Shown here one piece after another: positions 1-64,000 of a DNA stretch of 64,000 bases. Numbering within the stretch: position 1 is the stretch's first letter; each line of letters starts with the position of its first letter. Made by a program: the position numbers and the translations under genes. Location of the stretch: positions 1,240,001 to 1,304,000 of the forward strand of contig NC_019902.2 of the NCBI RefSeq assembly GCF_000321415.2. The letters run 5' to 3'. The notes under the pieces are model-generated. The model searched no databases. It saw only the letters and a program-made list of their open reading frames with translations, and had not been told where the DNA came from. Source of the stretch: Thioalkalivibrio nitratireducens DSM 14787. GTDB lineage: Bacteria > Pseudomonadota > Gammaproteobacteria > Ectothiorhodospirales > Ectothiorhodospiraceae.

Positions 1-1
1 T

Positions 2-541
2 CACCGCCGGCCCAGTCAGTGGGTCGTGCCGCTGGGAGGCGACTGGGGCCGTGGCGGGGTGGAGTTGATCGAAATCCCCACCGATTCCGAGACCCACGAC
101 AACGTCGTCGCATTCTGGGCGGGCGACCGCGCATTCAGGCGCGGCGACCGGCGGGAGTACCGCTACCGCCTGGTGGTGTTCGACGACCGCCCGCCGGGGC
201 AGCCGCCGGCGCGGGTGACGCGCACCCGCTCCGGCTGGGGGGCGGTACCGGGAGTCGCGGATTCCCCGCCCCGCACCCTGCGCCGGTTCATCGTCGATTT
301 TGCCGACAGGGAGCTCGAGCAACTGCCGGCCGGGGCCCAGCTCGAGCCCCGGATCGATGCCCGTTCGGGAAAGATCGACGACCTGCGTGCGCGCCGGCTG
401 CCCGATGGTTCGGGCTGGCGCGCATCGTTCCTGCTCGCCCCGGAGGGCGGGCGGCCGTCGGACCTTCGCCTGGCTCTTCTCCACCAAGGCCGCCCGGTGA
501 CCGAAACCTGGACCTATGTCTGGTATCCCGATGAACGCTGA
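2..541 (+). CDS. opgG: Glucan biosynthesis protein OpgG/OpgD, C-terminal part (5' end outside window)
   Basis: Open reading frame that enters from before the window and stops at 539-541. OpgG/MdoG and OpgD are periplasmic proteins that shape or branch the beta-glucan backbone of osmoregulated periplasmic glucans. The visible part has the family's conserved C-terminal block: WVVPLGGDWG near the edge, VELIEIPTDSETHDNVVAFW, and the closing TETWTYVWYP. About 179 residues of an expected ~500 are visible. The glucan glucosyltransferase opgH starts inside its last codons, the usual opgGH arrangement. Whether it is OpgG or the paralogue OpgD cannot be decided from this fragment. Family assignment is firm; the symbol is less so. 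Confidence 0.85.
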   Translation, partial: HRRPSQWVVPLGGDWGRGGVELIEIPTDSETHDNVVAFWAGDRAFRRGDRREYRYRLVVFDDRPPGQPPARVTRTRSGWGAVPGVADSPPRTLRRFIVDFADRELEQLPAGAQLEPRIDARSGKIDDLRARRLPDGSGWRASFLLAPEGGRPSDLRLALLHQGRPVTETWTYVWYPDER

Positions 542-2570
542 ACCCGGCAACGTCACCGATCGTGCGGCACGGGCGGCTGGCCGCGGGGAATCGATGCGCC
601 TCGCCGCGCCGGCCGTGCGCGGGCGGCAGATCCTGTTCTTCGGGGTGGTGCTGGTCACCGCGCTGGGCGGCACGGCGATGATGGCAGGGGTGCTGTCGGC
701 GGGCGGCTTCGGCCCGTTCGAGGTGTTCATCCTGGGGCTGTTCGCGATCACCTTTTCCTGGATTGCGGCGTCGTTCTGGACCGCGATGGCCGGTTTTCTG
801 CTGCACGCTGTGGGCTGCAACCCGCTGAGCCTGCGCCGGCTGTCCGCCCGCACGAGGCGGTTCGCGGATACGCCCCTGCGCCAGCGCACGGCGGTCGTGA
901 TGCCCGTCTACAACGAAGCCCCGGACCGCGTGATGCACGGGGTGGCGGCGATGTGCCGGTCGCTCGCGGCGACCGGGTGCGCCGATGCCTTCGATTTCTT
1001 CCTCCTCAGCGACAGCAACGATCCCGCCATCATCCGGGCCGAGGAGCGTGGCGTCGCCCGTCTGCGTTCGCGGCTGCCGCCCTCGCTGCGGCTGCAATAC
1101 CGGCGCCGCCGGGCCAATACCGGTCGCAAGGCCGGCAACATCGCGGAGTTCTGCGACCGCTGGGGCGCCCGGTACGAATACATGGTGGTGCTGGATGCGG
1201 ACAGCCTGGTCGAAGGCCTGACGCTGGTGACGCTGGTTCGCTACATGGATGCCAATCCGCGCACCGGCCTGATCCAGACGTTGCCCTTGCCCGCGCGACA
1301 GGAGACGCTGTTCGGGCGCTTCCAGCAGTTCGCCAATGCCGTGCACGGCCCGATCCTGGCCGCCGGACTCGCCTTCTGGCAGGCGGACGGCGCCAACTAC
1401 TGGGGTCATAACGCGATCATCCGGATTCGGCCGTTCATGGAGCACTGTGGGCTGCCGATCCTGCCCGGCAGGCCGCCGCTGGGCGGGGAGATCCTGAGCC
1501 ACGACTTCGTCGAGGCCGCGTTCCTGCGCCGCGCGGGCTGGGATCTGTGGCTGCTGCCGGGGCTGGGCGGTAGCCACGAGGAACTGCCGGGGAATCTGGT
1601 CGACTTCGCGCGACGCGACCGGCGCTGGATCCAGGGCAACCTGCAGCACCTGAGGCTGCTGCGCGTTCCGGGGTTGCAGCCGCTGAACCGGGTGCATTTC
1701 CTCTTCGGAGCGGTCTCCTACCTGTCGTCGCTGTTCTGGATGTTCATGCTGGCCGCCGCCACCGGGGCGGCCAGCACCGGACCGTCCGCCAGCATCCCCG
1801 TCGCCGAACCGTCACAGCCGATGGCCCTGGGGCTGCTGGCCGGCACGCTGGTGTTGCTGCTGCTGCCCAAGTTGCTCGGGGTGATGCTGGCTCTGGTTCG
1901 GGCACCTGCCGCGTTCGGGGGGCGGATGCGGCTGGCGGCCAGCGGACTGCTGGAAACCGGGTACTCGGTGCTGATTGCGCCGGCGATGATGGCCTTCCAC
2001 ACGATGTTGATCGGTGCCGTCCTGGCGGGGCGCAACGTGACCTGGTCGGCCCAGCCCCGCGAAGGCCGGATGGTCGGCTGGGCCGAGGCATGGCAACGCA
2101 CCGCCGCGCCGGTACTGGCCGGCCTGGTCTGGGGGCTGCTGTTGGCATGGTCCGCCCCCGGGTTCCTCTGGTGGGTGGCCCCGGTGCTGGCCGGATTGCT
2201 GGCGGCGCCACTGCTGGTGCGCAGCAGCGGCAGCCGCAGAGCCGGTGTGTGGTTGCGGGAAAGGCGGCTGCTGCTGGCCCCCTGCGAGCTGGAACCGCCG
2301 CCGGTGATCGCGGCCGTCGACGGGATGGAGCGCCGGCCGCGAGCCCGGCTCCGCTGCAGCGGGGTCCCCATCCGGCAACGGCCGTGGCCTGGGACGCAGG
2401 GCGCCTGCGCAGGGCGGCGGGCGGTTCCTCGTGAAGGCGGGAAGTTCGGGGCCTATGGAGCACAGCCGCCGGACACACCCGGAGCAACGCGGGCAACCCC
2501 AGGAATGGCCCAGCCATTTCCACGACCGGCCCAACGCAGCGCCGGCGTGTGTGGCGAAGCAATCGGGTGA
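531..2570 (+). CDS. opgH: Glucans biosynthesis glucosyltransferase H
   Basis: Inner-membrane family 2 glycosyltransferase that polymerises UDP-glucose into the periplasmic glucan backbone and exports it. The ATG at 531 is chosen because it overlaps the opgG stop by 11 nt; an ATG at 516 is also in frame. Hydrophobic segments occur at about residues 33-55 and 65-90. The catalytic domain carries VVMPVYNEAP (about 122), the DAD of VVLDADS (about 222), ILSHDFVEAA and the processive-enzyme motif RRWIQGN. A second group of membrane segments follows. The last ~70 residues are Arg/Pro/Gly-rich and unlike the family, as if the frame runs on past a lost stop or is shifted after the ELEPPPVI region. Length (679 aa) is within the family range. 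Confidence 0.92.
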   Translation: MNAEPGNVTDRAARAAGRGESMRLAAPAVRGRQILFFGVVLVTALGGTAMMAGVLSAGGFGPFEVFILGLFAITFSWIAASFWTAMAGFLLHAVGCNPLSLRRLSARTRRFADTPLRQRTAVVMPVYNEAPDRVMHGVAAMCRSLAATGCADAFDFFLLSDSNDPAIIRAEERGVARLRSRLPPSLRLQYRRRRANTGRKAGNIAEFCDRWGARYEYMVVLDADSLVEGLTLVTLVRYMDANPRTGLIQTLPLPARQETLFGRFQQFANAVHGPILAAGLAFWQADGANYWGHNAIIRIRPFMEHCGLPILPGRPPLGGEILSHDFVEAAFLRRAGWDLWLLPGLGGSHEELPGNLVDFARRDRRWIQGNLQHLRLLRVPGLQPLNRVHFLFGAVSYLSSLFWMFMLAAATGAASTGPSASIPVAEPSQPMALGLLAGTLVLLLLPKLLGVMLALVRAPAAFGGRMRLAASGLLETGYSVLIAPAMMAFHTMLIGAVLAGRNVTWSAQPREGRMVGWAEAWQRTAAPVLAGLVWGLLLAWSAPGFLWWVAPVLAGLLAAPLLVRSSGSRRAGVWLRERRLLLAPCELEPPPVIAAVDGMERRPRARLRCSGVPIRQRPWPGTQGACAGRRAVPREGGKFGAYGAQPPDTPGATRATPGMAQPFPRPAQRSAGVCGEAIG

Positions 2571-2604
2571 TGCACTTCCCGAATGGCCTGTTCGCACACG
2601 CCCT

Positions 2605-3207
2605 TTACTGGCGCTGGCGCAGCAGGCTCATCCGCTCCATGACCCCGTCCCGGCGGATCTTCCAGTGGTAGATGGCGCCGGCCACATGCAGCACGATCAA
2701 ACCGGCCAGCGTGATTCCGACGATGCGGTGCCATCCGAACAGCCTTTCGGAAAGTGCCTCGTTCTCGCTGATGAACCCCGGCAGTAGTTCGATGTGGAAA
2801 AAATGAACAGGAAATCCACCGGAGGCTGTGGCCAGTACGCCGAGCACGGGCATCACCAGCAACAAGAGCACGTAGAACAGCGTGTGGACGGTCCGGCTCG
2901 CCAGACGCTGGAAAAGGGAGAGCGGCACCGCGTAGGGCGGCTTGTCAAACCACAGCCGGGCGATCAGTCGCAGCACCATGAGGCCGAGGATCGATAGGCC
3001 CAGCGTTTTGTGGGCGGTGTAAAAGAAGTCGGTACCCTGCGCCCCGAAAGTGGCACGCATGCCCTCGAAGCCGAGGAATCCGATCGTGCCCCCGGCGATC
3101 AGCGCCAGTATCACCAGCACCGCAATCAGCCAATGCAGCATCCGCTGTACCAGGGCGTAGCGCGGCAGCGTGGCGGGTAAATCGGTGCTCACTTCAGAAT
3201 GGTTCAT
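2605..3207 (-). CDS. Cytochrome b561 family protein
   Basis: Four-helix inner-membrane di-heme b cytochrome of the bacterial CybB type, 200 aa. Such proteins pass electrons between the quinone pool and periplasmic acceptors. Seen: transmembrane segments around residues 22-45, 60-85, 105-130 and 160-182. Candidate heme-ligand histidines are in RMLHWLI (near 25), TAHKTLG, FGWHRIV and LIVLHVAGAIYHW, the usual pattern. The gene converges with opgH (34 bp apart). The ATG at 3207 follows a purine-rich stretch and gives a normal-length product. The physiological partner is not evident from the neighbours. Confidence 0.9.
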   Translation of the reverse strand: MNHSEVSTDLPATLPRYALVQRMLHWLIAVLVILALIAGGTIGFLGFEGMRATFGAQGTDFFYTAHKTLGLSILGLMVLRLIARLWFDKPPYAVPLSLFQRLASRTVHTLFYVLLLLVMPVLGVLATASGGFPVHFFHIELLPGFISENEALSERLFGWHRIVGITLAGLIVLHVAGAIYHWKIRRDGVMERMSLLRQRQ

Positions 3208-3601
3208 GCTGACTCCCCTGGATCCCGTGACCCGACTGATTTCAACCTCTTATCGACATTGGCGGGACGGCTCCGTCGTTGCCCCCGCCTTCCCCGCAAA
3301 TCCCCACTTCGATGCGCCCTCGGGCGCAGCGTCTTCTGGCACGAGACACCCGGATTTGCACGCTGTGCCCCCCTTTGTCTGAGGCGCACCAGCGGCTCGA
3401 TCCGGAGCTTTCCCTGGCGAAGCAATGTTCCGAAATCCGATCCGCGTTCGAATGAACGCGGACTCGGGGCTCCAGCCTCGTGCCCGAGTTCTCCTCTGGT
3501 GGCATACAGAGCATAGTTGCTTCCAGCGCGCTGCGGCGAACGGCGGCATTCGCCCCGAGCACTCTCGGTGTCATGCCGCCTTGACAGCGCTTGACAGTGC
3601 C
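3208..3601. other. Intergenic region upstream of cytochrome b561 and tRNA-Val
   Basis: Roughly 390 bp with no convincing gene. Short open frames on both strands (for example around 3242-3574 minus) lack recognisable motifs or good ribosome sites. A triple occurrence of TTGAC (3580-3607) lies at the right end, the last of which forms the tRNA promoter. The region must also hold the cytochrome b561 promoter, but no clear -10/-35 pair was found. Confidence 0.5.
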
Positions 3602-3630
3602 TTGACCGGAACGTCCGAGCAGCTTAACCT
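3602..3630 (+). promoter_or_regulatory. Promoter of tRNA-Val
   Basis: TTGACC (3602-3607) and TAACCT (3625-3630) are separated by 17 bp and lie 14 bp upstream of the mature tRNA 5' end, giving a predicted start near 3637. The -35 is near consensus and the -10 is weaker. Two further TTGACA boxes lie just upstream. Confidence 0.55.
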
Positions 3631-3643
3631 TTGCGCTCGGCTC

Positions 3644-3718
3644 GGGCGGTTAGCTCAGCGGTAGAGCACTGCCTTCACACGGCAGGGGCCACTGGTTCGA
3701 TCCCAGTACCGCCCACCA
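3644..3718 (+). tRNA. tRNA-Val (anticodon CAC), CCA encoded
   Basis: Full cloverleaf read by eye: acceptor GGGCGGT (3644-3650) pairs with ACCGCCC (3708-3714); D arm GCTC/GAGC; anticodon stem CTGCC/GGCAG with loop TTCACAC, giving anticodon CAC for codon GUG; T arm ACTGG-TTCGATC-CCAGT; discriminator A and encoded CCA at 3716-3718. It is a single tRNA, followed 11 nt later by a terminator hairpin. Confidence 0.95.
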
Positions 3719-3729
3719 GAGAACCCGCG

Positions 3730-3765
3730 AAACGGGAACCGGCAATGACCGCCGCGTTCCCGTTT
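3730..3765 (+). terminator. Hairpin downstream of tRNA-Val
   Basis: Perfect 10-bp stem AAACGGGAAC (3730-3739) / GTTCCCGTTT (3756-3765) around a 16-nt GC-rich loop. It begins 11 nt after the tRNA CCA end. The T-run is short (TTT), so it may terminate weakly or serve as a processing stop. Confidence 0.6.
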
Positions 3766-4295
3766 ATCGCCTGGCGGTCAGGGCATTCGCGGCATGCGGC
3801 GCAGGCTGCTGTCGGCACGGATGTCGGCGAACCACTGGCGCCAGGTGCGGTCGTCGGCCAAAAGCGGACGGCAGCGCCGCCCGGCGGAGTATCGATCGCC
3901 CGCAGTGCGTCCCCAAGAGGCCACTGCCGGGCAGCCAGGGCAGGTTTCTCTCCGTCATCCGCAATAATCAGGTTCTCCGGCGCCGGGAAAGGCGGTACCT
4001 GCGGTTTGCGGCTCGGACCTGGACCCACACCGGTAGATTGCCCAGGCCCCTGGCGGCCTACGGCAGCGCAATGAAAGATTCCGGCAGAGGTGACGAGGAC
4101 GACGCGGCCCGTTGCTGCGAACCGGAAGGGCGCAGCAGTCCACGCCCATTTTCCCGTGAGGTTCACCCAAACGCTGCTGTAGAGTTTTTGCTGTTGCTGG
4201 CGGGAACGATGACATGGACGTTGTCGGCGGTGCCTTCACCCGGTTCGAGGGGCGTGTGCCGGTCGGTTTAGGCGGTTGGCCGCTCGCGTGGAACG
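3766..4295. other. Intergenic region with possible degenerate coding remnant
   Basis: No intact gene. On the minus strand between about 4070 and 3779, protein-like stretches switch frame (a piece ending near ALAARQWPLGDALRAI, then another frame giving WRQWFADIRADSSLRR before a stop). This could be the tail of a decayed gene, but no family is recognised. The rest has no identifiable feature. Confidence 0.3.
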
Positions 4296-4403
4296 AAAAA
4301 ACCCCGGAGGGGACCCCCGGGGCTTCTGTCGCTCGGCAACCGACCCATCCTTGGACCGTCCATGATGCTGCCGGGTCATCCATGACTGCCGTCTATGGCG
4401 ACG
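4296..4403 (-). ncRNA. Structured small RNA, copy 1
   Basis: A free-standing RNA gene inferred from signals conserved with a second copy at 9000-9112. On the minus strand it has promoter TTGCAT-18-GAAAAT, then a hairpin CCGTC-GCCATA-GACGG (4404-4389) identical in both copies, a second small hairpin GTCA-TGGA-TGAC with GGA in its loop, two more GGA motifs (AUGGAC, AAGGAU), and a GC-rich terminator stem (CCCCGG/CCGGGG) ending in six Ts at 4301-4296. Length is about 108 nt. Three exposed GGA motifs recall CsrA/RsmA-binding RNAs, but that is only a suggestion. It lies 266 bp beyond the 3' end of the SLC13 transporter gene. No convincing open frame explains the conservation: an ATG exists but has no ribosome site. 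Confidence 0.7.
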
Positions 4404-4408
4404 GAGGC

Positions 4409-4438
4409 ATTTTCCATCATTGGGCTGTGGGAATGCAA
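4409..4438 (-). promoter_or_regulatory. Promoter of small RNA copy 1
   Basis: On the minus strand, -35 TTGCAT (4438-4433) and -10 GAAAAT (4414-4409) are 18 bp apart. The same -35, the first ten bases of the spacer and the spacing are kept at the second copy, where the -10 is the better GATAAT. Predicted start is near 4403. Confidence 0.6.
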
Positions 4439-4669
4439 CTCTCTGGCTAAAGTGCACGTTGACGGCCATTCGCGGAGCCCGTCCACGTGCAGGAGGGCGT
4501 CTCCGACCTGTCGGGGCTGTAGAAGGCGAGCCCCGTCGTCGCGTCGTGCCGGGAAACGGGGAGCTGGGCTGGTCTTGTAGGGGCGTGCCTTGCACGCGAA
4601 TGGGCGTTGCGTGAGGGGCCGGCGTTCGGTGCGCCTGCGGGGCGCGGCCGGTGCCCGGGGCATTCCGGG
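4439..4669. repeat. Intergenic segment with short dispersed repeat motifs
   Basis: No gene is seen. A segment near 4580-4615 (GCGAATGGGCGTTGC) recurs near 6645-6660. Together with 3766-4295 and the small RNA it fills the gap between the tRNA and the transporter gene. Confidence 0.4.
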
Positions 4670-6436
4670 TTACCAGCTCCACACGAGTGGAATCAGGGTC
4701 AAGGCCACGGCCGCGGTGGCCAGGTTCATGGGGATGCCGGCGCGCAGGTAGTCGGTGAAATGGTAGCCGCCGGGGCCGTAGACCATCAGGTTGGTCTGGT
4801 AGCCGAACGGGGTGGCGAAGCTCGCGGAGGCCGCGAACATGATCGCGATGGCGAAGGGCAGCGGGCTCGCGCCGAGATCGCCCGCGACGGCGAACGCGAT
4901 CGGGAACATCAGCACCGCAGCAGCGTTGTTGGTGATCAGCGCGGTGAACACCGCAGTTGCCAAGTAGATCATCGCCAACTGCGCCCAGGGATGCGGGCCA
5001 GCCAGGCCGGTCAACGCGTGTGCCAGCGTCTGGGCCAGTCCAGTGGTTTCCATCGCGGCTCCTACGCCGAAGGCCGCGGCAATGGTGAACAGCACCGGCC
5101 AGTCGATGCTGGAGCGGGCGGTTTCCAGTGTGACGCAGCGGGTGACGACCATCAGCGCAGCTGCGGCAAGGGCGGCCTCCAGCATGCTCAGCAGGCCGGC
5201 GGTCGCGCTCGCAACCATCGCGGCCAGAATGCCCAGCGCCAGCAGCCCGCGCTCGTGCCGAGGCGTGGCGGAGCCGTCGATCTGGCTGATCAGGAAGAAG
5301 TCGCGCCGGTTGCGGTTCTGTGCGAGAAATGCCGGGCCGGCCTCGACCAGCAGCGTGTCGCCGGGGCGCAGGCGGATCTCGCCGATCTTGCCGCGCAGGC
5401 GTTCACCGTTGCGGGCCACCGCGATGACGACCGCGTTGTAGCGGTTGCGAAAGCGTCCGTCGCGGACCGTTTCTCCGACGATCGGGCAGGTATCGGACAC
5501 CACGACCTCGAGCAGCGCACGGTCCGCGCGGTGGCCGTCGAGCTTGAATACCTGGTGGGTGGCGGGGGTAAGGCCGCGCATCTTCTGCAGGTCGACCATT
5601 GAGTCGACCACGCCGACGAAGATCAGCCGGTCGCCGCCGCGCAAACGTTCCTGCGGGGATACGGCGGGGAGCAGCGTGCCGTCGCGGTCGATCTCCATCA
5701 GGAATCCGCCGGGCAGGTTGCGCAGGCCCGCCTCCTCGATGCTCCGGCCGACCAGCGGCCCTTTGGGGTCTACCAACATTTCCAGGGTGTATTCGCGCGG
5801 ATCGTCGATCTCGCCGATGGCCGGCCGGCGGTCCGGAAACAGCCAGCGGTTGCCAAGGAGCATCAGCGCCAGCCCTGCCAGGGTCACCGGCACCCCGACC
5901 CAGGCCACGTCGAAGAGGTTCAGCCCGGCACCGGTGCGTTCGATCAACAGGCCGTTCACGACGAGATTCGTGCTGGTGCCGATCACGGTGATGGTGCCGC
6001 CCAGGATCGCCGCGAAGGAGAGCGGCATCATCAGCCGTGAGACCGGAAACCGGAGCTTGCGCGCCCAGTCGGCGACCGCCGGAATCAGCATGCCGACTAC
6101 CGGCGTGTTGTTGAGGAAGGCGCTGATGAACGCCACCGGGGCGGTGAGCCGGAGCTGTGCTCGGCGCAGCGAGCGTGGCCGTCCGAGCAGCCGGTGTCCG
6201 ATCCATTGAATGCCACCGGTCTCGCGCAGTCCCGCGACGACCACGTACAGCGCGCCGACAGTGATCACGCCCTGGTTCGCGAAGCCCGAGAAGGCCTGTG
6301 CGGGGCTGATGATTCCGGTAAGCAGCAGCAGGACTACGCCGCCGACGAAGACGAGATCGGGCGCCGCGCGGCTCAGGGAGAGCACGACGAGCATGCCCAG
6401 AATCAGGGCGGCGGTGAACCAGGCTTCGATCGGCAT
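4670..6436 (-). CDS. SLC13/DASS-family transporter with two TrkA_C (RCK_C) domains
   Basis: Inner-membrane permease of 588 aa of the SAC1/YfbS type, commonly sodium-coupled and annotated for sulfate or other divalent anions. About five helices precede residue 205. Two cytosolic RCK_C regulatory domains follow (about 205-290, containing LRGGDRLIFVG, and about 295-370, containing LRPGDTLLVEAG). Then come about six more helices. The paired SNT-type motifs are visible as FLNNTPVVGMLIP and GTSTNLVVNG in the first half, and LITNNAAAVLMFP and TPFGYQTNLMVYGPG in the second. It lies on the same strand as the APS-kinase fusion upstream (335 bp), which makes sulfate the favoured substrate, by context only. 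The start at 6436 has a weak ribosome site. Confidence 0.88.
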   Translation of the reverse strand: MPIEAWFTAALILGMLVVLSLSRAAPDLVFVGGVVLLLLTGIISPAQAFSGFANQGVITVGALYVVVAGLRETGGIQWIGHRLLGRPRSLRRAQLRLTAPVAFISAFLNNTPVVGMLIPAVADWARKLRFPVSRLMMPLSFAAILGGTITVIGTSTNLVVNGLLIERTGAGLNLFDVAWVGVPVTLAGLALMLLGNRWLFPDRRPAIGEIDDPREYTLEMLVDPKGPLVGRSIEEAGLRNLPGGFLMEIDRDGTLLPAVSPQERLRGGDRLIFVGVVDSMVDLQKMRGLTPATHQVFKLDGHRADRALLEVVVSDTCPIVGETVRDGRFRNRYNAVVIAVARNGERLRGKIGEIRLRPGDTLLVEAGPAFLAQNRNRRDFFLISQIDGSATPRHERGLLALGILAAMVASATAGLLSMLEAALAAAALMVVTRCVTLETARSSIDWPVLFTIAAAFGVGAAMETTGLAQTLAHALTGLAGPHPWAQLAMIYLATAVFTALITNNAAAVLMFPIAFAVAGDLGASPLPFAIAIMFAASASFATPFGYQTNLMVYGPGGYHFTDYLRAGIPMNLATAAVALTLIPLVWSW

Positions 6437-6771
6437 GCGGGTATTCGCGGTTCAAGCGGGGCGTGGGGGGCGGTGCGGGTCGACTGCCCTGGCGTGCATC
6501 CTGCGCCGGCACAACCTACGCGGTAACGGGGCACAGCCTTGTTGGTTGTGCCGAAGGCACAACATGCCGGGCGTCGGTCGTGCCCCGGGCGCTGGGGGTG
6601 TGGTGGCGTGGGGGTGAGGGTCTGGGGTTTGGCGCGCCTGCGGCGCGAATGGGCGTTGCATGCTGTGCCTGCTGCGTCGGCACAACGCACGGAGGTGGGG
6701 CCGGGGCCGGTGCGCGCAATCTCGTGGCACTGCGTATGAACCGGGCGGCGATGGCCTGCCACTCGCGGATG
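6437..6771. repeat. Intergenic region rich in GTTGTGCC/GGCACAAC palindromes
   Basis: No gene. It holds several copies of a REP-like palindrome. The best is GTTGTGCCGAAGGCACAAC at 6545-6563 (8-bp arms, 3-nt loop). Related ones lie at 6501-6523 and 6662-6686. Others are at 8896-8920, about 9165-9187 and 10259. The motif clusters around the transporter/APS-kinase island. Confidence 0.6.
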
Positions 6772-8724
6772 TCAGGTGCTCGTTCCCGGCTGCGGGTGCG
6801 CGAGAATCTGATCGATCACGCGTTGCGCTGCCGCGCCGGGATCCACTTGGCTGCTGTCGATGCGCAGTTCCGGGGCTTCGGGTGGTTCGTAGGGCGAGTC
6901 GATCCCGGTGAAGTTCGCCAGCTCGCCCCGGCGGGCCTTCCTGTACAAGCCCTTCGGGTCGCGCTCTTCGGCGACCGCCAGCGGCACGTCGACGAACACT
7001 TCGAGGAACTCGCCCTCGGCCAGCAGATCTCTCGCCATGCGTCGTTCGCTGCGAAACGGCGAGATGAACGCGGTGAGCACGATCAGACCGGCATCCACCA
7101 TCAGTTTCGCGACTTCTCCGATGCGGCGGATGTTTTCGACGCGGTCGGCCTCGGTAAAGCCGAGATCCCGGTTCAGCCCGTGGCGCACGTTGTCGCCGTC
7201 CAGCAGGTAGGTGTGGTACCCAAGCAAGTGCAGGCGCTGCTCCACATGGTTGGCGATGGTGGACTTGCCGGACCCCGACAGGCCCGTGAACCAGATCACG
7301 CAGGGCCTTTGCGCCTTCTGCCGTGCACGCGCGGTCTTGTCCAGATCGACGTGCTGCAAATGGATGTTCTGCGCGCGCCGCAGTGCGAAGTTCAGCAGGC
7401 CCAGTCCCAGCGGGTCGTCGGTCTCGCGGTCCAGGATCACGAAACGGCCGGTGGCCGGGTTCTCCGTATAGGGGTCGAACGCTGCCGGGCGGTCCAGGCT
7501 GATGTTGCACACTGCGATGCTGTCGGCGCTCAGCTGATCTGCGGCGAGGCGCTCGAGCGTCTCCGGATTCACCTGGTATTTGATGTCGGTGACGGTGAGT
7601 TCGGCCCGCTGTGCGCCGATGCGTGCGGCGTAGCGGCGGCCCGGGAACAGGGGTTCGTCCGTGAGCCAGAAGATCCGGGTCTCGAACTGGTCGGCGACCA
7701 GCGCCGGGGCTTCCCCGCTGGACACGATCGCCCCATCGGGCAGTTGGAGCGGAGGATCCAGCGTGAGGTGGACGTTCTCTCCGGTGCGCGCTTCCTGCTG
7801 CGGGCCGTTCCTGCCAAAGATTCCGGTAACGCGGCTCTCGCGGCCCATCGGCTGGGCGCGGATGCGTGCACCCGAGCAGAGTCGGCCGCTTGCGACGGTG
7901 CCGGCGCAGGCGGCCCGGTCCCCGGGCGCAGCGATTGCGGTCTGCGGTTGCGGCGTGTGCCGAGCCGACGTCTGCGGCGAGCTCGGCAGGTCCGGAGTGC
8001 GGGCGGCAACGGATCCGGCGGCTGGTTCGGGAACCTGCGCTCGGGCGGGCGCCTGAGCGTGAACCACCAGACGGAACGGGCGGTCTTCCTCGGTCTGATG
8101 TTCCAGGGCTCCCGTGCCCAGCCACTCGGCGAGGCTCGGGCCCGTGTACCCGGGACTCGGCGCGGCGGACGTGGAGTCGTGGCCGCTTCGGTCGGTATCG
8201 ACCGGGATGGTCGCGTGGACCCGGACGCCCACGCGCTCGGCGAAGTCCGCGAGTTCGCGCGCCAGCGCGTGCAGGCGACCCTCTGCAAATCCGGAGTCGC
8301 CCAAGCGGTCGACTGCCAGTGCAAGCCTTGGCACGCGCAGCTGTGCCAGCAGGTAGACCTGCTGGCACAGGGCGGGGGTAAGGCCGGTATCGGCGTCGGT
8401 GAGCAGTACGACCGCATCTGCCGTGCGCAGCGCGTCGAGGCCGGCGAGGTCCGGCGCGCCGTGGCGCAGGATCCCGGTGATTTCGACGCGCGGCGCTCGG
8501 GCGTTGCCGGGCATGGAGGCCTCGGCTGCTGCACGGAATTCGTGTTCCGGCGCGGCGCCAGGACTCGCGACCGGGGGACGGGCGTTTCCGGTGCGCGTGC
8601 GCAGGTATTCCACGAGCGTCGCGACGGCGGGTTCGCGCATGCCGCCGACGGCCACGCGCAGCGGCCGGTCGATCAACGGAATGCTGCCAGATGGGCCCGC
8701 CATCGCGGTTCCTGTTCGGGACAT
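6772..8724 (-). CDS. CysN-like (degenerate GTPase)-adenylylsulfate kinase fusion
   Basis: 650 aa, laid out like bifunctional CysNC. The start at 8724 is set by an excellent GAGGAG site 5 nt upstream. Residues 20-210 align in outline with the CysN GTPase (the [14 protein letters not shown] strand, the [12 protein letters not shown] end) but lack the P-loop GxxxxGKS, the DTPGH switch and NKxD; the last is reduced to VDRLGD. Residues 211-445 resemble the CysN beta-barrel domains, interrupted by an Ala/Pro-rich stretch (225-270). Residues 450-650 are a complete APS kinase with P-loop GLSGSGKST (481-489), the [10 protein letters not shown] motif and [13 protein letters not shown]. It should phosphorylate APS to PAPS. 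The front half cannot hydrolyse GTP as CysN does and may be structural or bind a partner. No cysD is in the window. A small RNA gene ends about 275 bp upstream. Confidence 0.85.
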
Positions 8725-8999
8725 GAAGGCTCCTCGCTCCCTGCGCATCGATCGCCCCCTCGACAGGAGCGCGGTTAGTCTCCCCGATACGGCCCAGGGC
8801 TTCAAGCCATTGGATCCGCGGGCGTTGCCGTTCGTCCCGGACGTGCAGCGGGCGCTGGGGTGCCTCGGGATCCGGCGTTGTAATGCCGTGCTCGTGTTGT
8901 GCCTCCTGCGTCGGCACAACCTACGCGGACTGGCCGGTTGCACCGTCCCGGGGTCGCGATTGGCCGTTGCGCGCTGCGCGGGGCCCACCGGAATCCAAT
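8725..8999. repeat. Leader/intergenic segment upstream of the APS-kinase fusion
   Basis: No gene is seen. It contains one REP-like palindrome (GTTGTGCC 8896-8903 / GGCACAAC 8913-8920). The promoter of the APS-kinase gene should lie here because the small RNA upstream ends in its own terminator, but I could not pick a clear one. Confidence 0.45.
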
Positions 9000-9112
9000 G
9001 AAGAAAGCCCCGGAGGGGTGACCCTTCGGGGCTTCTTGTCGCTCGGCACCGACCCGTCCGTGGACCGTCCATGATGCTGCCGGGTCATCCATGACTGCCG
9101 TCTATGGCGACG
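9000..9112 (-). ncRNA. Structured small RNA, copy 2
   Basis: Second copy of the RNA gene at 4296-4403, same strand. Conserved parts are the hairpin CCGTC-GCCATA-GACGG (9113-9098), the GTCA-TGGA-TGAC mini-hairpin, the segment CCGGCAGCATCATGGACGGT and the GTCGG..CCGAGCGAC element. The terminator differs in loop sequence but keeps the stem (AGCCCCG...CGGGGCT, then TTCTT, about 9034-9000). Changes fall mostly in loops and terminator arms, as expected for a structured RNA. It lies upstream of the APS-kinase fusion in the same orientation, so read-through or attenuation into that gene is possible. Length is about 112 nt. Confidence 0.72.
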
Positions 9113-9596
9113 GGCCGATTATCCCGGGTTGTGCTGTGGGAATGCAAGCCCTTGCCACTGGTGTTTACACGGTCGGTTGGGCCGAAGGCGTAACTTCCCG
9201 GGGGCTGGTTGTGTCCCCCGGGATCGGGGGTGGTGTCGGCTTGGGCTCTCGGCGATCCATATCAGGACGGCAGAGCGCAGCGTCATCCGCCGACCGGCGT
9301 TTGTGCCATCCCGGTGCCCGCGGCGCCCCCGGCGTGGGAACGGCGGATGACGGCTTGCAGCCTTGTCCGCCCTACGCTTCTGTCATGGTTGGGGTGGGGC
9401 CGGGATCGGCGCGATACCCCCTCCCCAGCCCTCCCCCGCAAGCGGGGGAGGGGGGGGGTATCGTCAGGGGTGGCGCGGGGCCATGACCGTTAACCCGGTG
9501 CTGCAGGCGGGGAAGCGCCCGTCGTCGATACGAGGCGTTACCATGCGCGTTCGGTGAACCGCGGATCCAATCCGCGCGACAGCAAGGAGCTCAAGC
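9113..9596. repeat. Intergenic repeat region: CGTCATCCGCC inverted repeat and C/G-run hairpin
   Basis: No gene. It holds an inverted pair CGTCATCCGCCG (9281-9292) / CGGCGGATGACG (9341-9352). The same motif family recurs near 11683, 17155, 30200 and 61584. It also holds an 11-bp perfect hairpin CCCTCCCCCGC (9429-9439) / GCGGGGGAGGG (9442-9452) with a 2-nt loop, followed by a G-run to about 9458. A variant of the GTTGTGCC palindrome lies near 9165-9187. Confidence 0.6.
9118..9147 (-). promoter_or_regulatory. Promoter of small RNA copy 2
   Basis: On the minus strand, -35 TTGCAT (9147-9142) and -10 GATAAT (9123-9118) with an 18-bp spacer. Only one base from the -10 consensus. Predicted start is near 9112, at the first hairpin. 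Confidence 0.68.
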
Positions 9597-10187
9597 ATGA
9601 GTGAACGTATTGACCGCCAGGCACTGGATCAGCTCTTTTTCGATGCCCGTACACACAACGAGTGGCAGGATCGTCCGGTCCCCGATGCGTTGCTGCAAGA
9701 GCTATACGACACTTTCCGCTGGGCGCCGACCAGCGCCAACTGCAGCCCGGCCCGGATCGTGTTCGTAAAGAGCCCCGAGGCGAAGGAGAAGCTGCTGCCG
9801 GCACTGATCGAGGGCAATGTCGAGAAGACCCGGGCCGCGCCGGTGACCGCGATCATCGCCTACGATCTGGACTTCCCCGAGTATCTGCCACGACTGTTCC
9901 CGCATACCGATGCCCGTTCGTGGTTCGAGGGGAACGAGCCGCTGATCGAGTCGACGGCGTTCCGCAACGGCAGCCTTCAGGGGGCGTACCTGATTCTGGC
10001 GGCGCGCGCTTTGGGGCTGGACTGTGGCCCGATGTCGGGGTTCGACCCCGAGAAGGTCAACGAGGCTTTCTTTGCCGGTACACGGATCCGTGCGAACTTC
10101 CTGTGCAACCTGGGCTACGGCCGGCCCGAGGCGCTGTTTCCTCGCGGCCCGCGCTTCGATTTCGACGACGTCTGCCGGATCGAGTGA
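9597..10187 (+). CDS. rutE: Nitroreductase-family protein, RutE/HadB-like (malonic semialdehyde reductase type)
   Basis: FMN-dependent nitroreductase fold, 196 aa, matching the RutE subfamily that reduces malonic semialdehyde to 3-hydroxypropionate. The N-terminal [16 protein letters not shown], the FMN-contact [16 protein letters not shown], the segment [19 protein letters not shown], the GPMSGFD loop and NFLCNLGYG near the end are all in place. The start at 9597 has an AAGGAG ribosome site 7 nt upstream. No other rut (pyrimidine catabolism) gene is nearby, so the true substrate is uncertain. It stands alone between repeat-rich gaps. Confidence 0.85.
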
Positions 10188-10504
10188 GGCGGGTCCAACG
10201 GGCGGACGCGTCCGTTGCACGGGCGATCTGTGCAGCCGGCTTGCGTGGGGGATCCAGCGCCGTCGGCACAACCCGGCGGGTTGATACGGGCAGTCCGCGG
10301 TCTGGTTGCCGCCACGGTCATGGCTCAGGCGGCCACTCGAACTGCGACGTTGGAGACGCGCTGGCGGAAGACGCCGAAGGCCGTCATTGGCCGCTCCCGC
10401 GCGGGGGATTGCCCCAGGCTGCCGCTGTAGTCCCGACGCCGCGGCGAATGTGTCCGGCAAGCGGGCGAGGGGGGCTTGCAGGCGCGCTGCGCGCGATCCT
10501 CGCG
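10188..10504. repeat. Intergenic region between rutE-like gene and membrane protein gene
   Basis: No gene is supported. Present: a CAACGG...CCGTTG hairpin just after the rutE stop (about 10193-10217), a partial GGCACAAC motif near 10259, and a variant of the intergenic motif GAAGGCCGTCAT near 10378. The two genes converge here. Confidence 0.45.
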
Positions 10505-11419
10505 TCAACCGGATGTGGGGGGCTGGTTTTCCTGGCGGGCGATCTGCGCCTCGAGGTCCCGGATGCGGGCGCGGATGTCGTCGAGTTCCGCCTGTTTGCG
10601 TTCTTCGCGTGCCTTCAGTAATGCCAGGTAGTAGCGGGGGTAGCGGGCAAGAACCCGCTCGAGCAGGTTGAGCAGCAGCGCGATCCGGTAGGCGCGGGTG
10701 AGCAGTACCCGCAGGCGCACGGTCTGGAAGATCTTGCTGACCTTTGCGAGGCGCAGCGCGCGGAACAGCGCGAGACTGCGCAGAAAGGCGACGAGCGGGA
10801 GCACGATGATCAGCAGGTTGATCCAGTGTTCCCGGGCGTACTGGAGTTTCTTCGGTGCGACCGAGATCATCACCATGAACTCCAGCGCGAACGCCAGCCA
10901 GATCACCGAGGTCAGCGTATGCAGCGTCCACGCGAGGACGGGCGAAGACTCGATCTCCGCGTGAAACAGGAACTCCCCGACGAGCACCGGCAGAATCAGG
11001 AACGCGACGACCAGCATCGGGATCGCGAGGCCCAGTTCGAGCCGGTGGAACAGATTCTCGTCGCGTTGCTGCCAACCGACGCCGGGCAGCCACAGCCAGC
11101 GAGCCGGTGCGTGCGGCGACAGCGCGACTCGCAACGGCGGCAACAGCAGCACCAGCAAGAAACGCTTCCGTGCGGACCGGGCGTCGTCGCGGCGCCAGGA
11201 GATCAGGGCTGGCAGGCTTTCCAGCACGATCAGGATCCAGCACGCGAGCAGGGCCCAGCGCACGCTGTCCACTGCCCAGATGCGGGTGCTGACATCCTCG
11301 GAGACGCCGCCATGTGGCAGCACCAGGCCGAGTAGCAGCAGCATGACGAGCGAAACGAGGAACATGAGTCGCTCGCGCCCGGCAGAGCCGGACCGCGGAC
11401 GCGGGCTGTCGGCTGTCAT
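10505..11419 (-). CDS. Voltage-sensor-like ion channel family membrane protein with C-terminal coiled coil
   Basis: 304 aa; start at 11419 chosen for the GGAGG site 5 nt upstream. Seen: two N-terminal hydrophobic segments (about 20-40, 50-70), then a four-helix set. The last helix region reads FLRSLALFRALRLAKVSK, with basic residues every third to fourth position like an S4 voltage sensor. No pore loop (TVGYG-type) follows. Instead there is a helix and a charged coiled coil rich in Glu/Arg to the C terminus (ARIRDLEAQIARQE). This matches bacterial proteins often called potassium channel or ion transporter. The absence of a pore makes a proton-channel-like or sensor role possible; this is inference. 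Confidence 0.65.
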   Translation of the reverse strand: MTADSPRPRSGSAGRERLMFLVSLVMLLLLGLVLPHGGVSEDVSTRIWAVDSVRWALLACWILIVLESLPALISWRRDDARSARKRFLLVLLLPPLRVALSPHAPARWLWLPGVGWQQRDENLFHRLELGLAIPMLVVAFLILPVLVGEFLFHAEIESSPVLAWTLHTLTSVIWLAFALEFMVMISVAPKKLQYAREHWINLLIIVLPLVAFLRSLALFRALRLAKVSKIFQTVRLRVLLTRAYRIALLLNLLERVLARYPRYYLALLKAREERKQAELDDIRARIRDLEAQIARQENQPPTSG

Positions 11420-11851
11420 TCCGGCCTCCGGAACTCGGGGGGGCATAGGGTACCGGCTCCGCGAGCCGGCTGCCCATCGTCCGGCCGGCCGGCGGGGCCG
11501 GGCGCCGGAGGCGATGCGTCGGGGGTGGTGGGGTGCCGCCGCGCCTGGCAGCGCACCCGTGCGGGTCTGGCGATTACATCGCGACGACGTGAGACGATCC
11601 GCGGTTCGCGTGTCGGCGACGCGTCGGGCGGACGAGCGCAGCGCCCCCGGCCCGGGCGGTCGCGGCAACCCCGGCGCGGGAATCGCGGATGACGGCCTTC
11701 GGCCCCTTTCGCCCCAGGTTTCCGTCGTGGCCGGGAGCGGTGGCCACGCGGCGCCGAGTGGGCGGAGGAATCGTGATCGTCGGCAAATCTGATATCTTCG
11801 GGGCACGACGAAGCCGACTCCAACTCCCGCCCCTAAACCGGATTGCCCCCC
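11420..11851. repeat. Intergenic region with dispersed GCGGATGACG motif
   Basis: Divergent gap of about 430 bp without a gene. It has a member of the intergenic family (GCGGATGACGGCC, about 11689-11701) and CG-rich inverted segments. The promoter for the DUF2868 gene should be near 11770-11840 (ATCTGATATCTTC region), but I cannot define boxes. Confidence 0.45.
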
Positions 11852-13321
11852 GTGACCGCCCCACAGACCCCGTTCCGTCAGCGCCTGCTTGCCGAAGCCG
11901 TGCGCATGGAGGAAGACCGCCTTGGCCGCCTGATCGAAGACCCGGCCGCCGAGGCCCGGGCGCGCGAAGGGGGCGGGGACTTCGAGCAGCGCATTCTCCG
12001 GCGCGCGGTCGCGATGGACCTGGGGCGGCGGCTCGCCACCTCGCTGGAAAACATCCGCCAGGTGCGCTCCTGGCTGCTGGTGCTGGTGTCGGTGCTGGCG
12101 TTCCTGGCGGGAGTTGGCGCCGCCGTGGGCGTGTTCAGCCAGGAATCGCAGATCAATATCCTGTGGGCGCTGTCCGCGTTGCTGGGGCTGCAGTTGCTGA
12201 TGCTGCTGCTATGGCTGGTGCTGATCCTGTACCGTCCCCGCGGAGGAGGGGGGCTGCTCGGGCGGGCCGCGATGGGGATCGTACATCGGCTGGGGCGGCG
12301 CCTGTGCCGTCAGCCCGAGGCCGGCGTGGTGCTGGCCGCGGGCGTGGGGCTGTTGCGCCGCGACGGCCTCGGCAAATGGATCGCGAGCAGCCTCACGCAT
12401 GGACTCTGGTTCCTGTTCTCTCTGGGTGCGCTGCTCGGTTCGATGTTCGCGCTGAGCGTGCGCCAGTACGATTTCGTCTGGGGCACGACCCTGCTGACCG
12501 AGGGCAGCTTCGTGGCACTGGTTGCGATGCTGGGTGCGCCGGCGCAGGGGTTGGGATGGCCGGTGCCGGATCCCGCGGTGGTGATGGCCAGCCGAATCGG
12601 CGAGGCGAGCCCGGCGGGCCGCGAGCTCTGGTCCGCGCTGTTGCTGTCCGCGCTGGTGTTCTACGGCCTGGTGCCGCGGCTGCTGCTGACCGGGCTGAGC
12701 GTGGTGCTCGCGCGGCGTGCGTTGCGGCGGCTGCGGCTGGACACGAGTCTTCCCGGATACGCGCGTCTGTCGGACCGGCTGGGCGCACCGGCACGGTCGA
12801 TCGGGGTGCTCGATCCGCAGCCGCCCGACCCGGGCACGGTCGTACCCGCAGCCCGTGGTCGGCCCGGCCCGGTTCGCGGTCCGGTGCGCCTGATCGGGCT
12901 CGAACTGCAGCGCACGGACGAGGACTGGCCGCCCCGGCTGGCCGGCGTCGACTGGATTCCGGTGGGGCGCGCCGACGACCGTGCCCAGCGCCGGGACGTG
13001 CTCGCGGCGCTGCGGTCGTGGCCGGATACCGAGGGCGTGGTGCTGGTGCTGTGTTCGTTGGCACGAACCCCGGATCGCGGTGCCGAGCGCTTTCTTGCTG
13101 CCGTCTGCGAACAGAGTCCGGTGCCCGTCTGGGCGGTGCTCGACGAGGCGCGGCTGCTGCGTTCCCGCGGCATCGATCCAGCGGCCCGTGCCCGCCAGTG
13201 GCAAGCGGCGGCGGGCCGCGCCGGTCTCGATTACGTGCTGGAGGCGGAGCTGGATGACCCGCGGCATCCGGGTACCCGCGAACTGGCGAATCTGCTCGGA
13301 CAGGGGGTCGCGCCGGCATGA
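11852..13321 (+). CDS. DUF2868 membrane protein
   Basis: 489 aa, conserved in proteobacteria as the partner of DUF3482 GTPases. GTG at 11852 is taken as start; TTG at 11843 is an alternative. A charged N-terminal region (1-65) precedes membrane segments at about 72-95, 105-130, 185-210 and 265-300 (TM pairs around VRSWLLVLVSVLAFLAGVG and ILWALSALLGLQLL). After residue 330 a cytosolic domain is predicted, containing ELQRTDEDWPP and a strand/loop series typical of the family. The stop overlaps the next start (ATGA), so the two are translationally coupled. Function is unknown; co-occurrence suggests a membrane anchor or effector for the GTPase. Confidence 0.85.
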   Translation: MTAPQTPFRQRLLAEAVRMEEDRLGRLIEDPAAEARAREGGGDFEQRILRRAVAMDLGRRLATSLENIRQVRSWLLVLVSVLAFLAGVGAAVGVFSQESQINILWALSALLGLQLLMLLLWLVLILYRPRGGGGLLGRAAMGIVHRLGRRLCRQPEAGVVLAAGVGLLRRDGLGKWIASSLTHGLWFLFSLGALLGSMFALSVRQYDFVWGTTLLTEGSFVALVAMLGAPAQGLGWPVPDPAVVMASRIGEASPAGRELWSALLLSALVFYGLVPRLLLTGLSVVLARRALRRLRLDTSLPGYARLSDRLGAPARSIGVLDPQPPDPGTVVPAARGRPGPVRGPVRLIGLELQRTDEDWPPRLAGVDWIPVGRADDRAQRRDVLAALRSWPDTEGVVLVLCSLARTPDRGAERFLAAVCEQSPVPVWAVLDEARLLRSRGIDPAARARQWQAAAGRAGLDYVLEAELDDPRHPGTRELANLLGQGVAPA

Positions 13322-14721
13322 GCGACCTGCTGAAGATCGTGGTGGTCGGGCATACCAATACCGGCAAGACCTCGCTGCTGCGGACGCTGTCACGGGACGA
13401 GTTCTTCGGCGAGGTGGCCGACGAGCCGGCGACCACCCGGCAGGTTGAGGGCATGCAGCTGCTGCTGTCCGACGGGGAGCCGGTGATGGTATTGCTGGAC
13501 ACTCCGGGACTGGAAGATCCGGACGGGGTGCTGGATCTGCTCGACCGGCTTGCAGGCGACGCGCGCTTCGACGGTCCGGAACGGATCCGGCGCTTCCTGG
13601 CGAGTCCCGAGGCCGGAACGTTGTACGAGCAGGAGGCCAAGGTCCTTCGGCAGATGCTGCAAAGCGATGCCGCGATCTATGTGATCGACAGCACCGAGCA
13701 GGTGCTCGGTAAGTACCGCGAGGAGCTGACGATCCTGACCTACTGCGCGATTCCGGTGTTGCCGATGCTGAACTTCGTCGCCGATCCGGGGAGCCGGGAA
13801 GCCGAGTGGCGGGAGCAGCTCGCGCGGGTGAACCTGCACGCGGTAGTCGCCTTCGACACCGTCGTCTATGACGAGATCGGCGAGCGTCGCCTGTACGAAA
13901 AGCTGCGTACGCTGCTGGACCGCTACGACGAGCCGCTGCGGCGCCTGATCGAGGACCGGCGACGGCACGGTGAATGGCTGCGCCGGGCGGCCTCCGAATA
14001 CCTCGCGGAACTGCTGATTGATACCGCCGCCTGCCTGCGCGTGGTGCCGGGTGATCTGGATGCGACCAAACTGCGTGAGCGCATCCTCCGCAACCAGGAC
14101 GACGTGCGTCAGCGCGAGCAGCGCAGCGTCGACGCGCTGCTGCGCCTGTTCCGCTTCAGCGATGCGCATTACGATCACCACGGCCTGCCACTGGTGAACG
14201 GATCCTGGGGTATGGATCTGTTCAATCCCGATGCGCTGAAATATTACGGACTGCGCATGGGCGGGGGCGCCGCCGCTGGCGCCGCGACCGGGGCGGCAGT
14301 CGATGCTGCGACCTTTGGTGCGACCCTGGGGCTCGGGACGCTGAGCGGGGCGGCAATCGGTGCGCTGCTCGGGACGTCGCTGCCGATGCGTCGACGGATC
14401 TGGGGGCGGCTGCACGGCCTGTCGGAATGGCGGGTATCCGACGAAACCCTGCGCCTGCTGGCGCTGCGCCAGATGACGCTGATCCGGGCTTTGCTGCGCC
14501 GTGGCCACGCCGCACAGGCGCCGCTGTCGTCGAAGGCCGACCCTGACGACCGCTGGACCCGGGGTCCGCTGCCGGCACCGGTGCGCGAGGCGCGGCTGAA
14601 GCCCCAGTGGTCGCGTTTGAATCCGGACGTCTTCGATCCCGAGCGTGGCGATCGTCAGCTGGCGGTCCAGCGCCTGACGGACCAGATCCTCGCCGACCTC
14701 GTCGGCCCGCACGCCGAGTGA
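13318..14721 (+). CDS. DUF3482 GTPase
   Basis: 467 aa. N-terminal Era/HflX-like GTPase domain with G1 GHTNTGKTS (about residues 10-18), a threonine-rich switch (DEPATTRQ), and G3 DTPG (about 61-64). G4 is not clearly NKxD (NFVADPGSR follows MLPML). The C-terminal DUF3482 half contains a Gly/Ala-rich hydrophobic segment (GGGAAAGAATGAAVDAAT, then LGLGTLSGAAIGALLG) that looks membrane-interacting. Starts within the DUF2868 stop. The pair is seen together widely but has no established role. Confidence 0.88.
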   Translation: MSDLLKIVVVGHTNTGKTSLLRTLSRDEFFGEVADEPATTRQVEGMQLLLSDGEPVMVLLDTPGLEDPDGVLDLLDRLAGDARFDGPERIRRFLASPEAGTLYEQEAKVLRQMLQSDAAIYVIDSTEQVLGKYREELTILTYCAIPVLPMLNFVADPGSREAEWREQLARVNLHAVVAFDTVVYDEIGERRLYEKLRTLLDRYDEPLRRLIEDRRRHGEWLRRAASEYLAELLIDTAACLRVVPGDLDATKLRERILRNQDDVRQREQRSVDALLRLFRFSDAHYDHHGLPLVNGSWGMDLFNPDALKYYGLRMGGGAAAGAATGAAVDAATFGATLGLGTLSGAAIGALLGTSLPMRRRIWGRLHGLSEWRVSDETLRLLALRQMTLIRALLRRGHAAQAPLSSKADPDDRWTRGPLPAPVREARLKPQWSRLNPDVFDPERGDRQLAVQRLTDQILADLVGPHAE

Positions 14722-14909
14722 CGGGTCAGCGGTTCCGGTTGCGTTCGGGCGTTGCCGGCACAATTCCCGGCCGGTTATCTGCCGCGGGTCCGGTTGCTAT
14801 TCTTGCGCATGTGCTAGATTCCAGGGCATAGCCCTCGTGCCGGGAGCTTGTCGGTCCCGATGCCGCCGCAGGGCACCGCTGGCCGCCCTGCGAAAAGGAG
14901 TCTGCGCGG

Positions 14910-15491
14910 ATGGAGCAACTACCCAAGGGCCTACAACCCCTGGTCGTGGCGCTGAGCGAGCGCGACTTGTACACGGAGCGCCATTGCGCGCGGGTTACGG
15001 GTATCGCCCTGACGCTGGGGAGCCTCTGCGGCCTGAGCTCGCGGGAACTGCGGCTGCTGCGGATCGGCAGCACGCTGCACGATGTCGGCAAGATCGGGAT
15101 TCCCGACCAGATCCTGCTGAAGCCGGCGCGCCTCGATTCGGACGAATGGACCGTGATGCAGCGCCACGCGGAGCTCGGGCAGAAGATCTGCGATGTCCTG
15201 AATATCCGCAATGCAGACGAGATCGGCCGGGTCGTGCGCCATCACCACGAGGCTTTCGATGGCACCGGGTATCCGGACGGTCTCGCCGGAGCGTCGATCC
15301 CGGTGCAGTCGAGGATCATCGCGATCGCGGACAGCTACGACGCGATGGCCCTCGCCCGGCCATATCATTCCCCGCGTTCCCATGCGCAGGTGATGGAGGT
15401 GCTGTTCGACCAGACGGGCACGAAGTACGACCCGGACATTCTCGACCTGCTGGGCACTTTCATTCACCGTAGCCGGTACCGGGCGGAGTAG
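14910..15491 (+). CDS. HD-GYP domain protein
   Basis: 193 aa, a stand-alone HD-GYP domain, the class that hydrolyses cyclic di-GMP. Seen: HD motif STLHDVGKIGIPD with following KP, the metal-site histidines in VVRHHHEAFDGTGYPDG (the GYP signature itself), and IIAIADSYDAMA. No sensor or receiver domain is attached. Start at 14910 with AAAAGGAG 9 nt upstream. All metal-binding residues expected of an active enzyme appear present, but activity cannot be judged from sequence. Next gene, an M48 protease, follows after 77 bp. Confidence 0.9.
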   Translation: MEQLPKGLQPLVVALSERDLYTERHCARVTGIALTLGSLCGLSSRELRLLRIGSTLHDVGKIGIPDQILLKPARLDSDEWTVMQRHAELGQKICDVLNIRNADEIGRVVRHHHEAFDGTGYPDGLAGASIPVQSRIIAIADSYDAMALARPYHSPRSHAQVMEVLFDQTGTKYDPDILDLLGTFIHRSRYRAE

Positions 15492-15568
15492 GCGGGCTCC
15501 CGGACGTTCGGGACGGCCGTGGCCGCCGCCGGTTGCGGATCCGCGCGCGTCTGGGCAGCATCGGGTAC

Positions 15569-16525
15569 ATGGATCGCGCGGAACTCTCGAGACACCGGCT
15601 CGGCAATGGCGTGCAGACCGTATTGTTGCTGCTGGGTCTGATGGGCTTGCTGGGGGTTATCGGCACGTTGATCGGCGGTCCCTGGTACGGGCTGGTGGCG
15701 ATGGCGCTGGTCGTGCTGCTGTACTTGTTTCACCCGGTGGTGCCGCCGGCGCTGATCCTGCGTCTCTATCGCGCGAGTCGGCTGCAGCCCCGCCACGCCC
15801 CGGCGCTGAACGAGGTGCTGCACGAGCTGGCACGCCGGGCCGAGTTGCCGTCGGTCCCGGCGCTTTATTACCTGCCCATCCCGCTGATGAACGCGTTCTC
15901 GGTGGGTGACCGCCGCGAGGCCGCGATCGCGTTGTCCGACGGCCTGCTGCAACGGTTGACGCTGCGCGAGATCGTCGCGGTGCTGGGGCACGAGGTGAGC
16001 CACATCGCCCACAACGATCTGCGTACGATGACCTTCGCAGATCTCTCTAGCCGCGTGACCGGGCTGTTGTCGCTGCTGGGCCTGTTCCTGCTGGCGGTGA
16101 ATCTGCCGCTGGTGGTGCTGGGCGGCGCGACGATCAGCTGGATGGCGATCGCGCTGCTGGTGTTCGCACCGACGCTCAGCGCGCTCTTGCAATTGGGGCT
16201 GGCGCGCAGCCGCGAATACCAGGCCGACCTGGGAGCCGTGGCGCTCACGGGGGATCCGAAGGGGCTGGCGCTGGCACTGGCCCGACTGGAGCAGGCGCAG
16301 GGTGCGCTGTGGGAACAGGTACTGCTGCCCGGGCGGCGTGTTCCGGAACCCTCCTGGCTGCGTACGCACCCCCCGACGGAGCAGCGGATCGCGCGCCTGA
16401 TGGCACTGGAGTCCCGATCCGAGCGGTATCCGCGGAGTGCGCTCGCTGGCGCCTACGATCCGCGTACCCTGCCGCGCACCGGCGTGCGCGGGCCGCGCTG
16501 GCGCATCGGCGGGTTGTGGTTCTGA
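15569..16525 (+). CDS. HtpX-like M48 family zinc metalloprotease
   Basis: 318 aa inner-membrane protease. Two hydrophobic segments at about residues 15-35 and 38-55, then a cytosolic domain with the zinc motif LGHEVSHIAHND (HExxH), two more membrane helices (about 165-190 and 195-215), and the third zinc ligand Glu in SREYQADLGA. HPPTEQRIARL near the C terminus is the family's HPxxxxR signature. The ATG at 15569 is preferred over a TTG at 15533. Likely a membrane protein quality-control protease; it is not certain to be the HtpX orthologue. Confidence 0.88.
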   Translation: MDRAELSRHRLGNGVQTVLLLLGLMGLLGVIGTLIGGPWYGLVAMALVVLLYLFHPVVPPALILRLYRASRLQPRHAPALNEVLHELARRAELPSVPALYYLPIPLMNAFSVGDRREAAIALSDGLLQRLTLREIVAVLGHEVSHIAHNDLRTMTFADLSSRVTGLLSLLGLFLLAVNLPLVVLGGATISWMAIALLVFAPTLSALLQLGLARSREYQADLGAVALTGDPKGLALALARLEQAQGALWEQVLLPGRRVPEPSWLRTHPPTEQRIARLMALESRSERYPRSALAGAYDPRTLPRTGVRGPRWRIGGLWF

Positions 16526-16613
16526 CCCGCGTCCCCAGACCGGGCGGGAGGTTTCGTGGCTGCGCGCCTGGGCGTACACTGCGGCGCTCGTTCTTGAAAC
16601 CCGGGAAGGCGCA

Positions 16614-17096
16614 ATGCAAATTTCTGCGAACAAGGTGGTCTCCATCGATTACACGCTGACGAACGATCAGGGGCAGGTGCTCGACACCTCCGAGGGCCGG
16701 GAGCCCATGGCCTATCTTCAAGGCCACCGCAACATCATTTCCGGGCTCGAGTCCGCGTTGGAGGGCAAGTCCGCCGGCGACCGCGTGCAAGTCACGGTTG
16801 CGCCCGAACAGGCGTACGGCGAGCGCAATGATGCGCTGCGCCAGGCGGTGCCGCGCACGATGTTCGAGGACGCGGATCAGGTGCAGGTCGGAATGCAGTT
16901 TCAGACGATGACCGAGCAGGGTGCCCAGGTCGTGACGGTGACGGCGGTGGACGCGGAGCACGTGACTGTGGATGCCAACCACCCGCTGGCCGGCGAGACG
17001 CTGACCTTCGACGTGACCATCGTCGACGTGCGCGAGGCCTCCGAAGAGGAACTCGAGCACGGCCATGTGCACGGCCCTGGCGGTCACCAGCACTGA
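16614..17096 (+). CDS. slyD: FKBP-type peptidyl-prolyl isomerase, SlyD-like
   Basis: 160 aa. FKBP domain split by an insert-in-flap chaperone domain, the SlyD arrangement. Seen: VVSIDYTLTNDQGQVLDTS, YLQGHRNIISGLESALEG, the YGERND..AVPRTMF insert region, and a closing VTFDV-like strand. The short C-terminal tail has spaced histidines (HGHVHGPGGHQH), a reduced version of SlyD's metal-binding tail. SlyD also delivers nickel in hydrogenase maturation, which would fit the nickel genes 13 kb away. Start has GGGAAGG upstream. Confidence 0.92.
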   Translation: MQISANKVVSIDYTLTNDQGQVLDTSEGREPMAYLQGHRNIISGLESALEGKSAGDRVQVTVAPEQAYGERNDALRQAVPRTMFEDADQVQVGMQFQTMTEQGAQVVTVTAVDAEHVTVDANHPLAGETLTFDVTIVDVREASEEELEHGHVHGPGGHQH

Positions 17097-17151
17097 GGAC
17101 TTGCGCCCAGACCTGCACCTGCAAACGGCGCGGCGAGCCGGGCGGAACCGC

Positions 17152-17197
17152 GCAGCGTCATCCGCCGGTCGGCGTTGGTGCCGTCCCGGCGCCGCGG
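17152..17197. repeat. CGTCATCCGCC-family intergenic repeat
   Basis: CAGCGTCATCCGCCGGTCGG, matching the unit at 9279-9298 almost base for base. Sits between the convergent slyD and AsmA-like genes. Confidence 0.6.
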
Positions 17198-18709
17198 TTA
17201 TCTTGGATCCGCAGGGGTTTCCGGTGCCGCACCGGTCAGCCGGATGCGCGGCTTCGGGTCCGGCAGGATCTCGAGCACCGGGGCCCATTCTTCCTCGTCG
17301 AACCGGTCGAGTTCCAGCTGCAGGCCGGGGTAGGGCGCATCGGCTGCGGTCTGCAGCGTCAGCGTGCCTCGAGACTCGGAGCGGGGGCCTGTGAGCCGCA
17401 GCGGGCCGCGGACGGTCGCCGCATCGTCCTGCCACCGGATCCGGGTGTCGTGATGGGCCGAGAAGGGTGGCCCTGGGTGGCCCTCGGGAACGACGCCGGT
17501 CAACTCGACCGTGCCGGTGAGCGTTCCTTCGGTGTCCGCAACGTGGGCCTCGAGATCCACCACGGCGGTTCCGGCATCCAGCGATCCCTGCAATCCGGCA
17601 TCGGTGCGTTCCAGGAGCGCAGGCAGGTCGGCCTCGCCGGCCAGCCGAAACGTTCCTTCGGGTTCAGCACCGGGCGTGGCCGGCGCTGAAATATTGAACT
17701 CCAGCAGCCCCCGGGCCGGGACCGGCGGCATTCCGGGCCACCGGGGAATGCCCGCGATCGCTGCCTCGGTGAACGCGACGCGAAGTTGCCCCTCGATGCG
17801 CCGGTCGGCATCGAACCACTCGGTGTCCAGATTCAGCAGGGGATCGTCGAGTCCTTCGCGCCGAGCCTGGATCCGGTAGCGTTCTCCGAGTGCGCTGGGT
17901 TGGGCCGAGAAGCTCGTGTCGAGACGGATCGGGTCGGGCGCATCCGGTGTCTCCAGCACGCCGTATATGCGGCCCTCGAGGGCCTCGATCCCGCCCGCGG
18001 CCGCCTGCTGGATATCGAGGTCCAGGCGCAGTTCGGTCGCGTGCAGCGGAATTTCCGGGTCGCTGACGACCGCGTCGAACACTGCCTCCAAGCGGCCCTC
18101 GCGGCCCGGGGCGAACCCGCGCAGCGCGATCCGCATCGCCATGCGTTGGTCGTCCGGAAGCAGCAGGGTTCCGTCGAGGTCGGCCTGCCGTACGCGCACC
18201 GGGATCGCGTCGCGCTGAGTCGTCTGCAACAGGCCCTCGAAGGGCAGGCCTGCGCGGTCGGACCGCCGCTGCCGGCGGGGGTCCGTGTCACTGGCGGGCG
18301 GGGCATCGGCAGGCAGGGTCGCGTCTGGCGGGGTCTTGGCCGCGGCGGTGTCCGGGACGGCGGCGAAGCTCCGGTGAGACGGTTCCACCACGAGGCCTCC
18401 AACACTGATCTCGCGCACGTCGATCTCGCCGCGCCACAGCAGCGGCCAGACGGAGACGCGCAGCCGCGCATGTTCGATGTCGACTCGGTCGCCTTCATCA
18501 CCGATCAGCCGCAGCTTGCGCAGACCCGCACCATCGAGATAGAGGCGGATCTCCTGGGCCTCTGCGGTGATGCCTTCGGCGTCGTTCAGTAGACCCAGCG
18601 CGGCGCGGGTCTGGGCCCCCGCCGTCAGGTGCAGCGCCAGCACCGCGAGCCACCAAAGCGCGCCGGCGAGCCCTGCCAGCACCAGTATGACTTTGACCAA
18701 ACCCTTCAT
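17198..18709 (-). CDS. AsmA/YdbH-like membrane-anchored protein of unknown function
   Basis: 503 aa. A single N-terminal membrane helix (about residues 5-28) is followed by a long beta-strand-rich, probably periplasmic region, broken by a Pro/Ala-rich linker near 115-150. The opening (GLLNDAEGITAEAQEIRLYLDGAGLRKL) and later pattern of amphipathic strands resemble AsmA-like/DUF748 lipid-transport proteins, but no catalytic motif is visible and assignment is by overall look only. Start at 18709 (ATGAAGGGTTTG) gives a normal membrane anchor; the upstream in-frame codon lacks a ribosome site. It is transcribed divergently from the sulfur-globule-type gene. Confidence 0.5.
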   Translation of the reverse strand: MKGLVKVILVLAGLAGALWWLAVLALHLTAGAQTRAALGLLNDAEGITAEAQEIRLYLDGAGLRKLRLIGDEGDRVDIEHARLRVSVWPLLWRGEIDVREISVGGLVVEPSHRSFAAVPDTAAAKTPPDATLPADAPPASDTDPRRQRRSDRAGLPFEGLLQTTQRDAIPVRVRQADLDGTLLLPDDQRMAMRIALRGFAPGREGRLEAVFDAVVSDPEIPLHATELRLDLDIQQAAAGGIEALEGRIYGVLETPDAPDPIRLDTSFSAQPSALGERYRIQARREGLDDPLLNLDTEWFDADRRIEGQLRVAFTEAAIAGIPRWPGMPPVPARGLLEFNISAPATPGAEPEGTFRLAGEADLPALLERTDAGLQGSLDAGTAVVDLEAHVADTEGTLTGTVELTGVVPEGHPGPPFSAHHDTRIRWQDDAATVRGPLRLTGPRSESRGTLTLQTAADAPYPGLQLELDRFDEEEWAPVLEILPDPKPRIRLTGAAPETPADPR

Positions 18710-18853
18710 TTCGCGTGTCCTCGCGTCCGCCCGGCGCAAGGATGACGACAAAGACGTCGGCGTGCAATCGGATCCGGCGCGCCGACGCCGCTAGCGGGCC
18801 GGGTAGCGGGAATGCTCCGGCGACGGTTGCTTCAGACGCGATGCACCGAAGGC

Positions 18854-18883
18854 TTGGACAAAGAAGGATCCTCGGACTAGCAT
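18854..18883 (+). promoter_or_regulatory. Candidate promoter of sulfur-globule-type gene
   Basis: TTGGAC (18854-18859) and TAGCAT (18878-18883) with an 18-bp spacer, giving a leader of about 97 nt before the ATG at 18987. Moderate match only. Confidence 0.35.
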
Positions 18884-18986
18884 CACCCTGAAGCCGCAGG
18901 GGATTGCCGGGCGGTTTCATTTTGGCGCTGCCCCCATGCGGGGTAGCAGGTGCGTCATTCGCGAGTACTCAGAGAGGAGACAAAGC

Positions 18987-19307
18987 ATGACCAAACTCAA
19001 GAAGATGCTGGCTGTTGGCGCCGTTGCGGCGGCGCTGGGTCTGGCTGCAGCACCCGCGAGCTCTTGGTGGGGCAGTGGCTACTATGGCCCGTGGGGCGGC
19101 GGACCGTGGTACGGTCCCGGCTACTACGGCGGCCCGTACCACGGCTACGGCTACCCCTACTATGGCGGCTACCCGGGCTGGGGTGGGTATCCGGGCTGGG
19201 GCGGCCATCCGGGCTGGGGCGGCCATCCGGGCTGGGGCGGCCATCCGGGCTGGGGGGCTTACCCGGGCTGGGGTGAGCCCCCGGTGGAGGAGCCAGAGTC
19301 CGACTGA
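18987..19307 (+). CDS. Sulfur-globule-protein-like secreted Gly/Tyr/Trp/Pro-rich protein
   Basis: 106 aa. Start at 18987 follows GAGGAG. A clear signal peptide (MTKLKKMLAVGAVAAALGL... cleaved after about residue 26, PASS) precedes a mature part made almost wholly of Gly, Tyr, Trp and Pro. This is the composition of the Sgp/CV proteins that coat periplasmic sulfur globules in Allochromatium. The C-terminal half is a tandem array of the hexapeptide PGWGGH/Y (about six to seven units), encoded by near-identical 18-nt repeats. The end is acidic (EEPESD). A strong terminator follows. Assignment rests on composition and signal peptide; structural or envelope roles other than sulfur globules are possible. 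Confidence 0.7.
   Translation: MTKLKKMLAVGAVAAALGLAAAPASSWWGSGYYGPWGGGPWYGPGYYGGPYHGYGYPYYGGYPGWGGYPGWGGHPGWGGHPGWGGHPGWGAYPGWGEPPVEEPESD
19160..19275 (+). repeat. Tandem 18-bp coding repeat
   Basis: Units of GGCTGGGGCGGCCATCCG in tandem within the sulfur-globule-type gene, the middle ones identical. Each encodes one hexapeptide, so gain or loss of a unit keeps the frame. Confidence 0.85.
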
Positions 19308-19335
19308 TTATCCCCGGCTGTACCGGTGGTAATGG

Positions 19336-19370
19336 GCCCGCGCGGAGGTTGGTTCCGCGCGGGCTTTTTT
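19336..19370 (+). terminator. Strong Rho-independent terminator
   Basis: Perfect 11-bp stem GCCCGCGCGGA (19336-19346) / TCCGCGCGGGC (19354-19364), 7-nt loop, then six Ts (19365-19370). It closes the sulfur-globule-type transcript. Confidence 0.95.
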
Positions 19371-19622
19371 GTGGGCGTGCTCCGCGTTGCAGACGTGCTG
19401 CTGCGTTTCCGTCCGGCCTCCCGGGCACTGTGGGATGCAGGGTGCATGGTCGGGGCTGAATCGAGCACGTTGCGGTCGTGCCGCGCGCCCTTCCCCCACA
19501 AGCGGGTGGTGGAAGGGCGCAGTGCATCTGCCACACGGCGTTTGCGCCGACCAGGCGCTCGCGACGATACCAGCGCCGGATCGCGGACGCAGTCTGCGTC
19601 ACTTTTTTCGTCGGCAGTGCCT

Positions 19623-21299
19623 TCAGAACGGGCGCGGCGACGGGTATTCCTGGAGCACGCCGCGTGGGTCGGTCGGCGGGGGTGCCAGCACTGGATCGTC
19701 CTCGGGCCAGGCCGATCCGGGCAGTGTTTCGTCGCGGATGCGCTGGCGCTGGATCCCGATGCGCGGTAGGTCGAGCATCGCAGTGCTCTGTCGATACCCG
19801 GTCTCCGCCCGGTCGAGGGCCGACAGCGCGCCGTCCGGGTCGCCGGTGGCCGCACGCGCCAGCGCGAGCGCCTCGAACACCGGCGGGATCGGGCCGGCCC
19901 GTAGCAGTCCCTCCGCGAGTTCCAGGCCGCGTGCGGGATCCCGGACCGCAGGATCGCCGGCTGCGCTCAGCAGACGGCTCAGCGCGTAGCGCGGCAGTGG
20001 GTGTTGCGGCAGGGCCTGGATGACGGTTTCCAGTTGGGCCTGGATTTCCGCCTCGGAGCGACCGGCGCGTCGGTCGGCGACCAGCGCCAGCACTCGGGCG
20101 AGGCTGTTGTCGGGAAACCGTTCGCCGGCCCGGGACAGCAGCCTGGCGGCGGTGGGCCAGTCGCCTGCGCGGAAGGCCAGCAGGCCGAGATGATGTGCGG
20201 CGCCGGGGTGCTCCGGATGTAGCGCGAGCACCTGCTCGTAGAGACCGCGCGCGGTATCGCCATCTCCGTCGGCATCCAACAGCACGCCGAGCAGGAAGGA
20301 CGCGAGCGTGTCCTGCGGATGGTCCTGCAGCACAGCCTCCAGCATTTCGCGGGCACGCGCTGGCTGACCGCTCAGGTACAGCGCCCGGGCGTAGCTGATA
20401 CGGGCGTGATGGTTGTCCGGAGCCTCGCCCAGCCCCTGGGCGAAATACGCGGCGGCGTCGGCATAGCGGCGCTCGCGTGCGGCCTGCAGGCCGAGCAGGA
20501 AATGGCGCCGGGCGCCGGTATCGAGATCGTCCAGTTCGTGCACGATGCGGTCCTCGGCGAGCGGATGGCGTTCGCCGCGCAGCGCCAGCGCCTCGCGCGA
20601 GGCGTCGACGGCACCGACTCCCCGCAGCGCCTGCGCCAGCGGGGTATAGACCGCGTCGGCGTCGGGGGCCTTTTCCAGCGCCCGCTGGAACCACTCGACC
20701 GCGCTCTCGAACTCCCGGTGCTGCAGTGCGAGTTGCCCGAGCCGGAATGCCGCGGCGGCCTCCAGGCCCGGTTCGGCCAGTGCCTGCTGCAGGTAGTCGC
20801 GCGCGTCGTCGGGGCGGTTGAGTTCAAGCAGCACTTCGCCGAGGCGCAGCGGCAGCGCAGCGTAGTCGGGATCGATCGCCGCGGCGTCCTCGTAGGCCGC
20901 GAGAGCATCCTTCAGCCGGCCGGAGCCGTGAGCGAGCCAGGCGTCGAGATAGGCCCAGCGGAAACGGTCCGGGTCGAGGGTGCGCGCGTTGTGGTAGGCG
21001 GCGACCGCCCCGGCCGGAACCTCGTGCACATGGTAGAGCGCACCCAGCCGGCCGTAGCGCTCGGCGAGGTCGACCGGGCGTGTCTGCGGATCCGCCAGCG
21101 CGTCGCGCAGTGCGTCCCGCATCTCTTCGATCTCGATCCGTGCCCGCGGCTCGGCGCCGGAGAGATCCGGCGCGGGAACCGGTACCAGCGCCCCGTGCGC
21201 CGGCGGTGGTGACTGCAGGAGATCGCTGTGTACGGGTGCAATGGCCGCGACGAGCATCAGAGCCGCGCCTGCGAGTGCCGCGGTCCGGAATCCGATCAT
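19623..21299 (-). CDS. Secreted tetratricopeptide repeat protein
   Basis: 558 aa. N-terminal signal peptide (about residues 1-25, ending APVHS), then at least ten TPR helix pairs from about residue 75 to 480 (examples: AYEDAAAIDPDYAALPLRLG, AVEWFQRALEKAPDADAVY, ARGLYEQVLALHPEHPGAA). No enzyme motif. Its start overlaps the stop of the upstream FG-GAP/UnbV gene by 4 bp (ATGA), and that gene in turn follows the pentaheme cytochrome gene by only 2 bp, so all three form one translationally coupled operon. It probably acts as a periplasmic scaffold for the complex; this is inferred from the domain type. Confidence 0.85.
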   Translation of the reverse strand: MIGFRTAALAGAALMLVAAIAPVHSDLLQSPPPAHGALVPVPAPDLSGAEPRARIEIEEMRDALRDALADPQTRPVDLAERYGRLGALYHVHEVPAGAVAAYHNARTLDPDRFRWAYLDAWLAHGSGRLKDALAAYEDAAAIDPDYAALPLRLGEVLLELNRPDDARDYLQQALAEPGLEAAAAFRLGQLALQHREFESAVEWFQRALEKAPDADAVYTPLAQALRGVGAVDASREALALRGERHPLAEDRIVHELDDLDTGARRHFLLGLQAARERRYADAAAYFAQGLGEAPDNHHARISYARALYLSGQPARAREMLEAVLQDHPQDTLASFLLGVLLDADGDGDTARGLYEQVLALHPEHPGAAHHLGLLAFRAGDWPTAARLLSRAGERFPDNSLARVLALVADRRAGRSEAEIQAQLETVIQALPQHPLPRYALSRLLSAAGDPAVRDPARGLELAEGLLRAGPIPPVFEALALARAATGDPDGALSALDRAETGYRQSTAMLDLPRIGIQRQRIRDETLPGSAWPEDDPVLAPPPTDPRGVLQEYPSPRPF

Positions 21300-23152
21300 C
21301 GCGGATCCTCTCCGTCGGGCTCGACGACCGTGATCAGTTGGTTGACGGCATCGACTTCGACCGTTTGCACGATGCCGCTGGGCCAGCGGATCTCGACGCG
21401 GTCGACCGTTTCGTGGTCACCGAGACCGAAAGTGACCGGCAGTTCGACCTGTGACAGGTAGCTGCGCGTGGGGGAGACCAGCCGGCGCTGGGTTTCGCCG
21501 CCGGCGGTCAGCCGGACTTCGGCACCGATCGCGTCGCGATTCGACTGGGTACCGACCAGGCGCAGCCGCAGCCAGTGGTGGCCCCGGTTCTGGTCGTTGC
21601 GCAGCAGCACAGCGGGGCGCCCGTTCTGGGTCACGATCAGGTCCAGGTCGCCGTCGCCGTCGAAGTCGGCATGGGCCATCGCCCGCCCGACCATCGGGGT
21701 GGCCAGATCGCCCGGATCGGACACCTCGACGAAGCGGGTCGCGCAGGCTTCGCCGCAGTTCCAGAAGAGCTGGCCCGGCTGTTCGTAGTGCTGGCTCGGG
21801 TGCACGGTGTTGATCTCGTGTTCCAGGTGGCCGTTGGCCTGGAGGAAATCGAGGCGGCCGTTCAGATCGACGTCGATGAACAGCACGCCGAAGGTCAGCG
21901 CCAGCCGGGTGGGTCCGGCGATGCCCTCGATCATCGCCTCGTCGGCGAACGGGGGGGTGCCGTCGGCGGTCACGTACAGTGAGCTCGGCTCGTTCGCGAA
22001 GTTGCCGATCGCGATGCCGAGGTCGTCGTCGTTGCGTAACCAGCCGGCGTCGATGCCCATCGCCCCGGTCGCCCGGCCGTCGCGGTCGAAGGCCACGCCC
22101 TCGAAGGCACCCACCTCCTCGAAGGTGCCGTCGCCACGGTTGCGGAACAGGAAGTTGCGCACGGTATCGTTCGCAACCACCAGGTCCATCCAGCCGTCGC
22201 CGTCGTAGTCGATCGCGACCACGCCCAGCGCCTTGCCGACCGCGCGGCCGGTGGCCGGTTCGACCACCCGGATCCCGGCCTCTGCGGAGACGTCGCCAAA
22301 GGTGCCGTCGCCGTTGTTGCGGTAGAGGTAGCCGTGCATGCCATGGAAATGATTGGGCGCGCCGTAGGCCCGGCCGAGACCGGTCAGACGGAAGTCGATC
22401 TCGAGGTCGATCTCGGGCGACCACTCGACGTAGTTGCTGACGTAGAGGTCGAGCAGACCGTTGTTGTTCGAGTCGAAGAACGCGGCGGCGGTGGACCAGT
22501 CGCGTTCCAATCCGCCGACGCCGGCCTCGTCGGTCACCTCGCGGAAACGCCCCTGTTCGTTGCGGAACAGCCGGTTGTGCCCAACCGCGGTGATGAACAC
22601 GTCGACCCAGCCGTCGTTGTCGTAGTCGCCGACGGCGACGCCCATGCCGTAGAGGTCGATGTCGAGTCCGGCCTGCTCCGTGACGTCGGTGAAACGGCCG
22701 GTGCCATCGTTCTCGTACAGCGCAAGGCGCGGTCGTTCCGGCCCTTCGTGCCCGGGCCAGTAGCTGGAGTTCACGAGCAGGATGTCCGGGTGGCCGCTGT
22801 TGTTATAGTCGAGCACGGCGACGCCCGCGCCGATGGTCTCGGGCAGCAGCCGTTCGCCGTAGGCGCCGTTCACGTGGGTGAAGTCGATGCCGGCCTGGTG
22901 CGTGATGTCGGTGAAGGGCAGCACCGGCGGCCCCCCTGCGATGGGTGGCGTCAGCGGCTCCGGGGCGGTGACCGGGACTTCATCGACGGGTTTCGGATCC
23001 TCACGCGCGATCCACCACCAAGCGACCAGGCCTGCGAGTACGAGCACGGTCAGTGCACTCGCCGCTATCACCGAATACCGGAAGATCCGGGCGATGCGGG
23101 CGTCGCTGCCGACCTCTTCCAGAGAGCTGCGTTCGGACGGGCGGTCGTTCAT
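21296..23152 (-). CDS. CRTAC1-type FG-GAP/ASPIC-UnbV protein
   Basis: 618 aa. A membrane anchor (about residues 28-48) precedes a beta-propeller of FG-GAP repeats with calcium-loop motifs such as DYNNSGHPDILL, DYDNDGWVDVF, DSNNNGLLDLYV, DYDGDGWMDLVV, DVDLNGRLDFL and DFDGDGDLDLIV. The C-terminal ASPIC/UnbV domain ends in LGDHETVDRVEIRWPSG. Such proteins are exported adhesive or structural proteins of largely unknown role. It is the middle gene of the cytochrome/FG-GAP/TPR operon, 2 bp after the cytochrome gene. No enzymatic residues can be named. Confidence 0.9.
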   Translation of the reverse strand: MNDRPSERSSLEEVGSDARIARIFRYSVIAASALTVLVLAGLVAWWWIAREDPKPVDEVPVTAPEPLTPPIAGGPPVLPFTDITHQAGIDFTHVNGAYGERLLPETIGAGVAVLDYNNSGHPDILLVNSSYWPGHEGPERPRLALYENDGTGRFTDVTEQAGLDIDLYGMGVAVGDYDNDGWVDVFITAVGHNRLFRNEQGRFREVTDEAGVGGLERDWSTAAAFFDSNNNGLLDLYVSNYVEWSPEIDLEIDFRLTGLGRAYGAPNHFHGMHGYLYRNNGDGTFGDVSAEAGIRVVEPATGRAVGKALGVVAIDYDGDGWMDLVVANDTVRNFLFRNRGDGTFEEVGAFEGVAFDRDGRATGAMGIDAGWLRNDDDLGIAIGNFANEPSSLYVTADGTPPFADEAMIEGIAGPTRLALTFGVLFIDVDLNGRLDFLQANGHLEHEINTVHPSQHYEQPGQLFWNCGEACATRFVEVSDPGDLATPMVGRAMAHADFDGDGDLDLIVTQNGRPAVLLRNDQNRGHHWLRLRLVGTQSNRDAIGAEVRLTAGGETQRRLVSPTRSYLSQVELPVTFGLGDHETVDRVEIRWPSGIVQTVEVDAVNQLITVVEPDGEDPR

Positions 23153-23154
23153 GG

Positions 23155-26064
23155 TCAGCGTGCCTCCTGACGCTCCGGGTCGTGCTCCCGGAGGCTGTTC
23201 CCGGTGTCATCGGGCAGCCCCGGCCCCGGGCGCGCATCGTGCCCCTGAACCCCGCGCCATGCAAGGGCCGTCGGATCGGCGATCGTGCGCTGCAGGTCAT
23301 ATAGCGTGAGTGCCTCGGCGGCCTGGTTGGCTGCCGGATTGGCGGCGCGGTGGCGCGCCACCGCAGTCGCGATCGCCAGGTCGTCGGGCCGGTAGCGTTC
23401 GTGTGCCGCGCGATGCCGTGCCGCGGCCTCGGGGTCGCCCAGTTGCTCGAGAACCTGCGCCATCGTGTGATGCACGGCGGCGGCTTCCGGATCGATCGCC
23501 AGTGCCGCCTGCAGCGCCTCGCGGGCCTGCTCCAGCAGCACCTGGCGGCGTTCGCTGCGCGCCTCGCCACGCGCAGCCCGGGCCTGCTCGAAACGCGTCC
23601 GCCCAAGGAGTTGTGGCACGCGCAGATCGCGCGAGAAGTCGAAGCCGCGGTCGCGTGCTTCCTGGAAGCGGGTTGCGTACAGCGCCTCCAGTCGCTCGGC
23701 GGCGGTGTCGAGACGTCCGTACTCGCGGTCGATCAGCGCCGCGTACCAGGCCAGGGTCCAGGGCGGCGCTTCGGCCTCGCGGGCCCGCGCGAGTGCCCGC
23801 GCCGCGTCGTCGAGGCGACCCTCGCGGAAATAGACGCGGGCGAGGTTCAGCGGGCCATCGGCGCGACCCAGCCGTTCCACCTGCTGAAACGCGGTCTCGG
23901 CCTGACGCAGTTGGCCCCGGGCAGCGTCGCGGTCCGCGGTGCGCAGCAGCCCGATGCCGTAGTCGTTCCAGCGTTCCCAGGGCGCGACCGGGTGTTCCTG
24001 GGCCGGTGCCGTGGTGTCGCCGGCCAGCGGCAGCGTGAGCCGGTCGGTGGCGAGCGTGGTGATCGGCAGATCGTTGCGGGTAAACGACTTGCCCTGCACG
24101 TGACGCATCAACCGGGTATCGAACTTGCGATAGTGCAACGCCGCGTCGATCGCCAGCGGTCCTTGCGCATCGTCGGGCACCGTGAACCGGTACTGCACCA
24201 CGGCCGCCGCGCCCGGCGGCACCTGATGATCGTACAGGGCCACGAAGATGTCCTGTACGTTGCGCCGGTCGATCCGGTTGCCGTCACGGTCGAGGACGTA
24301 GGCGTTCACGAAGTGCGCCCAGGGGTCGACGTCGCCGTCGGGGCCGAGCGCGCCACTGTGCCCGATCACCCCGTTGCCGTCGCGCAGCAGCACCTCCAGC
24401 CAGAGGTCGTTGGAGTCCGACGTTCCCTGCGTCAGCGGATGCCCGATGCGCAGCGTTCGCAACACCACCTCGAGCAGGTAGCTGCCCCCGGACTCCAGCG
24501 CCGGCAGTTCAGGCCGCAGTGGGGCGTGCAGCTCGCCGTCGATGCGGCCATCCTCCTTGATGCCGAACAGGTCGATGCGGGCGACCCGGTCGCGCAGGAA
24601 ATCCTGCCGGGCCTCGATCTCGCTCGCGTCGCGGCCCAGCAGCTGCGGGATCGCGGTGTTGGCGGCCGCGAAGCGATGGTCGTGCACGCCGACTCCCTGG
24701 CCGGGGAACACGCGCGCGGCCGGATCGCGCGAGGCCGAATACGGCATGTGGCAGCCGGTGCATCCGATTTCGGCCCGCTCGGGATAGTAAAAGCTGTCGA
24801 CGCGGTGGCCCGACACGCCGCTGGCGAGAAAGGTGCCGTAGTGGTCCTGGCCACGCAGCCAGCGGTAGTGGTTCAGTTCCTGCGGTAGCCCGACCTTGTG
24901 GCAGGTGCTGCAGAACTCGGGCTCCTGGTGCAGCGGGCGCAACAACGTGCGCTTGTGGTAGGCCGGTTTCGCCCGGATCAGCTGCCGCCCCAGCGCGGCG
25001 AGCCAGGCGTTGGCGCTGTCCTCGAACGGGTAGCGCGGCGGATCCACCAGCGTGAAGTCGGCGTTGCCGCGGGGGCTGTTCACCTCGGTGACCGCATGGC
25101 AGACCAGGCAGGTGATGCCGGCCTCTGCTGCGGGATCGCGGTCCGGGTCGTAGTCCGGCCGGTCGAACGCGCCGGAGAACAGCGGCAACGGATCGTGACA
25201 GCCGGCGCAGAACCGGGCAGCCTGCACGTCGCCATCGCGCTGGAGTACAACCGCGCGGGTTTCCTCGACGCTGAAGCGGTAGACCGGGTTATTGAACGAA
25301 CTGAAGCGATGCATGCTGGCAGCATGCTGTTCGGCGATCTCGGCGTGGCACTCGGCGCAGAATGCGTCGCGCATCAGGCGTTCCGGGGCCAGGATCGGAG
25401 TGCCGTTCGCGCCGGATTCGGTGACGGCCAGCCGCGTCAGCGCCGGTTCGAACGTGGCGACGGCCGTCGGTTCACCTTGTTCCGGGTGGTACAGGTGCAG
25501 CGCGGCGATGGCCACGGCGATCGTAGCGGTGACCCCGGCCCAGCGCAGGCCTGCGCCCCAGCGCAGCCGCGGCCCGGCCAGCCGGTGCAGCACAAACAGC
25601 CACACGACCGCTAGCGGCGCCGCGACGTGTAGCCAGTAGAAGACGGCTCGTGCAGCCGGGTGATGGACCGCAAGGAAATCGAAGCGCACCAGCATCAGCC
25701 CTGAGCCGATCAGGAGCAGGCCTGTGACCGCCAGGGCCAGGCCGGCACCGATCGCATAGCGGTTGCGCCGTTCCCGCGCGCGGCGCAGGTGCCCGAGAAT
25801 GAACGCGAGAAATACCGGAACCAGCAGCAGGCCCAGGCCGACGTGCACGACGACCATCAGCAGGTAGAGGTAGCCCTGAAGGCTGCGCCCGGTGACGAAC
25901 TCAGTCAGCGTGATCCCGGCCAGGTACAGCGAGTTGACCGCGAGCAGCGCAAACAGCAACAACAGCAGCGCGAGCAGCGGCCGCAACCGGCCGCCGATCA
26001 CCGGCGTCCGGCGAGTGGGGGGGGGGCTGGAGGCGCCGCGCCGATGGTGCATAGTGCCGGCCAT
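23155..26064 (-). CDS. Membrane-bound pentaheme c-type cytochrome with TPR tail
   Basis: 969 aa, three-part protein. Residues about 28-215 carry five hydrophobic helices with several histidines (for example VVVHVGLG and YWLHVAAP), possibly also a heme b site. The periplasmic part has five CxxCH heme-c motifs: CAECH, CAGCH, CLVCH, CSTCH and CTGCH, plus many histidines that could be distal ligands. A beta-rich region follows (about 530-690). The C-terminal third contains TPR-like helices. It heads the three-gene operon. The heme core is of the cytochrome c554-like type, suggesting electron transfer across the membrane from quinol or a periplasmic donor; donor and acceptor are unknown. Alternative start at 26052. 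Confidence 0.85.
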   Translation of the reverse strand: MAGTMHHRRGASSPPPTRRTPVIGGRLRPLLALLLLLFALLAVNSLYLAGITLTEFVTGRSLQGYLYLLMVVVHVGLGLLLVPVFLAFILGHLRRARERRNRYAIGAGLALAVTGLLLIGSGLMLVRFDFLAVHHPAARAVFYWLHVAAPLAVVWLFVLHRLAGPRLRWGAGLRWAGVTATIAVAIAALHLYHPEQGEPTAVATFEPALTRLAVTESGANGTPILAPERLMRDAFCAECHAEIAEQHAASMHRFSSFNNPVYRFSVEETRAVVLQRDGDVQAARFCAGCHDPLPLFSGAFDRPDYDPDRDPAAEAGITCLVCHAVTEVNSPRGNADFTLVDPPRYPFEDSANAWLAALGRQLIRAKPAYHKRTLLRPLHQEPEFCSTCHKVGLPQELNHYRWLRGQDHYGTFLASGVSGHRVDSFYYPERAEIGCTGCHMPYSASRDPAARVFPGQGVGVHDHRFAAANTAIPQLLGRDASEIEARQDFLRDRVARIDLFGIKEDGRIDGELHAPLRPELPALESGGSYLLEVVLRTLRIGHPLTQGTSDSNDLWLEVLLRDGNGVIGHSGALGPDGDVDPWAHFVNAYVLDRDGNRIDRRNVQDIFVALYDHQVPPGAAAVVQYRFTVPDDAQGPLAIDAALHYRKFDTRLMRHVQGKSFTRNDLPITTLATDRLTLPLAGDTTAPAQEHPVAPWERWNDYGIGLLRTADRDAARGQLRQAETAFQQVERLGRADGPLNLARVYFREGRLDDAARALARAREAEAPPWTLAWYAALIDREYGRLDTAAERLEALYATRFQEARDRGFDFSRDLRVPQLLGRTRFEQARAARGEARSERRQVLLEQAREALQAALAIDPEAAAVHHTMAQVLEQLGDPEAAARHRAAHERYRPDDLAIATAVARHRAANPAANQAAEALTLYDLQRTIADPTALAWRGVQGHDARPGPGLPDDTGNSLREHDPERQEAR

Positions 26065-26276
26065 AGCCTGGAGTTCTCTTGCATGCGCGCAGTCCGACGG
26101 CGGTACGGCCGAGGTCTCCGCGACGTTCCTGTCTCGGGCGTATACCCTTATAGATTACCGTGAAATGCGTGTGTGTGTGCGAACGTGGGCCTGTTTGGGT
26201 GCGTTGTCCCGAAGGTGCGTATCCGGCCGGACGGCACCCCCTCGGTGGTGCGAGGGGAGCCGCCGGTCGCCTGCTG

Positions 26277-26933
26277 CTACGGCTGGTCGATGGACTCGAT
26301 CATTGCCAGGAAATGCGCCTCTTCGTCCGCGACGGTCTGTTCCGGGCCGGTGAACTTGAAGAACACCGCGCCTTCAGGCCCCTCGACGATCGCGCCGATC
26401 AGCCGGTATCCGGGGCGCAGATCGGCGCGGGGCGCCATCGGGCCGGCGGCGGCATTGTAGGTGCCCGCGGCACGGACCAGGGTCACGGACATGCCGGCGA
26501 TCTCGGTCGACTCCCGTTCCGCGACCTCGCGCGTCGGGCGGCCATCGGCCTGATCGAACTGGCCGAACCAGCGGTCGACGTTCGCGTCTACCGTGCCGCC
26601 CTCGGTCGGACCGAAGTAGAACACGGCGACTTCACCCGGATCGGGATCGTCCTCGGCGGCGGGGGTGCGATAAGTCGCCACGCGCATCGGTCGCTGGCCC
26701 TCGGTCTGCCAATGGTCGGGAACCGACCACAGCAGCCCGCCTGCGGCGCCTTGCCCGGCTTGGGCGGTGGCCGGGGTCGCGACCTCCGCGCGCGGGGTCG
26801 TCGGTGCCGCGGGGGCTTCGGCTGCGGGCGGAGGCGGAACTGCGCCCGCGGGGGCCTCGGTCGTATCCTCGGGAGAACAGCCGGCAGCGCCGAAAGCCAA
26901 TGTGATCGCCAACAGGAATAATCGATTTTTCAT
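26277..26933 (-). CDS. Putative lipoprotein of unknown function
   Basis: 218 aa; ATG at 26933 chosen (MKNRLFLL). Lipobox LAFGAAGC at about residues 12-19, so the mature protein would start at a lipidated Cys. A Pro/Ala-rich linker follows (to about residue 60), then a compact domain with WSVPDHWQ, EVAVFYFGPTEGG and VFFKFTGPEQTV. This pattern is seen in small exported domains of unknown function. It lies 212 bp upstream of the pentaheme cytochrome gene on the same strand and may belong with it. Confidence 0.75.
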   Translation of the reverse strand: MKNRLFLLAITLAFGAAGCSPEDTTEAPAGAVPPPPAAEAPAAPTTPRAEVATPATAQAGQGAAGGLLWSVPDHWQTEGQRPMRVATYRTPAAEDDPDPGEVAVFYFGPTEGGTVDANVDRWFGQFDQADGRPTREVAERESTEIAGMSVTLVRAAGTYNAAAGPMAPRADLRPGYRLIGAIVEGPEGAVFFKFTGPEQTVADEEAHFLAMIESIDQP

Positions 26934-27150
26934 GGGCATGGACCAACAACCTCGATTAACTGTGATGTATCAGAAGATCCCGGGCCGTTCCGGACCCTGG
27001 AAATCACGTCGGAACCGAAGAAGCTTAGCAGAATCCCGCCTCGCTCAAAGGTGGCCCGCAAAGACCGCAATCGTGGGCCGCGGCCATGCGCGCGGGTGTT
27101 CCCGGCGACGGCGTGTCGTGCCTGCGCGGAAGGCGCAACATCGGGTAACT
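26934..27150. other. Intergenic segment upstream of the lipoprotein gene
   Basis: No gene. Contains CGTCGTGCCTGCGCGGAAGG near 27115, a distant variant of the GTTGTGCC palindrome. The dispersed 230-bp repeat starts directly after it. Confidence 0.4.
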
Positions 27151-27376
27151 CTCATGGCCAGCGGCTACCCTGCAATATGAAAAGGCGAGCCACGGAAAGC
27201 ACGGACAGACACGGGAAAAAGGGTTTGATCCGTTTCATTTTCCGTGATTTCCGTGTTCTTCCGTGGCTGTCGTTTCACGTTAACTGTCATGCCCTCGGCC
27301 GCGAGGCACCCCGAAGGATGAAACTACGATTATAAATCAGAGACATACGATTCTCGGGCGGCGTATTTTCACGCTA
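27151..27376 (+). repeat. Dispersed ~230-bp intergenic repeat, copy A
   Basis: Near-identical over its whole length to 59705-59936, with partial copies at 45961-46122 and 57781-57895. Left part: a long imperfect hairpin whose arms are GAGCCACGGAAAGCACGG (27187-27204) and CCGTG..TTCCGTG..CTTCCGTGGCT (27242-27268). Right part: ACTGTCATGCCCTCGGCCGC to GGCGGCGTATT, flanked by TTTCACGTTA (27273-27282) and TTTCACGCTA (27367-27376). The copy ends exactly at the AMMECR1 stop codon. It looks like a non-autonomous mobile or REP-like element. Confidence 0.85.
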
Positions 27377-27988
27377 TAGGGGGCCGTGATCGGCGATGTG
27401 AATATTCAGGGTGTAGACGCGGTAGCGGCTCAGCCGGAGTTCACCGGGCCAGGCGCCCGCGGGCAGCCGGGCCTTTTCCCAGAGGGCTGCGACGAAGTCG
27501 CCGGGATCGGGCAGCTGTTCCCAGACTGCGGGCAGGAAGGTGGCGCGAAGCATCCCGCTGCGCACGACCAGGCCATCGATGCCCGGCCGCAGCGCCTCGA
27601 GCAGGGCCTCGCGCGACGCCGGGGCCAGCGGCTCCTGGGCCCCGAGGGCCGCGACGGACAGTTCCAGGCCGGAGATCTCGTGGGTCGTCAGGGGTGGAAA
27701 ACGCGGGTCGTGACGGGCTGCGGCAAAGGCGTTGTAGGCGACGTCTTCGGCCAGTGGGCGCGTGGCCTCGAGCGTTCCGATGCAGCCGCGCAGCCGGCCT
27801 TCGCGTTTCAAGGTCACGAAGGTCGCGCCGGGCCGCTGCAGCGCCGGCGGCTCGCGGGCCGGGTCGACGTGCGGCAGTGCCTGGATCGCGGCCGCGTGCC
27901 GCACGCCGAGCACGGCGATCTCGAGCAGCCGTGCCTCGTGTTCCGGTTCCAGGAACCGGATGGGCTCACTGGAGGGTCCATGCGCCAT
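27374..27988 (-). CDS. amrA: AMMECR1 domain protein (AmmeMemoRadiSam system protein A)
   Basis: 204 aa single AMMECR1 domain. The signature LRGCIGTL with following EATRPLAEDVAYNAFAAA and the DPRFPPLT block are present, as is ISVLG-like LSVAALGAQEPL. It is the first of three genes always grouped as the AmmeMemoRadiSam set. Its 5' end overlaps the Memo gene by 23 bp. Biochemical role unknown; the system is thought to carry out a radical modification. Stop coincides with the end of a dispersed repeat. Confidence 0.92.
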   Translation of the reverse strand: MAHGPSSEPIRFLEPEHEARLLEIAVLGVRHAAAIQALPHVDPAREPPALQRPGATFVTLKREGRLRGCIGTLEATRPLAEDVAYNAFAAARHDPRFPPLTTHEISGLELSVAALGAQEPLAPASREALLEALRPGIDGLVVRSGMLRATFLPAVWEQLPDPGDFVAALWEKARLPAGAWPGELRLSRYRVYTLNIHIADHGPL

Positions 27989-28769
27989 AACCTACGACCT
28001 CCGTGCGTGGCCCCGCAGTGTCCCCGGAGTTGCGCAGGTCCAGTGTGTGCACGGTCAGGCCGTGCGCACGTCCGGCGCGGAGCAGGCCGGCGAGCGGCCG
28101 GCAGCCGCAGGCACGGTCCGGGGTCAGCATGTCCTCGCGCATCGATTCGATCGCGCGGCAGGTCTCGGCATCGAGGCTCTGCGCGGTTCGGTAGCCGTGG
28201 TAATGCGAGAGGTCGGAGCTGACGACGATCAGCGTCTCCGGTCCGCCCCAGAGCCGTTCGAGTACCGCCGTCACCTGGTTCGGGTCCGCGTCGCCGACGA
28301 CCAGGGGCACCAGGGCGAAGTCGTCGAGCAGCAACTGCAGAAACGGCAGGTGCACCTCGAGGCTGTGTTCCGGCCCGTGCGCGAGATCGAGCGTGACGAC
28401 CCCGGGCAGATCGCGGATCGACGCGTTCGCCGCTTGATCGACCGGAATTGCGCCGAGCGGCGTCCTGTAGGCCCCGGCGCCGGTGGCCGCGATTCCGCGG
28501 AAGGGCACCCGGTGCGACGGCCCGAGCAGCACCACACGCCGGATGTGCGCGACGGCAGCGCCGAGTGCCGCGTACGCCGAGGCGGCGACCGGGCCGGAAT
28601 AACGGTACCCGGCATGCGGTGCAATCAGCGCCTTGGGCGCCGGGCGCTCGGGTGCCGGGGCGGTGGCCCCCGACATCAGCGCCCGTACCTCGCGCCGCAG
28701 TGCCGCCGGGTCGTCCGGGTAGAACAGCCCGGCCACTGCCGGTTCGCGAACAGTCTCCGGTGCCTGCAT
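27966..28769 (-). CDS. amrB: Memo family protein (AmmeMemoRadiSam system protein B)
   Basis: 267 aa. Matches the Memo fold, related to extradiol dioxygenases. Seen: VAGLFYPDD near the start, APHAGYRYSG (about 50), LLGPSHRVPF, HSLEVHLPFLQ and SSDLSHYHGY, which carry the expected metal-site His/Asp residues. Start at 28769 has GGAGGA 7 nt upstream. Coupled by overlap to the AMMECR1 gene; the radical-SAM partner is divergent 300 bp away. Confidence 0.93.
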   Translation of the reverse strand: MQAPETVREPAVAGLFYPDDPAALRREVRALMSGATAPAPERPAPKALIAPHAGYRYSGPVAASAYAALGAAVAHIRRVVLLGPSHRVPFRGIAATGAGAYRTPLGAIPVDQAANASIRDLPGVVTLDLAHGPEHSLEVHLPFLQLLLDDFALVPLVVGDADPNQVTAVLERLWGGPETLIVVSSDLSHYHGYRTAQSLDAETCRAIESMREDMLTPDRACGCRPLAGLLRAGRAHGLTVHTLDLRNSGDTAGPRTEVVGYGAWTLQ

Positions 28770-29072
28770 TCCCGTTCCTCCATTTCCTGAAAGCCGCGTG
28801 CAACTCCTCCTCCGCGAGTCAGGAAAAGCGGAGGGGAAACTGATGATGGCAACACCGGATCCCGGTTCATCTTCACGGCTTCATCGTTACGGCGCAGCGT
28901 GTGTCACCCCCGATCGTTGCCGCACGGCCGCGCCCGTGTTCCTGTATCTCCTTCATGAAGATGGACCATCGGAACCGGCCTCGGTGCCATCGGTACGGTG
29001 GCGGGAACACTGGGAACTGCAGGCGCGCGATAGGCCTCCAATGGAACAGGGAATTTTCGACCGGAACAGGCC
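28770..29072. promoter_or_regulatory. Divergent intergenic region with nested inverted repeats
   Basis: Promoter region shared by amrB (minus) and the radical-SAM gene (plus). It contains an inverted repeat TTTCCTGA (28783-28790) / TCAGGAAA (28819-28826) and, partly overlapping, CCTCCGC (28808-28814) / GCGGAGG (28828-28834). Both lie in the probable leader of amrB. No clear -10/-35 boxes. Confidence 0.4.
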
Positions 29073-30182
29073 ATGACCGAAACCCTCGCCCGCGACGCGT
29101 TTACCGTCGCCACCCGATACTGGGACACGCTCGCGGACGGTCGCGTGCAGTGCGATCTGTGCCCGCGGCTGTGCAAAATGAAACCCGGACAGCGCGGGGC
29201 CTGTTTCGTGCGTGCCAACCTCGATGGCGAGGTGGTGCTGACGACCTACGGACGCTCCAGCGGCTACTGCATCGATCCGATCGAGAAGAAGCCGCTGAAC
29301 CACTTCCTGCCCGGCACGCCGGTGCTGTCGTTCGGCACTGCGGGTTGCAACCTGGCCTGCAAGTTCTGCCAGAACTGGGACATCAGCAAGTCGCGCGAAC
29401 TCGATACGCTGATGGATCGGGCCGACCCGGAAACCATCGCGCGCGCGGCTGTCACCACCGGTTGCCGAGCGGTGGCTTTTACCTACAACGATCCGGTGAT
29501 CTTCCACGAGTATGCCCAGGACGTCGCGAGGGCCTGCCGGGAGCAGGGGATCCGTACTGTGGCGGTAACCGCGAACTACATCAGCGAAGCAGCCCGGGCC
29601 GAGTTCTACGCGGGCATGGACGCGGCCAACGTGGATCTGAAGGCCTTCTCCGAACGCTTCTATCACCGGCTGACGGGTGCGCACCTGCAGCCGGTACTCG
29701 ACAACCTCGAGTGGCTGGTGCACGAAACCGGGGTCTGGGTGGAACTGACGACGCTGCTGATCCCCGGCGAGAACGACGGCGACGACGAGATCCGCCAAAT
29801 GTGCGAGTGGGTGATCGAGAGGCTGGGCCCGCAGGTGCCGATGCATTTCACCGCATTCCACCCGGATTTCCGAATGACCGAGTATCCGCCGACCCCGGTG
29901 GAGACGCTGCGCCGTGCGCGGCGGATCGCGCGCAACGCGGGCGTGCATCATGCCTACACCGGCAACGCCTGGGACCCCGATGGCCAGTCGACCTGGTGTC
30001 CGGCCTGCAACCGCAAGCTGATCGGCCGTTCCGGCTATGAGATCACCGCCTGGAACCTGGACGGTGAGGGCCGCTGCGATGTCTGTGCGACGCCGCTCGC
30101 GGGTGTGTTCGAATTGGCCCCCGGCCAGTGGGGCGCGCGCCGCGTTCCGGTCCGCCTTGCCGAGTTCGCCCCGCACCCGTAG
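29073..30182 (+). CDS. amrS: AmmeMemoRadiSam system radical SAM enzyme
   Basis: 369 aa. Radical SAM [4Fe-4S] motif CNLACKFC with Cys 92, 96 and 99, preceded by an N-terminal Cys cluster (CDLC..LC near 27-34, GAC at 44) and ending with a C-terminal CPAC...CDVC pair typical of this PflA-like subfamily. Also present: TYNDPVIFHEYA, NVDLKAF and ELTTLLIPGEND. It should cleave SAM to modify an unknown target together with the Memo and AMMECR1 proteins encoded divergently. Confidence 0.94.
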   Translation: MTETLARDAFTVATRYWDTLADGRVQCDLCPRLCKMKPGQRGACFVRANLDGEVVLTTYGRSSGYCIDPIEKKPLNHFLPGTPVLSFGTAGCNLACKFCQNWDISKSRELDTLMDRADPETIARAAVTTGCRAVAFTYNDPVIFHEYAQDVARACREQGIRTVAVTANYISEAARAEFYAGMDAANVDLKAFSERFYHRLTGAHLQPVLDNLEWLVHETGVWVELTTLLIPGENDGDDEIRQMCEWVIERLGPQVPMHFTAFHPDFRMTEYPPTPVETLRRARRIARNAGVHHAYTGNAWDPDGQSTWCPACNRKLIGRSGYEITAWNLDGEGRCDVCATPLAGVFELAPGQWGARRVPVRLAEFAPHP

Positions 30183-30341
30183 GGGGCAAGGGGTCGAAGG
30201 CCGTCATCCGCCGTGGGACCCAGGGGCCGGCAGCGCCGTCGGGGTTTTCCACCGACGACCGGCGGATGGCGCTGAGCAATTGCGTCCCGCGGCCGACCGG
30301 CAGTGCGAGATATCGCGGTGGCTTGCTATGCTTGCCGCGCG
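30183..30341. repeat. CGTCATCCGCC-family intergenic repeat
   Basis: CCGTCATCCGCCG (30201-30213) and CCGGCGGATGGCGCTG (about 30259-30274) form an inverted pair of the same family as at 9281-9352. It occupies the gap between amrS and hypX. Confidence 0.6.
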
Positions 30342-32087
30342 ATGCGGATCCTGTTTCTGACCCACAGTTTCAACAGTCTGAGCCAGCGCCTGTTCGTGGA
30401 ACTGCGCCGGTTGGGGCACGAGGTGTCGATCGAATTCGACATCCACGACGACGTGACCCGGGAGGCAGTGGCGTGGTACCGGCCGGAGCTGGTGATTGCC
30501 CCGTTCCTGAAACGCGCGATCCCGGAATCGGTGTGGCGGAGCACGCGCTGCTGGATCGTCCATCCCGGACCGGTCGGAGACCGCGGACCGGCGGCGCTCG
30601 ACTGGGCGATCGAGGAAGGCGTGCGCGAATGGGGGGTGACCGTCCTGCAGGCGGACGCGGAGATGGACGCAGGCGACGTCTGGGCCTCGGTGGCGTTCCC
30701 GATGCGGGCGGCAACGAAGAGCAGTCTGTACCGGCGCGAGGTCACCGACGCGGCGGTACAGGCGGTCCGCTTGGCGCTCGAACGCCTCGCCGATCCGGCT
30801 TTCCGGCCGCTGCCGCTGTCCCGCAACCCGGATGGCTCGCGCGGACGCTGGCGGCCGGCGCTGAAGGCGTCGCAGCGTGCGATCGACTGGCAGCGCGACG
30901 ATCGCGACACGGTTCTGCGCCGGATCCGCGCGGCCGACGGATTTCCCGGGGTCCACGACGAGATCTTCGGCCTGCCGGTGCGGGTGTTCGGTGCCTGGCC
31001 GGAATCGCGGCTGCGCGGCGAGCCCGGCGCGGTGATTGCGACCCGCAACGGCGCGATCTGCCGTGCGACCCGCGACGGCGCGGTCTGGATCACCCACCTG
31101 CGTCCGATCGGCGGCGACCAGCGCGACCTGAAACTGCCGGCCGTGCAGGTGCTGGGGCAGGAACGGCTCGCGGGTGCCCCCGAACTGCCGCTGGATTCGT
31201 TCGCGTCCGCGTCCGACGGCGGAACCTGGCAGGAGATCCACGCCTGGACCGACGGCGATGTCGGCTACCTCGCGTTCGAGTTCCACAACGGGGCGATGGC
31301 GGCCGAACAATGCGGGCGCCTGCGCGAGGCCTGGGAACGGCTGCGGGCGACGCCGGCTCGGGTGCTGGTGCTGCTGGGCGGAAGCGACTTCTGGTCCAAC
31401 GGCATTCACCTGCACCGGATCGAGGCTGCGGAGCAAGCGGCCGAGGCGTCCTGGGAGAACATCGAGGCGATGAACGACCTGACCCGGGCGATCATCGAGA
31501 CCGACGACCGGCTGGTGGTCTCGGCGCTGCGCGGTAACGCCGGGGCTGGGGGCGTATTTCTGGCGCTGGCCGCAGACGAGGTCTGGTGCGCACCCGGGGT
31601 GGTGCTTAACCCGCATTACAAGAACATGGGCAACCTCTACGGCTCGGAATACTGGACCTACCTGCTGCCGCGCCGGGTGGGGCCGGACGGGGCCCAGGCC
31701 ATCATGACCAACCGCCTGCCGCTCGGGGCCCCGGAGGCTCGCGAGCAGGGGCTGGTCGATGCGGTATTCGGGAGCGACGCCGCGGCGTTTTTCGCGCTGG
31801 CGCAGCAGCGCGCGCAGGATCTGGCCGCGTCCGGGGACCTGCCCGTCCGCGTGCAACGCAAACGGGCGCAGCGCCGCCGCGACGAGGCCGAAAAGCCGCT
31901 GGCCGCGTACCGTGAGGAGGAAATGCAGCGGATGCACCTGAATTTCTTCGGCTTCGATCCCAGTTACCATGTGGCCCGCTACAATTTCGTGCACCGGGTA
32001 CCACACTCGCGCACGCCCTTGCACCTCGCACTGCACCGGCGCCGGGGCGCCGGGACGCGTGTCGCCCACGCCGCAAGGAATCCCTGA
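30342..32087 (+). CDS. hypX: Hydrogenase maturation protein HypX (HoxX)
   Basis: 581 aa. N-terminal formyl-transferase half (MRILFLTHSF; substrate loop HPGPVGDRGPAALDWAI) joined to a C-terminal enoyl-CoA hydratase-like half (SDFWSNGIHLHRIE; NAGAGGVFLALAADEVW; NLYGSEYWTYLLPRR). In Aquifex the protein makes carbon monoxide from formyl-tetrahydrofolate via formyl-CoA for the NiFe(CN)2CO centre of [NiFe] hydrogenase under oxic conditions. Tyr/Glu candidates of the second active site lie in the NLYGSEYW stretch. The nikR start overlaps its stop by one base. A hydrogenase must be encoded elsewhere. Confidence 0.93.
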   Translation: MRILFLTHSFNSLSQRLFVELRRLGHEVSIEFDIHDDVTREAVAWYRPELVIAPFLKRAIPESVWRSTRCWIVHPGPVGDRGPAALDWAIEEGVREWGVTVLQADAEMDAGDVWASVAFPMRAATKSSLYRREVTDAAVQAVRLALERLADPAFRPLPLSRNPDGSRGRWRPALKASQRAIDWQRDDRDTVLRRIRAADGFPGVHDEIFGLPVRVFGAWPESRLRGEPGAVIATRNGAICRATRDGAVWITHLRPIGGDQRDLKLPAVQVLGQERLAGAPELPLDSFASASDGGTWQEIHAWTDGDVGYLAFEFHNGAMAAEQCGRLREAWERLRATPARVLVLLGGSDFWSNGIHLHRIEAAEQAAEASWENIEAMNDLTRAIIETDDRLVVSALRGNAGAGGVFLALAADEVWCAPGVVLNPHYKNMGNLYGSEYWTYLLPRRVGPDGAQAIMTNRLPLGAPEAREQGLVDAVFGSDAAAFFALAQQRAQDLAASGDLPVRVQRKRAQRRRDEAEKPLAAYREEEMQRMHLNFFGFDPSYHVARYNFVHRVPHSRTPLHLALHRRRGAGTRVAHAARNP

Positions 32088-32551
32088 TGAGTGAACGCTT
32101 TACCGTCTCCATCGAACCGCAACTGGCGCAGGAGTTCGACGCTTACATCAAGCGCAAGGGCTATAGCAACCGTTCCGAGGCCGTGCGCGACCTGATCCGC
32201 GGCGCGCTGGCGAAGGAGCGCTTGGGCGAGGCCGGGAAGGGCCATTGCGTCGGGGTGTTGAGCTACATGTACGATCACCACGAACGCGAACTGAGCAAGC
32301 GCCTGACGCAAGTCCATCACGCGAATTACAACCTCACCGTGACGACGTTGCACATGCATCTCGACCACGATCTCTGCGTCGAGTCGGTGTTGCTGAAAGG
32401 CCATGCCGCCGACGTACAGGCTTTCGCCGAGTCGGTGATGGCGCGCCCCGGGATCCGGCACGGGCAGCTGCACCGCATTCCACTGGATCAGGCGCCGGCG
32501 CAGGGCCCGGCGGCGATGGCGCATGGACACGGGCTTGGACATGGGAACTGA
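32087..32551 (+). CDS. nikR: Nickel-responsive regulator NikR
   Basis: 154 aa. N-terminal ribbon-helix-helix (RFTVSIEPQLAQEFDAYI, then SNRSEAVRDLIRGAL) and C-terminal ACT-like metal domain. Nickel ligands of NikR are recognisable in VHHANYN and HMHLDHDLCVESVLLKG (His and Cys). The tail has extra histidines (HGHGLGHGN). Translationally coupled to hypX (TGATG). The likely target is the nikKLMQO operon 3.3 kb downstream, which has a palindrome over its promoter. Confidence 0.95.
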   Translation: MSERFTVSIEPQLAQEFDAYIKRKGYSNRSEAVRDLIRGALAKERLGEAGKGHCVGVLSYMYDHHERELSKRLTQVHHANYNLTVTTLHMHLDHDLCVESVLLKGHAADVQAFAESVMARPGIRHGQLHRIPLDQAPAQGPAAMAHGHGLGHGN

Positions 32552-32614
32552 CGGCAAGGCCTCGCGCTGGCGCCGGGTCCACCGCAGTCGCCGGGGTGCG
32601 TTGTCGGCCCCGGG

Positions 32615-34181
32615 ATGCAGGTGAACCCGGTCGGGATCGTCGCGGCCGGCCACCCGGCAACCGCCGATGCCGCGGCACAGATCCTGGAGGCCGGCGGCAA
32701 CGCCTTCGATGCGGTGATTGCCGGCCAGTTCGCGGCCTGCGTCGCCGAGCCGGTGCTCTGTTCGCTTGGCGGCGGTGGATTCCTGCTGGCCCGGCCCCGG
32801 GCCGGGCCCGTGCAGGCGCTCGATTTCTTCGTGCAGACCCCGATGCGCAAGCGGCCCGTCGATGAGATCGAGTTCCTGCCGATCGTCGCGGATTTCGGCG
32901 ACGCCCAGCAGGAGTTCCATATCGGCCTGGGGTCGGTGGCAACGCCCGGCATGGTGCGCGGCCTGTTCGCGGCCTGGCGCCGGCTGGCGAGCCTGCCGAT
33001 GTCGGTGCTGGTCGAGCCGGCGGTGCAGCTGGCCCGCGAGGGTGTGCGGGTCAACGCGCTGCAGGCGCACGCGTTCCGGATCGTGGGCGCGATCTACCGC
33101 CATTCCGAGGCCTCCCGTGCGCTGTTCGCGAGCCCGACGCGCGCCGGGTCGCTGGTGGTGGAAGGCGATCGCCTGCAGCAAACGGCGTTCGCCGATGTGC
33201 TCGAGCGGCTGGCGTGCGACGACGGCGAGGCATGGTTCTACACCGGCGAGTTTGCCCACCAGGTGGTCGATCTGTGCCGAGGCGGGGGCGGCCATCTCGA
33301 ACTCGACGACCTGCGCGGTTACCGGGCCCCGTGGCGCGAGCCGCTGGCGCTGGAGTACCGCGGGCACCGGATCTGGACCAACCCGCCGCCGGCCTCGGGC
33401 GGGCTGCTGTCGGGCTTTGCGCTGCGTCTGCTGGAAGCCTCCGGTCCGGCACCGGCGGCCTTCGGGTCGGCGGATCACCTGCACCGGCTGGCACGGGTAA
33501 TGGAACTGACCGACCGCGCGCGGCTCGAGGCCCAGACGGTCGATGACACGGCGCTGGATCCCGCAGCGCTGCTGGATCCGGAATTGCTGGAGCGCTACCT
33601 GCGCGACATCCGGGGCCGGCCGATGGCGGTCCGCGGCACTACCCACCTGAGCGTGATCGATGCGGCCGGCAACGTCGCGAGCCTGACGGCCAGCAACGGC
33701 GAGGGCTGGCGGAGTGCTGATCCCGGATACCGGGATCATGCTGAACAACATGCTCGGCGAGCAGGATCTGAACCCGGGCGGGTTCTTCCGCTGGCACGAG
33801 AATCAGCGCCTGACCTCGATGATGGCGCCGACGGTCGTGCAACACGCCGACGGGCGCGAGGTCGCGCTCGGCTCCGGCGGCTCGAACCGGATTCGTACCG
33901 CGATTTTGCAGGCGCTGGTGAATCTGCTCGACTTCAGCATGCCGCTGGCCGAGGCCGTAGATGCGCCGCGCCTGCACCTCGAGGAGGGATTGCTAAGCGT
34001 CGAGGCCGGATTCGACGATGCGCAGGCCCTTGCGCCGCTGCTCGAGGCCTGGCCCCGGCATCGGGTATGGGGTGGACGCAGCCTGTTCTTCGGCGGCGTG
34101 CACGCGGTGGCTCGGGGCGCGGATGGCCTCGATGGGGCCGGGGATATGCGCCGGGGCGGGATCGTGCGTCGGGCCGGATGA
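32615..34181 (+). pseudogene. ggt: Gamma-glutamyltranspeptidase, single frameshift
   Basis: Two overlapping frames together encode about 522 residues of a GGT-family protein. Frame one (from ATG 32615) runs through GGNAFDAVIAGQFAACVAEP, the NPPPASGG block and the processing site GTTHLSVIDAAGN with its catalytic Thr near 33640. Close to 33707, after SNGEG, the family pattern continues in the next frame (GVLIPDTGIMLNNMLGE...), which stops at 34181. Dropping one base in GGGCTGGCGG would restore GEGGGVLIP. No signal peptide is visible. It is either a recent mutation or a sequence error; both halves are otherwise well kept. Confidence 0.88.
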
Positions 34182-34459
34182 ACGCGTTGCAGTACCGGTC
34201 CTGAACCTCGACCGAACCCCGGAAGCAGGACAAATGTGGCGCAAACGGGTAGGCTTTCGTGCGGCCTGATCTGAAGTCAACGAGGCCCCGCGTGCGCGTG
34301 TAAGGCGCGCGCATCCGGGCATTGGTCGACATCGGCTTCGCTGCCGAAGGATTCCGGTTTGACCCGCCTCGCCCGATGGGCGGAGACAAGTCGAATCATC
34401 GGGTCGCGTGACGAGCGCCGCGGGTATGCGCTCGAATTTCTGACGAGACGGATCAGCGC

Positions 34460-35278
34460 ATGTTTACGTATATCGACCCCTCAGTCCGCGCGCGGCTGCT
34501 GGCGCAAGGCAAACTGGAACGGATCAACGCGGACGGCCGGCGGATCGATGCCACTTCGGCCGATGTCCCCGCCGAGCCTGCCCTGGACATCCTCGGTCCG
34601 ATCGCGCTGCCGGTCGCGATCACGGAGGAACCGCTCACGGCCCAGTGGTATGCCTTCGTACGCCGTACGGAACTGGCCCGGGTCCAGGATCTCGCCACCG
34701 AACTGCGGGAAAAGGGTGGTCAGCACCTGTTCGCGTCGCTCACCTCGTCGATGGCGGTCAACAGCCTGCTCGAGATCGGGAATCCGGATCCGTCGCGCGA
34801 GCCGCTGGTTCGGGTGCACTCGAATTGTCTGACCGGCGACGTGTTCGGTTCCCGCCGCTGCGACTGCGGTCCGCAGCTCGCGGCCGCCATCCGCCAGATC
34901 CAGACCGACCCCGCCGGGGGGTACCTGGTCTACATGGCCGGCCACGAGGGCCGGGGGATCGGGCTCTGGGCCAAGGCGGCGACCTACCTGCTGCAGGACG
35001 CAGGCGAGAACACCTACCAGGCGAATCGCAGTCTCGGGCTACCGGACGATTCCCGCGACTTCACCGATGCCGCGTCGATCCTCAAGTGGAAGCTGGGGGA
35101 CCGCCCGTTCCGGCTGCTGACGAACAATCCGAAGAAGCTCCAGGATCTGGCGGAGCACGGACTCACGAACGCCCGCAGGGTGAAACACTTGGCCGGAGTG
35201 GACGAATGCAACCGGCGTTATTTGCGCGCGAAGCGGACGTGGGGGCACGCGATCTCCGAAGAGGACCTGCATTGCTGA
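34460..35278 (+). CDS. ribA: GTP cyclohydrolase II
   Basis: 272 aa. First enzyme of riboflavin synthesis. Zinc site in SNCLTGDVFGSRRCDCGPQL (three Cys), catalytic/GTP segment GHEGRGIGLWAKA, then YQANRSLGLPDDSRDF and TNNPKKLQDL. About 65 residues precede the part that matches the ~200-aa E. coli enzyme and are not recognised. The usual YLRQEGRGIGL reads YMAGHEGRGIGL. It is not fused to RibB. Ribosome site is weak; ATG at 34460 opens MFTYID. Confidence 0.88.
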   Translation: MFTYIDPSVRARLLAQGKLERINADGRRIDATSADVPAEPALDILGPIALPVAITEEPLTAQWYAFVRRTELARVQDLATELREKGGQHLFASLTSSMAVNSLLEIGNPDPSREPLVRVHSNCLTGDVFGSRRCDCGPQLAAAIRQIQTDPAGGYLVYMAGHEGRGIGLWAKAATYLLQDAGENTYQANRSLGLPDDSRDFTDAASILKWKLGDRPFRLLTNNPKKLQDLAEHGLTNARRVKHLAGVDECNRRYLRAKRTWGHAISEEDLHC

Positions 35279-35398
35279 CGCTCGGATGACCGGCGCGGCC
35301 CGCCGCGCACGGTCGCTGCGCATGCCTTCGCGCACATTGCAGGAGGGCGATGACTGCCGCACGCGGGACGGATCGGGGGTTCGCAGCACGGCGGCGTA

Positions 35399-35440
35399 TT
35401 GGTTCGGGAAGCCCGGGCCGGTATGATAAGCAGTATTATA
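35399..35440 (+). promoter_or_regulatory. Promoter and candidate NikR operator of the nickel transporter operon
   Basis: -35 TTGGTT (35399-35404), 17-bp spacer, -10 TATGAT (35422-35427), start near 35434. An AT-rich near-palindrome TATGATA-N5-TATTATA (35422-35440, 6 of 7 arm positions matching) sits over the -10 and start, where a repressor would block transcription. It stands out in 65-70% GC surroundings. Assignment to NikR is inferred from nikR nearby and from the nickel genes that follow; it does not match the E. coli GTATGA-N16-TCATAC site beyond the left half. Confidence 0.55.
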
Positions 35441-35459
35441 AAAAACTCCTACTGTGCCC

Positions 35460-36233
35460 ATGAAACCCGACCGTCGGTCCAGAAGAAACGCCGCCCGCGC
35501 GCTTGCGCTGACGCTCGGCATCATCGCCGCGGCGCTGGCGTCGAGCGCGCTCGCCCATTATCCGTGGATTGTCGCCGCCAGCGATGGGGACGGCGAGGAG
35601 CCGGGTTTCCGCATTCATTTCGGCCACGCGTTTCCGTCCGACCGTCTGCTGGCGCCGGAGGCGGTGGCCGCTGTGCGCTGGGTCGATATGGCCGGTGAAG
35701 TGCAGGAGCTGGACGTCGACGGGGCGGGGTTGCACCCGTTGCCGGCAGGCGGCGGACTCCTGGTTGCGGAACAGACGCCGATCTTCTGGAGCCGGACCCA
35801 CGAGGGTGGCCGCCGCGCGTCGCGCGAGCAGTATCCCGACGCGTTCAGCTGCAGCCAGTCGGGCAACGCGATGAAGGCAATCGTCGGCCGGGAATCCGGC
35901 GTGGCCTGGCAGTACCGGCACGGGCATGCGCTGGAACTGGTGCCCCTCAGCGACCCGGCATCCCTGGATCCCGGCGATTCGCTCGAGCTGCGGGTGTTGC
36001 TGCACGGCGAACCCTGGGTGGGCGAGGTGAAAGCGACGTTCGCGGGGTATCGCGGGCAGGACGAGCAGGACTACGCGGTGACGGTATCGACCGATGCCGA
36101 GGGGGTAGCCCGGATCGTGCCGGCGACGGTCGGGTACTGGCTGGTGCGCGCGCATGCCAGCGAGGACTATCCCGACCCGGATGTCTGCGATCGCCGCAAC
36201 TACTATTCCACGCTGACCTTCGTGGTCCGGTGA
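35460..36233 (+). CDS. nikK: NikK-like DUF4198 periplasmic protein of nickel ECF transporter
   Basis: 257 aa; ATG 35460 (GTG 35454 possible). Signal peptide to about residue 30 (ALASSALAHYPW), then a DUF4198-type beta-domain with FGHAFPSDRLLAPEAV, YRHGHALELVPL, LDPGDSLELRVLLHGEPW and a closing YWLVRAHASEDY. The mature N terminus starts with His, a possible metal ligand. DUF4198 proteins next to NikM/CbiM transporters are called NikK and act as extra components of nickel uptake. First gene of the five-gene operon. Confidence 0.8.
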   Translation: MKPDRRSRRNAARALALTLGIIAAALASSALAHYPWIVAASDGDGEEPGFRIHFGHAFPSDRLLAPEAVAAVRWVDMAGEVQELDVDGAGLHPLPAGGGLLVAEQTPIFWSRTHEGGRRASREQYPDAFSCSQSGNAMKAIVGRESGVAWQYRHGHALELVPLSDPASLDPGDSLELRVLLHGEPWVGEVKATFAGYRGQDEQDYAVTVSTDAEGVARIVPATVGYWLVRAHASEDYPDPDVCDRRNYYSTLTFVVR

Positions 36234-36242
36234 GCCGGGGCC

Positions 36243-36830
36243 GTGGCGGGCGTGCGGAAGGGTACAGCGCCCAACCCGGCCGCGCGATGCCGGCTGGGAG
36301 GTCGCGCGCCACTTTCCGGGTGTGAACCCATCGGCGGGCAGGGCGGCGCGGGTGCGCAGCGATCTGCCCGCCGGCACAAGTCCCGGGGCCTCGCTGTTGC
36401 GCTGGCCCTGACGGTGTCGATCCTGGCACCGCCCGCCTCGGGCCACGCGCTACTGCACCAGGTGCTGGAGGGCGACGCGGTACTCGTGCGGTTCCATTTT
36501 TCCGATGGCGACCGGCCTTATTTCGAGACCTACCAGGTGCTGGGCCCGGACGATGCCCGGCCGTTCCAGACCGGGCGCATCAATGCCCTGGGCGAGGTCA
36601 GTTTCCGGCCGAACCGTCCCGGCCGTTGGAAGGTGATCGTCGCGACCGAGGACGGTCACGGGGCCGAGGCGCGTATCGACGTCGATCCCGGGTCGCTGGC
36701 GGTCGCCGATCCGGGCGGCGCCGGCCTGGCGCAGGCCGCCCGGCTGTCAGCCGGCGTCGGCTATCTGCTGGGGGCCTTCGGTATCGTCGCGTTGTGGCGT
36801 CTGCAGCGCGCTCGGCGCAGCCGCGGCTGA
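36243..36830 (+). CDS. nikL: NikL-like small membrane protein of nickel ECF transporter
   Basis: 195 aa from a GTG at 36243. The start is uncertain since about 45 residues precede the signal sequence (GLAVALALTVSILAPPASGHA). After cleavage the mature end would be HALLHQVLEGDAV, again His at the N terminus. A beta-sandwich segment follows (NRPGRWKVIVATEDGHG) and one C-terminal helix (VGYLLGAFGIVALWRL). This layout is that of NikL. Begins 9 bp after nikK; nikM starts one base after its stop. Confidence 0.78.
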   Translation: MAGVRKGTAPNPAARCRLGGRAPLSGCEPIGGQGGAGAQRSARRHKSRGLAVALALTVSILAPPASGHALLHQVLEGDAVLVRFHFSDGDRPYFETYQVLGPDDARPFQTGRINALGEVSFRPNRPGRWKVIVATEDGHGAEARIDVDPGSLAVADPGGAGLAQAARLSAGVGYLLGAFGIVALWRLQRARRSRG

Positions 36831-36831
36831 C

Positions 36832-37494
36832 ATGCATATCCCCGACGGACTGATCTCGCCCCAGACCTACCTGCCGGCGCTGGTGCTGGCCGTGCCGCTG
36901 TGGTGGTGGGCCGGTCGGCGGTTCACAGCCGCGGTCGGCGACGAAGCGCTGCCGCGGCTTGCGGTATTCACCGCGCTGGCGTTTCTGCTGTCGAGCCTGA
37001 TGCTGCCGCTGCCGGGGGGTACGTCCGGGCATGCGATCGGCGTCGCGCTGCTGGCGCTGGTGTTCGGACCCTGGGTCGCGTTTCTGGCGTACACGCTGGT
37101 GCTCGTGCTGCAGGCGCTGGTGACGGGGGCGGGCGGGATCACCGCGCTGCCGGTGAATGCGCTGGTGTTGGGCTTCGTCGGAGCCTGGGCCGCCTGGCTG
37201 CTGTTTCATTCGCTGCGCCGGGTGCAGCCCGCTTTCGCGGTACTGGCGGCGGTCTTCGTCTCGGTGCTGCTGTCGGCGTTGCTGGTCGCGCTGGTGCTGG
37301 GTCTGCAGCCGTGGATCGCGCGCGCGCCGGACGGCAGCCCGCGCTTTTTTCCGTTCGACTGGTCGGTGACGCTGCCGGCGATTGTGCTGCCGCACGTGTT
37401 CATCGGTCTCGGCGAAGCCGTGCTGACATTGCTGGTGTGGCGTCATGCCTGCCGGCGCCGCTGGGCGTCGGTCGCCTGCGAGCGGGAGGCGTGA
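36832..37494 (+). CDS. nikM: CbiM/NikM substrate-specific component of nickel/cobalt ECF transporter
   Basis: 220 aa, about seven membrane helices. The N terminus MHIPDGLISP carries the metal-coordinating amino group and His2 of this family, and GTSGHAIGV carries the third-site His. Binding substrate (Ni2+ or Co2+) at this site defines the transporter's specificity. The presence of NikK and NikL, of nikR and hypX, and the absence of cobalamin genes point to nickel. Directly follows nikL and is followed by the T and A components. Confidence 0.92.
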   Translation: MHIPDGLISPQTYLPALVLAVPLWWWAGRRFTAAVGDEALPRLAVFTALAFLLSSLMLPLPGGTSGHAIGVALLALVFGPWVAFLAYTLVLVLQALVTGAGGITALPVNALVLGFVGAWAAWLLFHSLRRVQPAFAVLAAVFVSVLLSALLVALVLGLQPWIARAPDGSPRFFPFDWSVTLPAIVLPHVFIGLGEAVLTLLVWRHACRRRWASVACEREA

Positions 37495-37498
37495 CGCG

Positions 37499-38056
37499 AT
37501 GACGGCTTCCCACTCCGTTCGGCTGGTGCTCTACCTCGCGGCGGTCGTCGCAGTGACATTGGTGCACGACCCGCGGCTGCTCGCACTGGCGCTGGCCGTC
37601 GTGCTGCTGGCGTCAGGGCCGGGGCGCGCGGCGCTGCTGCTGCGCGCGCTGCGACCGGTGTTGTGGGTGCTGGTGCTGATCTCCGGCGGCTACCTGCTGA
37701 TGGGGGTTCTGACCCGGCAACCCGTGCTGGATGCGCTGGTACTGATCAACGTCCGGGTGCTGCTGCTGGCACTGCTGACCGCCTGGATGGTGCACGCGGT
37801 GAATCTGGACCGCGCGCTCGTGCGCTGGCCGCGGGCCCGGCGCTGGCTGGTGATTGTGCGCGGGCAGATCCTGTTGTTCCGGCGGCTGGCGCAGGACTAC
37901 CGTCTCGCCCAGCGCAGCCGGACCGTGCTGGCGCCCAGCTTGCGCCAGCGCTACCTCGGCAGTGCCGCGGTGGGGCTTGCGGCGCTCGACAAGGGGGTCC
38001 ATAACGCGGAGCTGGTCACGCAGGCGATGCGCTCGCGCGGTGCGCTGCATGACTGA
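37499..38056 (+). CDS. nikQ: CbiQ/NikQ energy-coupling transmembrane component
   Basis: 185 aa, shorter than typical CbiQ (about 225). Four to five helices, then the cytoplasmic coupling helices: LFRRLAQDYRLAQRSR and the conserved AMRSRG signature near the C terminus that contacts the ATPase. It starts 2 bp after the nikM stop and overlaps the ATPase gene by 8 bp. Confidence 0.86.
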   Translation: MTASHSVRLVLYLAAVVAVTLVHDPRLLALALAVVLLASGPGRAALLLRALRPVLWVLVLISGGYLLMGVLTRQPVLDALVLINVRVLLLALLTAWMVHAVNLDRALVRWPRARRWLVIVRGQILLFRRLAQDYRLAQRSRTVLAPSLRQRYLGSAAVGLAALDKGVHNAELVTQAMRSRGALHD

Positions 38057-38789
38057 GGGTGCTCCGCTGCTGGAGCTGCGCGGGGTCGACGTCGCCTACC
38101 CGAACGGGCGCAGCGCGCTCGCGGGCGTCGATCTCACAATCAGGCGTGGTGAGCGCGTGGTTCTGCTTGGCACCAACGGCTGCGGTAAGAGCACATTGCT
38201 GCGGGTGCTCGATGCGCTGATCACGCCGACCGTGGGCGAGTTTCGCTTCGAAGAACGGCGGGTCGATGTCCGGACGGCGCAGGACCGGGCCTGGCAGCAG
38301 GATTTCCGCAGGCGGGTGGTATTGATGTTCCAGCACCCGGAGGCGATGCTGTTCAATCCGACAGTGCGCGAGGAGATCGCCTTCGGTCTGAGGCACCTTC
38401 CGGATCCCGACCGTGAGGTCCGCGTCCGCGCCTGGGCGGATCGACTGCGGCTCTCCGGGTTTCTCGACATGCCACCGTTCGAACTCTCCGGCGGCGAGAA
38501 ACAGCGGCTGTGCCTGGCCTGCCTGCTGGCGGTCGAGCCGGAAGTCCTGCTGCTCGACGAGCCGACCGCGAACCTCGATCCGCGCACGGTCGGCTGGCTG
38601 CTGCAGTGGTTGCGCGAGCGTAGCATCACCTCTGTGGTCGCGACCCACCAGATGGCCCAGGTGCCGCAACTCGGCGACCGCATCGTGATCCTTTCGGAAC
38701 GGCACCGGGTGGTGTACGACAGCCTTGGCGCCGGTGGACCTCCGGATCGGGATCTCCTCGTTGCGCAGGGCCTCGCCCACGCCCCGTAA
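38049..38789 (+). CDS. nikO: CbiO/NikO ATPase of nickel ECF transporter
   Basis: 246 aa ABC ATPase. Walker A GTNGCGKST (about residue 38), Q-loop in MFQHPEAMLF, signature ELSGGEKQRLCLA, Walker B VLLLDEPTANLD, and the switch His in VVATHQMAQ. The Q-loop followed by HPE is typical of CbiO. Last gene of the nikKLMQO operon, with ATG inside the end of nikQ. Confidence 0.94.
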   Translation: MTEGAPLLELRGVDVAYPNGRSALAGVDLTIRRGERVVLLGTNGCGKSTLLRVLDALITPTVGEFRFEERRVDVRTAQDRAWQQDFRRRVVLMFQHPEAMLFNPTVREEIAFGLRHLPDPDREVRVRAWADRLRLSGFLDMPPFELSGGEKQRLCLACLLAVEPEVLLLDEPTANLDPRTVGWLLQWLRERSITSVVATHQMAQVPQLGDRIVILSERHRVVYDSLGAGGPPDRDLLVAQGLAHAP

Positions 38790-40367
<1,578 letters not shown>

Positions 40368-40382
40368 CAGGACGTAGGCGAG

Positions 40383-40426
40383 GCCGGCACGGAATCGGGC
40401 CCGCCGGGCCCCGCTCCGGTGCCGGC
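40383..40426 (+). terminator. Hairpin downstream of gdhA
   Basis: GCCGGCAC (40383-40390) pairs with GTGCCGGC (40419-40426), enclosing a further GC-rich fold. No T-run follows, so it is a terminator-like structure between converging genes. Confidence 0.45.
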
Positions 40427-40473
40427 GTGACGCGTATGGCCGGGGTGGTGGCGGACTGTCTTGAGCGCGGCCG

Positions 40474-41358
40474 TCAGCGGCCGTGCGCATCCCAGTCGAA
40501 GCCGGCCAGATGGGCGAGTTCCTCGGGTTCCAGCACGTCCTCGAACCGGCGCCCGCGGATGATCCAGGTCGGGTAGTTCGCGATTCCCGCGCTCACACAG
40601 GTCGCGGCCATCGGCGTCCCACGGCCTCCCGGTGAACATTCGACGTAGGGCAGGCGTTCGGCGGCCGCGCCGAACAGGCGCTGCTGTTGCCGACAGCTCG
40701 GACACCAGGAAGCGCCGTAGTACCGCGCACCCGAGGCCTCGAGGTGTATGGCCAGTGCAGCCAGACGGGGATCCTCCGGCCGGCTCAGCAGGTCGCTCTG
40801 GTAGAGGTGCAGCGCCACGACCAGCGCGGCTCCGGCGCCAGCGCTGCGCAGCAGCCACGGACCCCAGCCCATCCCGGGCGCGGCGCCCGGGCGGCGCAGG
40901 AAGACGGCGACCAGTAATGCGCTGATCACCGCCAGCGACGCCAGGCACCAGGCACAGAAGGTGCCGAGCGAGAACCAGCCCACTGCCGTCAGGTACAGGC
41001 TCACGGCGACGCCGATGAAGGCCACGAACCACAGCCGGCGCCAGCGCTTGAGCCGGGGCGGCATACGGTAGGCGATCCCGCCGATCAACGCGTACAGCAG
41101 GAAACCCCAGAGCGCGATCGGCAGCCCCAGCAGCGAAGACCAGCGACTCTGCTGGATCAGGTCGCAGCCCGAACCCTCGGCGCAGAGCGCGGGGACCGTG
41201 CCAAACCACGCGACTGCGGTCAGATACCCGGTGACCAGCATGCCGGCGAGCGCCAACCCCACGACCATCCAATCCGGTGCGGTCTGGCGCGGCGTTCCTG
41301 CGGTCGCGCCTGTCTGGGTGCGGGCTGTCTTGCCTTTGCTGCGCCTTCGTTTCGCCAT
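40474..41358 (-). CDS. Vitamin K epoxide reductase family protein fused to thioredoxin-like domain
   Basis: 294 aa. Four to five membrane helices with the VKOR loop cysteines C59 and C65 (CAEGSGCD), the conserved Ser/Trp region, and the active-site CAWC at 135-138. Then a thioredoxin-like domain with CPSC (219-222, ASWCPSC) lacking a second helix region. This is the bacterial disulfide-forming VKOR-Trx fusion, replacing DsbB, that oxidises periplasmic or membrane-proximal partners with quinone. Its start touches the stop of the GDPD gene (1 bp overlap). Confidence 0.93.
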   Translation of the reverse strand: MAKRRRSKGKTARTQTGATAGTPRQTAPDWMVVGLALAGMLVTGYLTAVAWFGTVPALCAEGSGCDLIQQSRWSSLLGLPIALWGFLLYALIGGIAYRMPPRLKRWRRLWFVAFIGVAVSLYLTAVGWFSLGTFCAWCLASLAVISALLVAVFLRRPGAAPGMGWGPWLLRSAGAGAALVVALHLYQSDLLSRPEDPRLAALAIHLEASGARYYGASWCPSCRQQQRLFGAAAERLPYVECSPGGRGTPMAATCVSAGIANYPTWIIRGRRFEDVLEPEELAHLAGFDWDAHGR

Positions 41359-42230
41359 TACCCGGCCTCTTCCGATGTTTCCCCGTCCATGGTCCCGTTC
41401 CCGCGCCCCTGGTTCAATCCGCGTGGCGGCGCATCCCGTCTCCGCGCGCCGGGAGACAGCGCCCGCTGCATCTCCGCAATCGCGAAGGTCTCGATCATAT
41501 CGACTCCCCGCCGGTGCAGGCGTATCGCCAGCGCGGGATCTGCAACCTCGTAGACCGCGATCCGCGTTCCCGGCAACCGCAGCTCACCGTCGCGCGGCAG
41601 TCCCTCTACCGCACAGAAAAGGAACTCGGGGCGCATCTGTGCCAGCGCCGACCGGTCGCGCCATCGGCCGATCACTCCTCCGATCGCATGCCAGCCGACC
41701 GGCCCGGATTTCCGCTCGAGCCGTTCCCGGGCGACGCTGAGCAGTGCCGCGGAGCGGGCGATCAGACAGCAGCGGCCGGCGACAGGTTGCAGTTCCGCGG
41801 CGATCGCGTCGAGCACGTCCGTCACGCCGAACGGACGGATCGCGATCGACTTGGCCTCGACGAACGCACAGACGTCTGGATGGTTCTCGAGAAAGGCACG
41901 CAGCCCCGATAGCGGCAGCAATGGTGTGCCGTGAAACTGCTGTCCAAAACGGCCAGGCTCGTGGGCCGAAAGCCGCTCGAGGTCCGCGTACCGCCATCGG
42001 TGCACCACGCCGCTGACACCACAAACCCGGCGCAGCCCATGGTCGTGGAACAGCACCGGGACCCCGTCGGCCGCAAGCTGCACGTCCACTTCGACGAATC
42101 GTGCTCCGGCAGCCGCTGCCGCTTCGAGTGCGGGCAGGGTATTCTCCGGGTACCGGGCCGCATAGCCCCGGTGTGCAATCAGTTCCGGGCGGGAAGCCGT
42201 ACGCACGAACGCCTCCAGCTCGCCGTTCAC
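41358..42230 (-). CDS. Glycerophosphodiester phosphodiesterase family protein
   Basis: 290 aa from a GTG at 42230, inside the glycerol kinase stop (GTGA). Catalytic HRGYAARYPENTLPA with His, then FVEVDVQLAADGVPVLFHDHGLRRV, which supplies the metal Glu/Asp and second His of the GDPD TIM barrel. FVEAKS and later strands complete the barrel. The C-terminal 30 residues are Arg/Gly-rich and beyond the domain. Hydrolyses glycerophosphodiesters to glycerol 3-phosphate plus alcohol, in line with the glycerol kinase gene upstream. No signal peptide, so cytosolic. Confidence 0.92.
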   Translation of the reverse strand: MNGELEAFVRTASRPELIAHRGYAARYPENTLPALEAAAAAGARFVEVDVQLAADGVPVLFHDHGLRRVCGVSGVVHRWRYADLERLSAHEPGRFGQQFHGTPLLPLSGLRAFLENHPDVCAFVEAKSIAIRPFGVTDVLDAIAAELQPVAGRCCLIARSAALLSVARERLERKSGPVGWHAIGGVIGRWRDRSALAQMRPEFLFCAVEGLPRDGELRLPGTRIAVYEVADPALAIRLHRRGVDMIETFAIAEMQRALSPGARRRDAPPRGLNQGRGNGTMDGETSEEAG

Positions 42231-43744
42231 GAATCCGTGTCCTCGCGTGCCCAGCCGCGGGACAGATCGACCGCGCGCAGCCAGCGCCGGTACAGCCGTT
42301 CGCGTTCCGGCTCGGGCAGGCCCGGCGTGTACCGATTGCGTACCCGCCAGTGGCGTGCCAGTTCCGTACGGTCGCCCCAGAAACCCGTCGCCAGTCCCGC
42401 AAGGTAGGCCGCCCCGAGCGCGGTGGTCTCGACCGTTTCCGGCACCACCACCGAACTGTCCAGGATGTCGGCCTGGAACTGCATCAGCACCGGGTTTAGC
42501 GCCGCGCCGCCGTCACAGCGCAACTCCGAGAGCCGGATCCCCGAATCCCGCTGCATCGCCTCCAGCACGTCCCGGGTCTGGTAGGCAATGCTCTCCAGCA
42601 CCGCCCTGGCCACCTGCGCCTTCCCCGTGCCGCGGGTGAGGCCAATCAGCAGGCCTCGGGCATGCGGATCCCAGTGCGGTGCCCCGAGCCCGGTCAGCGC
42701 CGGTACGAAGTAGACACCCTCGTTGTCGGCAACGGAACGCGCGAGCGCCTCGGTCTCCGTGGCCGAGGCGATCATTCCCAGCCCGTCCCGAAGCCACTGC
42801 ACGGCCGCCCCGGTGACGAAGATCGCACCCTCCTGGGCATACTCCACGGGCTCGTCGCCGATGCCCCAGGCGATCGTGGTCAGCAGGCGCTGGCGGCTGG
42901 GCACGGCGGTGGTGCCGGTATGCTGCAGCACGAAGGATCCGGTGCCATAGGTGTTCTTGGCCATGCCCGGTTCGTGGCAGGCCTGGCCGAAGAGTGCCGC
43001 CTGCTGGTCGCCGGCGATTCCTGCGATCGGAATCGGCCTGCTGCCGGGAAAAAGCTCGGGGTCGGTATGCGCATAGATCCACGACGACGGCATCACTTCG
43101 GGCAGCAGCGCCGCGGGAATGTCCAGCAGATCCAGGATGTCCGGGTCCCAGCGCAGCTCGTGGAGGTTGTACAGCTGCGTGCGCGACGCATTCGAGTAAT
43201 CGGTCACGTGCGCGCGTAGCCCGCTCAGTCGGAACACCAGCCATGAATCGATGGTACCGAACGCGATCGTGCCGCTGCGCGCACGCTCCCTCAGATCCGG
43301 ATCCTGTTCCAGCAGCCAGTGCAGCTTGGTGGCCGAGAAGTACGGGTCGATCAACAGACCCGTGCGCTCCTGCAGCCAGGCTTCCAGCCCCCGGTCGCGC
43401 AGTGCGTCGCAGAATTTGGCGGTCCGCCGGTCCTGCCAGACGATCGCGCGCCCCAGCGGTTGCCCGCTGGCCCGATCCCACAGCACCACGGTCTCGCGCT
43501 GGTTGGTGATCCCGATACCCTGCAGGTCGTCGGAGCGAATGCGGCCGTCGCGCAGCGCCTCGCCGATCACCCGCAGCGTAACCATCAGGATCTCCTCGGC
43601 ATCGTGTTCCACCCAGCCGGCGCGCGGATAGTGTTGCGTGAACTCCGCGTAGGCCCGGCTGCAAACCCGCCCCCGGTGATCGAACACGATTGCGGTGACA
43701 CCGGTCGTGCCAGCGTCGATCGCGAGCATGTATCGCTCCGCCAT
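42227..43744 (-). CDS. glpK: Glycerol kinase
   Basis: 505 aa, standard length. ATG 43744 preceded by GGAGG. FGGY motifs: AIDAGTTGVTAIVFD (phosphate 1), GITNQRETVVLWDRASG, the glycerol-contact segments IVWQDRRTA and GTIDSWLVFRLSG, DYSNASRTQLYNLH, GIAGDQQAALFGQ, KNTYGTGSFVL and the hexokinase-type CDGGAAL. Forms an operon with the GDPD and VKOR genes (4-bp and 1-bp overlaps). Phosphorylates glycerol to glycerol 3-phosphate. Confidence 0.95.
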   Translation of the reverse strand: MAERYMLAIDAGTTGVTAIVFDHRGRVCSRAYAEFTQHYPRAGWVEHDAEEILMVTLRVIGEALRDGRIRSDDLQGIGITNQRETVVLWDRASGQPLGRAIVWQDRRTAKFCDALRDRGLEAWLQERTGLLIDPYFSATKLHWLLEQDPDLRERARSGTIAFGTIDSWLVFRLSGLRAHVTDYSNASRTQLYNLHELRWDPDILDLLDIPAALLPEVMPSSWIYAHTDPELFPGSRPIPIAGIAGDQQAALFGQACHEPGMAKNTYGTGSFVLQHTGTTAVPSRQRLLTTIAWGIGDEPVEYAQEGAIFVTGAAVQWLRDGLGMIASATETEALARSVADNEGVYFVPALTGLGAPHWDPHARGLLIGLTRGTGKAQVARAVLESIAYQTRDVLEAMQRDSGIRLSELRCDGGAALNPVLMQFQADILDSSVVVPETVETTALGAAYLAGLATGFWGDRTELARHWRVRNRYTPGLPEPERERLYRRWLRAVDLSRGWAREDTDS

Positions 43745-43838
43745 CCAACATCCCTCCTTTCGGCAGCGCCGGGACCCGGCAGATCCGCCCCCGGCCGGAA
43801 GGCCTGGCGGGCGACGGCGCTCCGCGGCCCCGGTCCGG

Positions 43839-44777
43839 TCAATCGTCGGCGTCGACCGTTTCCAGTGACCCCAGCCAGTGCTCGATATGAAGCCGCAGCG
43901 CCTGCGGCTCCTCCGCATGGATCCAGTGTTCCGCCTCCACCACCGCGATGCTGTGCGAAGGGATCGCCCGCAGCAGGGACTGAGTCCGCCCGCAATCGCC
44001 AAAACGGCTGCCCGACGAGAGCAGCACCAGCGTGGACGCCCGCAGCCCGTTCCAGGGCGGCATCGGACGTACCGTTTCGCGAAGGGACTGCAGATAACTT
44101 GCGACCGGGACATAGCGCAGGTCGTGCAGCGGTGAGCCGTAGCGCCGCGTCAACGCCTGCCGGTCGCGCCCTTCGGCCATTTTCCGGCGCGTCTCGCGGT
44201 CCAGTTGCTCGAGGTTCAGGGTGGGTAGCGAGCGGCGGCGCAGTCCGAGCCGATTGGCCGCCAGCACTGCGGCGGTCAGCGGCCCGAGCAGCCCCCGCGC
44301 CCGAGCGAGCATCGCGAGCGCGCCAGACAGCGTCTCGGCCACCATCGGCTCGATCAGGATTAGGCCGCGCACCCGTTCGGGGAAACGCAGCGCAAACCGT
44401 GCGGCTACATTGGCACCCAGGCAGTGGCCGCCGATCACGCAGTCCGCGAAGCCCTCCTGGTCCAGCATCGCGGCGAGATCCGCGACCCAGTCTTCCGATC
44501 GGATCGGCTCGCGGACCACCGACGATCCCTGGCCCCGCAGGTCGGGTACCAGCACGGTCCAGCGTTTCGCCAAGCTGCTGTTGCGAATCAGTTCGTTCCA
44601 GCGGCTTCCGTTGCTGGCGAGCCCATGCAACAGCACCAGCGCGCGATCCGCCCGGCCCACCCGCCGGAAGTGCACCGGACCCGCGCCCAGCCTGCGCATT
44701 TCCTGTTCCATCGCGAAAGCATACGGCAGTGGTACGGGAAACTGAATCGGGGGCAGCGATAACCGGATCACGGTCAA
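43839..44777 (-). CDS. Alpha/beta hydrolase with Cys at the nucleophile position
   Basis: 312 aa. Oxyanion loop LVLLHGLASNGSRW (about residues 47-60), strand VLVPDLRGQGSS, nucleophile elbow GGHCLGAN with Cys119 where most family members have Ser, and the catalytic-His region VVEAEHWIHAEEP. The His and a probable acid are present. Cys nucleophiles occur in dienelactone hydrolases, so the enzyme may still be active. Substrate unknown. Same strand as glpK, 94 bp upstream of it. Confidence 0.85.
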   Translation of the reverse strand: MTVIRLSLPPIQFPVPLPYAFAMEQEMRRLGAGPVHFRRVGRADRALVLLHGLASNGSRWNELIRNSSLAKRWTVLVPDLRGQGSSVVREPIRSEDWVADLAAMLDQEGFADCVIGGHCLGANVAARFALRFPERVRGLILIEPMVAETLSGALAMLARARGLLGPLTAAVLAANRLGLRRRSLPTLNLEQLDRETRRKMAEGRDRQALTRRYGSPLHDLRYVPVASYLQSLRETVRPMPPWNGLRASTLVLLSSGSRFGDCGRTQSLLRAIPSHSIAVVEAEHWIHAEEPQALRLHIEHWLGSLETVDADD

Positions 44778-45090
44778 TGCTGGCGCGGCAGTCGTCGAGC
44801 GTACTTATCTTGTAGTAGGCGCGGCTACCCATGGCGCGATAGCGCTCCTATGACTGAAGCAAAAGATCCACCGGATCGGCGCAAAATTTCGGTTCTTTCG
44901 TTTGTATTTTGCGGGTCGATGCACTAGTTCCATCTACCCAAATGAAAAGTTCTCACGACCTGAAGATGGCCCGCCGAACACTCCTGGATAGCCGATGGGT
45001 CGTCGTGGTCCGTGGTGACTCCTGACTCCTGCACGCCGCCAGTATGGGTGTTATGACAGATCAACCGCGCCACCGGCGCCGGAGCGATTC
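44778..45090. promoter_or_regulatory. Divergent region upstream of the nap operon with inverted repeat
   Basis: AT-rich gap by local standards. It contains an 8-bp inverted repeat CGCAAAAT (44880-44887) / ATTTTGCG (44906-44913), spaced 18 bp and a candidate regulator site, and GACTCCT repeated near 45017-45030. The nap promoter must lie here. A single ATCAA half of an FNR-like site is at 45062-45066 but lacks its left half. Confidence 0.4.
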
Positions 45091-45636
45091 TTGAGACAGA
45101 CGAACGTCCGTCGCGCGGAATTCCTTCGAGGCCGGTTCACGGCCCGGAGTCGTCCGCTGCGCCCGCCGTGGTCGCTGGACGAGGCCAGGTTCACCGACCT
45201 GTGCATGCGCTGCATGGACTGCGAACGGCACTGTCCCGAGGGCATCGTGGTCCGGGGAAGCGCAGGCTTCCCGGAGATCGACTTTGCCCGGGGCGGGTGC
45301 ACGTTCTGCGGCGAGTGTGTGACGCACTGCCTGCCGGGTGCACTGTCCGCCGGCGAGATCGGCGATCGCTCTCCGTGGGACCTCGGGCTGGAGTTCACCG
45401 CCGCCTGTCTTGCGCAGGGGGGCGTGGTCTGTCGAAGCTGCGCGGACCACTGCGTCGCCCGTGCGATCCGCTTCCGGCCACATCCCGGCGGTGCGTTTCT
45501 GCCGGCGCTCGATCCCGATTACTGCACTGGCTGCGGCGCCTGCCGGGCGGCCTGCCCGGTCGATGCCGTCCATCTGTATCGCAATCCCGGTCCGGACCGC
45601 CGCGGGTCCGCCGGCCAACTGAAGAGGAACGGATGA
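45091..45636 (+). CDS. napF: NapF ferredoxin-type protein
   Basis: 181 aa from a TTG at 45091 with GGAG 6 nt upstream. Four cysteine clusters for [4Fe-4S]: CMRCMDCERHCP, CTFCGECVTHCLPG, a partial CRSCADHC and CTGCGACRAACP. NapF assists maturation of NapA in the cytoplasm. First gene of napFDAGHB; its stop overlaps the napD start. Confidence 0.9.
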   Translation: MRQTNVRRAEFLRGRFTARSRPLRPPWSLDEARFTDLCMRCMDCERHCPEGIVVRGSAGFPEIDFARGGCTFCGECVTHCLPGALSAGEIGDRSPWDLGLEFTAACLAQGGVVCRSCADHCVARAIRFRPHPGGAFLPALDPDYCTGCGACRAACPVDAVHLYRNPGPDRRGSAGQLKRNG

Positions 45637-45956
45637 TGAATCTCTCAGGAATCGTAGTGATCTGCCCGCCCGAGCGGCTGGAAAGCGTGGCATCAGCGCT
45701 CAGGGAGCTCTCCGGTGTGGAAGTCCATTACCAGGATCGGGACCAGGGCAAGATCGTCGTGGTTCAGGAGGCTCTCTCGATCGAGGCCGAGATGAATGGA
45801 CTGCGCCGCATCAAGGCCCTGCCGGCCGTGATCCTTGCCGACATGCTCTACCACTACTTCGAAGAAGACCCCGAGATCCTGGAAGGCCTGCAGAACGTGC
45901 GCCGGAATCGGCCCGGAAAGGGCCCTGACATTTCCTCGTCCACGCTTCCGCGCTGA
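45633..45956 (+). CDS. napD: NapD chaperone
   Basis: 107 aa. NapD binds the Tat signal of NapA. Seen: NLSGIVVICPPERLESVASAL, the GVEVHYQDRDQGKIVV strand pair and ALPAVILADMLYHYFE. ATG at 45633 overlaps the napF stop; a second ATG follows at 45636. Extra C-terminal residues (NRPGKG...) are unremarkable. Separated from napA by a dispersed repeat. Confidence 0.93.
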   Translation: MMNLSGIVVICPPERLESVASALRELSGVEVHYQDRDQGKIVVVQEALSIEAEMNGLRRIKALPAVILADMLYHYFEEDPEILEGLQNVRRNRPGKGPDISSSTLPR

Positions 45957-45960
45957 CGTT

Positions 45961-46122
45961 CACGGCCAGCGGCCACCCTGAATGATGAAATGGCGAGCCA
46001 CGGAAAGCACGGACAGGCACGGACAGGCACGGACAGGCACGGACAGGCACGGACATCGGGTTGGATCCGTCTCATCTCCCGAGATTTCCGTGTCCTTCCG
46101 TGGCTGCCTTGTCATGTCAATG
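45961..46122 (+). repeat. Dispersed intergenic repeat, copy B, inside nap operon
   Basis: Left-half copy of the family at 27151 and 59705: GGCCAGCGGCCACCCTG, GCGAGCCACGGAAAGCACGG and the right arm ATTTCCGTGTCCTTCCGTGG. It contains an internal tandem array (see next entry) and lacks the ATAAATC..GGCGGCG right half. Fills the napD-napA gap. Confidence 0.8.
46011..46050 (+). repeat. Tandem 10-bp array (GGACAGGCAC)4
   Basis: Four perfect copies of GGACAGGCAC at 46011-46050, followed by a partial GGACA. The unit is an expansion of the ACGGACAG arm of the dispersed repeat, present once in copy A. Suggests slippage. Confidence 0.95.
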
Positions 46123-46245
46123 AGCATCGCGATCGGCTGCGCATTTCCGTACCACGGATTGCCGGGACGCGAAGGGCGGCTGCTTTCACGTCAAGGCCCC
46201 ACGACCGCGACAAGAACAACGTATTGATCCTGGAGGAACCCTCTG

Positions 46246-48987
46246 ATGACAGTCTCCCGACGGAATTTCCTGAAAGCCGGCATTGCCGCTAGCACCGCAT
46301 CGATGGCCGGCCTCTCGCTCGGCCCGGCCTCCCTCGCTGCCGCCCAGCAAACCGAGCAGGACTGGCAATGGGACAAGACCGTCTGCCGCTTCTGCGGCAC
46401 CGGCTGCGGCCTGATGCTCGCCACCAAGGATGGCCGCGTGGTTGCCCAGAAGGGCGACGTTGAAAACCCGGTCAACCGGGGCTGGCAGTGCGTGAAGGGC
46501 TATTTCAACGCCAAGATCATGTACGGCCAGGACCGGCTCACGCAGCCCCTGATGCGCATGAAGGACGGCCAGTTCCACAAGGAAGGCAACTTCGTCCCGG
46601 TGTCCTGGGAGCAGGCATTCGACGAAATGGAGCGCCAGCTGCGCAAGACCTACGCGGAAAAGGGTCCGGAGGGGATCGCCTGCTTCGGATCGGGCCAGTG
46701 GACGGTGCAGGAAGGCTACGCGATGAACAAGCTGTTCAAGGCGGGCTTCCGTTCCAACAACCTCGATCCGAATGCGCGCAACTGCATGGCCAGCGCGGTG
46801 GTTGGTTTCTACAGCGTCTTCGGCACCGACGAGCCGGCCGGGACCTACGATGACATCGAGCACACCGACACGATGATCCTGTGGGGCTCGAACATGGCCG
46901 AGATGCACACCGTGCTGTGGTCACGGATCATGAACCGGCGCATGGGCAATCCCGATGTGCGGGTCGTGAACCTGACGACGTTCCGGAACATGAGTTCCGA
47001 TGGCGCGGACCTGGAGATCATCTTTAAGCCCAATACCGATCTTGCGATCCAGAACTACATCGCGCGCGAGATCATCGCGCGCGATGCGGTCAACTGGGAC
47101 TTCGTGAACAAGCACTGCATTTTCGCCACCGGCCCCAGCGACATCGGTTACGGGCTGCGTCCCGACAAGGAATACGCGTTCCCCGCGGAGCAGGATATCA
47201 TCGCCAAGGAGCTGAAGGTCACGCTGGACAAATACGAGGCGATCGGCCAGCGCCGCAAGGAAGGCGAAGTCGTGGAGCAGAACAGCCGAGGCAGCGCCGG
47301 CGCCCACTGGAGCATCAGCTTCGAGGACTACAAGAAGGCGCTGGAACCGTACACGCTGGAGTTCGTGGCCGAACTCGCGAAGGGCGACGACTCCGAATCG
47401 CTTGACGACTTCAAGGCGAAACTGCAGCAGCTCGCGGATCTCTACATCGACGCCAACCGCAAGGTCGTGTCGTTCTGGACGATGGGATTCAACCAGCACC
47501 AGCGCGGCAGCTGGGTCAACCAGCAGGTCTATGCCAACCACCTGCTACTGGGCAAACAGTCGCAGCCCGGAAACGGCGCGTTCTCGCTCACCGGTCAGCC
47601 GACCGCGTGCGGGACCGCACGCGAGGTCGGAACCTTCGCACACCGCTTGCCGGCGGACCGCCTGATCGGGAACCCCGCACACCGGGAGTTCACCGAGACG
47701 CACTGGAAGCTGCCCGCAAAGACCATCAACCCGAAGCCCGGATCGTTCTACGGCAAGATCATGCGCGACCTGGAGGACGGCAGCGTCACCTGGGCCTGGG
47801 TGCAGGTCAATAACCCCTGGCACACCCATCCCAATGCCAATCACTGGATCAAGGCGGCGCGCGAGAAAGACAATTTCATTATCGTTTCCGAGGCCTATCC
47901 GGGCATCTCGGCAAAGGTCGCGGACCTGATCCTGCCGGTCGCGATGATCTTCGAGAAGTGGGGCGCCTACGGCAACGCCGAGCGGCGCACCCAGCACTGG
48001 CGCGAACAGGTGCCGCCTCCTGGCGTGGCGCGAGGCGACCTGTGGCAGATTCTGGAGTTTTCCAAGCGCTTCACGGTCGGCGATTTCTGGGGTGAACAGC
48101 CGGTTCCCGGGCTGAAGGCCGCGGGATACGAGGATGGCAAGCTCCCGAGCATCCTCGCGGAGGCCGCGGAGAAAGGCTACTCGCCTGACGACAACCTGTA
48201 CGAGGTGCTGTTCGCCACCGCGGATAACAGGACGTATGCCTGGCCGGATCCGGTCGCGAAGGGGCGGGACAATCACACGGTCAACCTGCTCGGTGACGGC
48301 TGGTTCGTCGAAAAAGCGCTGTGGCAGGAGTACGTGCACTTCGGTCGCGGCGTCGGCAAGGATCTGGCGGACTTCGATGTCTACCATCGCGACGACGTGC
48401 GCGGCCTGCGCTGGCCGGTGGTCGACGGCAAGGAGGGAACCTGGCGTTTCAACGAGCAGTACGACCCCTACGTCACCGAGGGCGCCGGCTTCGAGTTCTA
48501 CGGCAAGCTCGCCAAGGCCATCCCCAGCGGCGACCTCGACGGTGTCACCGACGCCACGCCGGCGCCGCTGCCCGGGAAGGCGAAGATCTTCTTCCGACCG
48601 TACGCGGCCCCGGTCGAACAGCCCGACGCCAACTACGACCTGTGGTTCTCGACCGGTCGCGTGCTCGAGCACTGGCATTCCGGAACCATGACCCGGCGCG
48701 TGCCCGAGCTGCACCGCGCGGTGCCCGCGGCAGTGCTGTGGATGCACCCGGAGGACGCGCGTGAGCGCGGCCTGCAGCGCAACGACCTGGTCTGGCTCGA
48801 GTCCCGTCGCGGGAAGGTGCAGATCCGGGTAGAGACCACCGGGCGCAACACGATGCCCAAGGGTACCTGCTACGCGCCGTTCTTCGACGAGGGCGTCTTC
48901 ATCAACAAGGTCTGCATCGACGCGGCCTGCCCGATCTCGAAGGAAAGCGACTACAAGAAGTGCGCCGTGAAGGTGTACAAGGTCTGA
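46246..48987 (+). CDS. napA: Periplasmic nitrate reductase catalytic subunit NapA
   Basis: 913 aa Mo-bis-MGD enzyme with a Tat signal (SRRNFLKAG). The [4Fe-4S] ligands are Cys47, Cys50, Cys54 and Cys82; the Mo ligand Cys180 is in [15 protein letters not shown]-type site upstream. It is about 85 residues longer than the E. coli enzyme and in size nearer epsilonproteobacterial NapA, consistent with its genes being arranged with napGH and no napC. Reduces nitrate to nitrite in the periplasm, electrons coming through NapB. Confidence 0.96.
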
Positions 48988-49009
48988 GCGGGGGAGGTCG
49001 GGGCACGTC

Positions 49010-49786
49010 ATGCCGGGTACGAGCAGCAGCCGCAGGTCCTTCCTGATCAAGCTGGTCCAGGGCGCGAGTCTCGCGGCCTCGGCCGGCCTGGTCTGGACCT
49101 ACGTGCTGCGCAACCAGGCTCGGGCGACCCCGTTCGCGCTGCGTCCACCGGGCGCACGCGACGAGGCGGATTTTCACGCGCTGTGCATCAAGTGCGGCCA
49201 GTGCGTGAATGCCTGCCCCTACGACACCCTGCGCCTGGCAACGGCCTGGGACCCGCGTCCGATCGGCTCTCCGTATTTTCTGCCCCGGGAGTACCCCTGC
49301 CTGATGTGCCCGGACATCCCCTGCCAGGCGGCGTGCCCGACCGGCGCGCTGTCGGGGAAACTGGAAGACATCGAAGACGCCCGCATGGGGTTGGCGGTGA
49401 TCGATACCGAGACCTGCCTGTCCTGGCAGGGACTGCGCTGCGAGGTCTGCTATCTCAGCTGTCCCGTCAAGGGCAAGGCGATCTCGGTGGAGCGTCGCGC
49501 GGGGCTTGCCGGGGGCTATGCCCGCATGGTGCCCTGGGTGCATTCGGATCACTGCACTGGCTGCGGGGTCTGCGAGAACCGCTGCCCGACCGAAGTGGCT
49601 TCGATCCGGGTCGTTCAGGCAGACCTCGTGCAGGGGCGGATGGGGGGGCATTACCAGATGCAGGCCACCGATCCGGGCGGCGTGATGGTCTTCGACCCGC
49701 CGCCAGCGGTGGAGCCCGGACACGCGCCGTCAGACCCGCCGGCCATTCCGGGGCTTGATGCCCTCAACCTCGGTGATCTGCCGTGA
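49010..49786 (+). CDS. napG: NapG ferredoxin-type protein
   Basis: 258 aa. Twin-arginine start (SSRRSFLIKL), then four [4Fe-4S] clusters (CIKCGQCVNACP, CLMCPDIPCQAACPTG, CLSWQGLRCEVCYLSCP, CTGCGVCENRCP). Periplasmic partner of NapH that passes quinol electrons to NapAB. Its stop overlaps the napH start. Confidence 0.94.
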   Translation: MPGTSSSRRSFLIKLVQGASLAASAGLVWTYVLRNQARATPFALRPPGARDEADFHALCIKCGQCVNACPYDTLRLATAWDPRPIGSPYFLPREYPCLMCPDIPCQAACPTGALSGKLEDIEDARMGLAVIDTETCLSWQGLRCEVCYLSCPVKGKAISVERRAGLAGGYARMVPWVHSDHCTGCGVCENRCPTEVASIRVVQADLVQGRMGGHYQMQATDPGGVMVFDPPPAVEPGHAPSDPPAIPGLDALNLGDLP

Positions 49787-50712
49787 GCAGCGACCAGACT
49801 CCGCACACGGCCTCGAACGGCCGGCCGATTCGGCTCTACCGGTTGCCGGACAGCCTGTCCGGGAAGCTCTGGGTCTGGCGCTACCTGATCCTGCGGCGCA
49901 TCACCCAGTTCTCGGTGCTGCTGCTGTTCTTTGCTACCGCGCATTGGGCCTGGGGCCTCGTCGGCGAGCCGCTCTTGTCGGGCAACCTGAGTTCGTCCAG
50001 CGTCGTCGGCCTGGTGCCGCTGGCCGACCCGTTCGCGGTGTTGCAGATCCTGTTCACCCGCCACCTGCTGTCGACCGAGGTGCTGATCGGGGCGGCCATC
50101 GTGCTCGTGTTTTACGCGCTGATCGGCGGACGGGTGTTCTGTTCCTGGGTCTGCCCGGTGAACGTGGTCACCGACTTCGCCGGATGGCTGCGCAACCACT
50201 TCGATCTCGGCAACGCACTGCATTTAAACCGCAGCCTTCGCTACTACGTGCTCGCACTGGCGCTGCTGCTGTCACTGATCACCGGCCTGGCGGCCTTCGA
50301 ATGGGTCAGCCCGATCGCGATGCTGCACCGCGAGGTGATCTTCGGGATAGGCATGGGGCTGATCGGCGTCGCCGGGATCTTCCTGTTCGACCTGATGGTT
50401 CTGCGCCACGGATGGTGTGGCCACCTGTGCCCGCTCGGGGCGTTCTATGCGGTGGTCGGCAAGGCAGCACAGCTGCGCGTGCGCTTCGATGAGAGTACCT
50501 GCACCCGCTGCGGCGAGTGCATCCGCGTCTGCCCGGAACCCCAGGTGCTCAATCTGAACCAGGCCGCGGAACGCGGTCTCGTCACCTCGGGCGAGTGCAC
50601 CAACTGCGGGCGCTGCGTGCCGATCTGCCCGGAGGACAGCCTGAGTTTCGACCTCAGACCCTGGATTGCCCGACATGACCAACGACAACGAGCCAACCGA
50701 ACCATCGGCTAG
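49783..50712 (+). CDS. napH: NapH quinol dehydrogenase membrane component
   Basis: 309 aa from GTG 49783 (4-bp overlap with napG). Four helices with conserved CxxxCP loops (VFCSWVCPVNVV and GWCGHLCPLGAFY), then two C-terminal [4Fe-4S] motifs CTRCGECIRVCP and CTNCGRCVPICP. With NapG it takes electrons from the quinol pool; no napC tetraheme gene is in this cluster, so NapGH is the only visible quinol route. Confidence 0.95.
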   Translation: MSSDQTPHTASNGRPIRLYRLPDSLSGKLWVWRYLILRRITQFSVLLLFFATAHWAWGLVGEPLLSGNLSSSSVVGLVPLADPFAVLQILFTRHLLSTEVLIGAAIVLVFYALIGGRVFCSWVCPVNVVTDFAGWLRNHFDLGNALHLNRSLRYYVLALALLLSLITGLAAFEWVSPIAMLHREVIFGIGMGLIGVAGIFLFDLMVLRHGWCGHLCPLGAFYAVVGKAAQLRVRFDESTCTRCGECIRVCPEPQVLNLNQAAERGLVTSGECTNCGRCVPICPEDSLSFDLRPWIARHDQRQRANRTIG

Positions 50713-50721
50713 GAGAACACA

Positions 50722-51174
50722 ATGAAATCGCGCGCGTTCATCGGATTTGCAATGCTCGCCCTGGTGGGTTTCGGCCCCACACAGGCGGGTGACCAGACCT
50801 TCGATCCGGACCAGATGGGCTTGAGTCCGGTCAGCGTGTTCGAGATTCCAGCCCCGGAGGCATTCACGTATCCCGACACGCGTCCAGGCTCCGGTGAGAC
50901 CCTGCCGCGGGGATTCCCGGGTGCGCCGCCGCAGGTGCCGCACCGGATCGAGACCTACCTGCCGATCACGCTGCAGAGCAACCGTTGCCTGGGCTGCCAC
51001 GACGATCTCGAGATGATCGGCCAGGAACTGGCGGCAGATGATCCGACGCCGATGCCGATGACGCATTACATGGAGGTCGAGGGACGGGTCGTCCCCAGTG
51101 GCGAGAACCATGTCTGCACCCACTGCCACGTTCCCCAGGCGGACGTGCCGCCGTTGACCGGCTCGACGTTCTGA
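50722..51174 (+). CDS. napB: NapB diheme cytochrome c
   Basis: 150 aa. Signal peptide to about residue 22 (GPTQAGD), two heme-c sites CLGCH and CTHCH, and the His-ligand region PHRIETYLPI and TPMPMTHYMEV. Electron-transfer subunit of NapA. Good AGGAG site. Last nap gene, followed by an 11-bp hairpin. Confidence 0.95.
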   Translation: MKSRAFIGFAMLALVGFGPTQAGDQTFDPDQMGLSPVSVFEIPAPEAFTYPDTRPGSGETLPRGFPGAPPQVPHRIETYLPITLQSNRCLGCHDDLEMIGQELAADDPTPMPMTHYMEVEGRVVPSGENHVCTHCHVPQADVPPLTGSTF

Positions 51175-51180
51175 CCAGAC

Positions 51181-51213
51181 CCCGCGGCGGCTCGCAGTCA
51201 TGGCCGCCGCGGG
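51181..51213 (+). terminator. Hairpin at the end of the nap operon
   Basis: Perfect 11-bp stem CCCGCGGCGGC (51181-51191) / GCCGCCGCGGG (51203-51213), 11-nt loop, no T-run. Probable transcript end or stabiliser. Confidence 0.6.
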
Positions 51214-51254
51214 AAGGCAGGTGCAAGGACCGCGGCGAAGAGACGGCCTCTTGC

Positions 51255-52166
51255 ATGCCGCGTCGGCTGAGCAACAATGCCAGCATGACGTCCAGCCGTC
51301 TCCAGCGGTATTACGACCGGAACACCGACCTGTTCCTGCGCATCGGCAGTGGCGGTCCGGCGCTGGCGCTGCACCGCGGCCTCTGGCCTCCCGGGGTACA
51401 CAGCGGTCGGGAAGCCGCCCGGCAGATCCACCATCGGGTCGCGGATGCGATTCAGCGCGCCTTTCCCGACGGGCCCCGCACCGTCCTGGATCTGGGCTGC
51501 GGCGTCGGCGGCACCCTGTTCGATCTCGCCGAGCGCTTCCCCGGCAGCCGGTTCATCGGGGTCACACTGAGCGGGCGCCAGATAACCATCGCCCGGGAAC
51601 AGGCGCGGCGGCGGGGTCTCGCGGAGCGCTGTAGCTTTCTGCAGGCTGATTTCGAAACGATCTCGCTCGGGCAGCGAGCCGATGTGATCATCGCGATCGA
51701 GTCTTTTGCCCACGCAAGCCGCCCCGATCGCTTCCTGGCGACCTGCCGCCAGCACCTCGCGAGTCGCGACGCGCGGGTGATCGTGGTCGACGACTTCCTG
51801 GATGCTTCCGTCGCCACTGCAGGGCCCGCGGAGAGCGCCAGGATCGAGACCTTCCGCTCGGCGTGGAACCTGCCGGGCCTGGGCACGCTGGAAGATTTCC
51901 TGGGGCTGGCCACCCGGGCGGGGCTGCGCCATGCGGGAACGCGGGATCTTTCATCGTGGATCCGGACCGACCGCCTGCGGGATCGGCTGGTCTCCGGCAT
52001 CAGCCCGGTCGCCGCGCGGCTGGGTCTGCACCGGTTCCCGTTCTGGGCCAACGTAATCGGTGGCAACGCGCTGTCCGCGGCGATCCGCGACGGCCAGGTC
52101 CGCTATTGCATGATCACCTGCACCAGGCCGGTCGGTGCCGTTGGCCGGGTAGCAAAGCAACCTTGA
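51255..52166 (+). CDS. Class I SAM-dependent methyltransferase
   Basis: 303 aa; ATG 51255, with ATG 51285 as alternative. Motif I VLDLGCGVGGTLFDLAE (about 96), then PGSRFIGVTLSGRQI, QADFE (motif III zone) and a post-I Asp. N-terminal RLQRYYDRN resembles small-molecule or lipid methyltransferases (gamma-tocopherol / UbiE-like group). Substrate unknown. Same strand as nap but after a hairpin, so probably separate. Confidence 0.8.
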   Translation: MPRRLSNNASMTSSRLQRYYDRNTDLFLRIGSGGPALALHRGLWPPGVHSGREAARQIHHRVADAIQRAFPDGPRTVLDLGCGVGGTLFDLAERFPGSRFIGVTLSGRQITIAREQARRRGLAERCSFLQADFETISLGQRADVIIAIESFAHASRPDRFLATCRQHLASRDARVIVVDDFLDASVATAGPAESARIETFRSAWNLPGLGTLEDFLGLATRAGLRHAGTRDLSSWIRTDRLRDRLVSGISPVAARLGLHRFPFWANVIGGNALSAAIRDGQVRYCMITCTRPVGAVGRVAKQP

Positions 52167-52498
52167 GAGAAGAGCAGACATCGTGGATAGCGACGCAATC
52201 CGCGATGTCTACGCACCTGTGATGGCCTCTGGCGTGAGGCACGCGAATGGCAAACAAGGGGCCACGCGAGACCGGTGAAGGCTGTCGGGTTTTCCGAAAG
52301 GTCTTTCCCGGCGCTGCGCGCCGGCGGCCTTCTGCTCCAGCAGCCTCCCAGGCCGGGCTCGTGGACCGCGATGCCCGGAGATCCCCTTGACGCGCTCCGC
52401 GGCGGTGGATAGCGTTGCCACGTCCATCCGTCAGGAGAACGGCCATTAGCCTTCCAACCTCCCCCCCGCACCCGACCCGATCCGCGACCACCCTCCGG
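52167..52498. other. Intergenic region before the IalB-type gene
   Basis: No gene is supported. Right after the methyltransferase stop there is a stem CATCG.GGAT...ATCC.CGATG (about 52180-52208), perhaps its terminator without T-run. Open frames here are Pro/Arg-rich and lack motifs. Confidence 0.4.
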
Positions 52499-52978
52499 AT
52501 GCTGACCATCGCCGCCCTGGTGGCGGCGCCGCTGGCCGCAACGGCACAGCTCGACGGGCCGGTCCGACCCGGTCCCACCCACCAGGACTGGCAAGTTCTC
52601 TGCGAGGACGGCCCGGCCGGCGAAAACTGCTTCATCACCCAGACCACCGTCGACGAGGACGATGAACCCGTGATGCAGGTCTCGGTGGGTATCCTCGAGG
52701 GCAGCCCCGCGATCGTGATCCACTTGCCGCTGGGCCTCGACCTGCGCCCCGGCGTGTTGTTCGAGATCGAAAACCAGGTGCAGCGCGAATTCCCCTACCA
52801 GACTTGCCTGCCGAACGGCTGCCGGGTTCTGGCACCGATCGACGACGAAATGCTGCAGGCCATGCGCGCGGGCGTCACGTTCCGGGTTGGCGTCGTGCCT
52901 GTGGGCGCCGAACGTATCGGAGTCGTCGAGGGTTCTTTGATGGGCTTCACCGCGGGGTTCCGGGCAATCAGCGAGTAG
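52499..52978 (+). CDS. Invasion-associated locus B (IalB) family periplasmic protein
   Basis: 159 aa. Signal peptide MLTIAALVAAPLAATAQ, then the IalB pattern: DWQVLCEDG, CFITQTTVD, a QVSVGI strand and the Cys pair in YQTCLPNGCRVLAPI, conserved in this family. Function not established; such proteins are exported and often alphaproteobacterial, but exist in gamma lineages. ATG 52499 is chosen; a longer TTG start would place 28 Pro-rich residues before the signal. Confidence 0.82.
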   Translation: MLTIAALVAAPLAATAQLDGPVRPGPTHQDWQVLCEDGPAGENCFITQTTVDEDDEPVMQVSVGILEGSPAIVIHLPLGLDLRPGVLFEIENQVQREFPYQTCLPNGCRVLAPIDDEMLQAMRAGVTFRVGVVPVGAERIGVVEGSLMGFTAGFRAISE

Positions 52979-53049
52979 AGGCTTGCCGCCGGCGGGCGAT
53001 CATTTCCGGACGCCTGCCGAATCGCAGCCGCCGGCGGCGAAGTCGAACC

Positions 53050-53292
53050 TCAGTCCGCGACCTCCACCCACTTGCTGCGGCCCGAGGCACCCCGGCGAAT
53101 CCGGATCTGCCGCCGGGCCACGCCGAACTGGCGCGCGATCAGCGCGACCAGCTCGTCATTGGCCCTGCCGTCGACCGGCGGCGCCTTCACGCGGGCGATC
53201 CATGTCCCGTCGTCACCCGGTCTCAATTCGGACACCCGCGCCCCCGGTTTGACCCGCACCTGCAGCAGGCGGGGCAGGGGAGCGGCCGTCAT
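53050..53292 (-). CDS. DUF167 (YggU-like) protein
   Basis: 80 aa from ATG 53292. Complete DUF167 domain: LLQVRVKPGARVSEL, WIARVKAPPVDGRANDELV (the signature) and GVARRQIRIRRGASGRSKWV. Small cytosolic fold of unknown function. Runs in the same direction as the TusE-like gene just upstream. Confidence 0.9.
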   Translation of the reverse strand: MTAAPLPRLLQVRVKPGARVSELRPGDDGTWIARVKAPPVDGRANDELVALIARQFGVARRQIRIRRGASGRSKWVEVAD

Positions 53293-53365
53293 GACTGCGC
53301 GCTCTGCCGAGGTGTGCCGCACCGGGGTCGGCGCGGCGACGGGGATGCCGGCACCATCGTTGCGA

Positions 53366-53659
53366 CTACACGCAGCCGGTCGGCTTCGGCAGCCCGCCGT
53401 ACTTGGTGATCGGCTTCATCGGCCCGGTCATCCAGGTCTTGAACATCCCCTTCTGGTCGGCATCGAGGTACTTCGCGAATTTGCGGATCGGCGGCACCAC
53501 CGCGTGATCCTCGAAATATTCGCGCGCCTTCAGGATGTGATCCCACTTCTCGTCGTCGAGCTCGACACCGTCGGCGTCGGCCATTGCCTGGCCGATCTCG
53601 GGGGTCCAGAGATCGCGGTCGACGAGGTAGCCGTCGCCGTCACGTTCGGGAAGGGTCAT
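53366..53659 (-). CDS. tusE: TusE/DsrC family sulfur-carrier protein
   Basis: 97 aa. Start at 53659 (MTLPERDGDGYLVDRDLW). The family C-terminal arm GLPKPTGCV is present with its penultimate Cys, which carries persulfide. The second Cys found ten residues earlier in true DsrC is Thr here (ITKYGGLPK), so this is of the TusE or single-Cys class, not the dissimilatory sulfite reductase partner. Typically involved in sulfur relay to tRNA thiolation or sulfur-oxidation carriers. Between DUF167 and putA. Confidence 0.9.
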   Translation of the reverse strand: MTLPERDGDGYLVDRDLWTPEIGQAMADADGVELDDEKWDHILKAREYFEDHAVVPPIRKFAKYLDADQKGMFKTWMTGPMKPITKYGGLPKPTGCV

Positions 53660-53716
53660 GGGTACTCCGATTGGTTGGATATTGAAGGGGCAATAGTTTA
53701 GCACAGTGCTCGGGTA

Positions 53717-56700
53717 TTATCGGCCTTCCTGGCCCTGGCCCTGGCCCTGGCCCTGGCCCTCGGCCGATTGCTGCGGGTGATCCAAGTCGTCCCCGGCTGC
53801 CTGCGCCAGAAGCGACGCGTTGCCGCCAACGGCGGCGGTGTTGATCGTCAGCACGCGTTCGGTCGCGAATCGGTGCAGGTAGCGCGGACCCCCGGCCTTC
53901 GGGCCGGTCCCCGAGAGTGCTTCCCCGCCAAACGGCTGCACGCCGACCACGGCCCCGACCTGGTTGCGGTTCACGTAGCAGTTTCCCGCACGGATGCGGC
54001 GCGCGATCCTGCGGGCCCGGGAGTCGATCCGGGTGTGCATCCCGAACGTCAGGCCATAGCCGGCCGCGTTGATTGCAGCCACCACTGCATCGAGTTCGTC
54101 CGACCGGTAGCGTGCTACGTGTAGCACTGGGCCGAAGATCTCGCGTTCCAGATCCTGGATGCCGCCGACCTCGAGGGCGATCGGTGCGACGAAATGCCCG
54201 TGCGCGGCCGCGGCTCCGAGACGGCACTCGCCGAGGACCCTGCAACCGGCACCTCGCAGGTCCGCGACATGAGCGTTGATCTGCTCCCGGGCATCGGCGT
54301 CGATCACCGGTCCGACATCGGTTTCCAGCCAAGCCGGATCGTCGACCACGAGTTCGTCCATCGCGCCGGCGAGCAGTTCGAGCACGGGATCCGCAAGATC
54401 CTGCTGCAGGTACAGCACGCGCAGCGCGGAGCAGCGCTGCCCGGCACTGCGAAACGCCGATTCCAGCACATCGGTGACCAGCTGCTCGGGTAACGCACTG
54501 GAGTCCGCGATCATCGCGTTGATGCCGCCGGTCTCGGCGATCAGGGGCACGATCGGTCCCTCCCGGGCCGCGAGCATGCGGTGGATCGACTGCGCGGCCG
54601 CCACCGATCCGGTGAACGCGACGCCGTCGACCTCCGGTCGTTGGATCAGCGCCGCGCCGGTGGCTGCATCCCCCGGCAGCAACTGCAGCACGTCCGGCGG
54701 GATCCCGGCGGCATGGAACAGCTCGACCGCAAGGGCGGCGGTGAGCGTGGCCTGCTCGGCCGGCTTCGCCAGCACTGTATTGCCAGCAGCGAGCGCGGCG
54801 GCCACCTGGCCGCAGAAGATCGCCAGCGGGAAGTTCCACGGACTGATGCAGACGAAGACCCCGCGACCGCGCAGCTCGATCTCGTTGTGTTCCCCGGTCG
54901 GTCCGGGCAGCACCTGCGGCTGAGCAAACTCCGCCCGCGCACGGGCGGCGTAGTAGCGGCAGAAGTCGACCGCCTCGCGCAGCTCCGCGACACTGTCGGG
55001 GATCGTCTTGCCGGTCTCGCGTACGCAGCGGGCCATCAGCTCCGGCCGGTGCGCTTCGAGCAGGTCGGCCATGGTTTCCAGGCAGCGCGCACCGCCCGGC
55101 GGCGGGCGTCGCGTCCCAGCCCGGCGCCGCGGCCTGGGCCACCGCGGCCGCCCTGGCGACCGCGTCGGGATCGGCCCAGACTGCCTCGCCGACCGCGCGC
55201 CGGCGGTTGGTCGGGTCGAACACTGGGCGCGGTGTGCCCGGTTGCACGGCGCCGTCGATCAGCGGAGACGCACGCCAGGGCCGGGCCGCGGCCCAGCGGC
55301 ACGACCACCTCGGGGTCGTTCAGGTCCACCCCGGCGGAGTTGCGCCGCTCGGCGCCGAACAGGTCCGCCGGCACCGGAATCCGGGGGTTGCGCACCGGCG
55401 CCAGTGCCGCGGCCCGCTCGACCGGATCGCCCACCAGGTCCGCGACCGGCACGCGCGGGTCGTGGATGCGGTTCACGAAGGAGCTGTTCGCACCGTTCTC
55501 CAGCAGGCGCCGCACCAGATACGGCAACAGTTCGTGGTAGCGCCCGACCGGAGCATAGATCCGGCACGGAACACCGTGCCGCTCCCGCAGCACCTCGTGC
55601 AGCGTCTCGCCCATGCCCTGCAGGCGCTGGAACTCGAACGGCCGGTCCGCTGCCGCGTCGAGCACCCAGGCCACGGTATGCGCATTGTGCGTCGCGAACT
55701 GCGGGTACAGCCGGCCGCGCGTGTCGAGCAGCCTGCGCGCACAGGCGAGGTATGAAACGTCGGTATGGGCCTTGCGGGTGAAGACCGGATAGTCGGCCAG
55801 GCCCTGAAGCTGACAGAGTTTGATTTCGGTGTCCCAGTACGCACCCTTGACCAGACGCACCATCCAGCGCCGGCCGTGGCGCCGGCCAACATCGTCGAGC
55901 CAGTCGATCAGCGCAAGACAGCGCTTCTGGTAGGCCTGGATCGCGAGGCCCAGGCCGTCCCAGCCACGCAGTTCCGGGCGGGACGAGACCGCCTCGATCA
56001 GATCGAGCGAGAGGTCCAGCCGGTCGGCCTCCTCGGCATCGACGCACAGGCCGACGCCGGCGGCGCGCGCATCCGCGGCCAGTGTACCCAGGCGCTCGAC
56101 AAGCGCCGGCAGCGCCCGCCGCCGCTGGGCGAAGACATAGCGCGGGTGCAGCGCCGACAGCTTCACCGATATGCCCGGGGCCTGCTCGACGTCACCGCTG
56201 CCGCTGTGCGCGCCCAGGAAACGGATCGCGCTGGCATAGGCGTCGAAGTAACGCTCGGCATCGGCCGCCGTCAGCGCGGCCTCGCCGAGCATGTCGTAGG
56301 AGTGGCGGAAGCCCCGGTCCCGTTCGGCCTGTCCGTGCTCCCAGGCGTCGCCGAGGGTCTCTCCCGCGACAAACTGCTGCCCGAGCACCCGCATCGCCCG
56401 GCGGACCGCCTGTCGCAGCAGCGGCTCGCCGGTGCGCTGCACCAGGCCGTACAGTATTCCCGCTTCGTCGCGCGTATCCGGTTCACGTGCCTGGGCCACA
56501 CGCGCGCCCAGGATCAGCGCCCAGGTCGAGGCATTCACGAACAGCGAGTCGCTATGCCCGAGATGCGTCTCCCAGTGCCCGGCGCGGATCCGGTCCCCGA
56601 TCAGTCGGTCCGCGGTCGCGGGGTCCGGTACCCGCAGCAGCGCCTCGGCCAGGCACATCAGCACAACGCCTTCGCGGCTCGACAGGTCGTACTCGCGGAT

Positions 56701-56907
56701 CAGCGCCTCGATGCCGCTGCCGCCGCTTGTGTGCTCGCGAACCGCCCGAACCAGGGCCACGGCCTCGGTGCGCACCCGTTCCCGGGCGCTGGCATCGACC
56801 CGGGCCAGCGCGGACAGTTGCCGGACCAGCGGCCCCTCGGCGGCCCGCAGTATTGTGCGGAGGTGGCGGCGCAGCGCGCCGGGTTCCGGCAACGGTTCGA
56901 CGATCAT
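53717..56907 (-). pseudogene. putA: Bifunctional proline dehydrogenase / P5C dehydrogenase with two frame breaks
   Basis: Start 56907 has GGGAGG upstream. Proline dehydrogenase domain: GISVKLSALHPRY, DAEEADRLDLSLD, GRRWMVRLVKGAYWD, TFVNR-type FVNRIHD; no N-terminal DNA-binding domain. The aldehyde dehydrogenase half has SPWNFPLA, FTGSVAAAQS, ETGGINAMI (catalytic Glu) and AGQRCSAL (catalytic Cys). The frame changes near 55275 (restored by one base less in a CCC run, giving WRASPLIDG) and again near 55110 (one base less in GGG). Both are +1-type breaks within about 170 bp. All motifs outside are intact, so a sequencing or assembly error is as likely as decay. Total about 1060 codons, with a Gly-Gln repeat at the end. 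Confidence 0.88.
53727..53761 (+). repeat. Hexanucleotide tandem repeat (CCTGGC/GGCCCT) in putA tail
   Basis: Five to six units of TGGCCC within 53727-53761, encoding a GQGQGQGQ tail on the minus strand. The six-base unit preserves the frame whatever its count. Confidence 0.85.
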
Positions 56908-57154
56908 CGCGATCCTCCCGTGTCTGCGTGTCGGCCGCAACCGCCCGGAACTCCCGAGCGTCGAGGTACAAGGGTTCAGACCCCGGTCTGCTTGCGCGGG
57001 TTTCCGTCGACTGCGATCGCGGATTCGGGGGAATTTCGTGGCGGCGCCGGCAGGCTCATCCGGTATTCGGTGCCGCGCACGGCACGCTGGATCCCGATGC
57101 GAGCGGAGGACAGAAGCGACGAGTGTCCCGATTCGAGGCGGCTTCCCGCTGTTC

Positions 57155-57898
57155 GTGCTGGCCGGCCTCCTGCTGCTGGCATTGCCCGGTGCCAACGCAA
57201 CCGGTTTTTCCGCCGATGCCGCGGCGCCCGATGGGGTCGGCGTGGCCACCTTCGCGGGCGGCTGTTTCTGGTGCATGGAACCGCCGTTCGATGCGCTTGA
57301 GGGGGTGATCTCGACGGCCTCGGGCTACACTGGCGGACATCTGGAAGACCCGAGCTGCGAGCAGGTGGTCACCGGCCGGACCGGCCACTACGAGGTCGTG
57401 CAGGTCGTCTACGATCCCGCGGTCGTCTCCTACGAGCGCCTGCTGCACGTGTACTGGCGAAACATCGACCTCCTCGATGCCGGGGGCCAGTTCTGCGACC
57501 GGGGCGAGCCCTACCGCACCGCGGTACTTCACCACGACGATGAACAGCGCCGGCTGGCGGAAGCGGCGCTGCAGCGCAAGACCGAGCGTTTCGAGACCGG
57601 CATCGCGACCCGGATTCTTCCGGCCGCGACCTTCTACGAGGCTGAGGGATACCACCAGGACCATTACCGCAAGAACCCGATCCGCTACCGCTATTACCGG
57701 TTCACCTGCGGCCGCGATGCCCGCTTGCGCGAACTCTGGGGCGACGAGGCGGGGGGCTGTGGATCCCGCCGCCACCCCGAAAGATGGCAATGGGCCACGG
57801 ATGCACGCGGATACGCACCGAAGAGACTTGGGGTACCTCTCATTTTCCGTGATGTCCGTGTCCTTCCGTGGCTGTCATTTGTCGTGACAGCTGGCTGA
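57155..57898 (+). CDS. msrA: Peptide methionine sulfoxide reductase MsrA, exported form
   Basis: Catalytic motif GGCFWCME with MsrA's Cys, then GVISTASGYTGGH, CEQVVTGRTGHYEVVQVVYDP and QDHYRKNPIRYRYYR. The protein is preceded by a hydrophobic segment (FVLAGLLLLALPGANATG) that looks like a signal peptide. The start is uncertain: in this frame the first usable codon is GTG 57155, while a well-placed ATG (57097) with a charged N-terminus lies one frame off, hinting at a frameshift. The last ~45 residues are translated from a dispersed repeat and are not MsrA-like. Repairs oxidised methionine, here probably in the periplasm. Confidence 0.82.
   Translation: MLAGLLLLALPGANATGFSADAAAPDGVGVATFAGGCFWCMEPPFDALEGVISTASGYTGGHLEDPSCEQVVTGRTGHYEVVQVVYDPAVVSYERLLHVYWRNIDLLDAGGQFCDRGEPYRTAVLHHDDEQRRLAEAALQRKTERFETGIATRILPAATFYEAEGYHQDHYRKNPIRYRYYRFTCGRDARLRELWGDEAGGCGSRRHPERWQWATDARGYAPKRLGVPLIFRDVRVLPWLSFVVTAG
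57781..57895 (+). repeat. Dispersed intergenic repeat, copy C (partial)
   Basis: Contains the arm TTTTCCGTGATGTCCGTGTC and CTTCCGTGGCTGTCAT (57841-57889) of the family seen at 27151 and 59705, plus a weaker left arm (CCACGGATGCACGCGG). It provides the 3' end and stop of msrA. Confidence 0.65.
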
Positions 57899-58064
57899 GG
57901 ACACCACCGGCGGCCGCCAGTCGAGATCGAGTAGACCCGGAGAAGCGTCGGCCGTTTCCGGGGGACGCTTCCCCGCCGCCCCGCCTGACTTGCCGCATCG
58001 CACCGGACAATCGACAATGCGTAGGCTGCGGACAGCCGCGGTGCTACCAGGGAAGATGCGCAGC

Positions 58065-59702
58065 ATGCACGGATGGAACCGGCTCACGGCATTCCTGCTG
58101 TTCGTCGTCGCGATTCCTGCGGCGGCCGACTGCTCCAGAGGCGGCACCGCGCCGATCGCGGATCTGCGCGCTGGTGTCGTCGCCGAGAATGGCAGCGTTA
58201 CCGTCGACGGCATCGTGACCGGCGTGTTCCTGGGGCGCAACCGGCTCGGCGGCTTCTACCTGCAGGACGACCGCCAACCGCCGTCGGGGTTGTTCGTCTA
58301 CGCACCCAGGCTCGGCCCCGGGAATCTGCGCCCCGGCCAGCGGGTTCAGGTCGAAGGCCGTTTCGTCCGCTTCCACGGGCGTCCCCAAGTCAGCCGGATC
58401 GACACCATCAGGGATTGCGGGTATGCAGGGCGGGCGGAACCGGTGGCAGTACGCCTGCCCGAGGACGCCGGGCGCCTCGATGCACTGCAGGGCGTGAAAG
58501 TACGGTTCCCGGATGCATTGACCGTGACCGGCAACTACGAACTGGGCCGCTACGGCAGCCTGCGCCTGTCGTCCGGAGGGCGGCTGCTGCGTACCGGCGC
58601 CCCCGGATCCGGCGCGAACGCGCATGCGGATCGCCAGATCGTGCTCGACGACGGTAGCTATCGCGCCGAGCCGGACCCGATCCCGTACCTTGATGCACAG
58701 GGCACCCGGCGCCTCGGAGACACGGTGCAGGGGCTGACCGGGATCCTGACCCACGCTTTCGGCGCCCATCGCCTGCACCCGACGCGCGAACCGTCGTTCA
58801 TCGCTGCCAATCCCCGGCCCGAGCCGCCGCCGGCCGCGCCCGCCCCGCTGCGGGTGTCCACCCTGAACGTTGAGAACTACTTCCTCACGCTGGGCCAGCG
58901 AGGCGCCCGCAGCCAAGCCGAACTGCAGCGCCAGCGTGGGAAGCTGGCGGCCGTGGTGCGTGGACTCGACGCCGACGTGCTGGCGCTCACCGAGGTCGAG
59001 AACCGGCGCGAGGCTCTGACTGACCTGGTACGGCAGATCAACCGAGGACTGCCACAAGGGCAGCGCTACGCGGCCGTCGCTCACCCCGACAGCGGCACCG
59101 ACGCGATCCAGGTGGCGCTGCTCTACCGCCCGGAACGCCTGGATCTCGTGATGACCGCGGCCGATGTGGATCCGGTGCACAACCGCGCGCCGGTGCTCGG
59201 CTGGTTTCGCGCTTCGGCCGGCGGGCCGCTGCTCGGGGTGGCGGCGGTGCATTTCAAGGCCAAGGTGGGCTGCCCGGACACCGGCGACATCGACCGCGGC
59301 CAGGGTTGCTGGAACCGGCTGCGCACAAACCAGGCGCGGAGTCTGCTCGAATGGATCGACTCGCTGCGGCGCGATGGCGCGCCGGTCGTGATCGCCGGCG
59401 ACATCAATGCCTATGCAGCCGAGGATCCGCTGGATCTGTTGCGAGCCGCGGGCAAGACGAATCTCGCCGGCCGAGATCTGCGCCCGTCCGGCCGCTACAC
59501 CTACGTGTTCCACGGCGAGGCGGGCCAGCTCGACTATCTGCTGGCCGCTCCTGCGGTCGCGAAGCGTGTGACCGCCGCCGGCGTGTGGCACATCAATGCC
59601 GACGAACCCCCGTTCCTGGGTTACTCCGGACGTCGGCCGGCATCCGGCCCATGGCGCTCCTCCGACCACGATCCCGTCTGGGTGGATTTGCACTGGCGCT
59701 AA
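58065..59702 (+). CDS. ExeM/NucH family extracellular endonuclease
   Basis: 545 aa from ATG 58065, where GGGAAG sits 9 nt upstream. Signal peptide ends near AAAD (residue ~21). An N-terminal OB-fold-like domain (GVFLGRNRLGGFYLQD, GQRVQVEGRF) precedes an endonuclease/exonuclease/phosphatase domain: STLNVENYF, TEVENRREALTDLV, AVHFKAKVGC, VIAGDINAYAAEDPL and SDHDPVWVD. The catalytic Glu/Asp/His set (LTEVENR, GDINAY, SDHDP) is intact. It would degrade DNA outside the cell; Cys pairs suggest disulfides. Upstream in-frame starts exist but lack ribosome sites. Confidence 0.9.
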   Translation: MHGWNRLTAFLLFVVAIPAAADCSRGGTAPIADLRAGVVAENGSVTVDGIVTGVFLGRNRLGGFYLQDDRQPPSGLFVYAPRLGPGNLRPGQRVQVEGRFVRFHGRPQVSRIDTIRDCGYAGRAEPVAVRLPEDAGRLDALQGVKVRFPDALTVTGNYELGRYGSLRLSSGGRLLRTGAPGSGANAHADRQIVLDDGSYRAEPDPIPYLDAQGTRRLGDTVQGLTGILTHAFGAHRLHPTREPSFIAANPRPEPPPAAPAPLRVSTLNVENYFLTLGQRGARSQAELQRQRGKLAAVVRGLDADVLALTEVENRREALTDLVRQINRGLPQGQRYAAVAHPDSGTDAIQVALLYRPERLDLVMTAADVDPVHNRAPVLGWFRASAGGPLLGVAAVHFKAKVGCPDTGDIDRGQGCWNRLRTNQARSLLEWIDSLRRDGAPVVIAGDINAYAAEDPLDLLRAAGKTNLAGRDLRPSGRYTYVFHGEAGQLDYLLAAPAVAKRVTAAGVWHINADEPPFLGYSGRRPASGPWRSSDHDPVWVDLHWR

Positions 59703-59704
59703 CT

Positions 59705-59936
59705 TCCATGGCCAGCGGCCACCCCGCAAGATGAAAGGGCGAGCCACGGAAAGCACGGAAAGACATGAAAAAAAGTTCGATCCGTTTCATCTTCCGTGAT
59801 TTCCGTGTTCTTCCGTGGCTGGATTTTCACGCTAACTGTCATACCCTCGGCCGCGAGGCACCCCGAAGGATGAAACTACGATTATAAATCGGAGACATAC
59901 GATTCTCGGGCGGCGTATTTCGCGTTAGCGTGAAAG
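59705..59936 (+). repeat. Dispersed ~230-bp intergenic repeat, copy D
   Basis: Almost identical to copy A (27151-27376): GCCAGCGGCCACCCCG, GAGCCACGGAAAGCACGG, TTCCGTGATTTCCGTGTTCT, then CCTCGGCCGCGAGGCACC, AACTACGATTATAAATC and ATACGATTCTCGGGCGGCG. It ends in GTTAGCGTGAAAG (59924-59936), which is repeated at 61521-61533 on the other side of the IS110 element. Confidence 0.85.
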
Positions 59937-60026
59937 AACCTGACGTTGGGGCGAGCGAGATTCTGGCGTGACGCATGCCGGTGCGCAAATGCCTGCTTGC
60001 GGGACTCGAAGAGCCTGTGTGGCGGC

Positions 60027-61242
<1,216 letters not shown>

Positions 61243-61520
61243 GCTGACCTCCTCGGGCAAACGCACTATCCTTCACGATGTGCTGTCGCCAAGGGCGCCG
61301 TCCTTCAACGGCCTGTCGGGACTCGACGGCTCTTTTTAGCGTGCGCTGTCCATGACCCTTCCAGGCCATGCCAGGCAATCCGGGGTACGAGTGAAGGGCA
61401 GCGGGTCGAGTTAGCGTGCGCGGTCAGGCGCCATCAAGAATTATCGCGACCTCAGCCCGACGCGACAGCACGCCCATTATCTTTCATCATCGGGGGTGCC
61501 GCGCGCCCGGCGGCATGACA
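61243..61520 (-). ncRNA. Candidate bridge-RNA region of the IS110 element
   Basis: Noncoding segment between element end and transposase start. In IS110-group elements this position encodes a structured RNA that guides recombination by pairing to target and donor DNA. I see repeats (TTAGCGTGCGC twice) but cannot define loops, so this is inferred from location. Confidence 0.35.
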
Positions 61521-61533
61521 GTTAGCGTGAAAG

Positions 61534-61860
61534 TCACGGCCTGTCTCGTGTCCCTGGCGACCCGTAGGGCGGAAAAGCGCAGCGTCATCCGCCACATGGC
61601 GTTCGCAGTGCCCAGACGCCCGCAGCATCCCCAACGCCGGCTGGCGGACGAGGCCGAAGGCCATCATCCGCCGTTTCCACGCCGGGGTCGCCGCTGGTGC
61701 CGGGTCGGCACGAACGCCGGCCGGCGGATGACGCTACATCCTTTCGCCCCACGGGTCGGCTGAGACGGGAGCGGTGGGTTCTTGCACGTGACCCGGGAGC
61801 CGGCCCGGGAAATGACGGCTAGACTGTGGGTTACACGCCAGAAAATCGGGAGGCTGCAGG
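61534..61860. repeat. Intergenic region with two CGTCATCCGCC-family inverted repeats
   Basis: No gene. CGTCATCCGCC (61584-61594) and GGCGGATGACG (61724-61734) are the outer arms; GCCATCATCCGCC near 61662 is a third unit. Same family as at 9281-9352 and 30201-30274. The short segment 61514-61531 is the reverse complement of TTTCACGCTAACTGTCATG found inside the dispersed repeat copies. Confidence 0.6.
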
Positions 61861-62289
61861 ATGAAGAAGGTTCACGAAGTCCTGAACGAGAAAGGCCACG
61901 ATGTCTACAGTATTGGTCCGGAAGCGAGCGTGTTCGAAGCGCTGCGAATGATGGCCGATCACGAGATCGGTGCGCTCCCGGTTCTGGAGAACGGGCGGCT
62001 CGTCGGGTTGATCTCGGAACGCGATTATGCGCGCAAGGTGATCCTGCTGGACCGGAGTTCCCGCAACACGCCGGTGCGCGAGATCATGATGGCGCGCGTG
62101 ACCTGCGTGGAGCCCGGACGCACCGTCGAGGAATGCATGGCGCTGATGACCGACAAGCGTGTTCGCCACCTGCCGGTGCTGGAGCATGGCAAGCTGGTCG
62201 GGCTGGTTTCGATCGGGGATCTCGTCAAGGCCATCATCGACGAGCAGCAGTTCATCATCTCGCAGCTCGAACTCTATATCGCCAGTTGA
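61861..62289 (+). CDS. CBS-domain pair protein
   Basis: 142 aa consisting of two CBS repeats (YSIGPEASVFEALRMMADHEIGALPV and VTCVEPGRTVEECMALMTDKRVRHLPV). Each ends in LVGLIS/LVGLVS before an aspartate. Such free CBS pairs bind adenine nucleotides or SAM and regulate partners. Start has GGCTGCAGG upstream. Partner unknown; pcm follows 48 bp later. Confidence 0.93.
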   Translation: MKKVHEVLNEKGHDVYSIGPEASVFEALRMMADHEIGALPVLENGRLVGLISERDYARKVILLDRSSRNTPVREIMMARVTCVEPGRTVEECMALMTDKRVRHLPVLEHGKLVGLVSIGDLVKAIIDEQQFIISQLELYIAS

Positions 62290-62336
62290 TTCCTTCACCT
62301 GAGCGGCGGAGCAGCCGGATACATGCGGAGACGACC

Positions 62337-63029
62337 GTGGTGAGTTCACGAAAGCAACGGATCGATACACTGGTTGCCGAAGTGGAACGCGAGTTCCAGG
62401 AGACGTCCGGCAGCACCGGAATCTCCGCGCCGGATGCCCGGTTGGTCGAGGCGCTGCGACGGGTGCCGCGCGATGCCTTCGTGCCCGACGACAGCGCGCG
62501 TTTCGCCTGGGAGAACCGTGCGCTGTCGATCGGGCATGGCCAGACGATCTCGCAGCCGTTCGTGGTGGCACTGATGACCCAGCTGCTCGAACTGACCCCC
62601 GAGAGTCGGGTGCTGGAGATCGGCACGGGTTCCGGTTATCAGGCCGCACTGCTCGCGGAACTGGCGCAGGAGGTGTTCAGCATCGAGGTGGTGCCCGAGC
62701 TGGCCCGATCCGCTGCCGAGAATCTGCAGCGGCAGGGGTACCGGAACGTGCGGGTCCGGGCGGGCGACGGCCGTCGTGGCTGGCCCGAGGCGGCGCCGTT
62801 CGATGCGGTGATCGTTACAGCCGGAGCAGAATCGATCCCCCCGGCGCTGGTCGAGCAGCTGAAGCCGGGGGGGCACCTGGTGATCCCGGTCGATTCCCAC
62901 TGGCTCGGGCAGGATCTGGTGCTGGTTACCCGCGGCGCCGATGGAACGCTGCACCGCCGCGCCGTGCTTTCGGTGATCTTCGTGCCGCTGGTCGGCGGGG
63001 AGGGTGGCACGGTGGACCCCTGGAGTTGA
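62337..63029 (+). CDS. pcm: Protein-L-isoaspartate O-methyltransferase
   Basis: 230 aa from GTG 62337 (GGAG 6 nt upstream); GTG 62340 is equally possible. Motifs: GHGQTISQPFVVALMTQLLEL, the SAM loop VLEIGTGSGYQAALLAEL, GDGRRGWPEAAPFDAVIVTAG and PPALVEQLKPGGHLVIPV. Repairs isoaspartyl residues in aged proteins. About 15 residues longer at the N terminus than the E. coli enzyme. Confidence 0.92.
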   Translation: MVSSRKQRIDTLVAEVEREFQETSGSTGISAPDARLVEALRRVPRDAFVPDDSARFAWENRALSIGHGQTISQPFVVALMTQLLELTPESRVLEIGTGSGYQAALLAELAQEVFSIEVVPELARSAAENLQRQGYRNVRVRAGDGRRGWPEAAPFDAVIVTAGAESIPPALVEQLKPGGHLVIPVDSHWLGQDLVLVTRGADGTLHRRAVLSVIFVPLVGGEGGTVDPWS

Positions 63030-63084
63030 CGGGTGGTTGCGTGCGGCGGATGGCTTCGGTAAAAAGCAGGCTCGCTGGCAAGCC

Positions 63085-63810
63085 ATGGCAATCGATCCTC
63101 TGATGAACAACCACGACCCGCAGTCTTACCCCGACAGTTTCATCACCGGCACCGTCGGGCCCGAGAGCCTCGCCGTGCTCGAGCAGCAGTTGGCCGAGCA
63201 CCGGGCCCATCTGGCCGCGCTCCGGCCGGATGCGCCGCTGGTTCACCGCGCCCACGTGCTGCTCGATATCGGCGAGACCTTGATCGGCCTGGAGCGCAAG
63301 CCGGAGGCCTGGGAGACCGTGCGGCCGCTGGTGGAGCCGCTGGTGGCCGCCGAGGCTTGGCAGGAGGCCGTCGAGGCCTGCGACTTGCTCTACCGCGCCG
63401 AACAGGATGACTCCATCCTGGCACTCGGGCACGGGGTCTGGCTGGGAGTGACGTATCCGGTCAAGGCGCAGACGACCGTGACCATGCTTACCCACGTGGT
63501 GGACGAGACCCCGGAGCAGGCCGATGGAGCGGCGGTGGCGGCGATGGTCGCGCATTACATTGCAGGGCTGCGTGCCGAGGGCCGGGAACGCGACAGCCTC
63601 ACGTTCCTGACCACGCAGGTCATCTCCCGGGTCGCCCGCCGCCACCGCGGGATCGAGGACCAGGAGACGCTGAATACCTGGATCGACATGTACGAGCTCA
63701 ATGACACGGACAAGTTGTTCCAGCGCCTGAGCCGGATGCTCGACGCGATCGTTGGCGACCACTGGTGGTTCGATCGCGACGAACTGCGTGCGCGGCTGCC
63801 GGTCAACTGA
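63085..63810 (+). CDS. Conserved hypothetical protein, helical
   Basis: 241 aa from ATG 63085; ATG 63103 also possible. Not recognised. Sequence is mostly alpha-helical with a TPR-like flavour (LLDIGETLIGLERKPEAWETV, AWQEAVEACDLLYRAEQDD), ending in RLSRMLDAIVGDHWWFDRDELR. No signal, membrane segment, cysteine cluster or enzyme motif. Shares strand with pcm and a rhomboid gene; the role might be a soluble scaffold. Confidence 0.65.
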   Translation: MAIDPLMNNHDPQSYPDSFITGTVGPESLAVLEQQLAEHRAHLAALRPDAPLVHRAHVLLDIGETLIGLERKPEAWETVRPLVEPLVAAEAWQEAVEACDLLYRAEQDDSILALGHGVWLGVTYPVKAQTTVTMLTHVVDETPEQADGAAVAAMVAHYIAGLRAEGRERDSLTFLTTQVISRVARRHRGIEDQETLNTWIDMYELNDTDKLFQRLSRMLDAIVGDHWWFDRDELRARLPVN

Positions 63811-63888
63811 GCCGGGCCCCGCGAGCCCGCGTTCCCCGCAGCGATGTGGGGGTTATGGGCCGACCTTCCTGGGGCCGCTGCCCCGGCC

Positions 63889-64000
63889 ATGAACGTGCAG
63901 GAGCCCCGTCCCAGACTGTTCCCACCGGTGATCAGCTTCCTGCTGATCGCGAATGCCTTGATGTTCGTGCTGCAGCTGTTCGCGTTCGAACCGCTGCTGC
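63889..64000 (+). CDS. Rhomboid-family intramembrane protease, 5' part (runs out of window)
   Basis: ATG 63889 opens MNVQEPRPRLFPPVISFLLI with a first helix (FLLIANALMFVLQLFAF), the usual start of a bacterial rhomboid. Catalytic residues lie beyond the window, so the family call rests on the N-terminal pattern only. Confidence 0.55.
   Translation, partial: MNVQEPRPRLFPPVISFLLIANALMFVLQLFAFEPLL

Follow-up and report, generated by a model that had tools for sequence, protein, structure and literature searches.

Small RNA genes with ANGGA-bearing loops in Thioalkalivibrio nitratireducens and related bacteria: a family of putative CsrA sponges

Introduction

In Thioalkalivibrio nitratireducens DSM 14787, two similar segments flank a transporter gene and an APS kinase gene within the window, i.e., the whole stretch of 64,000 nucleotides analysed here. 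Are these segments RNA genes, and if so, what might the RNA do? The first-pass annotation had taken them for two paralogous small RNA genes bracketing a transporter/APS-kinase island and had guessed at a role as CsrA/RsmA sponges. The features are as follows.

4296..4403, minus strand: small RNA copy A, about 108 nt (start inferred; body 4403-4327, then an intrinsic terminator and U run to about 4296)
4409..4414, minus strand: -10 hexamer GAAAAT of copy A, 18 nt from the -35
4433..4438, minus strand: -35 hexamer TTGCAT of copy A
4670..6436, minus strand: CitMHS/sodium:sulfate-symporter-type transporter with TrkA-C domains (neighbour only)
6772..8724, minus strand: fusion of an APS kinase and a CysN-like part, lying between A and B (neighbour only; the start at 8724 is our own reading)
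9001..9112, minus strand: small RNA copy B, about 112 nt (start inferred; body 9112-9037, then an intrinsic terminator to about 9001)
9118..9123, minus strand: -10 hexamer GATAAT of copy B, 18 nt from the -35
9142..9147, minus strand: -35 hexamer TTGCAT of copy B

Copies A and B

The promoter elements proposed for both copies (TTGCAT, an 18-nt spacer, and GAAAAT or GATAAT) are found at 4438-4409 and 9147-9118. The bodies of A and B differ by two substitutions and one indel over 77 nt, and their first 52 nt are identical, so that the conservation noted earlier for the first hairpin extends beyond it. The sequence TTGCATTCCCACAGC is the same in A, in B, and in the copy of a congeneric genome, G011. 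Each body carries three ANGGA sites and the stem GUCGC/GCGAC, and the indel disrupts any reading frame common to both. The terminators were said to keep their stem while changing their loop; this holds for the lower stem, GCCCCG/CGGGG, and for the loop, but the upper part of the stem changes as well.

With copy A as the query, copy B is matched at 4.0e-37, and further members occur in other genomes, so the resemblance is not due to chance. No similarity was found between the flanks over 1500 nt on each side of the two copies (best E 0.079, 13 nt); thus, what A and B share is the promoter, the body, and the terminator. Both score well against the covariance model R1 (E 1.5e-16 for A and 3.0e-17 for B), each being part of the training set of this model. 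At the sequence level, A and B are confirmed as real copies of a putative RNA gene with a sigma-70-like promoter, a body of about 76 nt, and an intrinsic terminator.

Distribution of the family

No known RNA family had been linked to these segments, and Rfam 15 likewise reports none at the gathering score in the loci scanned, a set without those of G061; E. coli CsrB, the positive control, was detected by the Rfam scan. The Csr/Rsm models gave no hit in window positions 4200-9250 with E up to 10 or in nine relative loci with E up to 5. Unrelated families overlapping the copies in positions 4200-9250 lie far under the cut-off (ctRNA_pGA1, E 0.91; anti-hemB, E 6.2).

The host genome (4 Mb) has three copies, each with promoter-like hexamers and a terminator; the third, more diverged, lies outside the window (G000:C1:1368651-1368762). 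The covariance search of related genomes that had been proposed found relatives in one congeneric genome (G011), in six genomes of a single genus (g5), four of them named Ectothiorhodospira, with 1 to 9 copies per genome, and in one genome of another family (G050). In all, 26 distinct copies from nine genomes share the design; copies identical to others were left out of alignment A5. Model R1 recognizes copies outside its training set in G059 (2.4e-12), G061 (1.1e-22), and G050 (1.2e-11).

In the R1/R2 searches, a convincing copy is absent from 39 of the 47 family genomes and from 28 of the 30 genomes of the host genus. Class samples of 369 genomes gave strong R1 matches in G000, G035, and G050, and the class sample of 369 drawn around G050, whose order is represented by one genome, gave strong R2 matches in G035 and G050; in a phylum sample of 398 genomes, the only match was in the own genome. 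A degenerate pattern built from A and B found no stretch in the genome contigs, and a looser one found eight, all within four Ectothiorhodospira genomes. Nothing matched the RNA in the phage and plasmid collections (E 1e-5) or in viral contigs. Blastn with copy B against 58 genomes returned matches with E <= 1 in 42 of them, nearly all short chance pieces; the match in G044 comprises 29 of 145 bases at E 9.0e-4. Matches of 26-36 bits to R1 or R2 in G012, G006, G004, G167, G097, G408, G168, G317, G071, and G001 were not counted as members, since by eye they resemble ordinary terminators or coding sequence, and antisense matches to terminator palindromes were discarded.

Structure and covariation

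In the consensus structure, a closing stem GUCGC/GCGAC, invariant in the 26 distinct copies, encloses an inner stem GGCA/UGCC. In the alignment fitted to the model, two-sided changes occur at 13 of the 30 pairs, a number reached in none of 500 shuffles; shuffled sequences give 6.8 such pairs, and slid controls give 3-5; eight of the 13 pairs sit in the terminator stem. In an unfitted alignment of 13 copies, two pairs covary, which is not above shuffles (322 of 500), and the covariation score is equalled by 12 of 500. Single-sequence folds are mildly better than those of shuffled sequences (z -1.5 for A, -2.3 for B), and single minimum-energy folds often pair the GGA bases rather than form the consensus hairpins. 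Promoter-like hexamers and the terminator are retained in most copies. Together, the relatives and the covariation support the original view that these are noncoding RNAs of one family, equipped with a promoter and a terminator of their own.

Genomic neighbourhood

That the RNA is functionally tied to the transporter and APS kinase genes, as the notion of an island implied, is unsupported, because G011 retains both genes with one RNA copy only, copy B being absent, and because the RNA has other neighbours elsewhere; the island is regarded as incidental. Which genes lie downstream varies from paralog to paralog and from genus to genus, although the third host copy and its G011 counterpart have common neighbours. 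Such variation speaks against a further reading, a leader or attenuator acting in cis on the following gene, which for copy B would be that of the APS kinase; this reading is highly improbable. Copy B does end about 280 nt upstream of this gene on the same strand, if the start is at 8724, but the next same-strand gene with a Pfam match after copy A, among the genes scanned (shorter ORFs in between left out), starts at 3207, some 1.1 kb away, and the APS kinase gene is present in G011 without this RNA.

The neighbourhood raises another question, namely, whether the copies are a mobile or repeated DNA element, spread, for example, by adjoining Y1 transposases, with the structure serving mobility rather than an RNA. 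Y1_Tnp genes indeed adjoin copies in four genomes (the third host copy, G011, G065, and G061), and in g5 genomes, AAA-ATPase_like/PDDEXK_9 or Transposase_31 genes alternate with the copies. However, A and B have unrelated flanks that begin directly at the promoter and terminator, there are three copies in a 4-Mb genome, most copies conserve the hexamers and the terminator, and the enrichment of ANGGA described below would be left without a role; this explanation appears very unlikely. REP/RAYT-type repeats are short palindromes in many dispersed copies, without promoter and terminator, and the three host copies do not fit this description. That A and B are the two ends of one transposable element is likewise disfavoured by the unrelated flanks and by the structure conserved in relatives.

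ANGGA sites and the CsrA-sponge reading

The 26 copies contain 96 ANGGA sites against 17.9 expected from dinucleotide shuffles; since plain GGA is found 117 times against 88.0 expected, it is the extended motif that stands out. Each RNA has two to five ANGGA. The number in A is reached by 8 and that in B by 21 of 1000 shuffles, those of the G050, third host, and second G011 copies by 55-119 of 1000. The first hairpin, UC[ANGGAY]GA, is conserved in 25 of 26 copies, a second ANGGA is present in 25 of 26, and the terminator loop carries one in 20 of 26, A and B having terminator loops without it. The stem under the ANGGA terminator loop varies (CCACA/UGUGG, CAAA/UUUG, CGCA/UGCG). The modelled consensus structure would place the sites in short hairpin loops or linkers. 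CsrA/RsmE recognition, as given in PMC7652899, involves an ANGGAN hexaloop in RsmE targets, and SELEX prefers six-nt loops and short stems; the UC[ANGGAY]GA hairpin agrees with both.

CsrA (PF02599) is encoded in all eight family genomes with the RNA and in 41 of the 47 family genomes overall. The standard host CsrA retains L4 and R44, residues named in PMC7652899, and in G059, three RNA copies lie 2-7 kb from csrA. The conserved ANGGA loops, the ANGGA terminator loops, and CsrA in the hosts strongly favour what had been offered as a guess: A and B are very probably paralogous genes of a trans-acting RNA of about 110 nt that would titrate CsrA. The RNA promoter would fire under some condition, CsrA dimers would attach to each RNA at two or more of its ANGGA sites and be withdrawn from their mRNA targets, and the freed mRNAs would then be translated or degraded differently; how large the sponge is would depend on the several gene copies. 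Points that speak against a sponge are the number of covarying pairs in the unfitted alignment, the single-sequence folds, the terminator loops of A and B without ANGGA, the shuffle ranks of several copies, the missing GacA box described below, and the 39 of 47 family genomes without a convincing copy, although 41 of the 47 have CsrA.

The GGA loops could instead be seed regions of a trans-acting sRNA that base-pairs with mRNAs (Hfq type). Such an RNA would also stand alone with a terminator, and a near-invariant first hairpin is expected from a seed too. Yet all four bases are found as the N of the first ANGGA in one copy or another, where a seed would tend toward fixation, and ANGGA is repeated two to five times along the RNA, with the terminator loop as one of the sites; pairing of this kind is therefore improbable.

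Upstream control

The GacA box has the consensus TGTAAG-N6-CTTACA. Within 400 nt upstream, it is absent in all 26 copies, the best candidates having four to five mismatches, as in shuffles. The best UvrY-like match is adjoined by uvrC in eight of ten genomes, those of G000 and G011 being the two without (best match only), and the match in G059 extends over no more than 130 of 218 residues. Upstream of the RNA in Ectothiorhodospira, the palindrome TGA-N6-TCA occupies a fixed position at a distance of 64-66 nt.

These features might, as a tentative reading that we hold to be somewhat doubtful, mark a lineage of CsrA sponges that is distinct and not governed by Gac, with TGA-N6-TCA where the GacA box is missing, a CsrA site built into the terminator loop, and up to nine gene copies, so that some other regulator would couple capture, RNA stability, and copy number. 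Earlier predictions of sRNAs that regulate CsrA in species lacking GacA are given in PMC5568370. The terminator-loop CsrA site and the palindrome would be the new parts of the non-Gac lineage.

Comparison with known systems

The RsmX/Y/Z RNAs have intrinsic terminators. RsmX of Pseudomonas, as described in PMC7911923, resembles the sponge candidates in size (about 110 nt) and in gene duplication (rsmX-1/rsmX-2), with ANGGA/AGGA in hairpin loops; rsmX-2 has a UAS and requires GacA (PMC7911923), and RsmX/Y/Z capture RsmA via several GGA motifs (PMC2375449). Unlike them, the new RNA has neither a GacA box nor an Rfam match in the loci scanned, and it has its own GUCGC...GCGAC / GGCA...UGCC frame, with ANGGA in the terminator loop of 20 of 26 copies.

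CsrB (Rfam RF00018, clan CL00106) is alike in its repeated GGA elements in loops, which sequester CsrA, and has about 18 repeats according to the review PMC7652899. E. coli CsrB is 369 nt long, against about 110 nt and two to five ANGGA in the new RNA; the CsrB model does not report the new RNA, and model R2 matches the 3′ part of E. coli CsrB weakly (E 0.0061).

A putative sRNA in G186 (L107:4998-5122) begins with CCTGTCGCCA, has ANGGA in its terminator loop, and matches R2 weakly (E 6.3e-4). Unlike the new family, it has a GacA-box-like upstream sequence with two mismatches to the consensus, equalled by 1 of 540 shuffled upstreams. Because the greater part of its body fails to align with the family, homology is not established, and it was kept apart as uncertain.

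The RNA family found in these sulfur bacteria is uncatalogued: new as a family, with a probable mode of working that is known from other bacteria.

Implications

A literature search found no described CsrA-antagonising RNA for these csrA-bearing sulfur bacteria, and the main text of PMC5568370 makes no mention of Thioalkalivibrio, Ectothiorhodospira, Halorhodospira, or Alkalilimnicola. The putative sponges raise two general questions: can the loop of a terminator hairpin itself serve as a binding site for CsrA, and what drives CsrA sponges without a visible GacA box? With an RNA family that has coordinates and a covariance model, CsrA switching in sulfur bacteria becomes testable.

Two Copies of a Predicted Short Transcription Unit

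The first-pass annotation had proposed two small RNA genes, each with its own promoter and terminator, and the sequence of both units bears this out:

4438-4296, minus strand: transcription unit of copy A (promoter hexamers, body, terminator)
9147-9001, minus strand: transcription unit of copy B (promoter hexamers, body, terminator)

Both copies start with a -35 TTGCAT separated by 18 nt from a -10 GAAAAT or GATAAT, and each ends in a U-rich stretch preceded by a GC-rich hairpin. The bodies, 77 and 76 nt long, differ by two substitutions and one indel; outside the promoter and terminator, the surroundings are unrelated (1500 nt on each side). With copy A as a query, blastn over the host genome, G000 (4.00 Mb, one contig), finds copies A and B only. 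A third, diverged copy at C1:1368651-1368762 has been recognized by covariance search, with E 5.2e-7 for model R1 and 1.4e-10 for model R2, whose training set contained it.

Distribution of the RNA

Searching 58 genomes with copy B by blastn revealed a convincing relative in the congeneric genome G011 (E 1.1e-47). A weak match in G035 (E 3.2e-4) supplied the sequence that led on to G062, G058, and G065 among 47 genomes of the family. R1 was trained on 13 copies from G000, G011, G035, G062, G058, and G065, which match by construction; G059 and G061 lie outside the training set, as do the third copy of G000 and the second copies of G011 and G062. The covariance search suggested earlier for related genomes did yield relatives: R1 gives E <= 0.01 in 11 of the 47 family genomes, below 1e-6 in eight and weak only in three. 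Below 1e-6, there are three copies in G000, two in G011, one in G035, nine in G058, three each in G059 and G061, two in G062, and, with an antisense terminator match left out, five in G065.

Of 369 genomes sampled from the class, R1 matches nine (E <= 0.01), strongly only G000, G035, and G050, which belongs to another family (E 1.2e-11), and R2 matches four, strongly only G035 and G050. The phylum sample gives one genome of 398, the host's own, and the host genus gives strong matches in 2/30 genomes and weak ones in two more. Since so few genomes match strongly in the family, class, phylum, and genus samples, the distribution is, as far as seen, narrow and patchy; stricter filters were applied in searches covering more than 40 genomes and may have removed weak members.

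The copies had been described as bracketing a transporter/APS-kinase island, a functional link to which is not supported. G011 keeps the same gene order (transporter 94%, APS kinase fusion 79%, and nitroreductase 94% identical), and its counterpart of copy A adjoins the transporter, but copy B is lacking; elsewhere, the RNA adjoins Y1_Tnp, AAA-ATPase_like/PDDEXK_9, or Transposase_31 genes, among others. Thus, the bracketed pair probably lies outside the system. In the APS kinase fusion (6772-8724), Pfam assigns to the CysN-like part an eEF1A C-terminal-like domain and, below threshold, an EF-Tu domain 2; a GTPase domain is not found there. The Y1_Tnp transposase genes beside the RNA in four genomes (L098:2747-3652, L099:3851-4756, L102:4142-4828, L103:5836-6522) are IS200-like and probably REP-associated. 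In several genomes of genus g5 (L095, L096, L097, L109), AAA-ATPase_like/PDDEXK_9 or Transposase_31 genes take turns with RNA copies, a pattern that would fit joint duplication of RNA and gene.

Conserved Structure

Alignment A5 comprises 26 distinct copies and was fitted to R1; 92.7% of its cells pair, and 13 of 30 pairs show two-sided changes, versus 6.8 in shuffles (0/500 as high) and 3-5 in slid controls. The terminator stem contributes eight of these pairs, the inner stem GGCA/UGCC and hairpin 3 two each, and the closing stem one. The inner-stem change from C-G to U-A occurs in two copies, the third G000 copy and its G011 counterpart; all five pairs of the closing stem GUCGC/GCGAC are invariant. 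The unfitted alignment A3 (13 copies) has no more covarying pairs than shuffles (322/500), and its covariation score exceeds them only moderately (12/500). Taken singly, the copies fold with mild to clear stability (z -1.5 for copy A, -2.3 for copy B, and -1.1 to -4.6 for eight others), and the consensus hairpins are not always present in these folds. We consider this almost certainly a real, conserved sRNA family.

ANGGA Hairpins and CsrA

The 26 copies bear 96 ANGGA motifs against 17.9 expected from dinucleotide shuffles, and 117 bare GGA against 88.0. The first hairpin reads UC[ANGGA(U/C)]GA in 25 of 26 copies, being one base shorter in that of G050, and a second ANGGA follows it in 25/26. 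The terminator region carries ANGGA in 20/26 copies, the exceptions being the five from G000/G011 and that of G050; the stem below varies from CCACA/UGUGG to CAAA/UUUG and CGCA/UGCG. According to the review PMC7652899, the CsrA SELEX consensus is RUACARGGAUGU, with loops mostly of six nt on stems of <=4 pairs, and RsmE targets present an ANGGAN hexaloop; the predicted hairpins of the family look like this.

CsrA is encoded in 41/47 family genomes, including all eight RNA carriers. Of the two csrA genes in the host, one is standard (L4, R44) and the other divergent; they are convergent and <1 kb apart (G000:C1:1435794-1436720). In G059, three RNA copies lie 2-7 kb from csrA.

Upstream Signals

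A -35-like TTG and then a -10-like stretch hold the same position in most copies. No GacA box (consensus TGTAAG-N6-CTTACA) was found within 400 nt of any of the 26; the best sites have 4-5 mismatches, as in shuffles. Among 27 rows examined, the genus g5 palindrome TGAA-N4-TTCA, 64-65 nt before the RNA, is exact in 14, all from G058, G065, and G061; with one or two mismatches, it also precedes the RNA of G059 and a further G065 copy. At -66, the three copies of E. mobilis carry the form TGA-N6-TCA. The palindrome is absent before the G000, G011, and G050 copies; as TGA-N6-TCA, it stands at a fixed 64-66 nt before the Ectothiorhodospira copies (L046, L048, L059, L065, and others). It is a candidate activator site, and a lead because the copies share ancestry.

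The best UvrY-like match adjoins uvrC in 8/10 genomes, the exceptions being G000 and G011. In G186, a possible CsrA-sponge gene (L107:4998-5122) lies downstream of a sequence resembling a GacA box, carries ANGGA in the loop of its terminator, and matches no Rfam family at gathering.

Relation to Known CsrA Sponges

At the gathering threshold, no Rfam family is found at the RNA, either in the window or in six relative loci, in line with the initial impression that it matched no familiar family; the same library detects E. coli CsrB (E 1.1e-110). Up to E 10, two unrelated families, ctRNA_pGA1 (E 0.91) and anti-hemB (E 6.2), overlap the terminator side of the window copies far under their cut-offs; in nine relative loci, no family up to E 5 coincides with a copy. 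R2 weakly matches the 3′ part of E. coli CsrB (L114:2162-2259, E 0.0061). Because no model matched and the GacA box was not found, the RNA should not be filed under the Rfam Csr/Rsm families, nor as Gac-controlled.

No description of the family was found in the open-licence literature searched. CsrA sRNAs have been predicted by machine learning, including in species that lack GacA (PMC5568370), so this RNA may have been predicted before, in a supplement or a closed journal.

The annotation's guess of a CsrA sponge appears right as far as sequence tells, given the ANGGA hairpins and CsrA in the hosts: the family very probably titrates CsrA. It would be a sponge of the same functional kind as RsmX, with a sequence family of its own.
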